Both the position numbers and the translations under genes were made by a program. From Balneolaceae bacterium (GTDB taxonomy: Bacteria > Bacteroidota > Rhodothermia > Balneolales > Balneolaceae): a stretch of DNA of 64,000 bases. Positions 1 to 64,000 of this stretch are shown here, piece after piece. How positions within the stretch are numbered: position 1 is the stretch's first letter; every line of letters begins with the position of its first letter. The notes beneath the pieces were generated by a model that searched no databases, was not told the DNA's origin, and saw nothing but the letters and a program-made list of their open reading frames with translations. The stretch is from positions 186,001 through 250,000 of the forward strand of contig JAEPQH010000001.1 of NCBI GenBank assembly GCA_017640605.1. Direction: 5' to 3'.

Positions 1-302
1 TGATAGTATCCGGTGGCGAAAATATTAATCCATTTGAGGTGGAACAAGCCATTGAGGGACTAAAAGAAATCAAGGAAGCTGCAGTTCTTGGTGTGGAAGA
101 TGATGAGTGGGGACAAAAAGTGGTTGCCGTTGTTACACTTGCTAACGGCATGCATCCGGATCTCGATTTGCTGAAAAATCAGCTAAAAGGAAAAATCGCT
201 GATTTCAAATTACCCAAAGAACTACGCATTGTTGATCAACTCCCTAAAACTGCAACCGGTAAAGTAAAACGACGAGAACTATTGAAGATTCTTAAAAAGT
301 AA
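1..302 (+). CDS. Acyl-CoA ligase family, C-terminal end (5' truncated)
   Basis: This is the carboxy-terminal lid domain of an AMP-forming acyl-CoA synthetase, cut off by the window edge. The open frame already runs at position 3 and reads IVSGGENINPFEVEQAI, the hinge and start of the C-terminal domain in this superfamily. The end carries PKTATGKVKRREL, which holds the conserved lysine needed for adenylate formation. The only in-frame start inside the window (GTG at 39) falls within this domain, so it is not the true start. Specificity cannot be told from the lid alone; o-succinylbenzoate-CoA ligase and medium/long-chain acyl-CoA ligases are both possible. The stop lies inside a long palindrome. 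Confidence 0.85.
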   Translation, partial: IVSGGENINPFEVEQAIEGLKEIKEAAVLGVEDDEWGQKVVAVVTLANGMHPDLDLLKNQLKGKIADFKLPKELRIVDQLPKTATGKVKRRELLKILKK

Positions 303-325
303 TCTACTAAGTCTTTTTAAGAATC
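287..325. terminator. 13-bp inverted repeat between convergent genes
   Basis: GATTCTTAAAAAG at 287-299 and CTTTTTAAGAATC at 313-325 are perfect inverted repeats with a 13-nt loop. The left arm overlaps the last codons of the ligase gene. The next gene is convergent, so this may end transcription in both directions, although the stem is AT-rich and the T-tract is weak. Confidence 0.5.
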
Positions 326-358
326 CTGTCTTCCCTTTTGTAGGATCGTTCTTCTCGT

Positions 359-994
359 TTAGTAGCTAACAAACGGCATTTGATATAAGTATTCATCCGA
401 TTCTACCTGCTTTAGAATAAAATCTGCAAGATCTTCTCTACCTAACGAAGTACCGGAGTTAACACCTACCCAACTAACCTTGTATGATCCTTTAGCTGGC
501 TCATTTGTTAATCTTGGACCTCGGACAATTATCCATTTCAAGCCACTTTGTTCTAGTACTTTATGATGGGCAATAGCATCATTAAGAATTTTTGGAACTG
601 CGACTTTCATAATGAACCGGATTATTTTGTCTACAAATTTAGGCTCATCTTTTTCAGGAAAAGGCAATCCACCACCCGACAATGAAATAATCTTTTCCAA
701 TCCGTATTTCTTCATTGCAGCAATGATGTTAACCGTACCACCTTTTTGGAGCCATTCCGGGGAGCCTTTTACATGCCCAAACACACTGATTACAAAATCA
801 CATCCATTTATCGTTTGTTCTACATCAGAAAGGTTCAAAATATCGCCTTTAATCACTTCCAAAAACTCGTGGTGAAACTCAAGCTTATCAGGATTTCTAA
901 CTAACGCTTTTACCTGATAACCCTGCTCAACGGCTAATTTCAATACGTGTTTTCCGGTTTGTCCCGTCGCTCCAAATAAGGCAATTTTCTTCAT
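359..994 (-). CDS. NAD(P)H-binding SDR/NmrA-like protein
   Basis: A 211-residue Rossmann-fold protein. From the chosen ATG it begins MKKIALFGATGQTGKHVL, with the GxxGxxG nucleotide-binding loop at about residues 8-14, followed by a short atypical SDR core (VISVFGHVKG, IISLSGGG) as in YwnB/NmrA-like reductases and isomerases. A longer frame from 1051 exists, but it would add 19 residues with no family similarity and run into the promoter, so I start at 994. It is divergent from an HxlR-type regulator, a common arrangement for redox-stress reductases under thiol-based control. The substrate is unknown. Confidence 0.8.
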   Translation of the reverse strand: MKKIALFGATGQTGKHVLKLAVEQGYQVKALVRNPDKLEFHHEFLEVIKGDILNLSDVEQTINGCDFVISVFGHVKGSPEWLQKGGTVNIIAAMKKYGLEKIISLSGGGLPFPEKDEPKFVDKIIRFIMKVAVPKILNDAIAHHKVLEQSGLKWIIVRGPRLTNEPAKGSYKVSWVGVNSGTSLGREDLADFILKQVESDEYLYQMPFVSY

Positions 995-1062
995 GATGAT
1001 TGAGTATTGTTGTGATTTTTTGAAAAGATAATTCTTTATAATACCACTCACTATATTAGCTG

Positions 1063-1082
1063 TACTAACCTTTTTGTAAGTA
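1063..1082. promoter_or_regulatory. Possible HxlR operator (TACT-N12-AGTA)
   Basis: TACTAACCTTTTTGTAAGTA lies immediately before and over the first base of the HxlR start codon. The TACT/AGTA inverted ends resemble operators described for YodB-type HxlR repressors. It would allow autoregulation and control of the divergent reductase. Seen by eye only. Confidence 0.4.
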
Positions 1083-1426
1083 TGGAAAAAGAAAAAATAT
1101 ACGTCACTGCACGTTGCCCTATTCGAACCACTCTTGAACTGATTGGCGGGAAATGGAAACTAATTATCCTGCAACAACTTATTATGAACTCAGAACTTCG
1201 TTTGTTCGAGTTAAAAGAATTGATTCCGGATATCAGCGAAAAAATGCTGATCCAGGAATTAAAAACGTTAGCGATATCGGGCTTAGTCCATCGAAAGAAT
1301 TACGGAGAAGTACCACCCAGAGTGGGATATCGCATAACTAAGAAAGGAGCAGAAGCTGAATCTCTGATTAAAGAAATGGTGAAATTTGCCCGGAACTACG
1401 AAGAAATAGGCCACGAGCCTATGTAG
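1082..1426 (+). CDS. HxlR-family winged-helix transcriptional regulator
   Basis: A 114-residue MarR-related HxlR regulator. The family signature CPIRTTLELIGGKWKLIIL begins at Cys12, the N-terminal cysteine that senses electrophiles or disulfide stress in YodB/HypR-type members. The winged helix-turn-helix follows (ISEKMLIQELKTL, then the wing around PPRVGYRITKKG). Length fits the family (about 110 residues). It is divergent from the NAD(P)-binding protein at 359-994, its likely target, with a TACT/AGTA repeat at its own start codon. The effector is unknown. Confidence 0.92.
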   Translation: MEKEKIYVTARCPIRTTLELIGGKWKLIILQQLIMNSELRLFELKELIPDISEKMLIQELKTLAISGLVHRKNYGEVPPRVGYRITKKGAEAESLIKEMVKFARNYEEIGHEPM

Positions 1427-1498
1427 ATTTTTGCAACCATTTTAAACGGTTTCGTAACGAGGACGTCTTAAAACCGACTCAAACTATTAATCTATTAT

Positions 1499-2608
1499 TT
1501 GTTCGTGTTCCCAGATATTAGAAAGTACCCTAAATTCTTCCAGAAATTCAGTATTACTTGCGCTTTTTTGGCTTTGCTTACGATTCATTCTGTCAGCGCA
1601 CAACCTATTGTTCCTTATAATGATCAAAAAATTGCTGAGGAATATGGGTTTTCATCTGCAGCCTTCGATTCCCTTGCTACATTCCTCGAGGAAGCGGGCT
1701 CATCTTCTATGTTAATTTTATCAAAAGGAAAGATTGTATTCGAATGGGGAGAAACAACGAGACGACATACCATTCATTCGATCAGAAAACCCTTAATAAG
1801 TGCCCTTTACGGCATATTCATTCAACAGGGGATTATCGATACCTCAGAAACACTTAACTCTTTAAATATTGATGATATTTACTCTTTAAGCGAAATAGAG
1901 CGTTCTGCGAGATTGATTGATGTACTTAAATCTAGATCGGGTGTATATCATGATGCCGCGGCAAATTCCCGTGGTATGATTGCAAACCGCCCGCCCAGAA
2001 ACTCCTATAATCCCGGAGAGTTTTACTTTTACAATAACTGGGATTTCAACGTTTTGGGTGCCATTCTGGAGCAGAAAACCGACAAATCAGTCTATGAGTT
2101 GTTTCACGATGAAATCGCGCAAAAAATCGGGATGGAAGACTACAATGGTGAATTTGCAACCATCAATGGAGAAGATCCGGATGCAAAAATTCCAAATACT
2201 GATGGATTCTATCAACTTGAGCCCTCAAAATCTAATTTCCCGGCTTATCATTTTCGATTATCAGCCAGAGATATGGCAAAATTTGGTCAGCTTTATTTAA
2301 ATAACGGTACTTGGGAAGGACAACAAATTATAACGCAGGAATGGATTGAACTAAGTACTCAAGCATATTCGATAACCAATGAACGATATGGAATTGGATA
2401 TGGAATGCTGTGGTATGTACTTGTTCCAACTGAGCAAAGAACCAGTAAGTCATTTTATCATACCGGCAATGGTGTACATTTTTTAGCAGTCTACCCTGCT
2501 TCTGAAATGGTGGTGATACATCGTGTAGATACTGAAAAACCATACACATTTAATCAAGGGGATTTTTACCGTATGATTGAATTAGTATGGGCTTCAAAAA
2601 TCGAGTGA
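1499..2608 (+). CDS. Class C beta-lactamase-like serine hydrolase, exported
   Basis: A 369-residue exported protein of the penicillin-binding-protein/class C beta-lactamase fold. A signal sequence ends near SVSAQ (about residue 35). The catalytic SxxK motif is SIRK (Ser94, Lys97), the YxN motif is YNN in FYFYNNWDF near residue 177, and HTGNG near residue 322 takes the place of KTG. Such proteins are usually esterases, peptidases or amidases rather than true beta-lactamases. The start is uncertain: there is no ATG before the signal peptide, the frame opens at 1472, and TTG 1499 or GTG 1505 are the candidates. Confidence 0.85.
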   Translation: MFVFPDIRKYPKFFQKFSITCAFLALLTIHSVSAQPIVPYNDQKIAEEYGFSSAAFDSLATFLEEAGSSSMLILSKGKIVFEWGETTRRHTIHSIRKPLISALYGIFIQQGIIDTSETLNSLNIDDIYSLSEIERSARLIDVLKSRSGVYHDAAANSRGMIANRPPRNSYNPGEFYFYNNWDFNVLGAILEQKTDKSVYELFHDEIAQKIGMEDYNGEFATINGEDPDAKIPNTDGFYQLEPSKSNFPAYHFRLSARDMAKFGQLYLNNGTWEGQQIITQEWIELSTQAYSITNERYGIGYGMLWYVLVPTEQRTSKSFYHTGNGVHFLAVYPASEMVVIHRVDTEKPYTFNQGDFYRMIELVWASKIE

Positions 2609-2645
2609 GTTGAACGATCACGTAAATTAAAAAAACACTTTATCA

Positions 2646-3023
2646 ATGGATTTAGATAGACATAAAGAAAATGTGATTTCGTTTTATAGAATGGCATTTC
2701 ATGGAAATCCGCGTGAGGCTGTAGAGCGTTATGTAGGGGAAAAATATATTCAGCATAATCCGGTGGTTGAAGATGGGAAAGAAGGCTTTATCAATTATTT
2801 TGAACGCATGCATGCAGAGTTCCCTGAAAAAAGTATCGAGTTTGTGCGATGCGTTGCCGAAGGGGCGTTAGTGGCGCTACATTCATTACAACATTGGCCG
2901 GGCGACGAACAATATGTTACCATGGACTTTTTCCGAGTAAACGAATCCGGTAAAATTGTTGAGCACTGGGATGCCATTCAAAAAGTACCGGAAACAATGG
3001 CGCACGATAACGGGATGATTTAA
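2646..3023 (+). CDS. SnoaL-like (NTF2-fold) protein
   Basis: A 125-residue single-domain protein of the NTF2/SnoaL-like fold. The family pattern is clear: an N-terminal helix, KYIQHNP near residue 38, a central sheet, and IVEHWDAIQKVPE at the end. There is no signal peptide. Members act as small-molecule hydrolases, isomerases or ligand-binding stress proteins, and the role here cannot be specified. It is 37 bp after the serine hydrolase, and its stop abuts the convergent DoxX-like gene. A two-domain exported relative lies at 54791-55678, also near an HxlR regulator. Confidence 0.85.
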   Translation: MDLDRHKENVISFYRMAFHGNPREAVERYVGEKYIQHNPVVEDGKEGFINYFERMHAEFPEKSIEFVRCVAEGALVALHSLQHWPGDEQYVTMDFFRVNESGKIVEHWDAIQKVPETMAHDNGMI

Positions 3024-3404
3024 TCACTTTGAGTAATTTCGAACCGAAAGTGCCCACCATATAAGTAAGGGATGGATGATTATTAGTCGCACCCAACTAA
3101 CCCATTGGGGAGCACATAATCCGCCATCAATGCAACTGCCTATCTGTAAAAAATAAACGTGTGCAGGAATAAACGCGATCAACATTGCGACAAGTAAATA
3201 GCTGGACCATTTCCTGCTTTTTTCAACCAAAACACCGATTCCTAAGCCAACCTCAATTACGCCACTTAATACATTTATCAATTCATGAAATGGAAGGTAA
3301 GGAGGAATTAAAGCCAAATAAAATTCTGGATTTATAAAGTGATTAAAACCGGCAACGATGTAAAATCCACCAAGCAAGAAGAGATTAACTTTCTTCAAAT
3401 CCAT
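3024..3404 (-). CDS. DoxX-like small membrane protein
   Basis: A 126-residue integral membrane protein with four predicted helices. The first, LFLLGGFYIVAGFNHFINPEFY, matches the start of DoxX/DoxX-like proteins (GxxxxxxGxxHFxxP). A cysteine pair (IGSCIDGGLC) in the loop after helix 3 is notable for a possible redox link. It is the last gene of a three-gene run of small membrane proteins read from 4207 down to 3024, and its start overlaps the preceding gene by 10 bp, suggesting translational coupling. Function unknown; some relatives are linked to oxidative stress. Confidence 0.75.
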   Translation of the reverse strand: MDLKKVNLFLLGGFYIVAGFNHFINPEFYLALIPPYLPFHELINVLSGVIEVGLGIGVLVEKSRKWSSYLLVAMLIAFIPAHVYFLQIGSCIDGGLCAPQWVSWVRLIIIHPLLIWWALSVRNYSK

Positions 3405-3793
3405 TTAATATTTCCTTGGCTGTATGCCTTTTTCAAGATCAAGAAGAATGGTATCCACCATATAAAATCGTTGGTGATTAGAGTAAAAAAGAACCCAAAT
3501 GGAACCGCCCCGCTCAGGTAGTTCACCAAAAACCCAATAGGACCAAATATCTTTCCTAGAAATCCTACCATAACAATAGGCCAATGTGTAAGTGGATCTT
3601 GAGCTGCCCACCAATATCCCAATCCATAAACGCCAATTACCATGCCCATGCCTTGCCAAATCATTGGATGCAATGGAGCTTCCATACCTACCAGCCCAAA
3701 AAAGTGATTGGGAAACAGCACTACCCACGCACCCCAAATCAAATTGTATATAGCGGCAATTTTTAGAGTAAATGACATTTGTTTTGTCGACAT
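3395..3793 (-). CDS. Small four-helix membrane protein, function unknown
   Basis: A 132-residue hydrophobic protein with about four transmembrane segments: AAIYNLIWGAWVVLFP, GMGMVIGVYGLGYWWA, a glycine-rich third segment (VGFLGKIFGPIGFLV) and a C-terminal WWIPFFLIL. No catalytic motif is visible. It overlaps the next gene by 10 bp and starts 3 bp after the preceding gene stops, so it sits in an operon of three small membrane proteins. The first residues (MSTKQM) are soluble and the frame uses ATG. I do not recognise the family with confidence. Confidence 0.7.
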   Translation of the reverse strand: MSTKQMSFTLKIAAIYNLIWGAWVVLFPNHFFGLVGMEAPLHPMIWQGMGMVIGVYGLGYWWAAQDPLTHWPIVMVGFLGKIFGPIGFLVNYLSGAVPFGFFFTLITNDFIWWIPFFLILKKAYSQGNIKWI

Positions 3794-3796
3794 AAA

Positions 3797-4207
3797 TCAG
3801 AGTATTTGGGTGTATAGTAAAACATCAATTATAAATACGAAGCTCCAGAAAGCTGTTCTCCACTTGTTCACGTTAACCAATTGCTTCGCGGCTTGAGCTA
3901 TTTCCTTACCCCCTGCAATTTGATTGTGTAATGGTACGGCGAAGAAAAAAGTATTGATCCACGCTAGAATTACGAATAGGAATGCTGCTATTTGTCCGCT
4001 ACTTAAAGTTTGTGTTAGTCCATAAATATGAAGACCTAATTGACCAATCATTAAAGGCATCACAAGAATAGAAATGCGGCCGGTGTAGGAAGAATGCCAG
4101 GCAAATAAATTATCCGAATTCATTTTTGTAAATGATGGATATACGATGAGTTGCGTCATCCAAATGAGAATCACCAAACCGAAATCGATAAGCAGTTGTG
4201 CAAGCAT
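3797..4207 (-). CDS. Small four-helix membrane protein, DUF1772-like
   Basis: A 136-residue protein with four hydrophobic segments, beginning MLAQLLIDFGLVILIWMTQLIVYPSF. The segment before the last helix, VNKWRTAFWSFVF, resembles the NWxRxxxW region of DUF1772 (anthrone oxygenase-like) membrane proteins, but overall similarity is weak by eye. It is the first gene of the three-gene membrane operon ending at 3024. No signal peptide is separate from the first helix. Function unknown. Confidence 0.65.
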   Translation of the reverse strand: MLAQLLIDFGLVILIWMTQLIVYPSFTKMNSDNLFAWHSSYTGRISILVMPLMIGQLGLHIYGLTQTLSSGQIAAFLFVILAWINTFFFAVPLHNQIAGGKEIAQAAKQLVNVNKWRTAFWSFVFIIDVLLYTQIL

Positions 4208-4362
4208 TCGTAATTATTGTGTTTTCGAACCTCCCAACACTTACAAACTTAGCTATCGTTCAAAAAAATAACCCTCAAACAAAGTATTTAGCGATGGCTC
4301 AACTGGTTAAACCAATCAGACACACTTAAATAACTCACTGTAGTAACATTCACCACAATTCA

Positions 4363-4410
4363 GTAACTCTGTAACTCTGTAACTCTGTAACTCTGTAACT
4401 ATATAACTCT
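4363..4410. repeat. 8-bp tandem repeat (GTAACTCT)n downstream of purB
   Basis: Four perfect copies of GTAACTCT (4363-4394) followed by two degenerate copies to 4410. It lies just past the purB stop codon, in the gap before the membrane-protein operon. It may expand or contract by replication slippage. No role is visible. Confidence 0.9.
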
Positions 4411-4415
4411 TAAAA

Positions 4416-5711
4416 TCACCCCAGCCCAACCCTTTCAAAAATCACGTCCACATTACGGGTATGATGTTTCAAGTCGAAGGCGTCATTAATCTCTTCCTGA
4501 CTCAAATTCGACATGATAAATGCATCGGCCTCAACAATCGGTTTAAATGGCATTTGATTTTCCCAGGCCTGCATTGCTAAAGGTTGTACCGCATCGTATG
4601 CCTGCTCCCGAACCATCCCTTTCTCAATCAGTTTATTTAATACACGTTGTGAAAATACCAGCCCATGTGTCTTCCAGATATTTGCTTCCATGTTATCTTC
4701 GAAAACTACCAATCGCTCCATCACATTTGCAAAACGATGTAGCATATAATCGAGCAAAATAGTGGCATCCGGCAGGATTATACGTTCTGCAGAAGAGTGT
4801 GAAATATCTCGCTCGTGCCATAATGGGATGTTTTCGAAAGCCGTAACCATATAACCACGAAGTACCCGTGCACATCCCGAAATATTCTCTGAACTGATCG
4901 GATTTCGTTTGTGTGGCATGCTTGAGGAGCCTTTTTGTCCTTTTCTGAATGCTTCTTCTGCTTCTCGAACTTCACTTCGTTGAAGATGTCGGACTTCAAC
5001 GGCCATTTTTTCCAGCGTAGATCCAATCAAAGCTAAGGTAGACACATAATGTGCATGGCGATCACGCTGTAAGGTTTGGGTGGAGATAGGCGCCGGAGTC
5101 AACCCTAATTTCTCACATGTATACATTTCAACTTCAGGCGGAATATTGGCAAAAGTTCCAACCGAACCCGACAATTTTCCAAATTCTACGTCTGCTGCGG
5201 CTTTTTCGAAGCGTTCAAGATTCCGCTTCATCTCTGCGTACCATAACGCACATTTCAATCCAAAGGTAGTCGGTTCTGCGTGAATACCATGGGTTCGTCC
5301 CATCATCACAGTGTATTTATGAGTTTTTGCTTTCTCAGCTAATACAGAAATAATGCGTTCAAGATCTTTTTTAATGATTGCATTCGCCTGCTTTAATCGA
5401 ACTCCCCAAGCAGTATCCACAACATCTGTGGAAGTTAGTCCATAATGAATCCACTTTTTTTCATCCCCTAAACTTTCCGAAACCGCGCGGGTAAATGCCA
5501 CTACATCGTGGCGGGTCTGTTCTTCGATTTCTTTAATACGGTCTAATTTAAAGGCCGATTTTTCATATAAAACATCAACATCATCCATCGGAATTACTCC
5601 GATTTTCGCCCAAGCCCAACAAGCTGCTAATTCTACATCCAACCAGGCATTAAACTGATTTTCCTCGGTCCAAATCCCCGACATTTCCTCGCGTGCGTAT
5701 CTCGAAATCAT
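4416..5711 (-). CDS. purB: Adenylosuccinate lyase
   Basis: A 431-residue member of the fumarase/aspartase superfamily that acts twice in purine synthesis (SAICAR to AICAR, and adenylosuccinate to AMP). The signature loop [11 protein letters not shown], with the flexible catalytic serine, is near residues 264-274, and the conserved histidine regions TRHDV and MGRTHG are present. Length matches the PurB family, and the N-terminus [14 protein letters not shown] is typical. It is a single-gene unit, with a tandem octamer just after the stop and about 300 bp separating it from the divergent ammonium transporter. Confidence 0.97.
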
Positions 5712-5932
5712 AGCTAACTACTTCCTTTAAAATTTTCGCTTAAGATACAGCTTTGTTCCTCTTCTTGTAGATCGATTTAATGTTATTTCTTTCAAAATAA
5801 CCTACTCCAATTCAGATTTTAGCTAATTAAACGAATTAAGCGTAAAAGCGTTTTCACCTATATTATTCAATCAAAAAAGCGCTTACACCTTTTAAATTAT
5901 TCGGTAAATATATTTTTACTAAATATTATTTG

Positions 5933-5963
5933 TTTGATTTTACTTTTCACCTAACTAAGTTAG
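5933..5963 (+). promoter_or_regulatory. Candidate Bacteroidota-type promoter for the ammonium transporter
   Basis: TTTG at 5933-5936 is followed after exactly 19 nt by TAAGTTAG at 5956-5963, close to the TTTG-N19-TAnnTTTG consensus of Bacteroidota primary-sigma promoters (one mismatch in the -7 box). It would give a leader of about 40 nt before ATG 6008. The rest of the 296-bp gap back to purB is AT-rich, with two partial copies of an AAAGCG(c/t)TT motif near 5846 and 5876 and nothing else I can support. Confidence 0.35.
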
Positions 5964-6007
5964 TGCCGGGAGCAATCTCACCTTACTCATCACTAAATAA
6001 TCAATCA

Positions 6008-7315
6008 ATGAAGTTCAGAAACAAAATAATTCTATGCGTACTTGCTCTTATGACGCTGAACTCGGTGCAGGCTCAGGAATTAGCGGCAGAGACGGTACAA
6101 AATAATCTTAACTATATATGGACCATTGTGGCAGCTTGTCTTGTATTTTTTATGCAAGCAGGTTTTGCCATGGTAGAGGTCGGTTTTACACGGGCAAAAA
6201 ATGCCTTAAATATTATCATGAAAAATGTAATGGATGTCTCGGCAGGCGGACTCGCATTTTTCTTTATCGGATTTGGCCTGATGTTTGGCACAAGTGCCGG
6301 TGGCTGGATTGGAACAGATGGCTTTATGCTTATGAACATAGGCGACTATTCGGTAGAATGGTCGTATACATTCTTCTTTTTCCAAGCGGTTTTTGCAGCA
6401 ACAGCAGCAACCATAGTTTCCGGTGCCGTTGCAGAACGCACGGCTTTTAATGCGTATCTCATCTTCTCAATCGTAATTACGGCATTTATTTATCCTATTT
6501 TCGGCTCTTGGGCTTGGGGTAGTTTGTTTAACGGTAGTGGCTGGTTAGAAGAACTCGGTTTTATCGATTTTGCTGGATCAACAGTGGTTCACTCTGTGGG
6601 CGGCTGGGCTGCTTTAGCCGGTGCACTGGTTGTAGGACCTCGCGTTGGCAAATACATTGATGGAAAACCACAGCCAATAAAAGGACACAGTTTGCCAACG
6701 GCTGCGTTAGGAGTATTTATTCTTTGGTTAGGCTGGTTTGGTTTTAATGCCGGATCAACCACTACCGGAGATACTTCCGTTGCACTCATCGCTTTAAATA
6801 CTTTCCTGGCAGCTGGTGCCGGTGCATTTGCGGCGATGGTAGTCTCATGGATATCTACCGGTAAGCCGGATGGCGCAGTAACACTTAATGGAGTTTTAGC
6901 CGGGCTAGTTGGTATTACTGCTGGTTGCGCTAATTTATCGCCTGCTTTTGCAATTGTTGCCGGGGCTATTGCTGGCGTACTTTGTCACTATTCGATGATT
7001 TTTATCGAAAAGTATGTTGACGATGCCGTAGGCGCAGTATCTGTTCATGGAGTTTGTGGTGTTTGGGGGACGTTAGCCGCAGGCCTCTTCGATTCAGCCG
7101 GCTTTAGCTGGTCGGTAATGGGTGTTCAAGCTATTGGTATTTTAGCAGCTTTTGTATGGACGTTCCCTGTTAGCTATCTCATTTTTAAAGGAATCGATGC
7201 ATTAATTCCGTTGCGTGTAAATGGACACCTCGAAGAAATGGGCTTAGATTTGCACGAGCATGATGCAGAAGCCTATCCAGAATTTACACCCGACAACTCA
7301 GTTGCACCAGCTTAA
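6008..7315 (+). CDS. amt: Ammonium transporter (Amt/MEP/Rh family)
   Basis: A 435-residue ammonium channel. From ATG 6008 the protein starts MKFRNKIILCVLALMTLNSVQAQ, a cleavable signal peptide, followed by about eleven transmembrane helices. Family landmarks are FFMQAGFAMVEVGFTRAKN in helix 1, GGWAALAGALVVGPRVG with one pore histidine nearby (VVHSVGG), and VSVHGVCGVWGTLAAGLF with the second pore histidine. The C-terminal tail is short (LEEMGLDLHEHDAEAYPEF). A longer frame from 5930 would put non-family residues in front of the signal peptide, so I reject it. No glnB/glnK gene is adjacent. A TorF-type porin follows. Confidence 0.97.
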   Translation: MKFRNKIILCVLALMTLNSVQAQELAAETVQNNLNYIWTIVAACLVFFMQAGFAMVEVGFTRAKNALNIIMKNVMDVSAGGLAFFFIGFGLMFGTSAGGWIGTDGFMLMNIGDYSVEWSYTFFFFQAVFAATAATIVSGAVAERTAFNAYLIFSIVITAFIYPIFGSWAWGSLFNGSGWLEELGFIDFAGSTVVHSVGGWAALAGALVVGPRVGKYIDGKPQPIKGHSLPTAALGVFILWLGWFGFNAGSTTTGDTSVALIALNTFLAAGAGAFAAMVVSWISTGKPDGAVTLNGVLAGLVGITAGCANLSPAFAIVAGAIAGVLCHYSMIFIEKYVDDAVGAVSVHGVCGVWGTLAAGLFDSAGFSWSVMGVQAIGILAAFVWTFPVSYLIFKGIDALIPLRVNGHLEEMGLDLHEHDAEAYPEFTPDNSVAPA

Positions 7316-7342
7316 CGTCTAGGCAACTTTCACTCTCAACTA

Positions 7343-7375
7343 ATGAAGGAAGAGCTTCACTCCCTCTTCCTTCAT
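7343..7375 (+). terminator. Hairpin between amt and the porin
   Basis: ATGAAGGAAGAG at 7343-7354 pairs perfectly with CTCTTCCTTCAT at 7364-7375 across a 9-nt loop, followed only by ATTTC. Without a T-run it may be a weak terminator, an RNA-stability element, or a structure setting the amt:porin ratio. Confidence 0.5.
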
Positions 7376-7406
7376 ATTTCACTCCTCACTCACACAATCA
7401 CTCATT

Positions 7407-8087
7407 ATGAAGTTACTTAGTAAAATTACGCTTCTTGCACTGGCATTTATTCTTGCCGCCGGAAGCACAAAAACAATTGCGCAAGTTAGTTTTGGAACCG
7501 ATGTTGTAAGCCGTTATGTATGGCGTGGCATCGATTTTGGACAATCACTTAGCTTCCAACCTGGAATTGCTTATGCCAGCGGAAACTTCGAAATAGGCGC
7601 ATGGGGATCGTATGCAAACGATATTGGTGTTGCCAACGAACTCGATTTATATGCCTCCTATTCTTTCGATTTGGATGATGCTTCATCTCTATCGATAGGA
7701 GTTACCGATTACTATTTCCCAGCCGCACCGGGAACGTTCACAACTTTCGATACCGATGGAAACCACGTGATCGAACCATTTCTCAGTTATTCAGGAGTAT
7801 TTTCATTTACAGCGTATATGAACATACTCAACGATCCGGATAATTCTATCTATCTGAGTGCTTCATATCCATTTGAAGTAGAAGATGTAAGTATGGAGGC
7901 TTTTCTTGGATTCATTCCCGGCGAAAGTGCCTGGTACGGTAATACTTCGGCAGCAGTTCAGGAAATTGGGCTTTCTGCTTCAAAGGAAATCACCATTACT
8001 GAGTCATTTTCACTGCCTGTATTCACAAGCTATATCATCAATCCTTATCAGGAAATAAGCTTTTTGTTTTTCGGCATTTCGCTTTAG
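7407..8087 (+). CDS. TorF-family putative porin
   Basis: A 226-residue outer-membrane protein with a signal peptide (to TIAQ, about residue 26). The mature start VSFGTDVVSRYVWRGIDFGQSLSFQPGIAY is the hallmark of the TorF/gcw_chp porin family (TIGR02001), and alternating amphipathic strands run to a C-terminal EISFLFFGISL. It follows the ammonium transporter by 91 bp and is probably partly co-transcribed with it. Inferred role: outer-membrane passage of small nitrogen compounds. A strong terminator follows. Confidence 0.85.
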   Translation: MKLLSKITLLALAFILAAGSTKTIAQVSFGTDVVSRYVWRGIDFGQSLSFQPGIAYASGNFEIGAWGSYANDIGVANELDLYASYSFDLDDASSLSIGVTDYYFPAAPGTFTTFDTDGNHVIEPFLSYSGVFSFTAYMNILNDPDNSIYLSASYPFEVEDVSMEAFLGFIPGESAWYGNTSAAVQEIGLSASKEITITESFSLPVFTSYIINPYQEISFLFFGISL

Positions 8088-8105
8088 CCATTCTCTGACT
8101 GCATG

Positions 8106-8140
8106 AAGGGAGCTTGTTGTGGTGATAAGCTCCCTTTTTG
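8106..8140 (+). terminator. Rho-independent terminator after the porin
   Basis: AAGGGAGCTT at 8106-8115 pairs perfectly with AAGCTCCCTT at 8127-8136 over an 11-nt loop and runs into TTTG. It lies 18 bp after the porin stop and before the convergent metalloprotease. Confidence 0.85.
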
Positions 8141-8153
8141 TAGTTAGTGATCT

Positions 8154-9659
8154 CTAGTTTGCAGGAATTTTTAACACAGCCCCTCGTTCAATTCGGTCAT
8201 CAAGATTAACCTGATTTAGTATAGCCACATCTAACGGATCAACTCCTCTGGGTAGATTTTGAGGAATCAATTCAGAGAAAACACCTCCTTGTCGTACTCG
8301 TTCCAAACGAATACGCATCGGTTGAACATTCAGTACTGCGGGATCATCTACTGCATCGAAAGAAGTAAACACCGAACTAAAATCGTTGGCATAGGTACTG
8401 AATTGGTCGGAAGTGGTGTAGCTTAAAAACCGATATACTTTACCATCATAACTCACAGCACTCACCTGAATTTTAACAGGTGTACCATCCTGTGTGGTGG
8501 TATTAACTAGTGCTGTATGTCCGGAATAACCGTTTACCACAATTTCGTTTTGATTTTCCAGATTGATTCCTTCCTGACTAGTAAACGCATTCACTGACGA
8601 CTTGGGATTCGAATTTTCTCCGTCTATGGAGAATTGTGTGATAGCGTTCTGAGCCTCGTTATATAGAATTACTGCTGATGGTTGATTAGCTACACCAAAC
8701 CCGGCAGGAACAGCAAATTGAAATTTTAGCTCCGGGTGATAAAAAGTATTTCCATCCACATAACCCTCGCGTGGATTTTCGCCATACATCAACCCATCAA
8801 TCATATTCAGAAATTCATCGCGATTAATAATGGATTGTTCGTACCCCTCGGATTCCCACTCAGCGGCTAACCTTGGGATATTTTCTTCGCGCTCGCCCGG
8901 ATCCGGGTGTGAAGATAAATGAGAAGGAATATCGAATCCTGCTTTTTCACTGATTCGTTTTAAGGATGTAAAGAATTTCCCTCCTTCTGCAGCTTCGTAT
9001 CCTTCCATAGCAGAATACTCAACTCCTAATCGATCAGATTCGCGTTCATCATCGCGACCATACCGCAAAAATAACAGCTGAGCGGTTGTTCCACTTAATT
9101 GAAGAATTTGTCCGCCATCATATCCCAGACTTTCTCCAATAATTGCTGAGCCAATTACCGCCAACTGTCCAAACTGCTGATCTGCGGCTCGTTGGGAAGC
9201 ATGCCTCGCGGCAACATGCCCTATTTCGTGCCCAAGAACCACCATCAGTTGGGCTTCGTTATCGAGATGTGAAAGTAAACCACGCGTTACGTACACATAA
9301 CCGCCAGGCAGAGCAAAAGCATTTACAACGGGACTATTCAACACACGAAAAGTAAAAGGTGTATTTCGATATTCTGCCGGTGTGTCTTCACGATTAAAAT
9401 GACTTACTTCCAAAAGCTCTTGTCCTAATCTGTCAACATATTCGGTAAGTTCGGGATCATCGTATATTCCATACTGCGCAATGATCTCGCTATCGGCTTC
9501 CTTTCCAATTTCTAACTCCTGTTGCCATGTGTAGCCATACACGCGCTTGTTACCCGAAACAGGGCTTGTCTGTATGGTAACGCAGCCCGATGCAGCAATT
9601 AAAGCTGACACTAATACAATGAAAAATGAAGATTTTAATCGGTGGGTAAGTATATTCAT
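8154..9659 (-). CDS. M48-family zinc metalloprotease lipoprotein (BepA-like)
   Basis: A 501-residue periplasmic lipoprotein. The lipobox IAASGC puts the lipidated cysteine at residue 26. The peptidase M48 domain spans about residues 65-275, with zinc motif HEIGH at 144-148 and the third-ligand region DERESDRLG near residue 208. A second domain (about 300-420) shares a pattern with lipoprotein/PsbP-like folds. The end (QVNLDDRIERGAVLKIP) resembles the LysM-like tail seen in many M48 proteins of this group. Related BepA/LoiP proteins degrade or help assemble misfolded outer-membrane proteins, the likely role here. It is a single-gene unit. Confidence 0.9.
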   Translation of the reverse strand: MNILTHRLKSSFFIVLVSALIAASGCVTIQTSPVSGNKRVYGYTWQQELEIGKEADSEIIAQYGIYDDPELTEYVDRLGQELLEVSHFNREDTPAEYRNTPFTFRVLNSPVVNAFALPGGYVYVTRGLLSHLDNEAQLMVVLGHEIGHVAARHASQRAADQQFGQLAVIGSAIIGESLGYDGGQILQLSGTTAQLLFLRYGRDDERESDRLGVEYSAMEGYEAAEGGKFFTSLKRISEKAGFDIPSHLSSHPDPGEREENIPRLAAEWESEGYEQSIINRDEFLNMIDGLMYGENPREGYVDGNTFYHPELKFQFAVPAGFGVANQPSAVILYNEAQNAITQFSIDGENSNPKSSVNAFTSQEGINLENQNEIVVNGYSGHTALVNTTTQDGTPVKIQVSAVSYDGKVYRFLSYTTSDQFSTYANDFSSVFTSFDAVDDPAVLNVQPMRIRLERVRQGGVFSELIPQNLPRGVDPLDVAILNQVNLDDRIERGAVLKIPAN

Positions 9660-9741
9660 GGTTTAAAAAGCTTTTGTAACATTTCCTGCGATTGTTGCTC
9701 AATATCAGGTAATTACTTAAAAATATAATTAGTTCGGGGTT

Positions 9742-10956
9742 ATGGGTGCTAACAATTTTAAATTGTTTGAGGTGGTGAATGAAACCATCGACGATATTTA
9801 CGACTTTTTAGTTAGATATATTCGAACATTTTGGATTATTCTATTTCGTTTCAGGTCGTTTATCGAACTCAAACATGAAGACCAAGATTATCTTAAGATC
9901 GTTCGACCGTTTAACTACCTGCTCTTCAGCTTCATATTATTATTGCTAGGCTTAGAACTTGTTTCAATTCCCTACGAAGAATATTATAGCGAAAGCTATG
10001 CGAACGAGCAATACAGTTTAAATGAAGGCAGCAGATCGGCAGCGGGGCAAGACAAACTTGGTGACGAAAAGGGCATGTTCTCTAACCTTCAGAACGACTT
10101 AGTGAGCTTAAACACTACGTCGATAATCATGAAATTTTTGCCCACCATTTTGTTCTTTATTTTGATTTCGCAAATCATTGAAGTTATCTACCGAAAACTT
10201 TTTAAAAAGCCTGAAGCTGCGTTTGGGTCTGCTTATTTATACAGCATCGGCTTCAGTTGTTCAGCATTTGCATTTATGGCGCTGTTACTTTATGGTATTT
10301 ATGCCACCGCTATGTTTCTGGAAATATTCGAGATTATGAATCTGGTAGAGGATTTCGAAGTTGCAATCGTTCTGTACGGATTGTTGCTCGCCATTTTCCC
10401 AGCGTTTTTGATATCAAGAGTGTTAAAAATCGAACAAATACACTTTTTCAAACGTATCCTCTCCTTTTTCTTTCTGATTGGCCTCAATATCATGATCACC
10501 CTTGGGTACTTGTTAGCGCTGGTAAATGCACAAGAAAATAACAGTGAATTTACTGCAGAAAATGCCGGAGTCGAATTCAAACTCTTAGGAATGGAACGTG
10601 AAGGCAAGAACCTGCAGATGACACTGATCCACCGTAATAACAGCGATTTTATCTTCAAACAAGGCTCAACTGCATGGATCGATGCCGTGAATTATTACGA
10701 TACTCTTACCTATGGGATTTTTCTTGCCGATGCTAACTTCGTAACCGGTAAGCAAACCAACAATTTTCTTCATCTAAACCCGAACCGAATACTTGAACTG
10801 GAACTCGAAATAAATAATGAGATGGATTATCAGGTATTTGATTCTTTATTCACAAACACTCAGGAAGTTTTCAGAATTGAAATTGAAGTACTGAAAGATG
10901 CCGAAAATTATCAGACGGCTTTCATCGATTTTATTGGAGAAAACAATTCGGAATAA
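9742..10956 (+). CDS. Polytopic membrane protein with C-terminal soluble domain, unknown
   Basis: A 404-residue protein I do not recognise. A cytosolic N-terminus (about 1-70) precedes a helix near 70-90 (FNYLLFSFILLLLGLELV), then a polar loop with SESYANEQYSLNEG, then four more helices (about 130-265). The last 135 residues are soluble and beta-rich. The topology resembles YIP1/DUF3667-like proteins with a sensor or scaffold tail, but no signature is firm. It starts 82 bp from the divergent M48 gene and its stop is 3 bp from the convergent murB stop. Confidence 0.7.
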   Translation: MGANNFKLFEVVNETIDDIYDFLVRYIRTFWIILFRFRSFIELKHEDQDYLKIVRPFNYLLFSFILLLLGLELVSIPYEEYYSESYANEQYSLNEGSRSAAGQDKLGDEKGMFSNLQNDLVSLNTTSIIMKFLPTILFFILISQIIEVIYRKLFKKPEAAFGSAYLYSIGFSCSAFAFMALLLYGIYATAMFLEIFEIMNLVEDFEVAIVLYGLLLAIFPAFLISRVLKIEQIHFFKRILSFFFLIGLNIMITLGYLLALVNAQENNSEFTAENAGVEFKLLGMEREGKNLQMTLIHRNNSDFIFKQGSTAWIDAVNYYDTLTYGIFLADANFVTGKQTNNFLHLNPNRILELELEINNEMDYQVFDSLFTNTQEVFRIEIEVLKDAENYQTAFIDFIGENNSE

Positions 10957-10959
10957 TCA

Positions 10960-11991
10960 TCAAACAATATTTACTTCTCGCTCTAATTCGATTCCAAATT
11001 TCTGATGGATATCCTGCTTAATCGCTTCAGAGAGCTTATAAATCTGTGCACCACTTGCGTTTCCGTAATTCACGAGCACCAATGCTTGCTTTTCATGCAC
11101 GCCGGCATCACCCTTTCGATATCCTTTCCAACCCGCGGTATCTATTAACCAACCGGCAGGCACTTTCACTAAATGCTCTGTTACCGGATATCCGGGTAGA
11201 TCTTTGTACTTTTTCTTTAGCTCGTTAAATAAAAACACATCGATTACCGGATTCTTAAAAAAACTCCCATTATTGCCTAACTCACTGGGGTCAGGTAATT
11301 TACTTTCTCTCACTTCAATAACTGTATCACATACATCTTTTATGGTAGGATTTTCAATTCCCTTCGCCGATAGCAGTGATTTGAGTGCACCATATTCTGT
11401 ATTAGGAGTGTGATTTTTCGATAATGCAATAGTAATCGAGGTTATCACCGTTTTTCCTTTGAGGTCGGATTTAAAAATACTTTCCCGGTACCCGAATTTA
11501 CACTCCTCATTTGAGAACGTTTCCAAAGTCATCGATTCAATCATCAAAGCTTCAACATCCACAAGAACTTGGGATAATTCAACCCCATAAGCCCCAATAT
11601 TTTGGATAGGAGCTGCCCCAACCTTGCCGGGAATTAATGCCAGATTCTCGATCCCTCCCCATCCGTTAGAAACACAATACAATACCAATTCATGCCAGTT
11701 TTCACCGGCTGCCACTTTTAGTAAAACCTGCTCATCCGTTTCCTCGAGAATCTCAATACCTCTTAAATTGATGTTCAAGATTACTCCATCAAAATCGTTT
11801 ACAAACAGAACATTACTACCACCACCAAGAATTAAGAAGTTGGCTTCTTCTCGTTTTATTTCATGCAAAGCTTGAATCAAATCTTCAAGAGAGTCAATTT
11901 CAATCAACGTTTTTGCCTTTGCAGAAACGTGCATGGTGGCAAAGGAAGAAAGATCTACATTTTTTGAAATACGTAGGTTTTGTTCAGGCAT
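10960..11991 (-). CDS. murB: UDP-N-acetylenolpyruvoylglucosamine reductase
   Basis: A 343-residue FAD-dependent reductase that makes UDP-N-acetylmuramate for peptidoglycan. The FAD-binding segment ILGGGSNVLFVNDFDG is near residues 55-70, IPGKVGAAPIQNIGAYGVEL near 125-145, the catalytic arginine region GYRESIFK follows, the proton-donor serine sits in NGSFFKNP, and the C-terminal glutamate lies in ELEREV. The YRxSxFK insertion and length indicate the type I (E. coli-like) enzyme. It starts 2 bp after the stop of the GldE-like gene, so the two are co-transcribed. Confidence 0.97.
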   Translation of the reverse strand: MPEQNLRISKNVDLSSFATMHVSAKAKTLIEIDSLEDLIQALHEIKREEANFLILGGGSNVLFVNDFDGVILNINLRGIEILEETDEQVLLKVAAGENWHELVLYCVSNGWGGIENLALIPGKVGAAPIQNIGAYGVELSQVLVDVEALMIESMTLETFSNEECKFGYRESIFKSDLKGKTVITSITIALSKNHTPNTEYGALKSLLSAKGIENPTIKDVCDTVIEVRESKLPDPSELGNNGSFFKNPVIDVFLFNELKKKYKDLPGYPVTEHLVKVPAGWLIDTAGWKGYRKGDAGVHEKQALVLVNYGNASGAQIYKLSEAIKQDIHQKFGIELEREVNIV

Positions 11992-11993
11992 TT

Positions 11994-13346
11994 TCAGGAT
12001 TCTTCTACCTGTTGAGGTTCGGTAGTGTCGTTTACTTTAACCCGCACTTTTTTGATCCTGTTATTTTGAACCGAATGAACCGTTAACTCTAGGTTTTTAA
12101 AACTAATCCGCTCTCCAACTGTAGGCAGATTTTCGGTGGTGTGATATATTAACCCGCCCAGTGTTTCGAACTCATCACTATCGCTGGCAATTTCACACTC
12201 CAGAATGTCTTCCATATCATCCAGATCGATTTGTGCATCAAATATGTAGATACCGGATTTAAATCGAGTATACATATCGGGATCTTCGCCTTCTTCGTCG
12301 ATGATATCACCCACAATTTCTTCCAAAATATCATCCATCGTGATAATACCTTCGGTACCGCCATACTCATCCACTACTACAGCCATGTGTGTTTTTTCTT
12401 GCTGAAAATCACGTAATAAATCATCCAGTTTTTTTGTAACCGGCACATATAATGCTTTTCGAGCGATGTTCTTCCAGTTGAATGCCGGCTCTGCTTCAAC
12501 ATCTTTCAGAAATGGTAATACATCTTTAGCATAAATAACGCCTAAAATAGTGTCTAAATCGTTATCGTACAGTGGCATTCGCGAGTAGCCTTCTTTTTTG
12601 ATCAATGCAAGAACCGATTCAAGCGAATCATCAACCGAAACACCTACAACATTTACCCTTGAGGTCATAATTTCGCGAACAGTAGTAGTACCGAAATCAA
12701 TTACATTCTCGATGATTTCTCGCTCGTCTTCTTTTAAAGAGCCTTCCTGTTCTGAAACCACCGCCATTGTTTTGATGTCGTCGGAAGTCATTTTTGAGGT
12801 TGGTTTGGGTAAATGTCGTTCAAGGGTAACTGCACTTTCAGCTAGTAAAACAGCAATCGGTTTTAATAAAATATAGAGCGCATAGATAAGACCGCTTACT
12901 TTTCTGGAAACCCCCAAAGGATCATTTATTGCAATGAGTTTTGGTGTGATTTCACTCAAAATCAAAATCGTGAAGGTTAATACAATTACCTCGAGTGTAT
13001 AAATCAACACTTCTGATATTTCGATTAATCCTAACAAACTACCGGTAATAACTGCTGCTAACACCGATGCAATGATGTTCGAAAAAGTGTTACCGATTAA
13101 GATGGTTGCGAGCAACCGGCGGGGTTTACTCAGCATTTGAAGAATGCGAAAATCTGCAGAATGCCCTTTTTCGTCTTGCTGTAAATCTTCAAGTCTTGTA
13201 GAAAGTGAGAAAAAAGCGACTTCCGATCCCGAAAAGAAAGCAGAAAAGACTAAGCCGAGAATCATTATAAAAATCTGTACAGAGAGAACAAAAATGTCTA
13301 ATTCGCCACCTGTGGCTAAAAATCCAAAACTATGTAGCAAGTTCAA
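11994..13346 (-). CDS. GldE/CorC-HlyC-type CNNM-CBS membrane protein
   Basis: A 450-residue protein with a DUF21/CNNM membrane domain (three to four helices, with FSAFFSGSEVAFFSLS near residue 40), two CBS domains (about 215-345, with REIMTSRVNVVGV and DEYGGTEGIITMDDILEEIVG) and a CorC/HlyC C-terminal domain. In Bacteroidota the gene directly downstream of ssb is gldE, a paralogue of this family linked to gliding/type IX secretion, and the same order is seen here. Magnesium/cobalt efflux is the alternative. The frame starts at TTG and no ATG lies before helix 1, so the start is approximate. Confidence 0.85.
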   Translation of the reverse strand: MNLLHSFGFLATGGELDIFVLSVQIFIMILGLVFSAFFSGSEVAFFSLSTRLEDLQQDEKGHSADFRILQMLSKPRRLLATILIGNTFSNIIASVLAAVITGSLLGLIEISEVLIYTLEVIVLTFTILILSEITPKLIAINDPLGVSRKVSGLIYALYILLKPIAVLLAESAVTLERHLPKPTSKMTSDDIKTMAVVSEQEGSLKEDEREIIENVIDFGTTTVREIMTSRVNVVGVSVDDSLESVLALIKKEGYSRMPLYDNDLDTILGVIYAKDVLPFLKDVEAEPAFNWKNIARKALYVPVTKKLDDLLRDFQQEKTHMAVVVDEYGGTEGIITMDDILEEIVGDIIDEEGEDPDMYTRFKSGIYIFDAQIDLDDMEDILECEIASDSDEFETLGGLIYHTTENLPTVGERISFKNLELTVHSVQNNRIKKVRVKVNDTTEPQQVEES

Positions 13347-13433
13347 ACTGATATAACTAAATGGGTCTTCGATAAAGGTAGAATTGTTAGCGTTTGTGCA
13401 AATTTAATCAGGCTAAAGGTTGCTACAAAATAA

Positions 13434-13463
13434 AAAAGCGACGATCGGTAAGACAGTCGCTTT
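13434..13463 (-). terminator. Terminator after ssb
   Basis: On the minus strand AAAGCGAC and GTCGCTTT flank a 13-nt loop and run into a T-rich tract. It sits between ssb and the GldE-like gene, so the latter depends on read-through or its own promoter. Confidence 0.75.
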
Positions 13464-13484
13464 CTTAGAATTATTGGTAATTAC

Positions 13485-13946
13485 CTAGAATGGTAAATCA
13501 TCGTCCATGTTGTCGAATGAACTATCGATTGGAGTAGCGCTCGACATTTGAGGCTTTTGATTTTGAGCCTGCTGATTCTGGTTCTGATTTTGCTGCCCGG
13601 AATTATTTCCACTTCCACGGCTATCCAGCATGGTCATTTGCAGCGCTTTTACTTCGGTAGTATAGCGCTTCTGGCCTTGGTTATCTTCCCACTGGCGTGT
13701 TTGTAGCGGACCTTCGATATAAATCAAAGAACCTTTGTGAAGATATTGCTGGCAAATTTCGGCCAAACGACCCCAGGCAACTACTCGGTGCCATTCAGTT
13801 TTTTCCTGAATTTCGCCATTTCCATCTTTATAACGTTCGCTGGTTGCCATATTTAAAGTGGCAACTGCGGTGTTAGATTGGGTGTATCTTACTTCCGGAT
13901 CCTGACCTAATCGGCCGATTAGCATTACTTTGTTTAGTGAACTCAT
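13485..13946 (-). CDS. ssb: Single-stranded DNA-binding protein
   Basis: A 153-residue SSB. The OB-fold occupies residues 1-107 ([57 protein letters not shown]). A glutamine/asparagine-rich linker follows, and the acidic tip DDDLPF recruits replication and repair partners. It binds single-stranded DNA in replication, recombination and repair. It lies upstream of a GldE-like gene, an order conserved in Bacteroidota, and is followed by its own terminator. Confidence 0.97.
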
Positions 13947-14081
13947 TACGTATCCTACTGTCTATAATTAATGTTTGTTTGCAAGGTAAGACGCCTGCCA
14001 ATTGAATTCCTTACAAAAAATTTTTTCTCCCTTGTTCTATCATTAAGTTTTTACTTAATGATAATTTTTTTGAATCGGCTT

Positions 14082-15167
14082 TTATTCCCAGCCAAATCTT
14101 TTTTTGAGCGAGTTAATGGTAATGGAGTGTTCTTCGGTTCCGCTAGTTCCTAATAAAAAAGCATAGGGCTTCCATTCGTCTACGCTTTCAAAAATAATTT
14201 TGAGTACACCTAAGGTTGGAATCACCAGAAACATACCGGGTAAATTCCAGATTAATCCACCCGCAATTAGAGAAAAAATAATTACTAGCGGATTTATACG
14301 AACATAAGATCCTGTAATATTTGGAGTAAGGATATTATTCTCTAAAAACTGTACTATGAAAAACTGAATAACAACGGCGCCAGCTACCGTTGGCGATTGA
14401 GTACCTAACACAAAGAATACCACGATTCCATAACCAAGCACCGTACCCAGATAGGGAATCAGGTTAAAGATGGCGGCTACCAATCCAAAAAGAAGAAAAT
14501 ATTCGACACCAATCAGATAAAAGCCCAATGTGTTCAATCCAATTAAAAGAAAGCAAACAACCAGTAAACCTTTTAAGTATTTAGGAACTACATCCGCTGC
14601 TTTAAGAATTATTTCTTTTACCGTTTGCGACTTTTCATCGCTCACCAGCATAAACACGAAGTCTTTAAACTTATCGCGGTAAAAGAGTAACAAGAAAGTG
14701 TACACCGGAATGAGAGCCAGGGTAATAAACAGATTTTTTCCAGCTTCAATTACTGTTGCGAAATAATCACTATTTAGCCCAGCTGTTTTTATAATATCGT
14801 TTTGTTGAGCAATGCTTAGTCCAAATACCTGATCTACTGATTGCTGTAGCATATTAATGCTTGCCGAAAATGACTCCCGTAATTCGGGTAAATCTTCAGA
14901 CAGGCCTTCGAATAGCTGGGAAAGAATGAACAGAAGCGTAAATATTCCGCCCATAAATACAATAATGACGATAAAATTCGTGGCTATGCGAGGAATTTTA
15001 AGCTCTTCCAACTTTCGGGCACTTGGATACAAGAGGTAGGCTAAAAAAATACTGAAAGAGAGAGGCACCAATAGTTGTTTGGTGATACTTAAAATGGCTG
15101 CAATCGCAAAAATCAATGCAATGCGCACCAAATAACGAATAGCCGGTGGATACTCTTTCATTTGCAC
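14082..15167 (-). CDS. AI-2E family transporter (PerM/YdiK-like)
   Basis: A 361-residue polytopic protein with about eight hydrophobic segments and the AI-2E/PerM arrangement: a paired N-terminal helix unit (LVRIALIFAIAAILSIT, PLSFSIFLAYLLYP), a long soluble segment with an amphipathic helix (LFEGLSEDLPELRESF), and the conserved VEYFLLFGLVAAIFNLIPYLGTVLGY and LENNILTPNITGSYVRINPLVII. Some relatives export autoinducer-2 or sodium, and the substrate here is unknown. It lies 58 bp downstream of the DUF3857 operon on the same strand and may be its last cistron. Confidence 0.9.
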   Translation of the reverse strand: MQMKEYPPAIRYLVRIALIFAIAAILSITKQLLVPLSFSIFLAYLLYPSARKLEELKIPRIATNFIVIIVFMGGIFTLLFILSQLFEGLSEDLPELRESFSASINMLQQSVDQVFGLSIAQQNDIIKTAGLNSDYFATVIEAGKNLFITLALIPVYTFLLLFYRDKFKDFVFMLVSDEKSQTVKEIILKAADVVPKYLKGLLVVCFLLIGLNTLGFYLIGVEYFLLFGLVAAIFNLIPYLGTVLGYGIVVFFVLGTQSPTVAGAVVIQFFIVQFLENNILTPNITGSYVRINPLVIIFSLIAGGLIWNLPGMFLVIPTLGVLKIIFESVDEWKPYAFLLGTSGTEEHSITINSLKKRFGWE

Positions 15168-15224
15168 AATCTGTAGGTTAGTGCAATTATAGTATAAATT
15201 TGAACATTATCAGGTTGTTAATAA

Positions 15225-17138
15225 TTACGAATCTTTTCGAACCAACACCAATTGTTGATAATCATCTTTTCGAAGGTCTTGATAGAAATTTCTGAGATCA
15301 TCGTAAAGTTCAGGAGCAATTTCTCGTTCTTTCAACTCCATAGTGCGAATGTATAGATAGGTGTTACCTGTAATCCGCTCCAGTTTTTGGGTGTATGCAG
15401 CAAACTCTGTACTTGTGTTAGTAAATAAAGGCCTTGATTCAATTTCGTATCCTTCGGGAAAGTTTAGAAGTACCGAATCGCTCTCGGAATAAGCATATCG
15501 AAACCGAATGGGTAAATTGCGCGTTTCTACATCTTTAAAATCAATGCGCGTACGGTTCAATTTATTTAATGGTACATATAACCGTTTACTAGACGATCGT
15601 GCGTAATGATCTAGCTGCGCTTTGTATTTGATGCTGGTAATATCCTTTTTTGAATCTACCCCACTGAAATCGGCGAGTTCGATACTTTTATGATCTGTTG
15701 GGAGCATATCCTCAAGCCACTCAGTTTTTTTGGCTTCGCTAACCGATAATAATTGATACAAAACTCTGCCTTGAGACGCTCCTTGATAGGCCAATTCACC
15801 CTCTATTTTTGCGTGTCCCTGTTCATCAATATTAATCGAGTACACACTTACTTTTTTATTGTTTTGATTTGTTACATCAGGCGTTTCAACGACCGTCCCA
15901 CCTTCGGCAGATACCAACAAGGCTTTTTTCGAATACCCATTACCCAAATTATTAGGAGGCAGATATTTACTGGTGCATTCCAACCAAATTTCTTCTCCAT
16001 TTTCGAGGGTAACACGCAATACAACATGATTAAATTGATTTCCAGGGAAGTCTTCGATTAATGGTCGATCGGCGGATGCATTAATCAATACCGCATGCGC
16101 ATCAATACCAACATATTCCAGAGCGGCTAACATGTAATTTGTTAACGCTTTACAATCTCCATAGCTATTATCAAAAACAAATTCAGCCGGGAAGGGTTTC
16201 CATCCACCTATTCCGAGTTGGATACTTACGTATCGGTTTTTCTCTTGCAAATAATTGAATAGAATTGCTACAATTTCTCGCTCGTTTTCTACTCCTTTAA
16301 CTAAGGCGTCGATTTCGGCTTTTGCGGCATCGGGTAAGGCACGAGTTTGCGCACCTAAATCGTAATACCACTTCCCAAATGTTTCCCAAGTACGGGCATC
16401 ACCAACCGTGCCTTCAATTTCAAATTCGCCCGGAGCTACCAACATGTGGGGCAAATTATCTCTAACCGAAGAATAAGGCTCCGTTTCTATTGCAGTTTGG
16501 TTGTTATAGTCCCAGCGGTACGTTGTATACTCGCCCCCTTCAATTACAGCTACTTCGGAGTTTAATTCCACCGGATGCGTCCTTACTCCGGTATTGTAAT
16601 CTGTGATACTAAATCTTGACACAACCACCGATTGATCGGGTTGCATTGGATACCAATCCGGTAAATTCAGCGTACCATATAGTGTTTTCTCAATTTCATA
16701 CTCGATGGTGTAGGGGTAAGTTGGATGATAAAACTCGAGCACTTTCACTCGATTATCTGAAAAAAATGATACTCCATCGTTTACGCTGTAATCTCCTGCA
16801 TCCTTCATCGAATAGGTTTCAACAATCTTACCGTTGCGGTCAATCAGTCGGGCGTTCATGTATTCGATGCTACTTAACTGATCATAAAATTCGTAAACAT
16901 CAGCATACTTTTGATGTTCTTCGTTATGTATGGTTACTGCAACCCGCTCGCGATAAGTAGCCTTCGATCGGTCGTGAATTATCAATTCGATATCACTTTC
17001 CTGAATGGTAGAATGTGCTCCGTCTAATAAATCGGCTGGCGTATTATAATAATTCTGAGTACTGAACTCGTACAAAAAGCGAGGTGGGGTGCATGCAAGA
17101 AATAAAAAGGTAGTAACAATTATCAGGCTATATTTCAT
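15225..17138 (-). CDS. DUF3857/transglutaminase-like lipoprotein, active-site residues kept
   Basis: A 637-residue lipoprotein (lipobox FLFLAC, Cys16). The N-terminal DUF3857 beta domain (about 40-240) precedes a transglutaminase-like core (about 260-400) and a C-terminal beta domain. The core keeps Cys329 (YGDCKALTNYML) and His371 (NQFNHVVLRV), with Glu387 in WLECTS at the third position. The paralogues at 17135, 19124 and 27485 have lost the Cys and His. Its start overlaps the stop of the 17135 gene by 4 bp, so it is the third cistron of one operon. Acyl-transferase, peptidase or crosslinking activity is possible; the substrate is unknown. Confidence 0.85.
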   Translation of the reverse strand: MKYSLIIVTTFLFLACTPPRFLYEFSTQNYYNTPADLLDGAHSTIQESDIELIIHDRSKATYRERVAVTIHNEEHQKYADVYEFYDQLSSIEYMNARLIDRNGKIVETYSMKDAGDYSVNDGVSFFSDNRVKVLEFYHPTYPYTIEYEIEKTLYGTLNLPDWYPMQPDQSVVVSRFSITDYNTGVRTHPVELNSEVAVIEGGEYTTYRWDYNNQTAIETEPYSSVRDNLPHMLVAPGEFEIEGTVGDARTWETFGKWYYDLGAQTRALPDAAKAEIDALVKGVENEREIVAILFNYLQEKNRYVSIQLGIGGWKPFPAEFVFDNSYGDCKALTNYMLAALEYVGIDAHAVLINASADRPLIEDFPGNQFNHVVLRVTLENGEEIWLECTSKYLPPNNLGNGYSKKALLVSAEGGTVVETPDVTNQNNKKVSVYSINIDEQGHAKIEGELAYQGASQGRVLYQLLSVSEAKKTEWLEDMLPTDHKSIELADFSGVDSKKDITSIKYKAQLDHYARSSSKRLYVPLNKLNRTRIDFKDVETRNLPIRFRYAYSESDSVLLNFPEGYEIESRPLFTNTSTEFAAYTQKLERITGNTYLYIRTMELKEREIAPELYDDLRNFYQDLRKDDYQQLVLVRKDS

Positions 17139-19120
17139 GACTCTTTCACCAATACGATTTGTTCGGCATGCGTATTTACGAGTTGATCGTACATATCCTT
17201 TAAAGCTGCGTATTCGTTGGGTGAATATTGTGATTTATTCACCTTAAGGATGTATCTCATCATAATAGCACCATTTCCTGCCTGCAAGATCCGCTGAAAT
17301 TCGGCGGAATTATCGGGCATTCTGTAAATAATGGGTTTGGGAAGTTCGTCGATTACCCATCCCTGCGGAATTGAAATATTCATAGAAACCATTTTCTGAA
17401 ATGGTGTCAAATAATCTACCGGAAAGAACCGCTCATCCATAGTAAACGGATTTCGGCTCACTTGCTCAACCACCATTGGGTTGAAGTAGATTACGTCCGA
17501 ATCAACCGCATCGGTTTGTTCAAATTCCAGTTGATACGTAAACCCCTGCTCTTCATTATCCTGAACTCCTGTTACTGTTGTGACTTTATTAAACGAGTTA
17601 TTTTGAAAAACCAACTCTTGCAACGAGTTTACCGAGTCGGAAGCTAAATATTCACTTCGCAATTCTTTAGCAAAATATCCAGTGTTCTGATCTCTGATAC
17701 TACCCGTTATCCCTTGTTCTGTGATGTTTACTAATACTGTTTTTACGCTCGCGTTTTGGCTTACATTATTGATGGGCATCCAGATTACTTGATCCTCGTA
17801 AATCAATAGTCCTTGCGTTCTAAGTACATATTCAGGAAGTAAGTTATATGGCCGATCGGGATCTGTTGCATCTAGAATAAATGCATCATCTTCTAAATCC
17901 ACATAAACCAATGCATAATTGAACTGATCGATTACACCCAACAAAGTATTTATTTCTCCATTTTTATGAGTACTGGTAATTAGCGGATAGGCATTTAAGC
18001 CGGCTTCCTTAAGTAGTTGCAACAACACCATATTTATTTCTGTTGCCGAGCCCTTTGCTTCTTTGAATACTTTCGCAGTGTTTTTATCCATAAAAAGTCC
18101 GCTGTACCCATCCCATTCCATTCTTTTAGAAACAAGATTATACAGTGCTCGCATTTTCTCTTGATCCGATTCTAACCCGTAGGTTTCCAATTGCATTTCT
18201 GCAACCATTGCATTATCAGTTTTCAAACGTTTTCCGAAATAATTACTCTTTAGCAAGTCGCTGATTACATGCTCCCAACCTTGGGTATACATGTAGGTTC
18301 GTCCGCCTGGCACTTTTACACTTGTAAACTGAAATTCCAGTCGCGCTTCGTAAGCTTTTCTAGATTTTATGTAAGGCTCATCGGGCAGGGCTTTTACATT
18401 TCTCATGGCGAAGTAGAGCTCTTTTCCGGTCTGAAAATCATCTCCCATTCGGCTGTTGTAGGTATTCGCTTCTTCAAAGAAAAGATTCTCATACCCTTTC
18501 GTTTGATAATTAAAAACGAAGTACTCCGGTACTTTTGCTGTATACTCGCTCCAAATTGTTGGGATCTCTGTTTGAAAATACCAGGTTGGATACCAGTAGG
18601 AAAATTCCATGGTCATTTCGTAGTACACTTCGATGATGGTACCCTTACTTACATTGGGCACCGAAATTTTTTGTACCGACCAGTTTTTTGTTTCCTCCTC
18701 TTCAAAAATGTTCTCTTTGGATGCTTCTGTTGCAACAACATCTCCGTTCTCTATCACATTGTAAGCGGTAACTTTAAGTTTGTCAATTTCTTGCTCCGGA
18801 TCTTCATGCCGAAATCGAATGCTTATATCTGCCAAAGAAACACCGGCGTCTTCCAGTATTTTTATTCGTTTATGTCTGCTGGTTATTAACTCAAATCCTT
18901 TTCGGTTGGAGTATCTGATTTCAGAATTTCCTTTATCGAAAAGTATCACTGCATCTGCAGTTGGGTCCTCTTCATATACTGTCATTTCCAGATGCGATCG
19001 AGGTATATCTCCATAATCGAATACATTTGTGGTAGATTGCCCGAATAGTTTATTTGGTGATATCAGAGTGAGGATAAGAAGTGTTGAAACTGCACCAGCT
19101 CTTTTTATAAGTGACTGCAT
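17135..19120 (-). CDS. DUF3857/transglutaminase-like protein, catalytic site degenerate
   Basis: A 661-residue exported protein with a signal peptide ending near NKLFGQ (residue 28). DUF3857 covers about 30-245 (DYGDIPRSHLEMTVYEEDP, then YWYPTWYFQTEIPTIWSEY), and the transglutaminase-like core about 310-450. The catalytic cysteine is replaced at Ala359 (KGSATEINMVLL) and the histidine at Tyr402 (DQFNYALVYV), while the aspartate remains (FILDATD, Asp417). It is therefore probably a binding or scaffold protein. It is the middle gene of the operon, 3 bp after the 19124 gene and overlapping the next by 4 bp. Confidence 0.85.
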   Translation of the reverse strand: MQSLIKRAGAVSTLLILTLISPNKLFGQSTTNVFDYGDIPRSHLEMTVYEEDPTADAVILFDKGNSEIRYSNRKGFELITSRHKRIKILEDAGVSLADISIRFRHEDPEQEIDKLKVTAYNVIENGDVVATEASKENIFEEEETKNWSVQKISVPNVSKGTIIEVYYEMTMEFSYWYPTWYFQTEIPTIWSEYTAKVPEYFVFNYQTKGYENLFFEEANTYNSRMGDDFQTGKELYFAMRNVKALPDEPYIKSRKAYEARLEFQFTSVKVPGGRTYMYTQGWEHVISDLLKSNYFGKRLKTDNAMVAEMQLETYGLESDQEKMRALYNLVSKRMEWDGYSGLFMDKNTAKVFKEAKGSATEINMVLLQLLKEAGLNAYPLITSTHKNGEINTLLGVIDQFNYALVYVDLEDDAFILDATDPDRPYNLLPEYVLRTQGLLIYEDQVIWMPINNVSQNASVKTVLVNITEQGITGSIRDQNTGYFAKELRSEYLASDSVNSLQELVFQNNSFNKVTTVTGVQDNEEQGFTYQLEFEQTDAVDSDVIYFNPMVVEQVSRNPFTMDERFFPVDYLTPFQKMVSMNISIPQGWVIDELPKPIIYRMPDNSAEFQRILQAGNGAIMMRYILKVNKSQYSPNEYAALKDMYDQLVNTHAEQIVLVKES

Positions 19121-19123
19121 ATG

Positions 19124-21139
19124 TTATAGTTTAGTAAATACAATATTCTCGTTTAGGCTAACTACCATTTGATCATACATACCTTTCAGAACTTCGTATT
19201 CTTCGGGCATAAAGCGCATTTTATCGATTTTAAACCGATAGTTTAGTGTGATGGTATTACCCTCGGCTTTGATGATTCTTCGAAACTCGCCGGCTCTACC
19301 CGGCAACCGATATAAAACCGGTGTAGGGAGTTCATCCACTTGCCAGTTTTCAGGGATGGTAATGGTCATAACCATATTTTCATCGAAGGTATAATCAAAA
19401 TCTACGGGGTAGGTTCTGTTTTCAAGATTGAAAGGATTGCTCGAAATTCGGCCCATTATCATTGGATTGAAATAAAACGTTGAATACTCTTCAAGCCCTT
19501 TCTTAGCGAATTCGAAATTGACGTCTACACCTTGCACTACATCTGCATTATTTACAATTAGTTTAGACAGATTTACTTCAGATTTTGATCCAAAATATTT
19601 GTCTCTAATCGCAATTTCTTGCTGCTCATCTGACAGTAATTCTTTTGCGTTAACAGCAAATAATCCTTTAAACTGGACGGATGCATCGCCGCGAATACTA
19701 TCCTGTGAAATATCGATTGATATATTTTTAAACGAGGTACTTTTTACTATTTGATCGATGGGCAACCAAACTAGTTGCTTGGTATAAAGCATTAATCCTT
19801 CTGTACCGATAATATTTGAGGGTAATATGGTGTAAGGGTGGTACTCATTTTTTGGATCTAATAAGTAGTAATTCTCGTCAACTGCAACGTATGTAATGGT
19901 AGTATTAAATTGACCATGCTCAGGAAATAATCCAATTATTTCACCATTTCCGGCAGTACTTACCAATATCGGATAAGCCTGAAAACCAGCTTCTCGTAAA
20001 AGCTGTATCAGTATAAAATTCATAGCAGAACTGGAAGCCAATCCTTCGTTGTAATACTCTTCTAAACTCTTATCTACATACAAGCGATAGCTTTTATCCC
20101 ATTTTATTTTTTCTTTCACATGATTATAGAGTGCAATCATTTTATCCAGATTCGAATCATGGCCTTCAACAACATTATTCGCTACTTCCTTAAGCGTCCT
20201 ACTACTTTTTAGTCGATCCCCATAGTTTCTATATTCGTCAAGACCTGCAACTACTTCCTCCCAAGTTTTTATAATTCTTTCAGGCATCGAACCCGGAAAT
20301 TCAACTCCTGCAAGCTGGTATCTCACATGTGCTAAATAATCAATTTTAGCTTTCATATAAGGCTCGCTTTGTATGGCAGGAACATCTTTCATTACGTATC
20401 TGTTTTTAATTCCTTCAACCATAAAATCTTGCATTCCCTGATTTGACCTTCCCGCATTTTGTTGCCCTGCCATTACACTTGGTCCTGCTGAAGGCCTGAT
20501 AGTGTATCGTTCGTTATAGTCTGAACTTTCTTGAAAAAAATACTCCTGATACCCTCTTGTAACCGTAAGGAACTTAAAAAATTGGGGTATTTGGGTATTG
20601 TATTCACTCCAAAGCGTAGGATATTCTCCTTGAAAGTACCAATCTGGGAAATCGATCGGATTTTCTGACCTCTTATCATATTCATACTCGATAATGCATC
20701 CTGACCGAACGTTGGGTATAGAAAATTTAAGAACTGCCCAGCTACTACTAGTATTCTCAGTAAATGTATCGCCTTTTCCAATACTTGACTCCACAATTTC
20801 GTTATTATCGTCCAAACAATACGAGCTTGCTTTAACATTATTTATTTTCTGTTCAGAATCACCAGTACGATACCCAATGCTAACGTCTGCTAATTCTAAT
20901 GCATCATCGGTAAATACTTTACTCCTGCGATGTATTTTGGTCGATAGTTGAAATAGATTATTCACATAATTCAACTCCGACTCACCAACCTCGAACAACA
21001 CCACTGCACTTGCGCTGCTGTCGAGATCGTATACTTCCATCTCTAAATCTGCTCGGGATATGTCTCCGAATTTCTGAACCTGTGCCTGAAGAGGAAAAAA
21101 ATATAGCCCCCAAAATAATACCGCGAAAAAAGCCTTCAT
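19124..21139 (-). CDS. DUF3857/transglutaminase-like protein, catalytic site degenerate
   Basis: A 671-residue exported protein with signal peptide MKAFFAVLFWGLYFFPLQAQ. It has the same three-part plan as its neighbours: DUF3857 (FGDISRADLEMEVYDLD to FPDWYFQGEYPTLWSEY), degenerate transglutaminase core and C-terminal beta domain with PVDFDYTFDENM. The catalytic Cys becomes Ser (GLASSSAMNFIL) and the His becomes Thr (GQFNTTITYV), with the Asp region kept as LLDPKN. It has an insertion of about 20 residues rich in Ser/Gly/Gln (MAGQQNAGRSNQG) not seen in the paralogues. First gene of the operon, divergent from the DUF1800 gene across 202 bp. Confidence 0.85.
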   Translation of the reverse strand: MKAFFAVLFWGLYFFPLQAQVQKFGDISRADLEMEVYDLDSSASAVVLFEVGESELNYVNNLFQLSTKIHRRSKVFTDDALELADVSIGYRTGDSEQKINNVKASSYCLDDNNEIVESSIGKGDTFTENTSSSWAVLKFSIPNVRSGCIIEYEYDKRSENPIDFPDWYFQGEYPTLWSEYNTQIPQFFKFLTVTRGYQEYFFQESSDYNERYTIRPSAGPSVMAGQQNAGRSNQGMQDFMVEGIKNRYVMKDVPAIQSEPYMKAKIDYLAHVRYQLAGVEFPGSMPERIIKTWEEVVAGLDEYRNYGDRLKSSRTLKEVANNVVEGHDSNLDKMIALYNHVKEKIKWDKSYRLYVDKSLEEYYNEGLASSSAMNFILIQLLREAGFQAYPILVSTAGNGEIIGLFPEHGQFNTTITYVAVDENYYLLDPKNEYHPYTILPSNIIGTEGLMLYTKQLVWLPIDQIVKSTSFKNISIDISQDSIRGDASVQFKGLFAVNAKELLSDEQQEIAIRDKYFGSKSEVNLSKLIVNNADVVQGVDVNFEFAKKGLEEYSTFYFNPMIMGRISSNPFNLENRTYPVDFDYTFDENMVMTITIPENWQVDELPTPVLYRLPGRAGEFRRIIKAEGNTITLNYRFKIDKMRFMPEEYEVLKGMYDQMVVSLNENIVFTKL

Positions 21140-21341
21140 CTATATTTAACTAATTAAAAATGTTCAGCAAAGTAACATTTTTCTTATTCCTAAATCAACA
21201 AAAACTCCACTCACTAATCCTTTCAGATTTCTCTTAAAAAGGGCTGCTGGCAACATTTAATGTAACAATCGAATGTAACTTCCCCTCTTACACTACGACG
21301 CATCACCGTCGATAACAGGAGCACAGAATTAACGCAGTTTC

Positions 21342-22931
21342 ATGAATTCATCTCCAACGATTGTTCACTCACTCACACAACAACACACCGGCTTGCCGGC
21401 ATACACCGGTAACTGGGGCAAAGCGCAGGCATCGCATTTAGTCCGCCGCACACACTTTGGTAACAAAGTAAGCGACCTTAATCGAGTTCGGGCTTTTGCA
21501 AATGCAACCGAAGCAGCTCAAACTTTGGTTGATGAAGCCAAAAATGCCGTTTTGCCGGACGCCCCTTCCTGGTTCGCCAATAACAATTCGGGGAATATCC
21601 TTGATATGTACGACATTCAGTTTCGCTGGATGGATGCCATGTACCAAGGTGGTTTTCTGTCGAAGATGTTATTGTTCTGGACCAACCATTTTGCGGTTTC
21701 CTATCAAAACATGAATGACTTGCCGGGCAAAGCACCAAACAGTTATGCCAGCCACATGTTCAAGTATGTGAAGTTGTTGCAAACTGATGGATTTGGTGAT
21801 TTTAAAGAACTCGTAAAAAAAGTGAGCAAGAACTCGGCAATGTTGTATTACCTTAATAATTACAACAATCGCGCCGGGCAGCCCAACGAAGATTTTGCCC
21901 GTGAATTATTAGAGTTGTTTACTCTCGGCACTACCGATAAAAACGGTGCTGATAATTACAGCGAAACAGATGTAGCCGAAGTAGCCCGAGCCGTTACCGG
22001 CTGGCGGGTAAATAACTCAAATTTATCCGGCTTTTTTGATGAAGATCGTTTTGATGCTACCTCGAAAACAATTTTTGGGATTTCGGACAACTACACCATG
22101 GATTCGGTGGTGGATTTAATTTTTGATGAAAAACCGGAAAAAGTAGCATGGTTCTTATCAAAGAAGTTGTACACCTTTTTTGTTAGTGCAGAACCGGAAG
22201 AAGCTCTAGTACAAGCATTGGCCGATTACTGCCTAAGTGTGAACTTCGATATCTCTGCGGTACTTGTAAACTTGCTTGCCTCCGAACACTTTTACAAAGA
22301 GCGATTTTTCGGTGCCCGCATCAAAAGCCCGATTGAAATCTATCTCGGCTTCCTTCGTCAGTTTGAGATTGTGCCAACCCCAGAGATTAAAGAATTCATC
22401 AGAGTTCAAATGCCTGAACTAAATGAAGAATTACTGCGCCCTGAAACCGTTTTTGGCTGGAGTGGTTATAATCCGCCTGATTCGGACGGAACTCCCGGCC
22501 ATTTCACCTGGCTGAATACGAATTTGCTTCCGGCTCGTTGGAGTACTATCACTGATATGATTTACGGCTACAATGGCGCCGGTGATTTGTACAACCCCAT
22601 GCGCATTGCCGAGAAAGTATCTGATCCCCGAAATCCATTTACGCTGGCTGAAGACATTGTAGAACATCTGCTGTCACTTCCACTTGATCAAGTGGGTGTT
22701 CGGGAAGTTGAAGAAGATTTTACAGGAGATCCTGCTTTTGCACCTGATTTAAGCTCATTCCCTGAGTATAAAATCAATCTTGCTAAGATTTTGCTGGGTC
22801 CCATTCCCTGGTACGAATGGACGGCTAATACCGATAACGATGGTAACTTGTATTACGAAGAACATCTGGCCGAGGCACTTCGGCAATACATTTCGTACAT
22901 CATTCAACTACCGGCGTATCAATTAATTTAA
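21342..22931 (+). CDS. DUF1800 domain-containing protein
   Basis: A 529-residue DUF1800 protein. Recognisable family segments are SHLVRRTHFGNKVSDLNRV near residue 30, LLFWTNHFAVSYQNM near 105, NEDFARELLELFTLG near 185, YSETDVAEVARAVTGWRV near 210, and TVFGWSGYNPP near 370. No signal peptide is visible at this ATG or in the next residues. DUF1800 genes are almost always paired with DUF1501 genes, as here (12-bp gap, then a twin-arginine-led DUF1501 protein), so export as a partner is possible. Biochemical function is unknown. Confidence 0.9.
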   Translation: MNSSPTIVHSLTQQHTGLPAYTGNWGKAQASHLVRRTHFGNKVSDLNRVRAFANATEAAQTLVDEAKNAVLPDAPSWFANNNSGNILDMYDIQFRWMDAMYQGGFLSKMLLFWTNHFAVSYQNMNDLPGKAPNSYASHMFKYVKLLQTDGFGDFKELVKKVSKNSAMLYYLNNYNNRAGQPNEDFARELLELFTLGTTDKNGADNYSETDVAEVARAVTGWRVNNSNLSGFFDEDRFDATSKTIFGISDNYTMDSVVDLIFDEKPEKVAWFLSKKLYTFFVSAEPEEALVQALADYCLSVNFDISAVLVNLLASEHFYKERFFGARIKSPIEIYLGFLRQFEIVPTPEIKEFIRVQMPELNEELLRPETVFGWSGYNPPDSDGTPGHFTWLNTNLLPARWSTITDMIYGYNGAGDLYNPMRIAEKVSDPRNPFTLAEDIVEHLLSLPLDQVGVREVEEDFTGDPAFAPDLSSFPEYKINLAKILLGPIPWYEWTANTDNDGNLYYEEHLAEALRQYISYIIQLPAYQLI

Positions 22932-22943
22932 GGGAGACTCAGC

Positions 22944-24566
22944 ATGTGTAATCAACATTCATCGCACAAAAACCGCCATGGAAGCAGCCTTGAACACGGC
23001 CAAGCCCATGAAAAAGATCATCAATCGTGGACTCGACGTAGTTTCTTAAGCACTCTGGGAATTGGAGCACTTGGCTCGGGTTTAATGCTGGGTGGCACTC
23101 CGGTAAATGCCATGGCGCGTACAAAATTCCTAAACCGATTGGCTTCTGCCGCTAATAATCGTGTGTTAATTTTAATTCAACTGGGTGGCGGAAATGATGG
23201 ACTCAATACCGTAATTCCGGTAGAAAATGATGTGTATTTCCAGAAACGTCCTACTATCGCCATCACTAAAAACGAAGCCATTTCTTTGAGCGATGATATC
23301 GGACTGCATCCCGCTATGGGGAGTTTATCGCCAATGTGGAGCGAAGGGAATATGGCCGTTTTCAATAATGTAGGCTACGAAAACCCGAATCGTTCGCATG
23401 CACGATCTACTGATATCTGGACATCAGCCAGCGATTCCGATCAAATGATGGGAACGGGCTGGGCCGGTCGCTTTTTGGTGGAAGACAATCCCGATTTAAT
23501 CGCAAATCCCCCTGAATTTCCTTTGGGCGTTCGTATTGGTGGTTCCTCAACCCTATTCCAAAGTGAGTTTGGTAATCTCGGAGTAACCTTTGGAGGTGCA
23601 GCCCAATTCGCTCAATTTCTGGAACAGGGAGGTTTCTATAACGAAGAAAATACCCCTGACAACGATTTCGGACGTTCCCTTTCCTTTGCTCGTAAAATTG
23701 CGAATTCCTCGTTTCGATATCTGGAAGCCATTCAGGAAGCTGCTGATAATTCCACCAATTTGAATGAGTATCCAAATTCCGGATTATCTCGAAGTCTTTC
23801 GGTAGTTGCTCGCTTAATTCGTGGTGGTTTACAAACTAAAGTGTTTCTGGTTTCGAAAGGTGGATTTGACACCCACAATAATCAGGGTTCAACGGAAGGT
23901 GGTCATGCTAATTTATTACGTGATGTGGCCGATTCTGTACAAGCATTTTATGCTGATTTGGTTTCGGATGGATTGAATGATCGTGCCTTAACTATGACTT
24001 TTTCTGAATTCGGCAGAACCTTGGATGAAAATTCATCAGCCGGAACCGACCACGGCTCATCGGCGCCGGTAATGGTTTTTGGACCTGTAAATGGTGGTAT
24101 TTATGGCGAGCATGCAGATTTAATCGATCTGGACCGCTCCGGTGATCCTGTATATGGCCTGGATTACAGAAATATCTACGCCAATATTTTGGATAATTGG
24201 TTCGAATTAGAATCTGCCGGAATGAGCGCAGTGTTGGATGGTGAATATGAAGATTTAGGCTTCCTGAATGTGGCTACACATGCATCACCGAATAGCAAAC
24301 CATTCGCCTTTAAACTGCATCAAAATTATCCGAATCCATTTAATCCGTCAACAAACATACAGTTTACTTTACCGGCTTCTGTAAATGTTCGTCTACAAGT
24401 GTTCAACATTCAAGGGCAATTGATTCAAACGCTTATTGATGGGAACGTACCCGCCGGAGAGCAAAACATCCGGTTCGATGGAAGCAATCTTTCTAACGGA
24501 ACCTATGTGTATCGATTGGAAACTCCTTACGGGGCTGCATCCAGAAAAATGACTTTAATTAAATAA
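22944..24566 (+). CDS. DUF1501 protein with Tat leader and type IX secretion tail
   Basis: A 540-residue DUF1501 protein of the alkaline phosphatase/sulfatase-like superfamily. The N-terminus carries a twin-arginine motif TRRSFLSTLG near residue 30, followed by a hydrophobic stretch to about residue 55. The core begins VLILIQLGGGNDGLNTVIPV and includes GFDTHNNQ and SEFGRTLDENSSAGTDHGS near 320-370. The last 80 residues are a type IX sorting domain (NYPNPFNPSTNIQFTLP, then GTYVYRLETPYGAASRKMTLIK). The ATG has a good ribosome site (GGGAGA). Probably surface-displayed; substrate unknown. Confidence 0.92.
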   Translation: MCNQHSSHKNRHGSSLEHGQAHEKDHQSWTRRSFLSTLGIGALGSGLMLGGTPVNAMARTKFLNRLASAANNRVLILIQLGGGNDGLNTVIPVENDVYFQKRPTIAITKNEAISLSDDIGLHPAMGSLSPMWSEGNMAVFNNVGYENPNRSHARSTDIWTSASDSDQMMGTGWAGRFLVEDNPDLIANPPEFPLGVRIGGSSTLFQSEFGNLGVTFGGAAQFAQFLEQGGFYNEENTPDNDFGRSLSFARKIANSSFRYLEAIQEAADNSTNLNEYPNSGLSRSLSVVARLIRGGLQTKVFLVSKGGFDTHNNQGSTEGGHANLLRDVADSVQAFYADLVSDGLNDRALTMTFSEFGRTLDENSSAGTDHGSSAPVMVFGPVNGGIYGEHADLIDLDRSGDPVYGLDYRNIYANILDNWFELESAGMSAVLDGEYEDLGFLNVATHASPNSKPFAFKLHQNYPNPFNPSTNIQFTLPASVNVRLQVFNIQGQLIQTLIDGNVPAGEQNIRFDGSNLSNGTYVYRLETPYGAASRKMTLIK

Positions 24567-24568
24567 CT

Positions 24569-25618
24569 ATGGCAAAACGAATACGCTTTTTGGCACTCAT
24601 CATTTCTATTGTCAGCCTGTTTATGCTGAGCAATTGTGATGCCGTAGATGCCATCAAAGGAACAGATGAACCCGACGATTTACAAAAAATCCAAACACTG
24701 CATCCTGTACTTTTAAATGGAAAATGGGGATATATCACCAATAACGGAGAAATGTCGGTTGCACCTCAATTTGATGAAGCAAAGGATTTTAAAGGCGGTT
24801 TTGCTGCTGTTCGAAAAGACACCGAATGGGGATATATTTCTGAAACCGATGGATCGTTAACAATTCCGATTCAATTTAGTGTAGCCGGAGATTTTTCCAA
24901 CGGATTAGCCCTTGCTCAACTCCCAAATCAGTTATATGGTTTTATCGATTCAACCGGAAATTTTGCCATTGAAGCGCAATTCGAGTTTGCCGGCTCTTTT
25001 AACGAAAACCTGGCAGCTGTTCGCTCCGATGGCTTATGGGGCTATGTTTCAACGGATGGAAACGTTGCTATCAATTTGGAATTCAGTCAGGCCAAAGCCT
25101 TTTCAAATGGCTATGCTGCCGTGGATACCTTCGAAGGCTGGGTATACATAGATAACACAGGAGCTGTAGCCATCAACACCGGATTTCAAGTGGCAGATGC
25201 CGGGAATTTTGCTCAGGGATTAGCTCCACTTCAAACCAACGACGGCTGGGGTTACATCGACGAAAATGGTATTCCGGTGATAAATCCAAAATTCACACAA
25301 GCCGGAAGTTTTTCGGAAGGATTAGCTTGGGTGATGGACGATGAATATTTCGGTTATATCGATCAATCCGGTGAGACAGTGATTCCCTACCAATTTGCTG
25401 AGGTCAAGGCCTTTAACGAAGATTTTGCCGCTGTGCGTATAAGTCGCGATTGGTATTACATCCATGCAGAAACGGGCACTATTGCTTTTAATCAGCCTTT
25501 TGATGCAGCCGAAAGCTTCCGAAATGGAATTGCAAGAGTACGTATTGGCGACGACGAAAACGCTCGATATGGCTACATCAACACAGAAGGTGAATACATT
25601 TGGTACCCCACACGCTAA
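24569..25618 (+). CDS. WG-repeat lipoprotein
   Basis: A 349-residue lipoprotein (lipobox FMLSNC, about Cys24) made almost entirely of WG repeats. Nine repeat starts are visible (WGYI, WGYIS, YGFID, WGYVS, WVYID, WGYID, FGYID, WYYIH, YGYIN) spaced about 33-35 residues, each with the pattern WGYIDxxGxxxIxxxFxxAxxFxxGxAxV. The fold is probably a beta-solenoid or propeller for binding partners. It starts 2 bp after the DUF1501 stop, so it is in the same operon and may be an accessory surface protein for it. Confidence 0.88.
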   Translation: MAKRIRFLALIISIVSLFMLSNCDAVDAIKGTDEPDDLQKIQTLHPVLLNGKWGYITNNGEMSVAPQFDEAKDFKGGFAAVRKDTEWGYISETDGSLTIPIQFSVAGDFSNGLALAQLPNQLYGFIDSTGNFAIEAQFEFAGSFNENLAAVRSDGLWGYVSTDGNVAINLEFSQAKAFSNGYAAVDTFEGWVYIDNTGAVAINTGFQVADAGNFAQGLAPLQTNDGWGYIDENGIPVINPKFTQAGSFSEGLAWVMDDEYFGYIDQSGETVIPYQFAEVKAFNEDFAAVRISRDWYYIHAETGTIAFNQPFDAAESFRNGIARVRIGDDENARYGYINTEGEYIWYPTR

Positions 25619-25625
25619 CAGAGTT

Positions 25626-26684
25626 ATGAAACACATCATTAAATTTTTGCTACTTGGATTCCTTTTTTCATCTGCTTGTGAAGTGGTGGATGGAATAACC
25701 GGAAAAGAGGAAACACCCACCCTTGCAGAGGTCGAGCTTTTCCCTGTGCTATTAAATGGTGAGTGGGGCTACATCAACAAAAAAGGAGCAATGGTGATTG
25801 AACCTCGTTTCCAGCGTGCCTATGATTTTAGCGAAGGCTTAGCCGTTGTTCGCGAAAGTTGGCGATGGAAATATATTGATGAAACCGGTGAAGAAGCGTT
25901 TGATGGTTATTTCGAAGATTTGCAATCATTTAGCGAAGGCAGAGCCGCTGTTCGGGTGGATGGCCGCTGGGGATATATCAATCTAGATGGAGATTTCATC
26001 ATTAATCCGAGATTTCGTGGAGCTACACCCTTTTCCAATAATCGTGCTTTTGTACGTAGTTTAGATTACCGCGATTATTACTATATCGATGAATTTGGCA
26101 ACTCGCTAGACGCTTTAAACATGCCCAGTGACATGGATTTCATAGAAAGCGGGAGTTTTACTGAAGAACGCGCCTTAGTTCTTGAAGACGGATTATACGG
26201 CTACATCGATCCTACCGGGAACACGATCATCGATTTACAATATGCTGAGGCTCTTCCCTTTTCCGATCAACTTGCAGCAGTGTTGATCAGTAATCGTTGG
26301 GGTTTCATTAATCCGATGGGTACGATTTCTATTTCTCCACAATTTGTGAGCGCAGGCACATTTAACGATGGGTTAGCGCCCGCACGTAAAAACAGCAATC
26401 AATTTGGGTTTATCGACAAGACCGGCACTTTCGTCATATCTGAGCAATTTGATGAGGTTCGTTCTTTCCATGAGGAGTATGCACCAGTTCGCATTGGCGA
26501 TAAATGGACGTTCATTTCCTTGGATGGTGTCCAAATTACCGAACCAAAATTTGACGAAGTAGAACCATTTAATCATGGACTAGCCAGAGTAATTACCTAT
26601 ACCCTGAATGACGAGAACGAGGTAGAGGAAGAAATAGGCTACATCGATAAAACCGGGCGATATGTTTGGTTTCCAACGCAATAG
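25626..26684 (+). CDS. WG-repeat lipoprotein (second copy)
   Basis: A 352-residue paralogue of the preceding protein: lipobox FLFSSAC, then about nine WG-type repeats (WGYIN, WKYID, WGYIN, YYYID, YGYID, WGFIN, FGFID, WTFIS, IGYID). A longer in-frame start at 25464 lies deep inside the previous gene and would remove the signal peptide, so ATG 25626, 7 bp after the previous stop, is preferred. The two copies have diverged, with LNGxWGYI and the final YVWFP/YIWYP best kept. It ends the operon, followed by a strong terminator. Confidence 0.88.
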   Translation: MKHIIKFLLLGFLFSSACEVVDGITGKEETPTLAEVELFPVLLNGEWGYINKKGAMVIEPRFQRAYDFSEGLAVVRESWRWKYIDETGEEAFDGYFEDLQSFSEGRAAVRVDGRWGYINLDGDFIINPRFRGATPFSNNRAFVRSLDYRDYYYIDEFGNSLDALNMPSDMDFIESGSFTEERALVLEDGLYGYIDPTGNTIIDLQYAEALPFSDQLAAVLISNRWGFINPMGTISISPQFVSAGTFNDGLAPARKNSNQFGFIDKTGTFVISEQFDEVRSFHEEYAPVRIGDKWTFISLDGVQITEPKFDEVEPFNHGLARVITYTLNDENEVEEEIGYIDKTGRYVWFPTQ

Positions 26685-26711
26685 TTTTAGTTGACATACA
26701 CTGTAAGTGGG

Positions 26712-26734
26712 AGGCGCCTTCGGGCGCCTTTTTT
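26712..26734 (+). terminator. Strong intrinsic terminator with TTCG loop
   Basis: AGGCGCC-TTCG-GGCGCCT at 26712-26729 followed by a six-T run. A classic UUCG-capped terminator for the DUF1800-DUF1501-WG-WG operon. Confidence 0.95.
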
Positions 26735-26816
26735 ATGGTTAGAATTTTGTCCCATATTCTGATTTCAATTTGTTACTATCATAAATCACTAAATCTCTAA
26801 CTAATTGGGTACTAAT

Positions 26817-27410
26817 ATGATGAGGAAAATCACACTATTGCTAATTGTATCTTTTTGTTCGGTATCTGCATTGGCACAGCTAAGCGAAGGTGAACGTAAT
26901 TTTGCATCAAGCTATTTACTTGCCTCGCAGCAGTACATTATTGATGCCGTTTCTGAGCTTGATGAACAAGCCTTCAATTGGAAGCCTGCTGATGGCGGCT
27001 GGTCGGTCGCAAATTGCCTTGAGCATATCTTATCAACCGAAATGGCCTTTCATGGGATGGTTCAAGGAGCGGTGAGTTCAAATGAACCTGATAACGAATT
27101 CAACAACTCGATGGCCGATGGCGTGTTAATTGGAAACTTCAATAACCGGGGAACCGCAGTACGTACTTCTGAAAATTTCGAACCTTCCGGTAAATGGAAT
27201 ACCAAAACTGAAATGCTGGCTGCCTTGGAAGAATCACGATCTAAATTGGTAGAATATTTAAACTCGACCGATCATGATTTACGTCACTATAAAATGGCAC
27301 TTCCTGTAGCTACTGTTGATGCGTATCAAATCTATCTTTTGGTTGCCGCACATGGCCAACGTCATACAAATCAAATGCTGGAAGTTTTGGCTGAGATGGA
27401 ATCGATGTAA
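26817..27410 (+). CDS. DinB-like four-helix protein, exported
   Basis: A 198-residue protein with a signal peptide (MMRKITLLLIVSFCSVSALAQ) and a DinB/YfiT-like helical bundle. The family motif GGWSVANCLEHI lies near residue 64, and the metal-binding histidine cluster at the end is AAHGQRHTNQMLEV. Many cytosolic relatives are thiol transferases or hydrolases; an exported version is common in this bacterial group, and its substrate is unknown. The listed frame can begin at TTG 26805, but the ATG-ATG at 26817 fits the signal peptide better. A terminator follows. Confidence 0.85.
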   Translation: MMRKITLLLIVSFCSVSALAQLSEGERNFASSYLLASQQYIIDAVSELDEQAFNWKPADGGWSVANCLEHILSTEMAFHGMVQGAVSSNEPDNEFNNSMADGVLIGNFNNRGTAVRTSENFEPSGKWNTKTEMLAALEESRSKLVEYLNSTDHDLRHYKMALPVATVDAYQIYLLVAAHGQRHTNQMLEVLAEMESM

Positions 27411-27439
27411 TTTTCAATCTCAATTTATTCTAAAACTAG

Positions 27440-27472
27440 AAAGCCTCGCTCTAAAAAGAATGAGGCTTTTTA
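27440..27472 (+). terminator. Terminator after the DinB-like gene
   Basis: AAAGCCTC at 27440-27447 pairs with GAGGCTTT at 27462-27469 and continues into TTTAAT. It stands between convergent genes and could also slow transcription from the DUF3857 gene at 27485. Confidence 0.85.
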
Positions 27473-27484
27473 ATACTAATTTGA

Positions 27485-29467
27485 TCACTCCTCAACCGTC
27501 TTTTTAAGTACAACGGTAAAAGCTTGCGTATTAACTATTTCCTGAAACATAGATTTTACCTCGGGATATATTTCAGGTTGATAATATGCGGTAGTTAAAT
27601 TCACTTCCGCCATAAAATTAATGATGTTGGAATTTTGAGTAGCCATAAAGCGGTAATGACCTTGTTTTTCGGGAAGCCTAACAAGAGAGCTTTCGGGCAT
27701 TTCATCTACTTCATATCCATCCGGTATCTCAACAAAAACGATGTATTGCTGTTTATAAGGGTAAGCAATCTCTACGGGGAAATCTCTGCTTTCGCGTTGA
27801 AAGGGATTTTCATCCATCCCCAAAAACAGAAATGGATTGAAATAGATATAATCGCTGCTCTTATCAATAATTTCATCGGCAGGAATGGTGAGTTTAGCGT
27901 CGAATCGTACATCCGATTGAAATCCGAGTAAATTATCGAAAGTAGTAGAATCTACTTTTAGAGATTCATACTCATCGATATAATTTTCCCAATATGCGTT
28001 TTGGTTAAATACATCAACCGAAGCTCGAGTCTGGGCCGCAAATTCGCCTGATAGTTTTCCACTATAATCAATTTCAATCTCATCTTCCGAGTTCAATGAG
28101 TAATTGAGGCTGTACTGTTCCGTATTTTTATCCATCGGTTCCACAAACAACCAGCCATTCGAGTCATCTTCTCTTATCACAAACACATTTCGATACAACA
28201 ACTTTGGATGAGGCGTAGTGATAGTTCTTAATCCCGAGGTCGCGTCTAAGATAAATGCGCCTTCTTCGATTTCTATGATTGCCACTACCATGTTAAACTG
28301 ATTGATGAGCGAATAATTGGTGATCACTGTACCGTTAGAACGTGTGCTGATTAATCCGGGACTCGTTTTAATCCCGGCATGTCGTAGCATTTCGATCAAT
28401 GTGAGGTTTATATCGGCGGTATTGCCCGTTTTTTCTTTGAACGTATCTCTAATGCCTTTCTTGGTAAGAATCCGGTGAAACCCATTCCATTCTATTACTT
28501 GCCAGAGATATTCATAAATGGCTTTGGTTTTTTCGTAGTCGCTCACTTTCCCTTCAATCAGTCCATCGACGATCTCTTTCATTTCGCCATTCAATTTTTG
28601 CTTTCCAAAGTCCTCTCTCCGGTTTAGTTCTTTGGCAATCATATTCCAATCTTTAAAAAAACGCTGTCGAGTATATCCCGGAAGTTGAATTTCTCTAAGC
28701 TGAGTAATCACCTTTGTGACGTAATCGTCTCTGTTTATGAGGAAAGGCAAATCTTCTACTGGTGGGAGATTTCGTTTCGCTAGTTGATAGGCAATGGAAC
28801 CACTATCATTGTTATAGACTTCTGATGCTAGGATTTTAACTGATTCGTTGATAAAAAGTGAATCGCTGCCTTTCAAGATTAGCTGATAATCGAGCCCTAC
28901 AGGTATAATCATCCTGTACTCACTCCAGTTTACCGGCAAATAATCGTGAAACTCCCAATCCGGAAATAAAAACGGTCCACCCATTCGTTTTCGATATTTG
29001 AATTCTATGATGGATCCTTTCTTAACATTGGGTATTAGAAATTTAGCGATATGGATATCATCGTCGAACTCTTCAACAAAAATATGTTGTTTTTCGAGGT
29101 CGGATTTATCAATAACTCCGTCATCACTAATCGTGTAAGAAGCCGCAGAAATATTGTCTACATTTTGCTCTCTTTGTATCAAATATGGAATTTCGATTTC
29201 GGAATAATCCAGTCCTTCATCTTGCAGTATCAACATTCTTCTGTGTAATGTGAGATACGTGTTTAAATCATTATCAAAAGATGCGACACCGTAATCCATC
29301 AAAATGATCGCCGGCATGGTAGAATCGTATTTAGCGTCGTAATCGCTGAAATCCTTAACCGTTACATCCCCAAATTCTCTTACCTGCGAAAAGGCATTAT
29401 TACCCAACAAATGTGCACACAAGCAAAGTATACATGCTGCACTAATTACCCGAAAAAACATATTCAT
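27485..29467 (-). CDS. DUF3857/transglutaminase-like protein, fourth paralogue
   Basis: A 660-residue exported protein (signal peptide through NNAFSQ, about residue 28) with DUF3857 (FGDVTVKDFSDYDAKYDS to FPDWEFHDYLPVNWSEY) and a degenerate transglutaminase core. The catalytic Cys becomes Thr (TGNTADINLTLI) and the His becomes Met (NQFNMVVAII), while the Asp is kept (FILDATS). It belongs with the three-gene operon at 15225-21139 but is separated by the DUF1800/DUF1501/WG operon and faces it. It appears to be a single-gene unit. Its loss of catalytic residues is independent in detail from the other two. Confidence 0.85.
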   Translation of the reverse strand: MNMFFRVISAACILCLCAHLLGNNAFSQVREFGDVTVKDFSDYDAKYDSTMPAIILMDYGVASFDNDLNTYLTLHRRMLILQDEGLDYSEIEIPYLIQREQNVDNISAASYTISDDGVIDKSDLEKQHIFVEEFDDDIHIAKFLIPNVKKGSIIEFKYRKRMGGPFLFPDWEFHDYLPVNWSEYRMIIPVGLDYQLILKGSDSLFINESVKILASEVYNNDSGSIAYQLAKRNLPPVEDLPFLINRDDYVTKVITQLREIQLPGYTRQRFFKDWNMIAKELNRREDFGKQKLNGEMKEIVDGLIEGKVSDYEKTKAIYEYLWQVIEWNGFHRILTKKGIRDTFKEKTGNTADINLTLIEMLRHAGIKTSPGLISTRSNGTVITNYSLINQFNMVVAIIEIEEGAFILDATSGLRTITTPHPKLLYRNVFVIREDDSNGWLFVEPMDKNTEQYSLNYSLNSEDEIEIDYSGKLSGEFAAQTRASVDVFNQNAYWENYIDEYESLKVDSTTFDNLLGFQSDVRFDAKLTIPADEIIDKSSDYIYFNPFLFLGMDENPFQRESRDFPVEIAYPYKQQYIVFVEIPDGYEVDEMPESSLVRLPEKQGHYRFMATQNSNIINFMAEVNLTTAYYQPEIYPEVKSMFQEIVNTQAFTVVLKKTVEE

Positions 29468-29521
29468 TAAGTGTATTTAAAATCAACATGCTAAGATAGT
29501 GTTAATTTTATGCGTTTCAAC

Positions 29522-29553
29522 AAAAAAAGCTCCGAAGAACACCTCCGGAGCTT
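29522..29553 (-). terminator. Terminator after pgk
   Basis: On the minus strand AAAGCTCCG and CGGAGCTTT (29526-29553) form a 9-bp stem running into TTTTTTTG (to 29522). It ends the pgk transcript. Confidence 0.92.
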
Positions 29554-29581
29554 TAGTATTTGACCATATTAAGTACTCGAA

Positions 29582-30775
29582 TTACTTATCCGTCAAAGAA
29601 CTTACACCGGGTAATTCTTTACCTTCTAAGAACTCAAGACTCGCTCCACCACCTGTGGAAACGTGAGAAACCTGATCCGCTAGTCCTGCATTTTTTATAG
29701 CTGATGCAGAATCGCCACCACCGATAATTGTGGTAGCTCCGAACTTAGTAGCTTCTACCAATGCTTCGGCAACCGCGTTGGTTCCATCCGCAAAGCTTGG
29801 CATTTCGAACACACCCATAGGACCATTCCACACTACGGTTTTTGCGGATTTGATGGTATTCCCGAAAGCAATTGCGGTTTCAGGACCAATATCCAACGCT
29901 TCCCAGCCATCTTTGATATTGTCTTCGTCTACTACTTCCTGATTGGCATCATTACTGAAATCGTCGGCAATCACGAAATCGAAGGGAAGCATTAGATTCA
30001 CTCCGGCGGTTTTCGCTTTTTCCATTAGTTCTTTGGCAGTGTCCACCATTTCTTCTTGAAGCAAAGAATTCCCTACCGATTTACCATTGGCTACCAAAAA
30101 AGTATACGCCATTCCACCACCGATGATGATGGTATCCACTTTGGTGATGAGTTGCTCAATAACCGGAATTTTATCCGATACTTTCGCACCTCCTAGAATA
30201 GCCACAAAAGGACGATCAGGATCGTTAACACTATCGCTTAAGTACTTGATTTCTTTTTCTAATAAGAATCCTGATGCTGCCGGTTGTAAGTAACGGGTAA
30301 CGCCAGCAACCGATGCATGTGCACGGTGCGAAGATCCAAACGCATCGTTTACGAAAACATCGGCATGAGCAGCAAGTTTTTTGCTAAACGCCTCATCGTT
30401 GTCGGTTTCTTCTTTATAGAATCGAACGTTTTCGAGTACTACCACTTCTCCGAGCTTGGCTGCAGCAATTACTTTTTCTGCGGTTTCGCCAATGCAATCA
30501 TCGGCAAAATGTACCGGTGCATCGATTAAGTTTGCCAAATGATCGGCAACCGGTTTTAAAGAAAATTCAGGGTTCCGCTCGCCTTTTGGTCGGCCAAGGT
30601 GACTGGTAAGAATGAGTAATCCTCCATTTTCCAGCACATAATTTATTGAGGGTAAAGCAGCTTGTACGCGGTTATCGTCGGTGATTTTCCCGTCGATGAT
30701 GGGCACGTTAAAATCTACGCGCATCATTACTTTCTTGCCGTTTACGTCGATATCGTTGAGAGTGAGTTTTGCCAT
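29582..30775 (-). CDS. pgk: Phosphoglycerate kinase
   Basis: A 397-residue glycolytic kinase (1,3-bisphosphoglycerate + ADP to 3-phosphoglycerate + ATP). The start [25 protein letters not shown], the substrate-binding [33 protein letters not shown] near residue 195, the nucleotide loop WNGPMGVFE near 325, and [11 protein letters not shown] near 350 are all present. Full length for the family. A monocistronic unit with its own terminator. Confidence 0.98.
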
Positions 30776-30876
30776 TGTAGCTGAATGTATTTTGTTTGAA
30801 AAATCAGGTTTGAAGATACGGTTTATAGATCAATACTTCGGAATTCATTTGCCCGAAGGGTGGTTTGGCTTCTGGT

Positions 30877-32054
30877 TTACCACGGAATGGTAACTGAGAG
30901 TTGATAAAAGTCCATATCAAAATTTAGCAATTCACTTTTATCATATATTCTAGTGTAATCGACTGAAATGAATTTATAATGAAGCCCAAAACCTCTGCTT
31001 ATATAATTCCGATCTCCATTGTTTTCGTCTTCATAATATCTCCCTACCCGAATTTGCAAAATCTCTAAAAAAGACAATTCAATTCCCAAATGGCTTTGAA
31101 ATTGCTCTTTCACAGAAAGCTCGCGATACTCGACTCCGTTAAAGTATCTATGAGGTTTCCAGGTTTTATAAAGAGCCTGAATTCCATCGTAAGGATTACC
31201 ATCTTCATCAAATCCGGCTAATTTATTCGATAGCGCTCCAAATGTACGCACCGAAACTGTTGATAAGCCCGAAATTTCATTCTTTGATTGAAAGTTCACA
31301 CCAAAACCAGCCCGAATGGTTGTTGGCAATGCTTCTTCACCAAACCCATAATTTATAGCTCTTCCGATATCGTTAATTGCCAGCGCGACGGATGGTGTGA
31401 TAAAAAGTAGTTCGACTCTGAGGGAAATCTATGTACAACTCCAATATCAAAGCTTCTACCTTTTGCAACCACTCTTCCGTTACCTCCCACCATAGAACCG
31501 GCATATAAATCACTCTTGAACCAGTTATAACTCAACCCTATTTTCGAATTTTCAGATACCTGAAGTGAAGCGACCAAACTGTTACTAACTTCCTCAGATT
31601 CAAAAGACCCGATCACCTCCGGAGAGTCATCAGGTGTTATAAATTGATTATTTGTTAATCTTTTGTGTTTAAATCCTATAGAAAATTTCTCAAAATTAAC
31701 AGCCAAAAAAGGTGTTTGAATCCTTAACCCTGAAGTTATATTTGGCAACCAGTCGGTTCCTGCTCGTAACCCATCTTCAAAATAGAATGGCGTTGAAAAG
31801 ATTACACTTTCATCTCCGCCCAAAAGCGCAGGATTTAAATGTAAGCCACTAACTGAGTTCCAATCAGCAACATCTGCAATGGCTAAAGCCTCACTTTGGG
31901 CAATGTTGTTTATTTCTAGAAAGGGTAAAGCGGTGATTGCAACTTGGGCCTGCACATAATTACAAACCAATATAATAGTTATTAAACTGATGCTAAATCG
32001 ATGTATCCTGAACAAGTGACTACTTTTACCATCTACCAATTTCACTCTCTCCAA
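30877..32054 (-). pseudogene. PorV/PorQ-like outer-membrane protein, frameshifted
   Basis: Two frames form one barrel protein split by a single-base loss. The 5' part (signal peptide SLITIILVCNYVQAQ, then SGLHLNPALLGG as in PorV/PorQ/UPF0164 barrels) runs to HRFPSESNYF and then ends out of frame at 31353. The 3' part resumes as FITPSVALAINDIGRAINYG and ends LSVTIPW at 30877. Adding one T to the five-T tract (A5 on the plus strand, 31402-31406) joins them into about 392 residues. It could be a sequencing error, a true pseudogene, or a slippery homopolymer. Start uncertain: TTG 32054 overlaps the upstream gene; TTG 32015 also fits the signal peptide. Confidence 0.8.
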
Positions 32055-33174
32055 TATTGTTTACGAGATTTTTATCCGAAACCTTATTTCCTGCCAACTC
32101 AACGATACTATTCACTTTCAAACTCTCATATTGAAATCGATCTGTTACAAATCCTGTATTTTTGTTTTTTAATAACCTATAAAGAAAGAGTGCGCATACA
32201 ATCATACAAACTCCAATAATTGAGTAGTATAGAACTGCGTGCTCCTTAAACCAATAAACTTGGAATGTTGCTATGGACGCTAAAAAGCAAATTGAAGCTA
32301 CTCTGATAAATAGAAGTGATTTTTTCCTGATTCCTATTAATAAGTAGAATACCGGGATAAAAAGTGTACAGAAATAAAATATTGCAGCGAATGGTATTTC
32401 CTCGGAATCAGAAATCTGCAAATTTAGTAGGGAAATACTTAACTCACGAACAACAAAATAATTCAACGACACATAAATCATTATTAAGGAAGCCGTTTTC
32501 AATAAGGTTAATTGGTATCGAAAAATCTTCTCATATTTACTTTCAAAAAGTTTGTTTGTTATAAGAAGAATAGCCAAAGAAGCTCCTGCACCCATAAATG
32601 GAAGTGTTGCTGTAAATACGCCTCCTGCTTCGTTTAACAATAGAAATAGCGATAAATAAAAGAAGAGAAAGGAAATAGCTGTAGCAATTAGGTCAAGGTA
32701 TCTTATTGCAATTATGGCCGCGATTCCAGTATATACGAACATTGTTAACCAAGGAATTTCAAAACCGAAACCAGTAATACTAATTCCAAGATAGCCAGCC
32801 CCGATATATATTACTGCCTCAGTAACTCCACTATTACAATGCTTAAACTCGCGAATTAGGAGGTATTCTGATACTAAAATTAAACCAGTTCCAACTAGTA
32901 AAAAGATTAACCTCATTCCTAAATCATTATTCAAACCCATGATCAACATCCCAAAGAATAAAGTTACTAGCAATTGAACACCAATTAGTGTAATCAGAAA
33001 TAAAGGAAGTTTTATATATACTGATGGAGCGTACAACTTCGACGAATAGTCCTCTTTAATTATAGTCCATTGTTCTTCAGTGATTATTCCTAATCGCACC
33101 CAATCTTTGATTTGAATGACGCGAATCAATTTCTCAATCTCTTCTATTTTATAAGCGATTAAATGTTCAATCAT
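32026..33174 (-). CDS. Polytopic membrane protein, DUF2157-like
   Basis: A 382-residue protein with a soluble N-terminal segment (about 60 residues, with WVRLGIITEEQWTIIKEDY) followed by roughly ten hydrophobic helices and a polar C-terminal tail of about 40 residues. The leading motif in which a residue pair precedes GxIxxxQ is typical of DUF2157 membrane proteins, though I cannot be sure of the family. Its start overlaps the preceding gene by 8 bp and it may overlap the frameshifted barrel gene. The three may form one operon. Function unknown. Confidence 0.75.
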   Translation of the reverse strand: MIEHLIAYKIEEIEKLIRVIQIKDWVRLGIITEEQWTIIKEDYSSKLYAPSVYIKLPLFLITLIGVQLLVTLFFGMLIMGLNNDLGMRLIFLLVGTGLILVSEYLLIREFKHCNSGVTEAVIYIGAGYLGISITGFGFEIPWLTMFVYTGIAAIIAIRYLDLIATAISFLFFYLSLFLLLNEAGGVFTATLPFMGAGASLAILLITNKLFESKYEKIFRYQLTLLKTASLIMIYVSLNYFVVRELSISLLNLQISDSEEIPFAAIFYFCTLFIPVFYLLIGIRKKSLLFIRVASICFLASIATFQVYWFKEHAVLYYSIIGVCMIVCALFLYRLLKNKNTGFVTDRFQYESLKVNSIVELAGNKVSDKNLVNNIGESEIGRW

Positions 33175-34117
33175 CAGAAAATTGTTTTTTATTACTCACA
33201 ATGAAAACGATGTAGCCTAGCAATGTTAACGGATAATGGTATAGACCAAGAATGAAGAAATCCATGCCTAAACTCTTATATAGAGCATGATTAAACACTA
33301 TATAAAACAATAAATTACCATAGAAAAAAAATAGAAATTCTCTCGTCTTCCAGTGATAAAAACTTATTAGAACTCCAATAAGAATATTCATCACTATAAA
33401 TCCCCAACTGCCAGTTTCAATCTCTGCTACTAATAATCCAGATATTAAAAGCAGGTATCCGAAATGCAGATATGTTGATCTAAAGTGATTTTTAATTCCA
33501 CGAAGGATGGTAACATAAGAAATCAGAATTAGTGCTAACCCAAGCACTATACTACTGTAATAAAGGGAATTAAGTGAAACGTACCCTCCGTTGATCCAGT
33601 CAAGCGGAGATACTGTTAATCCAACCGATGCGGCAAGTGCTGTGATCCCCAACACTAAAACTGCTGTATTATCAAATCGATAAGCTAATCCAAAAAATAG
33701 TAGGGTACTTACAAAAGAAAACGGTCTGATCAGAATCTCGAGCAAACCAAAATAAAGCTGTATATATGTCCACAACGATATCCAAAGTAAGGCCACAAAC
33801 AAGACGAAATAGTCGAAATAATTATGTTCGACAATCACCTTTTTAGCTGAGAATGGGTGAGATAGTTTAAATACTTTATAAAGAACAAAGATAAGTGTGG
33901 CGGACAAAGAAAGCATTGCTAATAAGTGTCCGACATGAGTGAAATGATTATAACCGAAGTAAGCAACCCCACCCGTAAAGAAAAGAATTCCAACATATAG
34001 CAGAGAACGCAACTCGTAGAACACAGAGACCTTCGATTTATCATTAATCATCTCTATATAGTTGTATTGACCCCGTTCGATCAAACCTTCGTCAAATAAT
34101 TTTTTGTGTATACCCAT
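33167..34117 (-). CDS. Polytopic membrane protein, DUF2157-like (upstream partner)
   Basis: A 316-residue protein with N-terminal KLFDEGLIERGQYNYIEM followed by about nine helices. It is similar in plan to the next gene, and the LxxxGxIxxxQ lead-in again suggests DUF2157, so the two may be an old duplication. It overlaps the following gene by 8 bp (translational coupling). No catalytic motif is visible. It begins the leftward operon that ends with the frameshifted outer-membrane protein, while the cysteine desulfurase gene is divergent. Confidence 0.75.
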   Translation of the reverse strand: MGIHKKLFDEGLIERGQYNYIEMINDKSKVSVFYELRSLLYVGILFFTGGVAYFGYNHFTHVGHLLAMLSLSATLIFVLYKVFKLSHPFSAKKVIVEHNYFDYFVLFVALLWISLWTYIQLYFGLLEILIRPFSFVSTLLFFGLAYRFDNTAVLVLGITALAASVGLTVSPLDWINGGYVSLNSLYYSSIVLGLALILISYVTILRGIKNHFRSTYLHFGYLLLISGLLVAEIETGSWGFIVMNILIGVLISFYHWKTREFLFFFYGNLLFYIVFNHALYKSLGMDFFILGLYHYPLTLLGYIVFIVSNKKQFSDD

Positions 34118-34280
34118 TAAACCCGATCAGGATACTAAGCCTTATTACTTATTAACTTTCAATATCATAGCACTACTTTAAGTATTTCCTATGAAGAAAT
34201 GAAATTTATTAGCAAACATCACTAAGTCTGATTTTTGCTGCCCGATTCCCTACCTTTTGCCGCATAACGGAGTAAGGAAA

Positions 34281-35447
34281 ATGCGCACTATTTATTTGGA
34301 TCACGCAGCTACCACCCCACTCGATAAAAGAGTGCTTGAAGTAATGCTGCCATACATGACGGAGAATTTCGGAAATGCCAATTCAGCCCATCATTTGGGT
34401 CAACAGGCAAAAGTTAAAGTGGAAGATGCACGCGAAAAAGTAGCTCAACTTTTAAATGCAGAACCCGCTGAGATCATTTTTACTAGTGGCGGAACCGAAA
34501 GCGACAATGCGGTGATTAAAGGCGTACTCGCCCTTCAAAAAGGAAAGAAAAGTGAAGTAATTACGTCCGAGCTTGAGCATCATGCAGTTTTGCATCCCAT
34601 CGAAATGTCGAAGATGCAAGGTTTTAAACCCGTTTATGCCGAACCCATCGATTGTGGAACCATCACAGCTAAAGCGGTTGCCGACAAACTGAGTGATGAA
34701 ACGGCTTTGGTGAGCATCATGCATGTGAACAACGAAATTGGCTGCATCAACGAGATAAAAGAGATCGCTGCCATGTGCCGCGAACGAAATATCCCCTTTC
34801 ATTCTGATACCGTTCAAAGTTTGGGTAAAATTCCGGTTGATGTGAAAGATCTTGGATTGGATTTCTTATCAGGAAGTGCCCATAAAATTTACGGCCCAAA
34901 AGGCATTGGCATCATGTATGTTCGAAATGGCTCCAAATGGCTGCCTTGGATGACCGGTGGCTCGCAAGAACGTCGTCGACGTGGCGGAACGTTAAACGTG
35001 CCCGGGGTTCTTGGTTTTGCAAAAGCATTGGAATTAGCTCACGATGAGATGGAAACAAACACTGCACACTTTAAGCACCTGCGATCCTTACTCATCAATC
35101 AATTAAATGAAAAGCTCACCTCTTGCACCTATCGAATAAATGGGAATGAGGAAAACGGCGTGCCGCATATCATCAATATTTCATTTATGGATGATCAAGG
35201 TCGAGGCGTGGATGGCGAAATGCTGTTGTTAAATCTGGATATTGAAGGGATTTGTGTATCAAACGGTTCGGCTTGTACTTCGGGTGCGATGGAGCCTTCG
35301 CACGTACTTACCGGAATTGGATTACAGGAAGGAGTTGCAAAATCGAGTATTCGTATCAGTTTTGGGAAAAAGAATACCGAAGAAGACATCCACTTTTTGG
35401 TTGAAAAATTGAATGGTGTACTCAATCGAATGTTTGCATTAGTTTGA
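34281..35447 (+). CDS. Cysteine desulfurase (NifS/IscS family)
   Basis: A 388-residue PLP enzyme that takes sulfur from cysteine for Fe-S clusters and thiolated tRNA. From ATG 34281 (ribosome site AAGGA) it starts MRTIYLDHAATTPLDKRV. The PLP lysine lies in GSAHKIYGPKGIG near residue 200, and the persulfide cysteine in SNGSACTSGAMEPSHVL near 325. The short loop around the cysteine suggests the NifS/IscS class rather than SufS. The frame could begin at TTG 34257, but this lies next to a TACCTTTTG promoter-like box at 34251. No iscU or iscR is adjacent; a LOG-family gene overlaps by 1 bp. Confidence 0.95.
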   Translation: MRTIYLDHAATTPLDKRVLEVMLPYMTENFGNANSAHHLGQQAKVKVEDAREKVAQLLNAEPAEIIFTSGGTESDNAVIKGVLALQKGKKSEVITSELEHHAVLHPIEMSKMQGFKPVYAEPIDCGTITAKAVADKLSDETALVSIMHVNNEIGCINEIKEIAAMCRERNIPFHSDTVQSLGKIPVDVKDLGLDFLSGSAHKIYGPKGIGIMYVRNGSKWLPWMTGGSQERRRRGGTLNVPGVLGFAKALELAHDEMETNTAHFKHLRSLLINQLNEKLTSCTYRINGNEENGVPHIINISFMDDQGRGVDGEMLLLNLDIEGICVSNGSACTSGAMEPSHVLTGIGLQEGVAKSSIRISFGKKNTEEDIHFLVEKLNGVLNRMFALV

Positions 35448-35995
35448 TGAAAAGAGTTGCGGTGTATTGTGGATCTCGAGTCCCACAGGATCAGGAAATT
35501 GTAGAATTAGCACAAAACTTGGGAGCTTTTTTGGCTCAGAAAAACCTCTCTCTTGTATATGGAGGTGGAAAAGTTGGGATTATGGGAATCATTGCAGATG
35601 CCTGCCTGCAACATCAAGGAGAAGTGATTGGGGTGATTCCAACTGCCATAAAAGAAATGGAAGTTGCCCATACCGGAATTTCCGAACTTCACGAAACGCA
35701 AGATATGCATACCCGCAAAGCGTTGATTGAATCTCTTTCTGATTTGTTCATAGTTTTACCGGGAGGTTTCGGAACCTTAGATGAGTTTTTTGAGATTCTT
35801 ACGTGGCGACAATTAGGTTATCACAACAAACCAATAATTCTGGTAAACAAAAACGGCTATTTTGACGGCCTTGAACAATTCATTTCCCGTGGTTTAAGCG
35901 AGGATTTTCTACGGGATTCTATTCATAATCTTTTCACCATTACATCGAATTTCGAAGATACAGCTGAAATGATACGCTCGGAATTGGAGTTTTAA
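35447..35995 (+). CDS. LOG-family Rossmann protein (TIGR00730)
   Basis: A 182-residue protein of the LOG/lysine decarboxylase-like family. VYCGSRVPQD near the start, VYGGGKVGIMGIIADA near residue 40, and the signature PGGFGTLDEFFEILTWRQLGYHNKP near 105-130 are all present. Family members hydrolyse nucleoside 5'-monophosphates to a free base plus ribose phosphate, as in cytokinin activation. Its ATG overlaps the stop of the cysteine desulfurase (TGATG), so the two are coupled. The physiological substrate in this bacterium is unknown. Confidence 0.95.
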   Translation: MKRVAVYCGSRVPQDQEIVELAQNLGAFLAQKNLSLVYGGGKVGIMGIIADACLQHQGEVIGVIPTAIKEMEVAHTGISELHETQDMHTRKALIESLSDLFIVLPGGFGTLDEFFEILTWRQLGYHNKPIILVNKNGYFDGLEQFISRGLSEDFLRDSIHNLFTITSNFEDTAEMIRSELEF

Positions 35996-35999
35996 GGGC

Positions 36000-36428
36000 A
36001 TGATAAAATTAAAGCAAACTTTCATCTTACTGGGTGTATTATTCATGTTTTTTAGCTCACAACAACCCACTCAGGTTCAAGCTCAAACGAACCCACTACC
36101 AGACTGCCCCGATTCTCCAAATTGTGCTGTTGCCACGCTCACTTTTGCATCCGATTCTGCTACTGTTCTAAATGCTGCAGATGCCGTGCTTCGCGATATG
36201 GATGCTCATTCTATTGAATGGAATACGGAATCAACTCAATTAAATGCTGTATTCAAAATACCCGTTTTTGGCTTTCTGGATGATTTCGATCTAGCCGTTC
36301 GAACATCAGGCAGCGAAACCCTCTTATTTATTCGCAGCGCTAGTCGCGAAGGCTATTACGATTTGGGAGTGAATAATCGGAGAGTGAAAAAATTTACAAA
36401 ACACATCAAAAAACAGATCTCAAACTAA
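36000..36428 (+). CDS. DUF1499 domain-containing exported protein
   Basis: A 142-residue protein with a signal peptide (to QVQAQ, about residue 29) and a DUF1499 domain. The family opening LPDCPDSPNCAV near residue 33 and the middle segment VFKIPVFGFLDDFDLAVR fit. DUF1499 occurs in many bacteria, algae and plant plastids without a known activity; a structural or lipid-related role has been suggested only from context. It starts 4 bp after the LOG gene and is in the same operon. Confidence 0.85.
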   Translation: MIKLKQTFILLGVLFMFFSSQQPTQVQAQTNPLPDCPDSPNCAVATLTFASDSATVLNAADAVLRDMDAHSIEWNTESTQLNAVFKIPVFGFLDDFDLAVRTSGSETLLFIRSASREGYYDLGVNNRRVKKFTKHIKKQISN

Positions 36429-36436
36429 TTTAAACC

Positions 36437-36808
36437 ATGAAAAACTTAACGTTATCGCTGGGTATATTGCTCATAGTACTTGGCTTGGCTTCTTATTTCG
36501 GAACGGGCCGCGAAAGCATCACCGCATTGATTCCAGCTTTTTTCGGGTTGGTATTCACCGGGCTTGGTGCTTTAGCCGGCATCGAAAAAATTAAAAAACA
36601 CGTAATGCACGTTGCGGTTTTACTTGCAGTTGTAAGCCTTTTTGGTGCAGCACGTGGTATTCCAGGTGTTATTGAAATATTAGGTGGCGGTGAAGTAGAG
36701 CGCCCCGTTGCAGTTTACGCCCAAGCAGCCATGTTTACCATGTGCTTGGTCTATGTTATTGCTTCAGTTCGCTCATTTATTGCAGCCCGCCGCGCAGATG
36801 CTGCTTAG
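36437..36808 (+). CDS. Small four-helix membrane protein, unknown
   Basis: A 123-residue hydrophobic protein with four predicted helices (about 5-22, 30-48, 55-75, 88-112), glycine-rich in the first three. The end is basic and alanine-rich (VRSFIAARRADAA). It begins 8 bp after the DUF1499 gene and ends the desulfurase-LOG-DUF1499 operon. Its stop lies in a palindrome shared with the stop of the convergent acyl-CoA synthetase. I do not recognise the family. Confidence 0.65.
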   Translation: MKNLTLSLGILLIVLGLASYFGTGRESITALIPAFFGLVFTGLGALAGIEKIKKHVMHVAVLLAVVSLFGAARGIPGVIEILGGGEVERPVAVYAQAAMFTMCLVYVIASVRSFIAARRADAA

Positions 36809-36823
36809 TATTTATTAAGCAGC
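36800..36823. terminator. Palindrome shared by two convergent stop codons
   Basis: GCTGCTTA at 36800-36807 and TAAGCAGC at 36816-36823 form an 8-bp stem with an 8-nt loop. It spans the stops of the 36437 gene and of the 36815 acyl-CoA synthetase, so both proteins end in Ala-Ala coded by the arms. A bidirectional end structure is possible. Confidence 0.5.
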
Positions 36824-38698
36824 GTCGTCTTTAAAAATATCGTCGATGTAACTGGCATATTTTTCTGAAATCACCCGGCGTTTCACTTTAAGCGTCGGGG
36901 TTATTTCACCAGTTTCAACAGTAAATTCATTTTCGAGTAATCGGAAATCCCGGATTTTTTCATGAGAAGCCAGCTCTTTTGAGAAGCTTCTCATTTCTTT
37001 TTTGAAGAGGTTTACTATCTGATCATTCTTAACAAGTTTTGCAGGATCTTTTTCTTCGATGCCGTTTTCTTTCGCGAACTTTTGTAAAGCTTCAAAATCC
37101 GGTACAATCAGCGCCGCCATAAAATTCTGAGCCTCACCTACTACCACTAGCTGATCAATCCATTTACTGGTTTTGAACATATCTTCGATCGGACCCGGAT
37201 AAATATTCTTACCACCTGCATTCACGATCATGTGTTTAATTCGATCGGTAATTTGAAGATTTCCATTTACAAATCGACCCACATCTCCCGTATGAAGCCA
37301 GCCATCTTCATCAATCATTTCTTTGGTGGCTTCTTCATTTTTCCAATACCCTTTCATGGTATTTGGTCCACGGTTTAAGATTTCACCTTCTTTACTGGTT
37401 AAATCGGTGGGATAATCTTCTCCACTAATTTGTGCAATTATTTCACCTGTGTTTAAATCCTGAATTCCTACAGTTACTCCGGGAATAACTCTACCTACAA
37501 CTCCTACAACTTCATTTCCGGGTTTATTTGCAGCCATTACCGGTGAAGTTTCGGTGAGCCCATAGCCTTGAAGAATAGTGAGACCTGCGCATCGGAAAAA
37601 CAGATCGATATCCGGAGGCAGTGCTGCTCCACCTGAAACGAACAATCGAACATGTCCCCCCGTGCGTTCTTTGAGCTTATCAAAAACCAGTTTATCGGCA
37701 ATCATTTTTTGGAGAGCAACCAATCCACGCTGACCTTCAGAATATTTTCTACCAACTTCTACTGCCCAGTTGAAGATCGCTTTTTTGGTATCGCTGCCGT
37801 CTTCTACACTTTTTATGATGAGATTATAAATCTTCTCGAATAAACGTGGCACGCTCACCATCACCGTGGGTTTAACTTCGGGCATGTTTTTAGAAACGGT
37901 ATCCACACTTTCCGCGTAATAAATCTCAGCTCCGCAGGAAATGATCGCGTAATAACCACCTGTACGTTCAAAGCTGTGGCAGAGCGGTAAAAACGAGAGC
38001 GAACGATCGGTATCATCCCAATAAATATGCTGAGTAGCCGATTTTACATTGCTCACGATATTATGATGCGTAAGCATAGCTCCTTTAGGATTCCCGGTAG
38101 TTCCACTTGTATAAATTAAGGTTGCGATATCTTCGGGTTCTACCGCATTCGAATATTTATTGATGGTTTCTTTATGCTTAGAATAAAGCTTGGCACCTTT
38201 TGTGATTACATCAGAAAAAAGATTCAAATACTCATGATCGAGTAAGGATTTAACTTTCGGTTCATCAAAAGCGATCACTTCTACCAAATCGGGACAGTTA
38301 TCGAAAACTTCTACCGCTTTTTTAATTTGAATACCTGTCGAAACGAAGAATATTTTTGTATCAGAATCTTTCAAAATATACTCGCATTGCGCCGGTGGCA
38401 AGGTGGTATAAAGCGATACATTGATCCCACCAATTAATTGAATTGCAAGATCAACTACAGCCCATTCGTATCTGTTTTCACTGAGGATACCAATTCTATC
38501 ACCCGGTTTAGCTCCCTTTTCCACTAAGTACGCCGCAATGGATTGTACGTCATCGGTTACCTGATCCCAAAATACCGGCTCATAGCTTCCGTTTGGATCT
38601 AATTTATGATGGAAGGCAGCTTTTTGTTTTCCTGCATATTTATTTGATAGGTTTTTGAATAACTCGGTAAGAGTTTCAAAAGGTACAATTATAGGCAT
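36815..38698 (-). CDS. Long-chain acyl-CoA synthetase (AMP-forming)
   Basis: A 627-residue adenylate-forming enzyme of the FadD15/eukaryotic ACSL-like class. The P-loop is TLIYTSGTTGNPKGAMLTHHN near residue 195, followed by ILQGYGLTETSPVM near 385, GWLHTGDVGRF near 465 and the lid segment ITDRIKHMIVNAGGKNIYPGPIED. The length and C-terminal region (SFSKELASHEKIRDFRLL) are typical of the long form. It activates fatty acids for degradation or lipid synthesis at the inner membrane. It is divergent from the Fur-type regulator gene across 111 bp. Confidence 0.95.
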   Translation of the reverse strand: MPIIVPFETLTELFKNLSNKYAGKQKAAFHHKLDPNGSYEPVFWDQVTDDVQSIAAYLVEKGAKPGDRIGILSENRYEWAVVDLAIQLIGGINVSLYTTLPPAQCEYILKDSDTKIFFVSTGIQIKKAVEVFDNCPDLVEVIAFDEPKVKSLLDHEYLNLFSDVITKGAKLYSKHKETINKYSNAVEPEDIATLIYTSGTTGNPKGAMLTHHNIVSNVKSATQHIYWDDTDRSLSFLPLCHSFERTGGYYAIISCGAEIYYAESVDTVSKNMPEVKPTVMVSVPRLFEKIYNLIIKSVEDGSDTKKAIFNWAVEVGRKYSEGQRGLVALQKMIADKLVFDKLKERTGGHVRLFVSGGAALPPDIDLFFRCAGLTILQGYGLTETSPVMAANKPGNEVVGVVGRVIPGVTVGIQDLNTGEIIAQISGEDYPTDLTSKEGEILNRGPNTMKGYWKNEEATKEMIDEDGWLHTGDVGRFVNGNLQITDRIKHMIVNAGGKNIYPGPIEDMFKTSKWIDQLVVVGEAQNFMAALIVPDFEALQKFAKENGIEEKDPAKLVKNDQIVNLFKKEMRSFSKELASHEKIRDFRLLENEFTVETGEITPTLKVKRRVISEKYASYIDDIFKDDAA

Positions 38699-38809
38699 GT
38701 GTGATTCTGTTTATTCCGTTTTTCCGGTGGGAATATAATACTCTTAATGGCAAAAGCACGAGTTTCATAACCTGTATAACAAGTTGTATATTTAGAAAAA
38801 AATTCCATC

Positions 38810-39310
38810 ATGGCACATCCCGCACACGAAGACACTATTGAGCTTGTAAAAGAAATATTCAGGTCGTACCTCAAAGAAGGTAATCAACGGCAAACCCCTG
38901 AGCGCTTTATGGTTTTGGAGGAGATCTATCGTGCGGATGGCCATTTTGATGCGGATGATATTTTCTTTCGCATGCAGGATGGAGGCACTCGTGTTAGCCG
39001 CGCAACCGTGTACAACACGCTCGATCTTTTAGTTGAATGCGGACTTGTACAACGCCAGCAATTTGGTAAAAGCCAATACTACTACGAACGAGCGTACGCT
39101 TACCAACAGCACGATCATATTATTTGTAACGAATGCGGACATGTACTGGAGTTTTGCGACCCGCGTATTGGTGAAATTCAGGATTTAATCGGAAAAATTC
39201 ACGGAATGGAAATCGAATCTCATTCGCTCCACTTTTATGGAAGGTGCCGGGATATTGAAACTTGTGAACACCGCAAAGCAAATAGCGGAAAGAAGGATTT
39301 GGTTAAATAA
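38810..39310 (+). CDS. Fur-family metal-responsive regulator
   Basis: A 166-residue Fur-family regulator. The winged-helix segment RQTPERFMVLEEIYRADGHFDADDIFFRM precedes VSRATVYNTLDLLVECGLV near residue 65. The metal/dimerisation segment HDHIICNECGHVLEF holds the first CxxC, and the C-terminal CRDIETC the second pair, so a structural zinc site is likely. It could be Fur, PerR or Zur; the spacing does not settle this by eye. It precedes the repeat array and is divergent from the acyl-CoA synthetase gene. Confidence 0.92.
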   Translation: MAHPAHEDTIELVKEIFRSYLKEGNQRQTPERFMVLEEIYRADGHFDADDIFFRMQDGGTRVSRATVYNTLDLLVECGLVQRQQFGKSQYYYERAYAYQQHDHIICNECGHVLEFCDPRIGEIQDLIGKIHGMEIESHSLHFYGRCRDIETCEHRKANSGKKDLVK

Positions 39311-39323
39311 GGAGAAAGGAATC

Positions 39324-39344
39324 AGGAGTAAGGAGTAAGGAGTC
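39324..39344. repeat. Heptamer tandem repeat (AGGAGTA)n
   Basis: Three copies of AGGAGTA, the last ending in C, 14 bp after the Fur-type gene stop. The complement of this tract (CCTTACTCC, CTCCTGATTCC) appears in the spacers and right edge of the array at 39516-40610, so the array is framed by opposite-strand copies of a related sequence. Confidence 0.75.
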
Positions 39345-39515
39345 AAGGGAAAACTCATATTATTAACCACGGACGCACAAAATCTTGGAATAGATTTTTC
39401 AATGTGCAGTGTTCAACAAGCAATTTTCAGTGAACATACGGAGCTCACTTTCGGTAATTATGCACCTAAATTATTGCCTTTTTTCTCAAGCCTGTACTTC
39501 TTATCGTTTTTGACT

Positions 39516-39670
39516 CACCAAGGCTGAAGCCTTTGCTTGCTTATGATCGAGGTTAGATAAAAAAATCAATCGCAAATTGAAATGAAGTTAAAACAGTTTT
39601 GATTTCAGATTGTGAATCCACCAAGATCATAAACAAGCAGGGAGTTCACTCCCGGATATCGAGCTCCCGA
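39516..39670. repeat. Structured repeat unit 1
   Basis: Left arm CTTGCTTATGATC, right arm GATCATAAACAAG (one C/A mismatch, G-U if read from the minus strand). The internal hairpin is TCAAT/ATTGA and the second is TGA-TT-TCA. Confidence 0.85.
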
Positions 39671-39744
39671 GTTTTGCCTTGACCAAACACTCCCTTCTCT
39701 TGATTCCTTACTCCTTTTTCCTACCCTACTTACCGTTTTTGACT

Positions 39745-39898
39745 CACCAAGGCTGAAGCCTTTACTTGTTTATGACCGTGGTTAGATGAAAAAATTCAAT
39801 CGTATATTGAATCAAAAACAAACCGAACTAATTTCGGATTCTGAATCCACCAAAATCATAAACAAGCAGGGAGTTCACTCCCGAATATCGAGCTCCCG
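39745..39898. repeat. Structured repeat unit 2
   Basis: The arms CTTGTTTATGA/TCATAAACAAG pair perfectly. The internal hairpin is ATTCAAT-CGTAT-ATTGAAT, and the second hairpin is CCGAA/TTCGG, different from units 1, 4 and 5 on both sides of the stem. An additional GTGG/CCAC pair is possible. Confidence 0.85.
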
Positions 39899-39959
39899 AA
39901 TTGATTCCTTTCTCCTGTTTCCTTAATCCTTTCTCCTGCCCTACTTACCGTTCTTGAAC

Positions 39960-40117
39960 CACCAAGGCTGAAGCCTGTACTTGTTTATGACCTTCGTTGG
40001 ATAAAAACATTTAAATCACACATTGATTTAAAAATAAAACAGTTCCGATTTCGGATCGTGAATCCACTAAGATCATAAACAAGCAGGGAGTTCACTCCCG
40101 GATATTAAGCTTCCTAA
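39960..40117. repeat. Structured repeat unit 3
   Basis: The most divergent unit. The internal hairpin is TTTAAATCA-CACAT-TGATTTAAA, with both arms changed relative to the other units yet perfectly paired; the second hairpin is CCGA-TT-TCGG. A TGGAT/ATCCA pair closes the inner region. The outer arms pair as in unit 2. Confidence 0.85.
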
Positions 40118-40177
40118 TTATTGCCTTTCCAAAGTACTCCTTTCTCCTGATTCCTGTACTTTTTATCGTTTTTGACT

Positions 40178-40334
40178 CACCAAGGCTGAAGCCTTTACTT
40201 GCTTATGATCGAGGTTAGATAAAAAATTCAATCGCACATTGAATTAAAGTTAAAACAGTTCTGATTTCAGATTGTGAATCCACCAAAATCATAAACAAGC
40301 AGGGAGTTCACTCCCGGATATCGGGCTCTCGAAT
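40178..40334. repeat. Structured repeat unit 4
   Basis: The internal hairpin is ATTCAAT-CGCAC-ATTGAAT and the second is CTGA-TT-TCAG. The left arm has the C variant (CTTGCTTATGATC). The end reads GGGCTCTCGAA where the other units have GAGCTCCCGA. Confidence 0.85.
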
Positions 40335-40392
40335 TGATTCCTTTCTCCTGTTTCCTTAATCCTTTCTCCTGCCCTACTTACCGTTCTTGAAC

Positions 40393-40548
40393 CACCAAGG
40401 CTGAAGCCTTTACTTGCTTATGATCGAGGTTAGATAAAAAAATCAATCGCAAATTGAAATAAAGTTAAAACAGTTTTGATTTCAGATTGTGAATCCACCA
40501 AAATCATAAACAAGCAGGAAGTTCACTCCCGGATATCGAGCTCCCGAA
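40393..40548. repeat. Structured repeat unit 5
   Basis: Almost identical to unit 1. The right hairpin is weakened by one change (GGAAG instead of GGGAG). The preceding 60-bp spacer is identical to the one before unit 3. Confidence 0.85.
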
Positions 40549-40604
40549 TTTTGCCTTTCCCAAACACTCCCTTCTCCTGATTCCTTATTCCTTACTCCTT
40601 TTTC

Positions 40605-41489
40605 CTATCCCGAAATATACGTCTCCGCAATAAATTTGCGGGCAGCAAGTCGACTTCCCCACCAGCCCATCAAAACTGAGAGGCCAAACATCGCTCCTGC
40701 CAAGAAATACCATTGCCCGTACGGCCATCCTAGGATTCCCATCTCCGGAAGATACAGAGGGAGAATAAATTCGAAAATCAGGAAAATACAACCCACCGAG
40801 AGTATCCCGGCTACAAATCCCTGCAAAATGCCTTCAACGATAAATGGACTTCGGATAAATTTGTTAGTGGCGCCAACTAGTTTCATCGCTCGGATGAGTT
40901 CACGCTTCGCGTAGATGGTTAATCGGATGGTATTGTACACAAGAATGACTGCGGCAAGCAAAATCAATAATCCCAGACCTGCTCCCATCATGGTAAATAA
41001 ATTCAGATTTGATTCCATCACCCTAAGCAGCCCTTCGTTGTATTTTACTTCATCTACCCCACGCTGATTTAACATTGTAGATACAAAGTTTGAAATTTCA
41101 TCAACACCTGCTTCGGTATCCACCTTTACTTTAAAAGATGCGGGTAAAAAATTTAGAGCGACTAATTCTTCTACGCCGGGGCCAAATTCCTCGCGCATTA
41201 TCGCAGAGGCACTGTCTTTTGATATGTAAGTTACTTCGAGAGCCAGAGGATTTTCGTTAAGAGATTCCTGAATTTGTGCGCGTGTATTTTCATCGATATC
41301 AAACAGAAAAATTTCCACTTCTATAAGTTCTTTGAACGACATCGCCTGCACATACACATTGTAAGCCACTCGCGATAGAATCCCTAAGAGTAGGATTGCG
41401 ATAAATAAAGACAGTATAGAAGTAGTTGCTGCAAGTTTTGCTCGTTTAATTCCGGCAAAGCCTTCTTTGATGATGTATGAAAGATTCAT
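40605..41489 (-). CDS. ftsX: FtsX-type cell-division ABC permease
   Basis: A 294-residue FtsX homologue. A cytosolic N-terminus leads into helix 1 (AATTSILSLFIAILLLGILS). The extracytoplasmic loop (about 45-165) contains FLPASFKVKVDTEAG, and three more helices follow, including ERELIRAMKLVG-type coupling (KRELIRAMKLVGATNKFIRSPF). With FtsE it senses division signals and activates peptidoglycan hydrolases. No ftsE lies nearby. It follows the TonB-receptor-like gene by 3 bp, so it is the last gene of the cinA operon. Confidence 0.92.
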   Translation of the reverse strand: MNLSYIIKEGFAGIKRAKLAATTSILSLFIAILLLGILSRVAYNVYVQAMSFKELIEVEIFLFDIDENTRAQIQESLNENPLALEVTYISKDSASAIMREEFGPGVEELVALNFLPASFKVKVDTEAGVDEISNFVSTMLNQRGVDEVKYNEGLLRVMESNLNLFTMMGAGLGLLILLAAVILVYNTIRLTIYAKRELIRAMKLVGATNKFIRSPFIVEGILQGFVAGILSVGCIFLIFEFILPLYLPEMGILGWPYGQWYFLAGAMFGLSVLMGWWGSRLAARKFIAETYISG

Positions 41490-41492
41490 TCT

Positions 41493-43424
41493 TTAGTTTC
41501 TGAATTGTGCCCGTATTCCTACGATTAATCGTCGTGCCGGCATAGGTAAAGTAGCCGCCTCAAAGTAGCCTGCTTGTCCAAATCCGTCAAGTGTATTTTC
41601 CCATCGGATTAACACCATAATTGCTCTGACCCGAGCCGAAAGTTCGGCATCCAATCGGAAAAAAGCTGGAATTTCTGATTCCTCCAAAGCAGCATTTTCC
41701 CAATATTGTAATCCTGTATTGAAACGTCTTGTGCGATATGGGATTGGAGACAATGTTGAACGTAACCCGGCTTTAACGTAAGCAGCCCGATCAAACACAT
41801 ACCCTTTAATAAATGCGTTGTTTCTGAGCCAGATTTTACGATCATGCAAATTATTTGCTTGCAAAACTGAAGTCGGTTCAGTAGCCAATGCGGCATCTAC
41901 AGTAGCAGAACTGTGAATCTCGAATCGATGATTCTCAAACTCACCAAAAACTGTTGCCGATAGTTTGTCATAAGCTTCAGCGTTCACAAAACTACTATCT
42001 GTACCGATAAACACATCCTTATCTAACAAAGCATACCTACCGGACAAACCAAAAGTGAGTGTATTACTTAGTTCGAAATCCACTGCCGGAGCAATAGAAA
42101 TCCCCTTAGTTTCTTGAAGATCAGGATTGCCCGTAAAGTCTGAGGCCGACCAGTATAATTGCTGAATAGTTGGCATCCTCTGGAAAAGGGAGGCGTTCGC
42201 TCGTAATCCTATTTTGCCAAATCGGATACTTCCACTAGCTCCCAAATTATACGACTGAAAACCATCAAATCGATGCGAGAATGAATTATTTGAAAAAAGT
42301 TCTAAGCTGTTCGTAATTGGCAAATTGAAATTTCCGCTTACTGAAACCTCATTCCAACTACTCTTTGTTAATCCACTAAGCGACTTGCTGGCATGTGTTT
42401 TCAACTCAGCCTGCGTTGAAACCGCTACTTTTCCAGCTTGAGTATTTGCAATCCCTTTCAATGTCCAAGAACGCAGATCCCAATGTAGCGTATCTGTATC
42501 AAAAGGGAGATCGAATTCGTTTTTTGTGCGATAGATCTCAACCCCGTAGTTTTGTTTCGATAGTGAATCCGATCGAGAATACAGCCCAACTTTGATGTCG
42601 CTTCGCAATACATCCGATGAAACACCCGACTCATTCGGTTGGCTGCTAAACTCGCTGAAAGCAAATGTGGTAGGATCACCAACTACGTAACCAAAAGGTT
42701 CTTCACGCTCGAACTGATTGCGTATTATCATAGCCCGGAGCTGCATATTTTGTGAAAGAAAATGATACCCTTTAAAGAAGATCTGACTTCCTTGCACATC
42801 ATTTCGAGGAAAGCCACCGCCATCTCTTCGATCCCAAAAAGACAGCTCTACATTGGTTTTCTCTGAGAAATTTTGGGTAACCATAAATTCAAGATTCCGG
42901 TAATTGAAATCAGCTTCATCAAAAGTAAGGTAGCTCAATGGCTTGATGATATAGTAATCCTTCAACCGAATATCTGCCTTATAACTCCCCGATTGTTGAA
43001 CCCACATTTCATTCACTTTATATGTCGGTATGAAATTATAATTAACCAATCCGGTAATCGGATTTTTTAAACTGACTCCATTTATCGTCACTTCTTGCTC
43101 TAAAGGTCCATAGCCATTAATATCAAAGGCATCAATACGACCATTGCTTCCTTGTCGGTACGAAATAGTATTTGCTCGATACGCTAGAAAATCGCCCCAT
43201 TGCGCCCAGTTTTGCCATCGGAGTAAACTATCGCTGGTGATGTTTTGGAATCCAAATGGATTAATTTTCTTCCATGGCTCAATATAGATTGCTTCTCTTT
43301 TAGTAGTATCTGTTTCGGCAAATTGACTGGGATCGGCAAGAATGCCATCAGGAATTTGAGCTTGAATCAAACCGGATAGGCTGAACATCAAAAAAACAGA
43401 GAATAAAAAGCTGTTCGGTCTCAA
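41493..43424 (-). CDS. TonB-receptor-like putative porin
   Basis: A 643-residue outer-membrane protein with a signal peptide (to GLIQAQ, about residue 23). A plug-like N-terminal region (DAFDINGYGPLEQEVTINGV, about 105-125) is followed by a barrel with many aromatic-ended strands and the C-terminal RRLIVGIRAQFRN. The plug is shorter than in a full TonB-dependent receptor and no TonB box is visible, so it resembles Bacteroidota 'putative porin' proteins. Ligand unknown. It overlaps cinA by 4 bp (ATGA) and precedes ftsX by 3 bp. Confidence 0.8.
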   Translation of the reverse strand: MRPNSFLFSVFLMFSLSGLIQAQIPDGILADPSQFAETDTTKREAIYIEPWKKINPFGFQNITSDSLLRWQNWAQWGDFLAYRANTISYRQGSNGRIDAFDINGYGPLEQEVTINGVSLKNPITGLVNYNFIPTYKVNEMWVQQSGSYKADIRLKDYYIIKPLSYLTFDEADFNYRNLEFMVTQNFSEKTNVELSFWDRRDGGGFPRNDVQGSQIFFKGYHFLSQNMQLRAMIIRNQFEREEPFGYVVGDPTTFAFSEFSSQPNESGVSSDVLRSDIKVGLYSRSDSLSKQNYGVEIYRTKNEFDLPFDTDTLHWDLRSWTLKGIANTQAGKVAVSTQAELKTHASKSLSGLTKSSWNEVSVSGNFNLPITNSLELFSNNSFSHRFDGFQSYNLGASGSIRFGKIGLRANASLFQRMPTIQQLYWSASDFTGNPDLQETKGISIAPAVDFELSNTLTFGLSGRYALLDKDVFIGTDSSFVNAEAYDKLSATVFGEFENHRFEIHSSATVDAALATEPTSVLQANNLHDRKIWLRNNAFIKGYVFDRAAYVKAGLRSTLSPIPYRTRRFNTGLQYWENAALEESEIPAFFRLDAELSARVRAIMVLIRWENTLDGFGQAGYFEAATLPMPARRLIVGIRAQFRN

Positions 43425-44707
43425 GCCATTTCTTTGGTTAGTGCATAAGGTAGTTCATCAATACCGAGTAACATACGGCGGATGATTTCCAATGCCATTA
43501 TGGTTGTTCTTTGCTTGTTTACTAAGCGATCTTTGGTTAACAACGCCTTCACCGCAAAATGTTGTTCTTTGCTGTAAAACCCAATCCAAACGGTGCCAAC
43601 GGGTTTTTCCGGGGTGCCTCCTCCCGGACCAGCAATGCCTGTGGTAGATATTCCAATATCCGAACCGAGTTTTTCGGCCACACCTCTAGCCATTTGCAAT
43701 GCCACTTTCTTACTAACCGCTCCATCTTCTTCAAGATCGTTCTCAGAAACACCCAATTCCTGAACTTTCACTTCATTTGCGTACGAAACCACGCCGCCTA
43801 ACATATAGGCACTGCTTCCTGCAATATCTGTAATTGTACTTGCGATCAAACCACCGGTACAACTTTCTGCAGTGGAAATAGTCTTTTTTTGATCCATTAA
43901 AATTTCCCCTACACGCTCACTTAACGAATGCTCTTTATCATCTCCATAAATATACTTACCCGCTTTTTCACGAATTAAAGCAATCAGAGCTTCCGTATTC
44001 GAAACAGCTTCTTCTTTTGACACGCCCTTGCCTGTAATTCGTAGGGTTACTTGTCCAAATGAAGGCAGAAAAGCCAACGAAACTTGATCATTTAGATACT
44101 CGCTTAAATCACCAAGGATTTGATCAGATAATGTACTTTCACCAATTCCCGCTGTTTTAAGATATTTGGTATGAATGTACCCGATATCTTTAGCATGCTC
44201 TCTAAGCTTTGAAGCAACTCTCCGCTTCATCAGATACTTCATCTCATAAGGTACTCCGGGTAAAACAGCCAGAAAACAATCTTGTTCGTGAAACCACATC
44301 CCGGGAGCTGTTCCTGCTTTATTAAATAGCACCTCACAATTTTCAGGAACCATTGCCTGCCACGCATTCGATGCAGAGAAAGGAATATTACGTGAAGCAA
44401 AAAGTTCCTTAATGTAAATGAGTACCTCTTCGTCTTGCCGCATTTCTACGCCAAATAATTCCGCAATGGTGGTTTTGGTGATGTCATCGTGGGTAGGTCC
44501 CAGTCCACCGGTAGTAATCACCAAGTCCGATTCTTGCAAACACTGGCGAATCGTATTTGAGATTATCTGCTTATCGTCGGATATGGTATGCACACGTTGT
44601 ACATCAACACCTAGTTCATTTAAGAACTGCCCCATCCACGAGGCATTCGTATTTACAGTATCACCAATAAGTAATTCGTTTCCGATCGAAATTATTTGAG
44701 CTCTCAT
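43421..44707 (-). CDS. cinA: CinA-type competence/damage-inducible protein
   Basis: A 428-residue two-domain CinA. The N-terminal MoeA/Mog-like domain (1-170; start AQIISIGNELLIGDTVNTN, TTGGLGPTHDDITKTTIAEL) has ADP-ribose pyrophosphatase activity in relatives. The C-terminal domain (about 260-420) has the NMN deamidase motif STAESCTGGL and SDIGISTTGIAGPGGGTPEKPVG. It works in pyridine-nucleotide salvage, and its link to competence is not universal. It is the first gene of a leftward operon with the porin-like gene (4-bp overlap) and ftsX, and is divergent from pgsA across 101 bp. Confidence 0.95.
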   Translation of the reverse strand: MRAQIISIGNELLIGDTVNTNASWMGQFLNELGVDVQRVHTISDDKQIISNTIRQCLQESDLVITTGGLGPTHDDITKTTIAELFGVEMRQDEEVLIYIKELFASRNIPFSASNAWQAMVPENCEVLFNKAGTAPGMWFHEQDCFLAVLPGVPYEMKYLMKRRVASKLREHAKDIGYIHTKYLKTAGIGESTLSDQILGDLSEYLNDQVSLAFLPSFGQVTLRITGKGVSKEEAVSNTEALIALIREKAGKYIYGDDKEHSLSERVGEILMDQKKTISTAESCTGGLIASTITDIAGSSAYMLGGVVSYANEVKVQELGVSENDLEEDGAVSKKVALQMARGVAEKLGSDIGISTTGIAGPGGGTPEKPVGTVWIGFYSKEQHFAVKALLTKDRLVNKQRTTIMALEIIRRMLLGIDELPYALTKEMA

Positions 44708-44796
44708 GAACTAAAAATAGTGCTTTCGCAGATGGAAATGCTAACGCATTACACGCATTTATTAAGAGATTCCCTTAATCAAGTAAAAAATATTCC

Positions 44797-44804
44797 TATC
44801 TTTG
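44797..44804 (+). promoter_or_regulatory. TATCTTTG -7-like promoter box before pgsA
   Basis: TATCTTTG exactly fits TAnnTTTG and lies 4 nt before ATG 44809, so transcription would start at or next to the start codon. No TTTG -33 box is clear at 17-23 nt upstream. Possible leaderless mRNA. Confidence 0.35.
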
Positions 44805-44808
44805 CCGC

Positions 44809-45399
44809 ATGCATAAACTTCCAAATATTCTTAGCGGGATCAGAATGGTGTTGGCTCCCGTTTTTTTGGTTCTTTGGTTTCAGGATGAGTTCCTGTTAAA
44901 GGCAATCGGTTTAGCCGTTTATATAATTGCAGCGGTTACTGATTATTATGATGGATACTTCGCCAGAAAGTATGGAGTGTATTCCGATTTTGGAGCTTTC
45001 CTCGATCCCTTAGCCGACAAATTTCTGACTTTCAGTGGCTTCATTGTGTTGCCATTTATTGCTCTTGACCAATTCCCTTGGTGGGCTATTGCTTTAATCA
45101 TCATTCGCGATACTGTTATCACCGTATTAAGAGTATACATGAAACGTCGTAAAACAACGATGGTAACTCGGTTTACAGCCAAGATTAAAACCACCATCCA
45201 GATGATTTTCCTGTATCTAGGATTAGTGGTGGGATTGTTTCAGGGTGTCAACTTTTTTGCCGGCGATTGGGTGGAGTGGATACTTAGCACCGACATCATG
45301 CTGTATTTGATGATTTTTGTAACCTCTGTAACGGTATACTCCGGACTTGAATACTTGTACGTGAACCGCATGTTGATCATGAAACCCAATCCCAAATGA
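44809..45399 (+). CDS. pgsA: CDP-diacylglycerol-glycerol-3-phosphate phosphatidyltransferase
   Basis: A 196-residue CDP-alcohol phosphatidyltransferase. The motif DYYDGYFARKYGVYSDFGAF continues LDPLADK, fitting Dx2DGx2ARx8Gx3Dx3D, near residue 45-75. Five to six helices follow. It makes phosphatidylglycerophosphate, the step before phosphatidylglycerol. It overlaps pgpA by 4 bp, so the two enzymes of the same pathway are coupled. A longer frame from 44696 is not needed. Confidence 0.95.
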   Translation: MHKLPNILSGIRMVLAPVFLVLWFQDEFLLKAIGLAVYIIAAVTDYYDGYFARKYGVYSDFGAFLDPLADKFLTFSGFIVLPFIALDQFPWWAIALIIIRDTVITVLRVYMKRRKTTMVTRFTAKIKTTIQMIFLYLGLVVGLFQGVNFFAGDWVEWILSTDIMLYLMIFVTSVTVYSGLEYLYVNRMLIMKPNPK

Positions 45400-45875
45400 A
45401 AGCTTTAAAGCTTTTTATTGGTGCCGGTTTTGGTTCAGGCTATACGCCAATAGCTCCGGGTACATTTGGAAGCCTACTTGCTCTCGTTCCGGTCTACTTC
45501 TCGTTGGGAATACACCCGATATTTGGTCCAATTTTTTGCATGCTTTTGTTCAGTGTGCTATGCTTTTGGGTTGGAAACACCTGTTCTGAAGTTTGGGGAC
45601 CTGATCCGGGCAAATTAGTGATGGATGAATTCGCCGGGCAAGCCATCGTGTTTATTTCCTTTTCTGCAACTTTCGACAGCCAAGATTGGGTATGGATCTT
45701 TGTTGCTTTTGCACTCTTCCGATTCTTCGATATCCTAAAACCACTGGGCATAAATCAGATCCAAAAATTAAAGGGAAATTGGGGCGTTTTACTGGATGAT
45801 ATACTTGCAGGTTTTTATGCGCTTCTATGCCTGAAAACTCTTATTTTTCTAGTTAATTATTTTTCAGGTATATAA
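45396..45875 (+). CDS. pgpA: Phosphatidylglycerophosphatase A
   Basis: A 159-residue PgpA. The N-terminal FGSGYTPIAPGTFGSLLALVP and VMDEFAGQAI near residue 75 are the family hallmarks, with RFFDILKPLGINQIQKLKG and VLLDDILAGFYA at the end. It removes phosphate from phosphatidylglycerophosphate to give phosphatidylglycerol. Three to four helices. Its ATG overlaps the pgsA stop (ATGA), giving direct pathway coupling. Confidence 0.95.
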   Translation: MKALKLFIGAGFGSGYTPIAPGTFGSLLALVPVYFSLGIHPIFGPIFCMLLFSVLCFWVGNTCSEVWGPDPGKLVMDEFAGQAIVFISFSATFDSQDWVWIFVAFALFRFFDILKPLGINQIQKLKGNWGVLLDDILAGFYALLCLKTLIFLVNYFSGI

Positions 45876-45908
45876 TTACACCCTTCCTGAAAGCTGTAGA
45901 AAAGACTT

Positions 45909-46550
45909 ATGATTATAAACGAAGAATTTGCACGCGAATTAGCCGCTCATTTACTTGAGATCAACGCCGTGGTATTGCGACCACAAGAGCCGTTTACTTG
46001 GGCTTCTGGCTGGAATTCGCCCATTTATTGCGATAACCGACTCACTCTGCATTATCCGGAAATACGAAAAAAAATTGCCGCAGAGTTCACTGAATTTGTT
46101 TCAAAAAAGTATCCTAACGTTAATGTAATTACAGGAACAGCAACCGCAGGAATTCCGCATGCTGCCTGGGTTGCCGGCGCACTGGATAAACCAATGGCCT
46201 ACGTGCGCGCTAAGCCTAAAAGCTACGGTATGGGAAATCAAATTGAAGGTGGCGTTGCCAAAGGAGAGTCGACCATAGTCATCGAAGATTTAGTATCTAC
46301 CGGTGGTAGTGCACTTTCTGTGATCGATGCATTGCAATTTGTTGGAGCAAAAGTAGACGCACTTATTTCAATTTTCACATACGGTTTTGATGTGTCAAAT
46401 GCCAATTTCGAAAAAGTGAATGTTCCACTTTACACACTCACCGATTACACAACTTTGGTGGACGTAGCCATTGAGAAAGGATTCGTAACCGGATCTGATT
46501 TAGAGTTGCTTTCCAGCTGGCGTAAAAATCCAGACACCTGGTCGAACTAG
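45909..46550 (+). CDS. pyrE: Orotate phosphoribosyltransferase
   Basis: A 213-residue enzyme that adds phosphoribose to orotate in pyrimidine synthesis. The phosphoribosyltransferase motif [20 protein letters not shown] near residue 120, the catalytic-lysine loop [16 protein letters not shown] near 97 and the N-terminal [16 protein letters not shown] all agree with PyrE. It follows pgpA by 33 bp on the same strand and precedes miaB by 25 bp, so pgsA-pgpA-pyrE-miaB may share a transcript. Confidence 0.97.
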
Positions 46551-46575
46551 TTTAAATTTAAGAAGAGGTATTACT

Positions 46576-47934
46576 TTGAGTAATAAGAAGTTTTTTATAG
46601 AAACTTATGGCTGTCAAATGAACTTCGCGGATTCCGAAATCGTGAATTCTATTTTGATCGAAGAGGGAATGACAGCCACAGAAAGCGCTGAAACAGCCGA
46701 TGTTATTTTAGTGAACACGTGTTCCATCCGTGAAAACGCTGAAACTAAAGTTTGGAACCGTCTCAAAGAAATTCGATCGCTTAAGAAAACCAATAACGAC
46801 CTAACTGTAGGTGTGTTAGGGTGTATGGCCGAGCGCATCAAAGACAAAATTATCGAAGAAGAGCAACTGGTTGATATCGTAGTTGGTCCGGATGCTTACC
46901 GAGATATACCGCGCTTATTAGCTGAGGTTGATGACGGTCGAAAAGCAGTAAATGTGTTGCTATCACTCGAAGAAACCTATGCCGATATCGCGCCAATTCG
47001 CACAACCGGTAATGGCGTTTCTGCTTTTGTGAGTATCATGCGCGGGTGCGACAATATGTGCTCGTTTTGTGTGGTTCCTTTCACACGTGGTCGTGAAAGA
47101 AGTCGGCCAATGGAAAGTATTTTAAAAGAAATTCAACAACTAAGCGACGAAGGCTACAAAGAAGTAACGCTGTTAGGACAAAATGTAAACTCTTACAAAG
47201 ATGGTGAAAACACCTTTACAGCGTTAATGGATGCGGCTAGTCTGGTAAATCCGGAAATCAGATTTCGCTTTTCATCCCCACATCCGAAGGACTTTCCGGA
47301 TGATTTACTCCATCTGATCGCAGAACGGCCAAATTTGTGTAATTATATTCATATCCCGGCACAAGCAGGCTCGGATAGCATGCTCGAACGAATGCGCCGA
47401 CCTTACACTCGCGAGCAATACCTCGATTTGATTGCTAAAATGAAGCGAATAATTCCAGGTCTTTCACTTTCTACCGATATTATTGCAGGCTTTTGTGGCG
47501 AAACTGAAGAAGAGCATCAGCAAACGATGTCGCTAATGAAGGAAGTGGAATACGACCTAGCCTATATGTTTGCTTATTCTGAACGTGAGCGAACACTTGC
47601 CTACCGAAAGTTCGAAGACGATGTGCCTGAAGAAGTTAAAAAACGAAGGTTGACTGAAATCATTAATCAACAAATGGATATTCAGAAACAACGTAATCTG
47701 AAAGAAATCGGGAACCGACATCTTGTGTTGGTTGAAGGCACTTCAAAGCGTTCAGAAGAGCAAATGAGCGGACGAAGCGATACCAATAAAATCGTGATTT
47801 TCGATCGTATGGATTTTGAAAAAGGTGATTATGTTGAAGTTGAAATTACCGATTCAACCTCCGCCACACTCAAGGCGAAACCAATCAGGAAAACCACACT
47901 GGTTGAATATTACGGAGTGGCCGTAGAAGCATAA
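46576..47934 (+). CDS. miaB: tRNA methylthiotransferase MiaB
   Basis: A 452-residue radical-SAM enzyme that converts i6A37 to ms2i6A37 in tRNA. N-terminal MTTase domain cysteines ([12 protein letters not shown] at Cys13, [20 protein letters not shown]), radical-SAM motif [22 protein letters not shown] near residue 155, and a TRAM domain at the end. The start is TTG 46576 with a nearby AAGAGG ribosome site; no closer ATG fits. The next gene begins GTG directly after the stop. Confidence 0.97.
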
Positions 47935-49386
47935 GTGAATCAAATACGCGCATACATTACGATCTTTTGCCTGATTTCTAGCGCGTTAATGTTGGGTATG
48001 AGCAACTTGGTATATGCTCAGCCCACAGATCGAACGGTATTAGGAGTTTCATTCGGTCCTGAAGCTTCGGATCAGTTCATTTTAAATAATCAGGCACAGC
48101 TCAAAAGATTAGGAATACAGGTGATTGAAATTCATGATCCTGTTTCTCCTTCCCTATTAGACTCACTAGCATCGGCAGGATTTCAGCTTTTCGTTCGGAG
48201 TAACTTGAATTACCTGACTCCCACTGAACTACGCTCAGAATCAATCCAAAACGAAATCCTCAAGCCTTTCTTAGATAGATACTCTGGAAATCCAAGTGTT
48301 CAGGCATTAGGAATATTCAATTTTAGCCGAGTGGGTAAAATCAATCTTACAACTACCATTACGGAATTACTGAATGATTCATCTCAAATAAATATCTATC
48401 AGCATCATACTATGCCAAATGCTGCTATTATATCAACACTATCAGCAAACAAGAACTCATTCAGCGATGCTGATTATGTCTATTTTGATCAAACGTTTAT
48501 TATAAAAGATCTTAGTCATTTTTCAGAGTTAGTTGATGATGAGACTGCACTAATTTTGATGAACTGGAATTGGTTACAAAAAGCGCGCGAAGAGTCCCAA
48601 TTGTTTGAAAAAGCATTGATTGCTTACGCTCAAGGTGACTCATTTTTATATACCGCTGATCAAGCACAAGAATACCGACGAATTCCTGATTGGCCTATAA
48701 TCTTTTTGATCCTGCTTTGGTTTAGTGTAGGGATACATATGCTCATCGTGCCAACTTATCGTCCATTAATCTTTCGTTACTTTACCTATCATCGCTTTTT
48801 TGTGGATGATGTGATGCGTTATCGGGAAAGATCGGCGGTATCGGGGATTTTTCTCCTCATTCAGAATGCTTTTTTATCCGGTTTAATGATCTATGCATTC
48901 AGCATAACTACGATTTCGGAGATTGGGTTGAAGGCGTTTTACCATCACCTTCCATATTTAGGAATTTTTGGGCAAAACTACTTTTCTCTTTTTGCTCTTT
49001 CTGTGCTGTTAAGCACATTTTTGCACTTCGTTGGGTTATTGTTGATCTACTTACCAAGTAAATCGATGAACCATTTTAGTCAGGCGGTTAATTTATACAC
49101 CTGGTTGTTCCACTTAAATTTTCTGATTGTAAGTTTTGCTGTTTTAAAAGTGATCACGGGTACTTCCACTGCTTATATTACGATGCTTTTCATTTCTTTT
49201 CTATTGGTATCCATAATGAGCTTTATCCTCGCATCCCTTGATAGTTCTAAATATTTAGTACGCGGCAGATTTAGTTATTTGATGCTCACCCTTGGATCGT
49301 TTTTTATCACAAGTACCCTCCTACTCGTGCTATTTTTATACAGTGGCTATTTTTTAGAAGTGATTCAACTCTCTTTCGCTCTATAA
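47935..49386 (+). CDS. Exported beta/alpha-barrel-like domain plus membrane domain, unknown
   Basis: A 483-residue protein in two halves. A signal sequence (to NLVYAQ, about residue 29) precedes a periplasmic domain (30-235) with a glycosidase-like rhythm of strands and helices (LGVSFGP, LGIQVIEIHDP, QLFVRSN, QALGIFNFS, ADYVYFDQTF). A membrane half (about 245-483) has seven hydrophobic segments (PIIFLILLWFSVGIHML onward). No catalytic pair is certain. The GTG start abuts the miaB stop, and an ATG is not available before the signal. Possibly a glycan-binding or polysaccharide-transfer membrane protein; the family is not recognised. Confidence 0.7.
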   Translation: MNQIRAYITIFCLISSALMLGMSNLVYAQPTDRTVLGVSFGPEASDQFILNNQAQLKRLGIQVIEIHDPVSPSLLDSLASAGFQLFVRSNLNYLTPTELRSESIQNEILKPFLDRYSGNPSVQALGIFNFSRVGKINLTTTITELLNDSSQINIYQHHTMPNAAIISTLSANKNSFSDADYVYFDQTFIIKDLSHFSELVDDETALILMNWNWLQKAREESQLFEKALIAYAQGDSFLYTADQAQEYRRIPDWPIIFLILLWFSVGIHMLIVPTYRPLIFRYFTYHRFFVDDVMRYRERSAVSGIFLLIQNAFLSGLMIYAFSITTISEIGLKAFYHHLPYLGIFGQNYFSLFALSVLLSTFLHFVGLLLIYLPSKSMNHFSQAVNLYTWLFHLNFLIVSFAVLKVITGTSTAYITMLFISFLLVSIMSFILASLDSSKYLVRGRFSYLMLTLGSFFITSTLLLVLFLYSGYFLEVIQLSFAL

Positions 49387-49523
49387 TTTCCGTTTTTTAT
49401 AATTCAGTCCGAATTTTGTCAGATTTGTAAATCTTTATGGCAGACCTGTAATACAATTCGTTTTTAATTTTGAGATGTAATCAATCTCAACACTTAAAAT
49501 TAAAAAACTCAGTATTACGTCAA

Positions 49524-51194
49524 GTGAAAAACAATTCAAACAATTCGGTGGTTTTTGGTTCAATTAGTAGCTGGACCATCATAAAAAAAATAAAAGCTGC
49601 TTTCTTAATTCTATTCATTGTAACCACAGTAATCGGTGTCTCCGGTACTATTTCGTCGCTACAAAGCGAAGAAGTAATCGATAATATTGCAACAGTACTA
49701 ATTCCAAAGTCTCAGGCCTTAGCTATTCTAAACAACAGTATGTCGAATATTTACGGGCTTGAAAAAACTCTATTAAATAATCGACTTACAACCGATGAGC
49801 GGAATGAATTTTATTCTGAGTTGGATAACTGGTGGAGCAAATTCAATAACGCGAAGGATGAAATAACACAATATCAGTTTACTGAAGAGGAAAAAAGAGC
49901 CTGGGGAACTTTCGTTGCTCAATCTCGCAAATGGCAAGAGGAACACGAAGAATTTATTGCCTTATCCAAAAAGTACGACAATAACCTAGATAATGAGTTA
50001 TTGAAAGAAGAGCTTCAGACTCAGATGGCATCCAAATCAAAATCGATTCGCACTAATATATTTGAGGAAATCGATCAACTTCTATTAGCCTATGTAAGCG
50101 AAAATCGAGCTCAAACTATAGCTAAAACTGCCAATGGATTAAGGGAGTCGAAACAAGCTCGCTTCGCAACGATGATCGTGTTTGGCATTGGTATTTTACT
50201 TTCTATTGTATTAGCAGTAGCCATTACCAGAAATATTTATACCACACTTAAAGAAGCCATACTAAAGCTTGAAAATGGAGCAAGCGAAGTAAATACCGCA
50301 TCATTCCAAGTTGCAACCTCCAGCCAACAATTGGCCGAAAGTTCTACCGAACAAGCAGCTAATTTGGAAGAAACAACATCATCCCTTGAGGAAATCTCAT
50401 CACAGATTAAACTGAATACAGACAGTACAGTAAATGCTGAACTTGCTATGATTGAAGCAAAAGAAATAGTAGGTAAAGGCTCGGAAGCCATGGTAGAACT
50501 AACCAATGCAATGAGAGATATTCAACAATCGTCGATCGAAACTACTAAAATTATCAAAACCATCGACGATATTGCCTTTCAAACAAATTTATTGGCTTTA
50601 AATGCAGCCGTAGAGGCAGCGAGAGCCGGTGAGGCCGGAAAAGGATTCGCTGTAGTTGCAGAAGAAGTTCGCAATTTAGCACGCCGAAGTGCTGTAGCTG
50701 CAAAAAGTACTTCTGAGCTTATCCAAAAGTCTCGATCTCGAAGTGAAAATGGTGTAGAAATCGCAGATTCTGCCTCCAAATATCTACAGGAGATTACACA
50801 AAGTGCTTTGAAGGTTGATGCAATGATTTCCGAAATCTCAACAGCATCTAAAGAACAAAGCGTTGGTATCGAACAACTTACTACCGTGATGAATGACATG
50901 GAACAAATGGTTCAGAATAATGCGTCGGCATCGGAAGAATCAGCAAGTGCTGCCGAAGAGCTTTCTGCACAATCCGATGAATTAACGATGGTTGTCGGCT
51001 CACTTTTAGATATGATTGAAGATAAAAAGCAGCAGTCTAAAGCTGATTCAACTTCCTATCAAAGGTTTTCAAACCAAAATCAGTCACGAAAAAAAGTATC
51101 TCAAAGTATCTATAACCAATATCGGAAGCCTGCATTATCGAACGTTAACTCAGACGATATTCTAGAATTAGACACCGATTTGAGTGGATTTTAA
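49524..51194 (+). CDS. Methyl-accepting chemotaxis protein
   Basis: A chemoreceptor of about 556 residues. A transmembrane helix near residue 20 ([19 protein letters not shown]), a periplasmic four-helix-bundle sensor (about 40-205), a second helix ([17 protein letters not shown]) and the long coiled-coil signalling domain with the tip [20 protein letters not shown], followed by [14 protein letters not shown] is short or absent. No che or fli gene is near, so it is an orphan receptor. The start is uncertain: GTG 49524 is chosen, TTG 49470 is an alternative. An intrinsic terminator follows. Confidence 0.9.
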
Positions 51195-51211
51195 CATACC
51201 GTAATACTCAG

Positions 51212-51246
51212 GGGGAGTGTGTTTGGCAGGCCGCTCCCCTTTTTTA
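51212..51246 (+). terminator. Terminator after the chemoreceptor gene
   Basis: GGGGAG at 51212-51217 pairs with CTCCCC at 51234-51239 and runs into TTTTTTT. It overlaps the last three bases of the convergent anmK gene. Confidence 0.8.
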
Positions 51247-52395
51247 ATTGGGCAAGCTGAGTTTACCAAAGTGAATATTGGAACGATCAGCTACCGCAAA
51301 ACCCTGCTCAGCAAACCATTCATTTCCCAAATAAGCCATTAATGCGGCTTCTTTTGCATCTCCGGATATTCCGAACTGTGAAGCATTAAGGAAGTGAGCC
51401 TGTGGAAGCTGTTCTTTAAGAGCATTCATAAGTGTACGATTATGCGCTCCTCCACCGCTCACAATCATATCAAAGGCGTTGGTTCCTAAAATATCATCAA
51501 CAGCTCGCACAATGCCTTTTACGGTTAATTCGGTTAATGAAGCCACCAAATCTTTTGGCTGAAGTGTAATCCCATGGCTCTCCATCAACGCCTCAATTAA
51601 GTTCAGATTAAATAGCTCCTGCCCGGTTGTTTTTGGAAATTCTAGCCGGAAAAAAGGCTCCAGCAAACAATACTTAACTAATTCAGAATGGATAGTTCCC
51701 GATGCAGCAACTGCTCCGTTTTCATCAAAAGGCTTTCCAAAATATTTTAGCATGGCTTCGTTCATCAAAGTGTTGGCCGGACCTACATCCGTACTAAGTC
51801 CCTTTTGATCAGATCCTTTAGGTGGGATAACTGTGAAATTTGCGATGCCGCCAAGGTTTAAAGCAACTCTTGTGCGATGTTCATCCTGATAAAGAAACTC
51901 ATCCAAATACTTTGCTAAAGGCGCTCCTTCACCACCGGCCGCTACGTGCTTTTGGCGGAAATCAGACAAGGTTATAATTCCCGTTTTTTGTGCAATATGA
52001 TCACCATCTACACATTGAAAGGTGGTTGATAACTCTGCATCCGGAGCATGATAAATGGTTTGACCATGGCTGGCTATCACGTCAACTTGATCAGGAGCAA
52101 CTCCCCAATTTGAGAGACAGTTTAAAATTTGATCGGCGTAAAAGTGAGCCATTAAGGTATGTAATCGACAGAGTAAGGGCATCGAAATATTGCTTTTGCT
52201 TCGCAGAGAATGAAGTATTTCTTGCTGCTGATTATCGTATTCAACGCTCTGGTAATTTTCCACGGTTATCGACGATTCCGTGCATCGGCAGAGCGCGATA
52301 TCAAGACCATCCATGGAAGTGCCCGACATCAAACCTATGATGATTCGGTCTGTTTTTTCAGCGATTTTTAAAAGTCGAAGTAGTTGCTTGTTCAT
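51244..52395 (-). CDS. anmK: Anhydro-N-acetylmuramic acid kinase
   Basis: A 383-residue kinase that opens and phosphorylates 1,6-anhydro-MurNAc recovered from the wall. The family start IIGLMSGTSMDGLDIALC near residue 19, IASHGQTIYHAP near 115, VALNLGGIANFTVIP near 195, and VSGGGAHNRTLM near 335 all match. ATG 52395 (MNKQLLRLL) is preferred over the longer TTG-started frame (52425), which would enter the promoter region. Divergent from the small acidic protein gene across 45 bp. Confidence 0.95.
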   Translation of the reverse strand: MNKQLLRLLKIAEKTDRIIIGLMSGTSMDGLDIALCRCTESSITVENYQSVEYDNQQQEILHSLRSKSNISMPLLCRLHTLMAHFYADQILNCLSNWGVAPDQVDVIASHGQTIYHAPDAELSTTFQCVDGDHIAQKTGIITLSDFRQKHVAAGGEGAPLAKYLDEFLYQDEHRTRVALNLGGIANFTVIPPKGSDQKGLSTDVGPANTLMNEAMLKYFGKPFDENGAVAASGTIHSELVKYCLLEPFFRLEFPKTTGQELFNLNLIEALMESHGITLQPKDLVASLTELTVKGIVRAVDDILGTNAFDMIVSGGGAHNRTLMNALKEQLPQAHFLNASQFGISGDAKEAALMAYLGNEWFAEQGFAVADRSNIHFGKLSLPN

Positions 52396-52440
52396 CCCCA
52401 AAACTCGGAGTATTTTGCATACCAATCAAATCCACTTGTT

Positions 52441-52686
52441 ATGAGCGCTCCCGAAGAAATTGATTACGATGCTTACGAAAATGATCTCGAAATTCTGATC
52501 AAAACCATAAAAGAGAGTTTCGAAAGTACCGATGCAGAGTACCACATCGACGAGATGAATGAGATTTTATATATCAAACTGGAAGGATTGGAAGATTACT
52601 CGCAGGATGAAATTGTCGAAATTGCCGGCCCAATTCTCGATGAACTTGATATGGATTTTGAAGAGATTATATTTTTGCCGTTTTAA
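52441..52686 (+). CDS. Small acidic protein, unknown
   Basis: An 81-residue acidic protein, rich in Asp/Glu and Ile, with alternating helix-strand pattern (DLEILIKTIKESFES, EYHIDEMNEILYIKLEG, EIVEIAGPILDELDMDFEEIIFLPF). There is no signal peptide or metal motif. ATG 52441 is used; an earlier TTG at 52384 in the same frame lies in the divergent anmK leader. A seven-base tandem repeat begins at the base after the stop codon. Divergent from anmK and upstream of the threonine synthase fusion. Family not recognised. Confidence 0.7.
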   Translation: MSAPEEIDYDAYENDLEILIKTIKESFESTDAEYHIDEMNEILYIKLEGLEDYSQDEIVEIAGPILDELDMDFEEIIFLPF

Positions 52687-52767
52687 TTGAGTGTTGAGTG
52701 TTGAGTGTTGAGTGTTGAGTGTTGAGTGTTGAGTGTTGAGTGTTGAGTGTTGAGTGTTGAGTGTTGA
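52687..52767. repeat. Heptamer tandem repeat (TTGAGTG) x 11.6
   Basis: 81 bp of perfect TTGAGTG heptamers, starting at the first base after the stop of the acidic-protein gene and ending 142 bp before the threonine synthase promoter box. It resembles short tandemly repeated heptamers (STRR) of cyanobacteria and other lineages. It is length-variable in principle. Confidence 0.97.
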
Positions 52768-52888
52768 AAAATGTGATCTAAGTTCGAATACGCAAAATTT
52801 TTGGGCTATTATTTCATCACTTTGGGTGAATAATATTTGAGTTATTCTCTTTTTCCACAGCACTAAAAAAGCGCTTTTTTAATAGTTT

Positions 52889-52916
52889 TTTGATAACGAA
52901 CAGCTTCGTAACTTTG
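52889..52916 (+). promoter_or_regulatory. Candidate promoter for the threonine synthase fusion
   Basis: TTTG at 52889-52892 and TAACTTTG at 52909-52916 (perfect TAnnTTTG) are 16 nt apart, slightly shorter than usual, and 23 nt before ATG 52940. Confidence 0.4.
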
Positions 52917-52939
52917 GGCAAAATTTGATAGAGTTTCCC

Positions 52940-54646
52940 ATGACAAGTCCACACACCGGCTACATAGTTCGCTGTATTTCCTGCAACACCATTAATAACG
53001 AAAAAGAAACCAGTACCTACTGTACGCAGTGTGGCAGTGTTTTAGAGGTGATTTACAACGAAGCACGCAAAGAAATACAGTTACCGTTAAAAGAAATCCA
53101 GCCAGATCCGCTTAAAACGAATCCCACCTCGCTGAAATACCTTTCTCGACTTTCAGAGATGTATGGAGCAGAGCTTTATGCGAAACTCGAATTTGAGAAT
53201 CCAACCGGATGTTTTAAAGATCGTGGAAGTTATATTGAAGTACTAAAAGCTATTGAATTGGGCGCAGATGCAATCTGTTTAGCTTCTACTGGTAATATGG
53301 CTGCATCTGTGGCTGCTTATGCCTGCTATTTTAAAATTCCCTGCTTTGTATTTGTCCCTGAAAAAACACCGGAAGCAAAACTAGCCCAGTCTACCATTTA
53401 TGATGCTACCATCATCAAAATAAAAGGTGATTTCAAAACCTGTGAAATTCTATGCCGGGAATTTGCTAAGTCGGGCAACTACTATCTCGCCGGTGATTAT
53501 GTGTTTCGGCAGGAAGGACAAAAAACCTTCTCTTATGAGCTTTTTGAACAAGGTCCGATTGATTACGATTATATTTTCGTGCCGATTGGTGCCGGTACTA
53601 ATTTCGCAGCTATTTATAAAGGATTTAAAGAACTAAAAGCAGCCGGAGAAATTGAAAAAATCCCAAGTTTTGTTGCCGTTCAACCCGAACAAAGTTCACC
53701 GGTTGTTGAAGGTATTTTCAAGAAAGAGAAAATTGTTAAAGATCAGGTAAACACGATGGCTGATGCCGTAGCTGTTGGTGATCCATTCGATTTCTACAAA
53801 GTTCTGGAAGGTATTAATAAAACGAATGGACTAGCTTTTACTGCCACCGAAAATGAGCTCCTCAGCTCTATGAAAGAGATGGCTGTACAGGAAGGCTTTT
53901 TTACTGAACCTGCATGCGCGATTCCATTAGCTTGCTTCAAAAATAACCTGAATACATTTAGAGGGAAAAAGTGCTTATTTGTACTAACCGGAACCGGTTT
54001 AAAAAGTGCACAGGTTGTTGCTAAATATTCCCTTTCATCTCCTGTACTTTCGCCTAAACTCGAGCGTGTTCAACAATATATTGATTCAGGCTTTTCTGAG
54101 TTGCAGCGTAAAAGCTGGGGACAATCGCGTGATATGATTATGGGCAGCACTTCATTAAATGAAGAACATTCACGCTTATATGATGAGTATGTGCAGAGCT
54201 GTAATAAAAAAGGAAAAACGCTTAAAGAAGAAGAAATTAAAGCCCTCACTTCACTTATTTATCAAGAGGAAACAAAACTGGAATATCCTGTAGAAGTACT
54301 CGATTACAAGCTTACCATGCGCATGCACGGGTTAGTTAGTGCTGCAGTTAAATTACGATTACCGAATGGCGAAGAGATCATATCTTTGGATCAGGGAGTG
54401 GGACCACTGGATGCTGTGTTAACTGCCATCAAAGCAGAAACGGATGAGTTCTTGCCCCTAGAAGTTCTCAGTCATGAAGTAGAAATACTCTCACCGGATA
54501 CTGAATCACTCGTTATTGCTACTTTAGTGCTTGGCAAAGAAGATCATACCTTTACCTCAAAAGGTGCATCTCCCGATACGATTGAAGCTGTAGTGCAGGC
54601 TTTTGTAAAAGGATTAGCCATAGCAAATAAAGCGTTGGTTGCTTAG
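52940..54646 (+). CDS. thrC: Threonine synthase fused to a LeuA-type regulatory domain
   Basis: A 568-residue protein. An N-terminal zinc ribbon (Cys12, Cys15, Cys28, Cys31) precedes a PLP fold II enzyme (about 55-380) with the PLP lysine at Lys93 in TGCFKDRG (serine of the usual SFKDR replaced by Cys), LASTGNMAAS and PIGAGTNFAA. After a helical linker (about 380-450), residues 451-568 match the LeuA/citramalate synthase dimer domain (Pfam LeuA_dimer): DQGVGPLDAVLTAIKAE and SKGASPDTIEAVVQAF. The fusion suggests allosteric control by a branched-chain amino acid such as isoleucine. The frame could begin at TTG 52925. Threonine synthase is favoured over threonine dehydratase by the ribbon and FKDRG. 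Confidence 0.9.
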   Translation: MTSPHTGYIVRCISCNTINNEKETSTYCTQCGSVLEVIYNEARKEIQLPLKEIQPDPLKTNPTSLKYLSRLSEMYGAELYAKLEFENPTGCFKDRGSYIEVLKAIELGADAICLASTGNMAASVAAYACYFKIPCFVFVPEKTPEAKLAQSTIYDATIIKIKGDFKTCEILCREFAKSGNYYLAGDYVFRQEGQKTFSYELFEQGPIDYDYIFVPIGAGTNFAAIYKGFKELKAAGEIEKIPSFVAVQPEQSSPVVEGIFKKEKIVKDQVNTMADAVAVGDPFDFYKVLEGINKTNGLAFTATENELLSSMKEMAVQEGFFTEPACAIPLACFKNNLNTFRGKKCLFVLTGTGLKSAQVVAKYSLSSPVLSPKLERVQQYIDSGFSELQRKSWGQSRDMIMGSTSLNEEHSRLYDEYVQSCNKKGKTLKEEEIKALTSLIYQEETKLEYPVEVLDYKLTMRMHGLVSAAVKLRLPNGEEIISLDQGVGPLDAVLTAIKAETDEFLPLEVLSHEVEILSPDTESLVIATLVLGKEDHTFTSKGASPDTIEAVVQAFVKGLAIANKALVA

Positions 54647-54735
54647 GAATACATCTGCTTGGGATTTGATAAATCCAAAAATTGAACAGTATAAATTTTG
54701 CATAAGCTTTATTTAGGCTTGATTTCTTTAAATAA

Positions 54736-54762
54736 AAAAGAGATTCACAAAGAATCCCTTTA
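54736..54762 (-). terminator. Terminator after the NTF2-like gene
   Basis: On the minus strand AAAGGGATTC, TTTGT loop, GAATCTCTTT (with one G-U) then TTTTATTT. It ends the 54791 gene and also faces the thrC fusion. Confidence 0.8.
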
Positions 54763-54790
54763 ATTGCTGACAAATTACTTTTTGCGGATT

Positions 54791-55678
54791 TCAGAATCCA
54801 AACATGGTGTTTTCATTAGCAAGATTTTCGGTTGGTATTGGTTGAATAACATCCCAATGTTCAACTGCTTTGTTATCCTCAAATCGGAATAAGTCGTAGA
54901 AAACTTGCTCCTTTCCACTCCATTCTCCACTGCTGATGGTTAATACGAAATTACCCGCACCCAAAATTTTGTGAATCTTCTTGTACTGAAACATATTATT
55001 TTGAGTAGTCAGATATTCTACAGCTTCCACAATTCCACTTAATCCATCTTTTATTTCAGGATTATGTTGATGATACTTTTCGGAGCTGATGTATTCGGTG
55101 ATTTTAGAAGGATTTTTGCCCATTAGTACATCCTCGATGATAGATCGTGCAAGTGCTTTATTGGCCTCTTTCTTGTCAACTTCTGTGATGGTAGTTGGTC
55201 CATCAGTTTGACTTCTTCCGCTGGCCGTTTCCTCTACAAACGGAGTTAACGCATCCCAATGCTCAGCAATCAATCCGTTTTCATCTATTCGCAGGACGTC
55301 AAAAGAAACCATTTTCTGTGCTCCAAATGGCGTTGCATTGTGCCAGATATTATGTAATACTACAAAATCCCCATCTGCAAATATGCGAACAGTTTCTGCA
55401 TACGTGTTATGTTCTTCCAAAACCGGAAACAAGTTGATAAATGCCTCTCTGCCTGTAGGAATAAATGGATTATGCTGGATATAATCGGGGTGGACTAACT
55501 TCTTCACGGTTTCTTTATCTCGACTGTTTACAGCTTCTATAAATGTTTCTACGGTTTTCATATTTCTAGCTTCGGTTTCATTAATAATTTTGGTGGTGGT
55601 CTTAGTATTGGCGGTATTTCCATCATTGTTTTGAGTCCATAACAACGACGTAAATACCAAAAGTAGAATAGTTTTCAT
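54791..55678 (-). CDS. Exported protein with two SnoaL/NTF2-like domains
   Basis: A 295-residue protein with signal peptide MKTILLLVFTSLLW and two tandem SnoaL-like domains (about 35-160 and 170-293). The repeat motif DYIQHNPFIPTGREAFINLF in the first and KYHQHNPEIKDGLSGIVEAV in the second, followed in each by a HWD motif (EHWDALTP, EHWDVIQP), shows internal duplication. Divergent from an HxlR regulator; the GCAAGTAAT sites between them suggest control by it. The reaction is unknown. A related cytosolic single-domain protein is at 2646-3023. Confidence 0.85.
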   Translation of the reverse strand: MKTILLLVFTSLLWTQNNDGNTANTKTTTKIINETEARNMKTVETFIEAVNSRDKETVKKLVHPDYIQHNPFIPTGREAFINLFPVLEEHNTYAETVRIFADGDFVVLHNIWHNATPFGAQKMVSFDVLRIDENGLIAEHWDALTPFVEETASGRSQTDGPTTITEVDKKEANKALARSIIEDVLMGKNPSKITEYISSEKYHQHNPEIKDGLSGIVEAVEYLTTQNNMFQYKKIHKILGAGNFVLTISSGEWSGKEQVFYDLFRFEDNKAVEHWDVIQPIPTENLANENTMFGF

Positions 55679-55692
55679 GATTCGTTTATTTA

Positions 55693-55777
55693 ATTACTTG
55701 CAAATCGCAAGTAATAATCTAATTTATACTTTTAAAATGCAAGTGATTTTAAAATTAAATTTCAATTTGCAAGTAAT
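55693..55777. promoter_or_regulatory. HxlR operator with three half-sites
   Basis: TACTTGCAAATCGCAAGTA (55695-55713; the inverted repeat extends one base pair or two each way to 55693-55715) is a perfect palindrome. Further GCAAGTGAT (55739-55747) and GCAAGTAAT (55769-55777) follow at 32 and 30 bp, about three helical turns. A TATTTTTG box (55782-55789) precedes the regulator's ATG. The TACT/AGTA ends fit HxlR operators. Confidence 0.7.
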
Positions 55778-55792
55778 GTTGTATTTTTGGGT

Positions 55793-56215
55793 ATGAACGA
55801 CGTGACTTTTAGATGCGACTGCCCTATTTCTTCTGCTTTAGATCTGCTTGGAGATAAATGGACTTTGGTGATAATCAAACAAATGCTGCTGGAAAACCGC
55901 AGAACATTTAAAGATTTTCTGGAAGCTGATGAGGGTATAGCTACAAATATTTTATCGACAAGACTAAAATGGCTGGAAAGTCTTGATCTTATCACCAAAG
56001 AAAAGCTACCGGATAATAAAAAAGTAAATATCTATCGTCTTACAGAAAAAGGACTTTCTTCCACTCCGATAATCATAGAATTAGCTATTTGGAGTGATAA
56101 AAATTTGCGACAATTACATCCTATTTTACAAGAAAGTAATGCAATGATACATACTGATAAACAGGGACTTATTGATCACTTAATAACCAATTATCGCAAA
56201 CAAAATCTCGAATAA
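55793..56215 (+). CDS. HxlR-family transcriptional regulator (second)
   Basis: A 140-residue HxlR regulator. The family segment CDCPISSALDLLGDKWTLVIIKQML begins near residue 8, with Cys8 and Cys10 at the N-terminal sensor position. A winged helix follows (TNILSTRLKWLESLDLITKE), and a C-terminal helix is longer than in the first HxlR (IELAIWSDKNLRQL). ATG 55793 is used; TTG 55787 in the same frame lies in the -7 box. Divergent from the two-domain NTF2-like gene with a strong palindrome between them. Confidence 0.92.
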   Translation: MNDVTFRCDCPISSALDLLGDKWTLVIIKQMLLENRRTFKDFLEADEGIATNILSTRLKWLESLDLITKEKLPDNKKVNIYRLTEKGLSSTPIIIELAIWSDKNLRQLHPILQESNAMIHTDKQGLIDHLITNYRKQNLE

Positions 56216-56256
56216 TCCAACTGTATATAGGCAACACTAAGATTAGGAAATTGCTT

Positions 56257-57570
56257 CTAAACCTCTCGTAAATATCCCCAGTTGTGCAATTTATCACTGT
56301 CTTCGTACCAACGATTTCCGATGTCGGTACGGTAGTACATATGCGGAATATTTATTGAGCGAACCCGAGAGTAGGTTTGTTGTTGAGTTTGTTTCATGGT
56401 AGGTCCTGATCCGCTTATCGTTAATACAACGCCACTTTTTCCGGTGACCAGCCACTCGCCGTTTACTTGCTTCACATCTTCAAAATGAATGCCTTCGTAT
56501 TGCTTCATCGGATCTGAATCCGGCTTAACTTTATTCTTAAAGTAGATTACTGAATCTTTGGAGCGCACTTTAAAAGTTTCGGGATCGGAATAAGGAAACG
56601 GAGGAACAACCACACGTACGCCCATTTGAAAACCGGTTTTGGTCTTAATTCTGAAGTCCTCTCCATGCGCTAGTTTGTAGAAAAACTCTCCCATCGGCAT
56701 AATAATCCCCTCAGACTGTATAAAAATGGTTGGGTAGCCAAATCTAGCTGTGAACTCCAGTGGGTAAATTCCATTACCGTTCACAATGCAGTTCAAATCG
56801 ATGTAACCCACATATTGTTCAGCTCTCAGTTTTTCTTCAAATCGCTTTAGAGTTTTGTTGAACATGCGATTAGAATTTGTCCAGAACATAGCGGTTCCCA
56901 TCTCACCGGTTGATGGTCCCAAATTTCCAGGAAATAGTTTTTTGTGCTCGAAATTGATGTTCACCGGCTCCAAAAATTTATGCCCATTAAAGTAGGCTCC
57001 AATAGCCATTTCAACACCGGTTACTCTTTTCTGCAATTGGAAAGAAGGAATCGTATCCGATAATGCTTTATCGTATTCTCCCAACACCTGAACCACATCT
57101 TTTCCATCCTCTTCTTCCCCAACAAATAGCAATCCTTTTAGGTTTTGGGCTTCACCACTTGGCTTAATTACATACCGGCCTGGATTGTTTTTCACATAGG
57201 TGATGGCATCTTTAAAGGAGGTGAAGTTTTGATTTGGAATAATATTGATTCCGTATTTCTTCAATTCATTTTGTCCAAATTCCCGATCGTCTTCCAGCAT
57301 GTCGGTGTAAGGAGTTCCGCCAATTACTGCCTTACCTTGGTCGCGCAAATCTTTCGCCCAGGTTCCCATCCCGAGTACATCGTCAAACACAATTACATCA
57401 GCCCAATCTACATGAGATTCCCACTCATCAATCTTGTCAACAAAACCATCGCCAATTTCCTGCTCCGACTCATCGCGAATGTAAAAACGAACTTCATTTC
57501 CCTCCATTTTAATACGCCAAGCTGTATCTGTAATAAGTCCGCTATAGGTTACGAATAGGAATTTTCGCAT
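56257..57570 (-). CDS. PurD-like ATP-grasp protein
   Basis: A 437-residue ATP-grasp enzyme resembling phosphoribosylamine-glycine ligase. The pre-ATP-grasp domain starts RKFLFVTYSGLITDTAWRI. The ATP-grasp core shows VIKPSGEAQNLKGLLFVGEE near residue 135, GVEMAIGAYFNGHKF near 205, GNLGPSTGEMGTAMFW near 235 and PLEFTARFGYPTIFIQSEG near 290. The match to true PurD is partial, so it may ligate another carboxylate and amine. It lies alone on its strand after a terminator-like hairpin and 193 bp from the epimerase gene. Confidence 0.75.
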   Translation of the reverse strand: MRKFLFVTYSGLITDTAWRIKMEGNEVRFYIRDESEQEIGDGFVDKIDEWESHVDWADVIVFDDVLGMGTWAKDLRDQGKAVIGGTPYTDMLEDDREFGQNELKKYGINIIPNQNFTSFKDAITYVKNNPGRYVIKPSGEAQNLKGLLFVGEEEDGKDVVQVLGEYDKALSDTIPSFQLQKRVTGVEMAIGAYFNGHKFLEPVNINFEHKKLFPGNLGPSTGEMGTAMFWTNSNRMFNKTLKRFEEKLRAEQYVGYIDLNCIVNGNGIYPLEFTARFGYPTIFIQSEGIIMPMGEFFYKLAHGEDFRIKTKTGFQMGVRVVVPPFPYSDPETFKVRSKDSVIYFKNKVKPDSDPMKQYEGIHFEDVKQVNGEWLVTGKSGVVLTISGSGPTMKQTQQQTYSRVRSINIPHMYYRTDIGNRWYEDSDKLHNWGYLREV

Positions 57571-57689
57571 GATGAATGAATAATTCTAAAAAATTAAAAG
57601 TTGATTCAATGGTATAGCTTAAGAACGAAAAATCAATGCAGCATATAAAATTTAATTGTAGAATTTTTAAGCTACAGAATCACAAAAAC

Positions 57690-57713
57690 ACCACATTATT
57701 GTAGAAATGTGGT
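57690..57713 (-). terminator. Terminator after the epimerase operon
   Basis: On the minus strand ACCACATT, 8-nt loop, AATGTGGT then GTTTTTGTG. It separates the serine hydrolase-DUF1611-epimerase operon from the ATP-grasp gene. Confidence 0.75.
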
Positions 57714-57763
57714 AACTAACTTACTTCTCGAAATGATCTTTCTTTGATGGAGTTGCTAACTTT

Positions 57764-58831
57764 TCAAACCATGCGTACGCCTAAACCTGAACCACCGGTT
57801 GGGCGCATTATTCCTTCCTCGATTATAAATCCTCCATCCACAACATCTTCCACCAAATCTAAACTACCATCCAGATCAATATATTTAGTGTGTTTGTAGC
57901 TGAAGGCCAAATGTATTGCTGCCGTAATGCTTACAATGGATTCGTCGTTACAGCCCCACATCAAATCCACTCCGGAGTGCTGGGCAATCGTGGCAATTTG
58001 TGAAGCTGCAAAAAGTCCGCCCGATTTCATCAACTTGATGTTAAAAATCGGACAATTTGGAACTTCTTTTACCAGCCATAATGCGTCTTGGGGATTGCAA
58101 CAGGATTCATCTGCAACCAAAAACTTTGACACATTCTGCGGTAAGCCTGCTGAATCATCTGCAAAGGAATCAACAGGAAATGGTTGTTCAATAAGTTCAA
58201 GTTCTACGCCACGCACTTTTTGAACAAAAACTTCTAAATCGTCTGGGCTATACCCTTGATTGGCATCCACTCTTAAAACAGAATCGGGATATTTTTCGTG
58301 GATTTTGAGTATTCGCTCAGCATCTTCTTCCGGACTTAAGCCCGTTTTAACTTTCAAACATCTGAATCCCATTTGCCGGTATTCGTCAGCTTCTTTTAGC
58401 GTTTCTTCAACATTTTTTATCCCGATAGTTATGGATGTCGGAAGTTGTTTATGAGCAACTCCGAAGTATTTACCCAAAGAAATTCCCAACTGTTTGGTGC
58501 AGACATCATGCAAAGCAATATCAATGGCTGCATGAGATCCCGGCCACTTGCTAAATCGCTGTTGAGTCTGAGATAACAATGCAGGAAGTGTTTTGATATC
58601 CGAACCTATCAGATAACCAAAATCGGCAGAATCTAAATGTTCGTAGGCTTGATCCACTTTTTCGCCGACTACTTTTTCACTAGGATTGCAGGCTCCGATT
58701 CCCACCGTACCGTCTTCAAGTTCAATCTCTACAAAGGTATTTTTTACTTCTGTAACCGTTTTGTAAGCAATGCTGTAAGGGCGACTTGTTCCCAAATCCT
58801 TTATGTAAGCCCTAACTTCCTTAATCTTCAT
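57764..58831 (-). CDS. Dipeptide epimerase/N-acyl-glutamate racemase-type enolase-superfamily enzyme
   Basis: A 355-residue MR/MLE enzyme. All catalytic residues of L-Ala-D/L-Glu epimerases are seen: Lys160 and Lys162 (CLKVKTG), Asp189 (VDANQGY), Glu215 (EQPF), Asp241 (ADES) and Lys266 (NIKLMKSGG). The C-terminal DxD at 319-321 (IDLDGSLD) is the dipeptide-amine-binding pair of that family. Together with the overlapping DUF1611 gene it also matches the DgcA of the DgcN-DgcA pathway, in which N-acetyl-D-glutamate is racemised. Murein-peptide recycling or D-glutamate use are the two readings. Ends the operon. Confidence 0.88.
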   Translation of the reverse strand: MKIKEVRAYIKDLGTSRPYSIAYKTVTEVKNTFVEIELEDGTVGIGACNPSEKVVGEKVDQAYEHLDSADFGYLIGSDIKTLPALLSQTQQRFSKWPGSHAAIDIALHDVCTKQLGISLGKYFGVAHKQLPTSITIGIKNVEETLKEADEYRQMGFRCLKVKTGLSPEEDAERILKIHEKYPDSVLRVDANQGYSPDDLEVFVQKVRGVELELIEQPFPVDSFADDSAGLPQNVSKFLVADESCCNPQDALWLVKEVPNCPIFNIKLMKSGGLFAASQIATIAQHSGVDLMWGCNDESIVSITAAIHLAFSYKHTKYIDLDGSLDLVEDVVDGGFIIEEGIMRPTGGSGLGVRMV

Positions 58832-59904
58832 TTAGAGTCTGATTTTAAAGCGGTTACTGCTTTTACTAAAGGATCGATTGATTCGAAGAATGGGAAAACT
58901 ATGGGCAAATCGGTTTTGGTTGATAGTGCACTGCGATACGGTTCAAGCTCTGCTTTGGTCATATCTTGTGTGTTGATGGAGAGACCAATTACCGGAGCTC
59001 CGAGCTTTTCAATCAATTCAACTTCATCTAAAATATCCGGCATTTCTGCGGGATAATGATCCAGTCCTTTAAAGCGAGTGCGCACCGGAGAATGTTGCAA
59101 AATAACGCCATCCGCCGCACCGGAAATAATAAACTCTGAGCCACACGGACCACTCGGGTTTCTTAATCCCGACTGACCTTCCATAATTAAAACATCAACT
59201 TGTTCATTTTTCCAGCACTCGTACATTGCGTGTTCCAATTCGCCCGAGATAAAATCATTGGCGGTGGCATCGAATAAAAAGCCATAATTAGCGCCTTGCA
59301 TCCACCCTGTTTGACCGGTATAAATCATCTCCGCTTTATGGCCGAGTTTATTCAACTCTGCTTCTAACATTTTGGAAGTCGTTCGCTTTCCTAACGCGCA
59401 ATCGGTACCCAATACAGCGATTTTTGTAGCTGTGATTTCCTGAATTTTCCCGGTCCAGAAATGTAAGTCATCAAATGAACGGGATTTTCGGATATCATAA
59501 ATAATATCGCCGTGTTCGTAGGCTACACTTTTAAATTCTTCGATTTCGGAAATTGGTTGATGTAATCCGTTTACGATATGAATCCCCAACGATAAAATTT
59601 GCTTCACCAACGGGTATAATTCTTTAGGAAGCACCCCACCTTTGGTAGCCATACCGATGATGGCATATTTTGGCTTTTCATGGAGCTCAATAAATGAAAG
59701 AATTGAAGGTAATACTGGAACTCCATTTGGTTTGCCATCTACTACTTCACCGGCATCTTTTCCCGCATTATTTTCGTCGATAACTCCAATAATTTCGAAT
59801 CGATTGGATACTCGGAGCAAACCATGAGCAGTTTTGGCATTTATTGTGTGTAGTGTGCCTGCAGTAAGGATAACTGCTTTACCCGAAATGTGTGGTTGGT
59901 CCAT
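58828..59904 (-). CDS. DUF1611 protein (DgcN-like)
   Basis: A 358-residue DUF1611 protein with an N-terminal Rossmann-like part (GKAVILTAG, then FEIIGVIDENNAGKDAG) and a C-terminal P-loop-like segment GTDCALGKRTTSKMLEAEL near residue 166, followed by YTGQTGWMQGANYG. DgcN from marine Proteobacteria is a DUF1611 protein that N-acetylates D-glutamate, with its neighbour DgcA racemising the product. The same gene pair occurs here, overlapping by 4 bp. Whether this homologue uses D-glutamate or a murein peptide is not settled by sequence. It begins 3 bp after the serine hydrolase. Confidence 0.85.
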   Translation of the reverse strand: MDQPHISGKAVILTAGTLHTINAKTAHGLLRVSNRFEIIGVIDENNAGKDAGEVVDGKPNGVPVLPSILSFIELHEKPKYAIIGMATKGGVLPKELYPLVKQILSLGIHIVNGLHQPISEIEEFKSVAYEHGDIIYDIRKSRSFDDLHFWTGKIQEITATKIAVLGTDCALGKRTTSKMLEAELNKLGHKAEMIYTGQTGWMQGANYGFLFDATANDFISGELEHAMYECWKNEQVDVLIMEGQSGLRNPSGPCGSEFIISGAADGVILQHSPVRTRFKGLDHYPAEMPDILDEVELIEKLGAPVIGLSINTQDMTKAELEPYRSALSTKTDLPIVFPFFESIDPLVKAVTALKSDSK

Positions 59905-59907
59905 AAA

Positions 59908-61128
59908 TTAATCAGACAGTAATTCTGTGAAATTTGGTTTAAAAGTTCTGTTTCGTTCTAATTCGAATTCGTATATCCTATTTCCCAATCTCTCCAAAAA
60001 AGGAAATGCGACCGTTTCATAATCGTACACTCCATCATTATAAATGTTATTTGGATTGGTGTGTATGGTTGCACTTAAAAAGAACTCAATGTTATGCTCA
60101 GTATCAATGATGTAGGCATTATCAGTTGTAAAACCATAAGCAACGCCAATCTTGTTATAGATGCGGATATTCGAAGGAATTATAACTTCAGGTCTGGAGC
60201 CATACATCAAGAATTTTACGTATGAATCCCAGTAGTTCTCCCTATTCTGATAACTATTGATTTCGGATTCCCGAGGTAAAATCGACATATATTTTAGTAC
60301 CTCATCCCGATCTTCAGGTCGTAAATCAAACGCGTGCTCAGGAAACTCCTCCGGGAAAATGAGTGCCTTTATCATTTGATGTTGTTCGGTGAGTGGGAAA
60401 AAATTCTTCGCCGTAAAATCAAAGGGTCCTTCTTTTATTTCATTCCCGCTCAAATAGCCTTCTCCCATCAAAATAGGTTCTTCTGCACTATGCACGGAAG
60501 AAGCGATCTTTAGTGGCTGCTCATGAACTAACTCGTCATCTACATAAAACCGCATCGGATTAGTGCGAGCATTTTCATCAGCTGTTCTCGAAATAGCTAA
60601 CCGATGCGTAATTCTTGTTTTTGGATACCCTTTTTGCTCGAGAATCTCGTTAAAGGCATCCTGCCCGATAAATTCATACAAGCGGTTAAAAGCATCGTTA
60701 TCTGAAACCAATAAAATTTTCTTAGCATAATGCGCAACCGATGGCTCTAAATTTGCCGCTGATGAATCTACCCGTACCGCCGACTGCCTGGAATAGGCGC
60801 TGTCGATTTCCATTCGTGCATCGATCGGAATTCCAAGCTCCTTCATCTTTTCGAAAGCGATAAGAACCGATGGAAGTTTTACCGTACTCGCCGGATAGAA
60901 ATAGCGCTCATCATCTATGTTAAATTGATAGGTAGTAAATGTAGGTCGGTTTGCACTATCTCGATCGATTTGGGTATACATCACCTGCACTTGATGAAAG
61001 GGATCAGAAGCAAGCGCTTGGAGTTGTTCATCTTGTGTTATGATGTCGGTTAATGGATCGGTTGACCTTTCGCAAGCAACAAATAAAAAACCGATACAAC
61101 CAAGTAGTGATAATATTCTCATAGCCAA
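59908..61128 (-). CDS. Class A beta-lactamase-like serine hydrolase lipoprotein
   Basis: A 406-residue lipoprotein (lipobox FLFVAC, Cys19) of the penicillin-interacting class A fold. The SxxK motif is STVK (Ser81-Lys84), SDN is at 142-144 (LVSDNDAFN), and the KTG position reads KIG in NKIGVAYGFTTD near residue 350. It has an insert of about 130 residues between SDN and KIG, longer than true beta-lactamases, so a DD-peptidase or peptide hydrolase role is more likely. First gene of an operon with DUF1611 (3 bp) and the epimerase (4-bp overlap), consistent with D-amino-acid recovery from murein. Confidence 0.85.
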   Translation of the reverse strand: MAMRILSLLGCIGFLFVACERSTDPLTDIITQDEQLQALASDPFHQVQVMYTQIDRDSANRPTFTTYQFNIDDERYFYPASTVKLPSVLIAFEKMKELGIPIDARMEIDSAYSRQSAVRVDSSAANLEPSVAHYAKKILLVSDNDAFNRLYEFIGQDAFNEILEQKGYPKTRITHRLAISRTADENARTNPMRFYVDDELVHEQPLKIASSVHSAEEPILMGEGYLSGNEIKEGPFDFTAKNFFPLTEQHQMIKALIFPEEFPEHAFDLRPEDRDEVLKYMSILPRESEINSYQNRENYWDSYVKFLMYGSRPEVIIPSNIRIYNKIGVAYGFTTDNAYIIDTEHNIEFFLSATIHTNPNNIYNDGVYDYETVAFPFLERLGNRIYEFELERNRTFKPNFTELLSD

Positions 61129-61226
61129 TAGTTTGGCCGAATATACAAGGATAATTCAGAATTTAAATATGATGATTATTGTGACTGAGCCAATCAAATA
61201 GAAGTTTTGAATCTATCAACCATTCG

Positions 61227-61250
61227 CAACTATTCAATATTTAATAGTTG
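61227..61250. promoter_or_regulatory. Inverted repeat in a divergent promoter region
   Basis: CAACTATT at 61227-61234 and AATAGTTG at 61243-61250 pair perfectly with an 8-nt spacer. Two related TTGAA(t/c)(c/t)TATCAA motifs lie near it. It sits between the divergent serine hydrolase and SASA genes and may be an operator. Confidence 0.45.
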
Positions 61251-61356
61251 AACTTATCAAAGGATTGCGGTAATTAATCGACCTCTTAAAATGGCGTTCA
61301 CATAAAATTGATCTCCCTCATTAAATGCACATTTATCTTAACTACAAGATGTAGAA

Positions 61357-62274
61357 ATGAAAAAATTTTCGATCTTTCTCACGCTCTTATATTTCTTTTC
61401 TATGCCTAATACTGCACAAGATTTAGACGAAAACAGTTACCGACTTTTTTACCTTGGCGGCCAATCAAACATGGATGGATATGGATTTAACAGTGAATTA
61501 CCGGATACACTGACTACAGGTTTTGATGATGTCTGGATTTATCACGGAAACCCGGCTGATGATGGAAATGAATCAGGCGGACTTGGCCTTTGGGCTCCCC
61601 TTCAGCCTGGTCATGGCGTCGGTTTTTCTTCGGATGGAAGCAAAAATGCCTACTCCAATCGCTTTGGTATGGAATTGAGCTTTGTTAAAGCGCTAAAAGC
61701 TCTCTATCCCAACGAAAAAATTGCACTCATCAAGTATTCAAAAGGTGGAACTTCTATCGATCAACGAGCTGCGGATGAATTCGGAGCTTGGGATCCTGAA
61801 TACGATGAGAATAACGGCATTAACCAATACGATCATTTCTTGACCACCGTAAGAGGTGCTTTAGCTAACACAGATATTGACGGAGACGGGATCGAAGAAA
61901 TACTTATTCCGTCGGGTATTCTATGGATGCAAGGTGAAAGTGATGCTGTTTTTACCGAAGAAATTGCAGCCGACTATTATCAAAACCTTTCGCATTTACT
62001 GGGTTTAATTCGCGCTAGCTTTCATAATGATGACATTCCGATTGTGCTGGGTAAAATATCGGAATCGTGGAAAGGAGAAAATGGCAAAGTATGGACTTAC
62101 GGAGAGCTCATTCAACATGCCCAGGAAAAATTTGTACGCAAAGATCAGCAGGCCGCTATTGTTCGAGATACCCGGTTCTACAATTATGCCGATCCTTGGC
62201 ACTACGATAGTGATGGGTACATCCGAATGGGAAAAGATTTTGCCCGTGTGCTTTCTACGATATTAGCTTGGTAG
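61357..62274 (+). CDS. SASA/sialate O-acetylesterase-type SGNH hydrolase, exported
   Basis: A 305-residue exported esterase. A signal peptide (to NTAQ, about residue 21) precedes the SGNH block I FYLGGQSNMDGYG (nucleophile Ser37), the block around LIKYSKGGTSIDQR, ILWMQGESDA near residue 190, and the catalytic Asp-His near the end (DPWHYDSDGYIRMG). This is the Pfam SASA (DUF303) family, which removes acetyl groups from sugars. Its polysaccharide is unknown. Monocistronic, with a promoter region that carries an inverted repeat. Confidence 0.88.
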   Translation: MKKFSIFLTLLYFFSMPNTAQDLDENSYRLFYLGGQSNMDGYGFNSELPDTLTTGFDDVWIYHGNPADDGNESGGLGLWAPLQPGHGVGFSSDGSKNAYSNRFGMELSFVKALKALYPNEKIALIKYSKGGTSIDQRAADEFGAWDPEYDENNGINQYDHFLTTVRGALANTDIDGDGIEEILIPSGILWMQGESDAVFTEEIAADYYQNLSHLLGLIRASFHNDDIPIVLGKISESWKGENGKVWTYGELIQHAQEKFVRKDQQAAIVRDTRFYNYADPWHYDSDGYIRMGKDFARVLSTILAW

Positions 62275-62370
62275 ACTTCTTACTATCGTGATAATTTAAT
62301 TTCAACAACTTGCCATTCATATTGAACTTGATGTAGTTTCGCCGCCAATCAAAAAATTAAAGAATAGATA

Positions 62371-62796
62371 ATGCGCAAAACTATTTTATCAACACTTACT
62401 TTTGTTGCTCTGCTTTTTATCTCACAAAACACTGCTGCACAGAATAAATCCGATCTACTTTTCTATGTAAGTGCCGGTGGGTTTACTACTTCAGCTAACG
62501 CAGAAAAACTGTTAACAACAAAAGGGGCTAATACCGTGTACGCAAACGTTGGTATAGGTGAAATTTATGATTCATCGTCTCAGCTATATTCTGCAGTTTC
62601 GCTGCAATGGTTGCTTGGAAGGCGCAATATCCAATTTGAATCCGGCCTAGGGGTTGGTATAGGTTTTGAGGAAACCGAACTTTTCCCAGATTTTGAAATT
62701 GGACTACGCTATCAAAAACCCAAAAAAGGCTGGCTACTACGTGGTGGTGTTGGCTTTCCTGAACTTATCTACTTCTCGCTTGGGTACGGGTTTTAA
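62371..62796 (+). CDS. Small outer-membrane beta-barrel-like protein
   Basis: A 141-residue exported protein with signal peptide to TAAQ (about residue 23). The mature part has about eight alternating amphipathic strands (DLLFYVSAGGFT, TVYANVGIGEIY, LYSAVSLQWLLG, IQFESGLGVGIGFE, DFEIGLRYQ, WLLRGGVGFP, LIYFSLGYGF) with an aromatic end, as in small outer-membrane barrels. No catalytic motif is visible. It is 96 bp after the SASA gene and may share its transcript. Confidence 0.75.
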   Translation: MRKTILSTLTFVALLFISQNTAAQNKSDLLFYVSAGGFTTSANAEKLLTTKGANTVYANVGIGEIYDSSSQLYSAVSLQWLLGRRNIQFESGLGVGIGFEETELFPDFEIGLRYQKPKKGWLLRGGVGFPELIYFSLGYGF

Positions 62797-63050
62797 TTCT
62801 ATTATTTACCACTTTTTTTATGTTATTGATCAGGACAGCAATCTTTACCATTTGTTTAATTAGTATTAGACAAGAATTCCGTTAATTGATCAGCGATTCG
62901 ATTGATTAATAAATGTGTGTTTTTACTCGTAGAGATACTAACGTCAATAGTTTCATTTAAAACGATAATAGCTACACCGAGTTAAATTCCAGATTCTTTC
63001 CCTAGAATTACAAATTTAGAGCTGGCAGCAAATTCATTCATCTTTTTTCT

Positions 63051-64000
63051 ATGATATTTTCCAATAAAACAATTAAATCGGGCCCAACCTTCAAGATTTT
63101 AATGTGTTGTACATTTTTAGTTACAGCAATTGGAAGTTTAACTACTTGTGCTCAGCAGCAGCATCACCATCATCATGAGGGTTTACACCATTGGGAAATT
63201 CCAAGTAAAGATCCGGATCGAATTATCCTTACGTTTAAAGGTGACCCTGCAACATCTCGAGCTGTAACATGGCGAACCGATACATCGATTACTCACGGTG
63301 TTGCTCAAATCGCGGAAGCTTCGGTTAACTCAAAGTTCGTAGAGGAAGCAATTACCATCAATGCAGAATTAGAGGAGTTCGATTTAGGGCAGTACAAAGA
63401 TAATAATTCGTTGATAGTGCATTATCATAGCGTTGTTTTTGAAGGCTTAGAACCCGACAAATTGTATGCGTATCGAGTTGGCGATGGCGATGAGCACTGG
63501 AGTGAGTGGATTCAATTTCGAACTGCAAAACAGGGCTACAATCCTACGCAGTTTGTATATTTTGGGGATGCTCAAAATGATATTCTAGAGCATTGGTCAC
63601 GTTTAATTCGCATGGCGTACCAAACCGCACCGGATGCGTCTTTTGTAATTCATGCAGGCGATTTAGTTAACTATGCGCACCGCGATTTAGAATGGGCCGA
63701 ATGGTTTAAAGCCGGCGGATTTATCCATAGCCAATGGACCGCTATCCCTGTTGTAGGGAATCACGAGTTCATGCGGAAAGGCATGTTAAAATCACGTGAA
63801 CTGTCGATGCAATGGAGACCTCAATTCACTCTTCCTGAAGAAACCGACTTAGATCCGGAACTTCATGAAACGGTGTATTCTGTGCATTATCAGGATATTC
63901 ATATTATCGTGTTAAATTCTACCGATCAGCTTGAACAACAAACTAAGTTTTTAGAGCAGCAATTGAAGAATAGTACCGCAAAATGGAAGATTGTAACCTG
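63051..64000 (+). CDS. Metallophosphoesterase with purple-acid-phosphatase-like N-terminus (3' truncated)
   Basis: The gene runs off the window end in frame after about 316 codons. A lipobox-like SLTTCAQQQ follows a hydrophobic leader, then a run of five histidines. The Fn3-like purple acid phosphatase N-domain (DPDRIILTFKGDPATSRAVTW, LEPDKLYAYRVGDG) covers about 50-160. The calcineurin-like phosphoesterase begins FVYFGDAQND (metal ligands Asp/Asn), continues VIHAGDLVNYAHRD and AIPVVGNHEFM. No PAP tyrosine can be assessed in the visible part. It is likely a secreted phosphatase or phosphodiesterase. The 254-bp gap before it holds nothing supported beyond AT-rich sequence. Confidence 0.9.
   Translation, partial: MIFSNKTIKSGPTFKILMCCTFLVTAIGSLTTCAQQQHHHHHEGLHHWEIPSKDPDRIILTFKGDPATSRAVTWRTDTSITHGVAQIAEASVNSKFVEEAITINAELEEFDLGQYKDNNSLIVHYHSVVFEGLEPDKLYAYRVGDGDEHWSEWIQFRTAKQGYNPTQFVYFGDAQNDILEHWSRLIRMAYQTAPDASFVIHAGDLVNYAHRDLEWAEWFKAGGFIHSQWTAIPVVGNHEFMRKGMLKSRELSMQWRPQFTLPEETDLDPELHETVYSVHYQDIHIIVLNSTDQLEQQTKFLEQQLKNSTAKWKIVT

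Follow-up and report, generated by a model that had tools for sequence, protein, structure and literature searches.

What are the five tandem repeats that stand between two convergent genes in this Balneolaceae genome, and how could they have arisen? They lie in a stretch of 64,000 nucleotides (the window), and a preliminary description, made from the sequence alone, had proposed either a non-autonomous element of IS200/IS605 or REP type or a family of structured RNAs.

Anatomy of the array between fur and ftsX

The tandem repeats proved to be real, with five units occupying positions 39516-40534 of the window at a period of 215-229 bp. Their setting is also as first described: they are enclosed by a Fur-family regulator gene (fur, 38810-39310, + strand, with orthologues in 12 relatives) and a convergent gene for an FtsX-like protein (ftsX, 40605-41489, - strand, family assigned from sequence). 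No transposase gene is present in the window, matches to Y1 transposases being found on other contigs or 113 kb away.

Each unit consists of two inverted REP palindromes of about 35 nt, with their feet directed inward across a spacer of about 72 nt (39551-39622 in unit 1, and similar in units 2-5). The right hairpin and its 5′ flank read TCATAAACAAGCA-GGGAG-TTCA-CTCCC, and the left hairpin and its flank, in reverse complement, read TCATAAGCAAGTA-AAGGC-TTCA-GCCTT. Both hairpins are objects of the same type, made up of a foot, two bases, a 5-bp stem and a TTCA loop. The long-range pair noted earlier in each unit is therefore two feet that face each other. This pair exists, although units 1, 4 and 5 carry CTTGCTTATGA, which places a mismatch in the long-range stem. 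The flanking hairpins likewise exist, apart from a broken outer pair on the left of unit 3 (AAGGCT/AGCCTG) and one broken pair in the right hairpin of unit 5 (GGAAG/CTCCC).

A covariance model of the 35-nt REP found ten copies in the array, in strictly alternating orientation (-/+) and spaced 107-109 nt apart with a single gap of 122 nt. Two REP types alternate, A (AAGGC-TTCA-GCCTT) and B (GGGAG-TTCA-CTCCC), and a foot of about 11 nt, TCATAARCAAG, is conserved 5′ of each hairpin. The left REPs are of type A and lie on the - strand, at 39516-39550 in unit 1 (foot TCATAAGCAAG, stem AAGGC, loop TTCA; E = 2.5e-10), 39745-39779 in unit 2 (E = 7.5e-10), 39960-39994 in unit 3, where the outer stem pair is broken (E = 2.2e-8), 40178-40212 in unit 4 (E = 9e-10) and 40393-40427 in unit 5 (E = 9e-10). 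The right REPs are of type B and lie on the + strand, at 39623-39657 in unit 1 (foot TCATAAACAAG, stem GGGAG, loop TTCA; E = 1.8e-10), 39852-39886 in unit 2 (E = 3.9e-9), 40069-40103 in unit 3 (E = 1.8e-10), 40285-40319 in unit 4 (E = 4.5e-10) and 40500-40534 in unit 5, where one stem pair is broken (E = 1.5e-8).

The first inter-unit spacer (39656-39746) contains pyrimidine-rich tracts (TTCCTTACTCC...). The spacers between units 2 and 3 (39885-39961) and between units 4 and 5 (40318-40394) are 97% identical, and identity among units 1, 4 and 5 is 95-97%. Local segmental tandem duplication would fit these identities. Pyrimidine/purine tracts such as TCCTTTCTCCTGATTCCTTACTCC were also seen at 39310-39351, 39690-39720, 39900-39940 and 40570-40605 of the window; similar tracts recur between genes throughout the genome and in the relative G001, outside the REP array as well.

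Conservation and dispersal of the REP hairpins

When the units were folded as single-stranded DNA and compared with dinucleotide shuffles, units 1-4 gave z-scores of -4.3, -5.3, -4.7 and -2.9, and the fold of unit 5 was weak (z = -1.6). The preliminary description had placed compensating changes in two internal hairpins of each unit, and these were not borne out. In an alignment of the five units, internal-hairpin covariation was null in both registers tried. One of 12 pairs was changed on both sides, which 409 of 500 shuffles equalled; the register of pairing in unit 3 is not that of units 2 and 4, and in units 1 and 5 the predicted fold lacks the two internal hairpins. The hairpins predicted in the internal spacers thus vary in register from unit to unit, and their helices are not conserved.

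The stems of the REPs behave differently. Among 45 distinct copies from the genome, 95.6% of cells were paired and changes on both sides occurred at all five pairs. Cells changed on both sides numbered 51, compared with 15.4 +/- 3.7 in shuffles, none of 500 shuffles reached 51, and the signal collapsed to far lower values in slid controls. As these 45 copies had been picked partly for pairing, a second selection was made by the foot alone; a TTYA loop was then found in 49 of 87 candidates, and at least four of the five stem pairs were kept in all 49. Paired changes in palindromes can also come from template switching without selection, so the covariation is not by itself proof of function. It seems that only the REP hairpins retain their structure, a pattern that fits recognition as single-stranded DNA.

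The host assembly (G000; 3.74 Mb in 34 contigs) contains about 52 REPs of this family, scattered through varied intergenic contexts, and none of 49 checked lies inside an open reading frame of at least 120 aa. Genome-wide, 15 REP pairs have their feet inward and five have the opposite order; five of the feet-inward pairs stand in tandem and form the array. Shorter doublets with 44-nt spacing, type A on the left and type B on the right, occur on contigs C23 and C31, and further REPs are found singly and in unpaired tandem. Two REPs (C8:69669-69703 and C1:297148-297182) abut a contig end or stand no more than about 150 bases from one; the assembly may be interrupted there by repeats, so that the genome could hold more copies than were counted. 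Another REP subfamily, with the foot CATAACCAAG, has four copies in a tandem of about 198 bp (C21:3736-4365, L066), every copy being on the same strand.

As short extragenic palindromes with dispersed copies, inverted doublets able to fold and compensated stems, these repeats have the properties of REPs, BIMEs and REPINs. They depart from canonical REPs in that no GT[AG]G foot adjoins the hairpin; the foot is CATAARCAAG here and, 5′ of the stem across the class of REPs considered below, TTGTAR. A GT[AG]G foot is lacking from REPs of subclasses 2.6 and 3 as well, so that it defines canonical REPs only.

These results bear on the proposal that the units are structured RNAs (a riboswitch, sRNA or attenuator) kept for their RNA fold, which we consider scarcely credible. 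Their stable predicted folds and intergenic position would suit it. A scan of the window, however, gave no Rfam match, no promoter-like site was found in the array, and the conserved helices expected of such a family are missing, the internal helices being without covariation. The units lie downstream of two convergent genes and their copies are dispersed in varied intergenic contexts, and what is conserved is the REP, also found on both sides of a transposase gene.

A Y1 transposase gene among the REPs

A search of the host genome for an enzyme gene, as had been suggested with the guess of a REP-like element served by a TnpA_REP/RAYT gene elsewhere, was successful, and the guess was right. 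A Y1/HUH transposase gene is located at G000:C10:339074-339499, 113 kb from the array. It has the same palindromes on both sides, the downstream REP overlapping its stop codon, and is therefore arranged as a REPtron, a Y1 gene between copies of one REP. In keeping with a single-copy, vertically kept gene, there is one close orthologue per genome, and the same acs/ald neighbourhood is found in G000 and at the locus L089. Integron attC sites had been considered from the hairpin layout, and were dropped once the REP family and the enzyme were found.

The enzyme has 142 aa and the motifs DHVH, WQ and YIYNQEKHH, in agreement with the subclass 1.2 features listed in Table 1 of PMC6006769 (DH[IV]H, WQ, Y---Q--HH, about 148 aa). 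Subclass 1.2 is described there (Quentin et al. 2018, PMC6006769) as IS200-related, low-copy and generally without IS200-type secondary structures, and the REP column of the same table reads 'no' for it. The NCBIfam IS200 profile scored 63 (cut-off 55), whereas REP_Tyr_transpos, the mark of RAYT class 2, reached 27.8 bits against a cut-off of 80; relatives of the enzyme likewise passed the IS200 cut-off and fell far short of the REP-associated one. Among proteins of solved structure, sequence search alone found IS200-type transposases only. An AlphaFold model of a 71% identical relative (L087, mean pLDDT 86) is nearest to the ISDra2 and IS608 TnpA structures and next to E. coli TnpAREP with bound REP. 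On its motifs and profile scores, the enzyme belongs to Y1 subclass 1.2 (IS200-like), outside the RAYT subclasses known for REPs. The host has two further subclass 1.2-like Y1 genes, at C7:209273 (L064) and C14:153572 (L063), 34-38% identical to the C10 gene. The C7 gene has TTTA/TTCA hairpins of its own upstream, and no hairpins of this type were seen at the C14 gene. With three such genes in the host, a given REP subfamily may be served by any of them.

The affinity to IS200 raises the question of whether the array is a MITE, a non-autonomous element of the IS200/IS605 type with a left and a right end, moved by a genuine IS200 transposase (subclass 1.1). Both the nearest structures of the enzyme, ISDra2 and IS608 TnpA, and the subterminal hairpins with a guide-like foot on their 5′ side would agree with this. 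The ends, however, are inverted copies of one REP and not distinct LE and RE hairpins, and REPs also occur singly and in unpaired tandem. The gene, unlike an IS, is single-copy and keeps its acs/ald neighbourhood, and its signature is Y---Q--HH as opposed to the plain Y---Q of IS200. In place of the repeated copies and LE/RE ends around tnpA expected of an IS, the host has three divergent single-copy Y1 genes and REP flanks. We therefore regard a MITE as very improbable.

The distribution of REPs follows that of the enzyme. In a set of 34 genomes, three or more REPs (52, 48, 24, 9 and 3) were found in exactly those five that have an orthologue of at least 53% identity, both thresholds having been chosen after the data were inspected; in the other 29, no REP was found in 28 and one REP in one. 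The array is missing between fur and ftsX in five relatives (G001, G002, G034, G018 and G023), which indicates a lineage-specific gain, and a search of the array DNA against relatives gave only short matches to REPs or pyrimidine tracts.

Its position between convergent genes could also mean that the array is mainly a bidirectional terminator, or a stabiliser of mRNA 3′ ends, and is kept for that. E. coli REPs are described as able to terminate transcription and stabilise mRNA (PMC6006769), and the array has eight terminator-like sites against 1.3 in shuffles, because a T-rich TGCTTGTTTA follows the hairpin on one strand. Relatives nevertheless manage without an array at this locus, five units exceed what a terminator would need, and the family is linked with a transposase gene. 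This explanation is unlikely; a terminator effect between fur and ftsX could plausibly arise as a by-product.

An intact reading frame for the enzyme is present in the host, G002, G014 and G018. In G001 the orthologue is frameshifted (C22:88115-88538, L172), yet 48 REPs are present, so that REPs remain in that genome with no intact close enzyme. The locus L089, whose flanks are near-identical to those of L172, likewise does not translate in one frame. The broken gene of G001 would suit the idea that the REPs are immobile relics and that the array has grown only by replication slippage or unequal crossing-over, as would the near-identity of three units and two spacers, a mark of segmental duplication. 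The intact frames in four genomes, and the lineage-specific array and copy numbers, speak against it, and we give this idea a small chance.

Very probably, then, the array is a BIME or ordered REPIN cluster whose REPs are likely to have been moved by the C10 Y1 enzyme, the two forming a REPtron, and whose units were multiplied by tandem duplication. In the following steps, binding, cutting and scattering are modelled on IS608/ISDra2 and TnpAREP, as described in PMC6006769 and PMC8266576. Single-stranded DNA, for example the lagging-strand template in replication, would expose the REP hairpins. The enzyme would bind the foot and TTYA loop of the single-stranded REP and would cut and rejoin at the borders of REPs or REPINs and so spread copies to sites between genes; units would then be amplified by local recombination through segmental tandem duplication. 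By the same analogy, binding, cleavage and movement of these REPs are ascribed to the C10 enzyme.

REPs at subclass 1.2 genes in other bacteria

The array itself is of a known kind, a BIME or REPIN cluster; what is unexpected is the subclass of the enzyme. Its sequence was used to find 80 relatives, 74 of which have Y---Q--HH. Within 600 bp of these genes, hairpins with a stem of at least 6 and a TTYA loop (or its complement) occurred at 2.27 per kb, compared with 0.09-0.11 per kb at four control offsets on the same contigs, an enrichment of about 20-fold against controls that were not matched for intergenic content. At least one such hairpin was present at 59 of 80 loci, and about a quarter of the relatives' flanks had none. 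An identical hairpin core was found on both sides of the gene at 38 of 67 loci and in 2 of 276 control placements. The controls were offset placements; clear subclass 1.1 genes were too few in the sample for a negative control. Many of the roughly 100 loci are from Flavobacterium and so not independent. In an independent sample, drawn with the IS200 profile, 10 of 18 loci had a shared hairpin on both sides, some with other loops.

Between the REPs of a locus, the ten bases 5′ of the stem are better conserved than the ten 3′ of it (0.785 against 0.561), in 38 loci versus 5 when oriented by the loop (Wilcoxon p = 1e-6), which indicates that a foot on the 5′ side is a general feature. For the class as a whole the consensus is TTGTAR...GGAY-TTYA-RTCC. 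Six genomes have 3-36 copies of it, compared with 0-2 of the reversed pattern. The copies are mostly paired, as minus/plus at about 70 nt in the flavobacteria and as plus/minus at about 180 nt in the Mucilaginibacter genome. A subclass 1.2-like gene from Saprospiraceae (L097) was seen amid many palindromes of the type ATCCCGTAGGGAT, a different REP type.

The same REPtron layout is thus seen again at subclass 1.2 genes of Bacteroidota and of some further phyla. Judged from their flanks, these genes seem to form a REPtron lineage apart, marked by REPs with a signature of their own, a 5′ foot and a TTYA loop. We think it probable that subclass 1.2 is a second lineage of REPtrons that originated on the IS200 side of the Y1 tree, has a REP type of its own and extends over Bacteroidota, Balneolota and a few further phyla. 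In that case the REP domestication of Y1 transposases would have happened at least twice. In the open-access literature searched, subclass 1.2 genes were not reported as REPtrons. Compared with the subclass as described in PMC6006769, our enzyme agrees in length (142 aa), in DHVH, WQ and Y---Q--HH, in low copy number and in its occurrence in Bacteroidota and relatives, and differs in that REPs flank the gene here and in most relatives examined.

The E. coli BIMEs, with alternating Y and Z REPs, and TnpAREP (YafM) resemble this system in having two extragenic subtypes that alternate in orientation, a REP-flanked enzyme gene and a foot 5′ of the hairpin. They differ in the foot (GTAG, against CATAARCAAG here), in the TTYA loop on a short stem that is found here, and in the enzyme, which is subclass 2.2 (YIHYNP) in E. 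coli and subclass 1.2 (Y---Q--HH) here. The ordered REPIN clusters of P. fluorescens SBW25 (PMC3116915) are likewise tandem near-identical REPINs including their flanks; they lie near RAYT genes and reach four REPINs, whereas the array here has five. The REP sequence and the RAYT group are different, and SBW25 has about 1,400 REPs as opposed to about 52. IS608 and ISDra2 (IS200/IS605) offer the closest solved folds and single-strand hairpin ends with a 5′ guide; unlike them, the gene described here has no IS structure around it and no multiple identical copies, and its repeats are dispersed away from it.

REPs are a main source of dispersed bacterial repeats, and the REP enzymes are the best-known domesticated bacterial transposases. 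REPtrons of subclass 1.2 would give a likely origin for the common GGACTTCAGTCC / GGATTTTAATCC palindromes of flavobacteria and their relatives, and would provide this group of enzymes with a testable substrate. The rules by which a foot and a TTYA loop may be recognised could then be compared with those of GTAG-type REPs and of the IS608 and ISDra2 ends.
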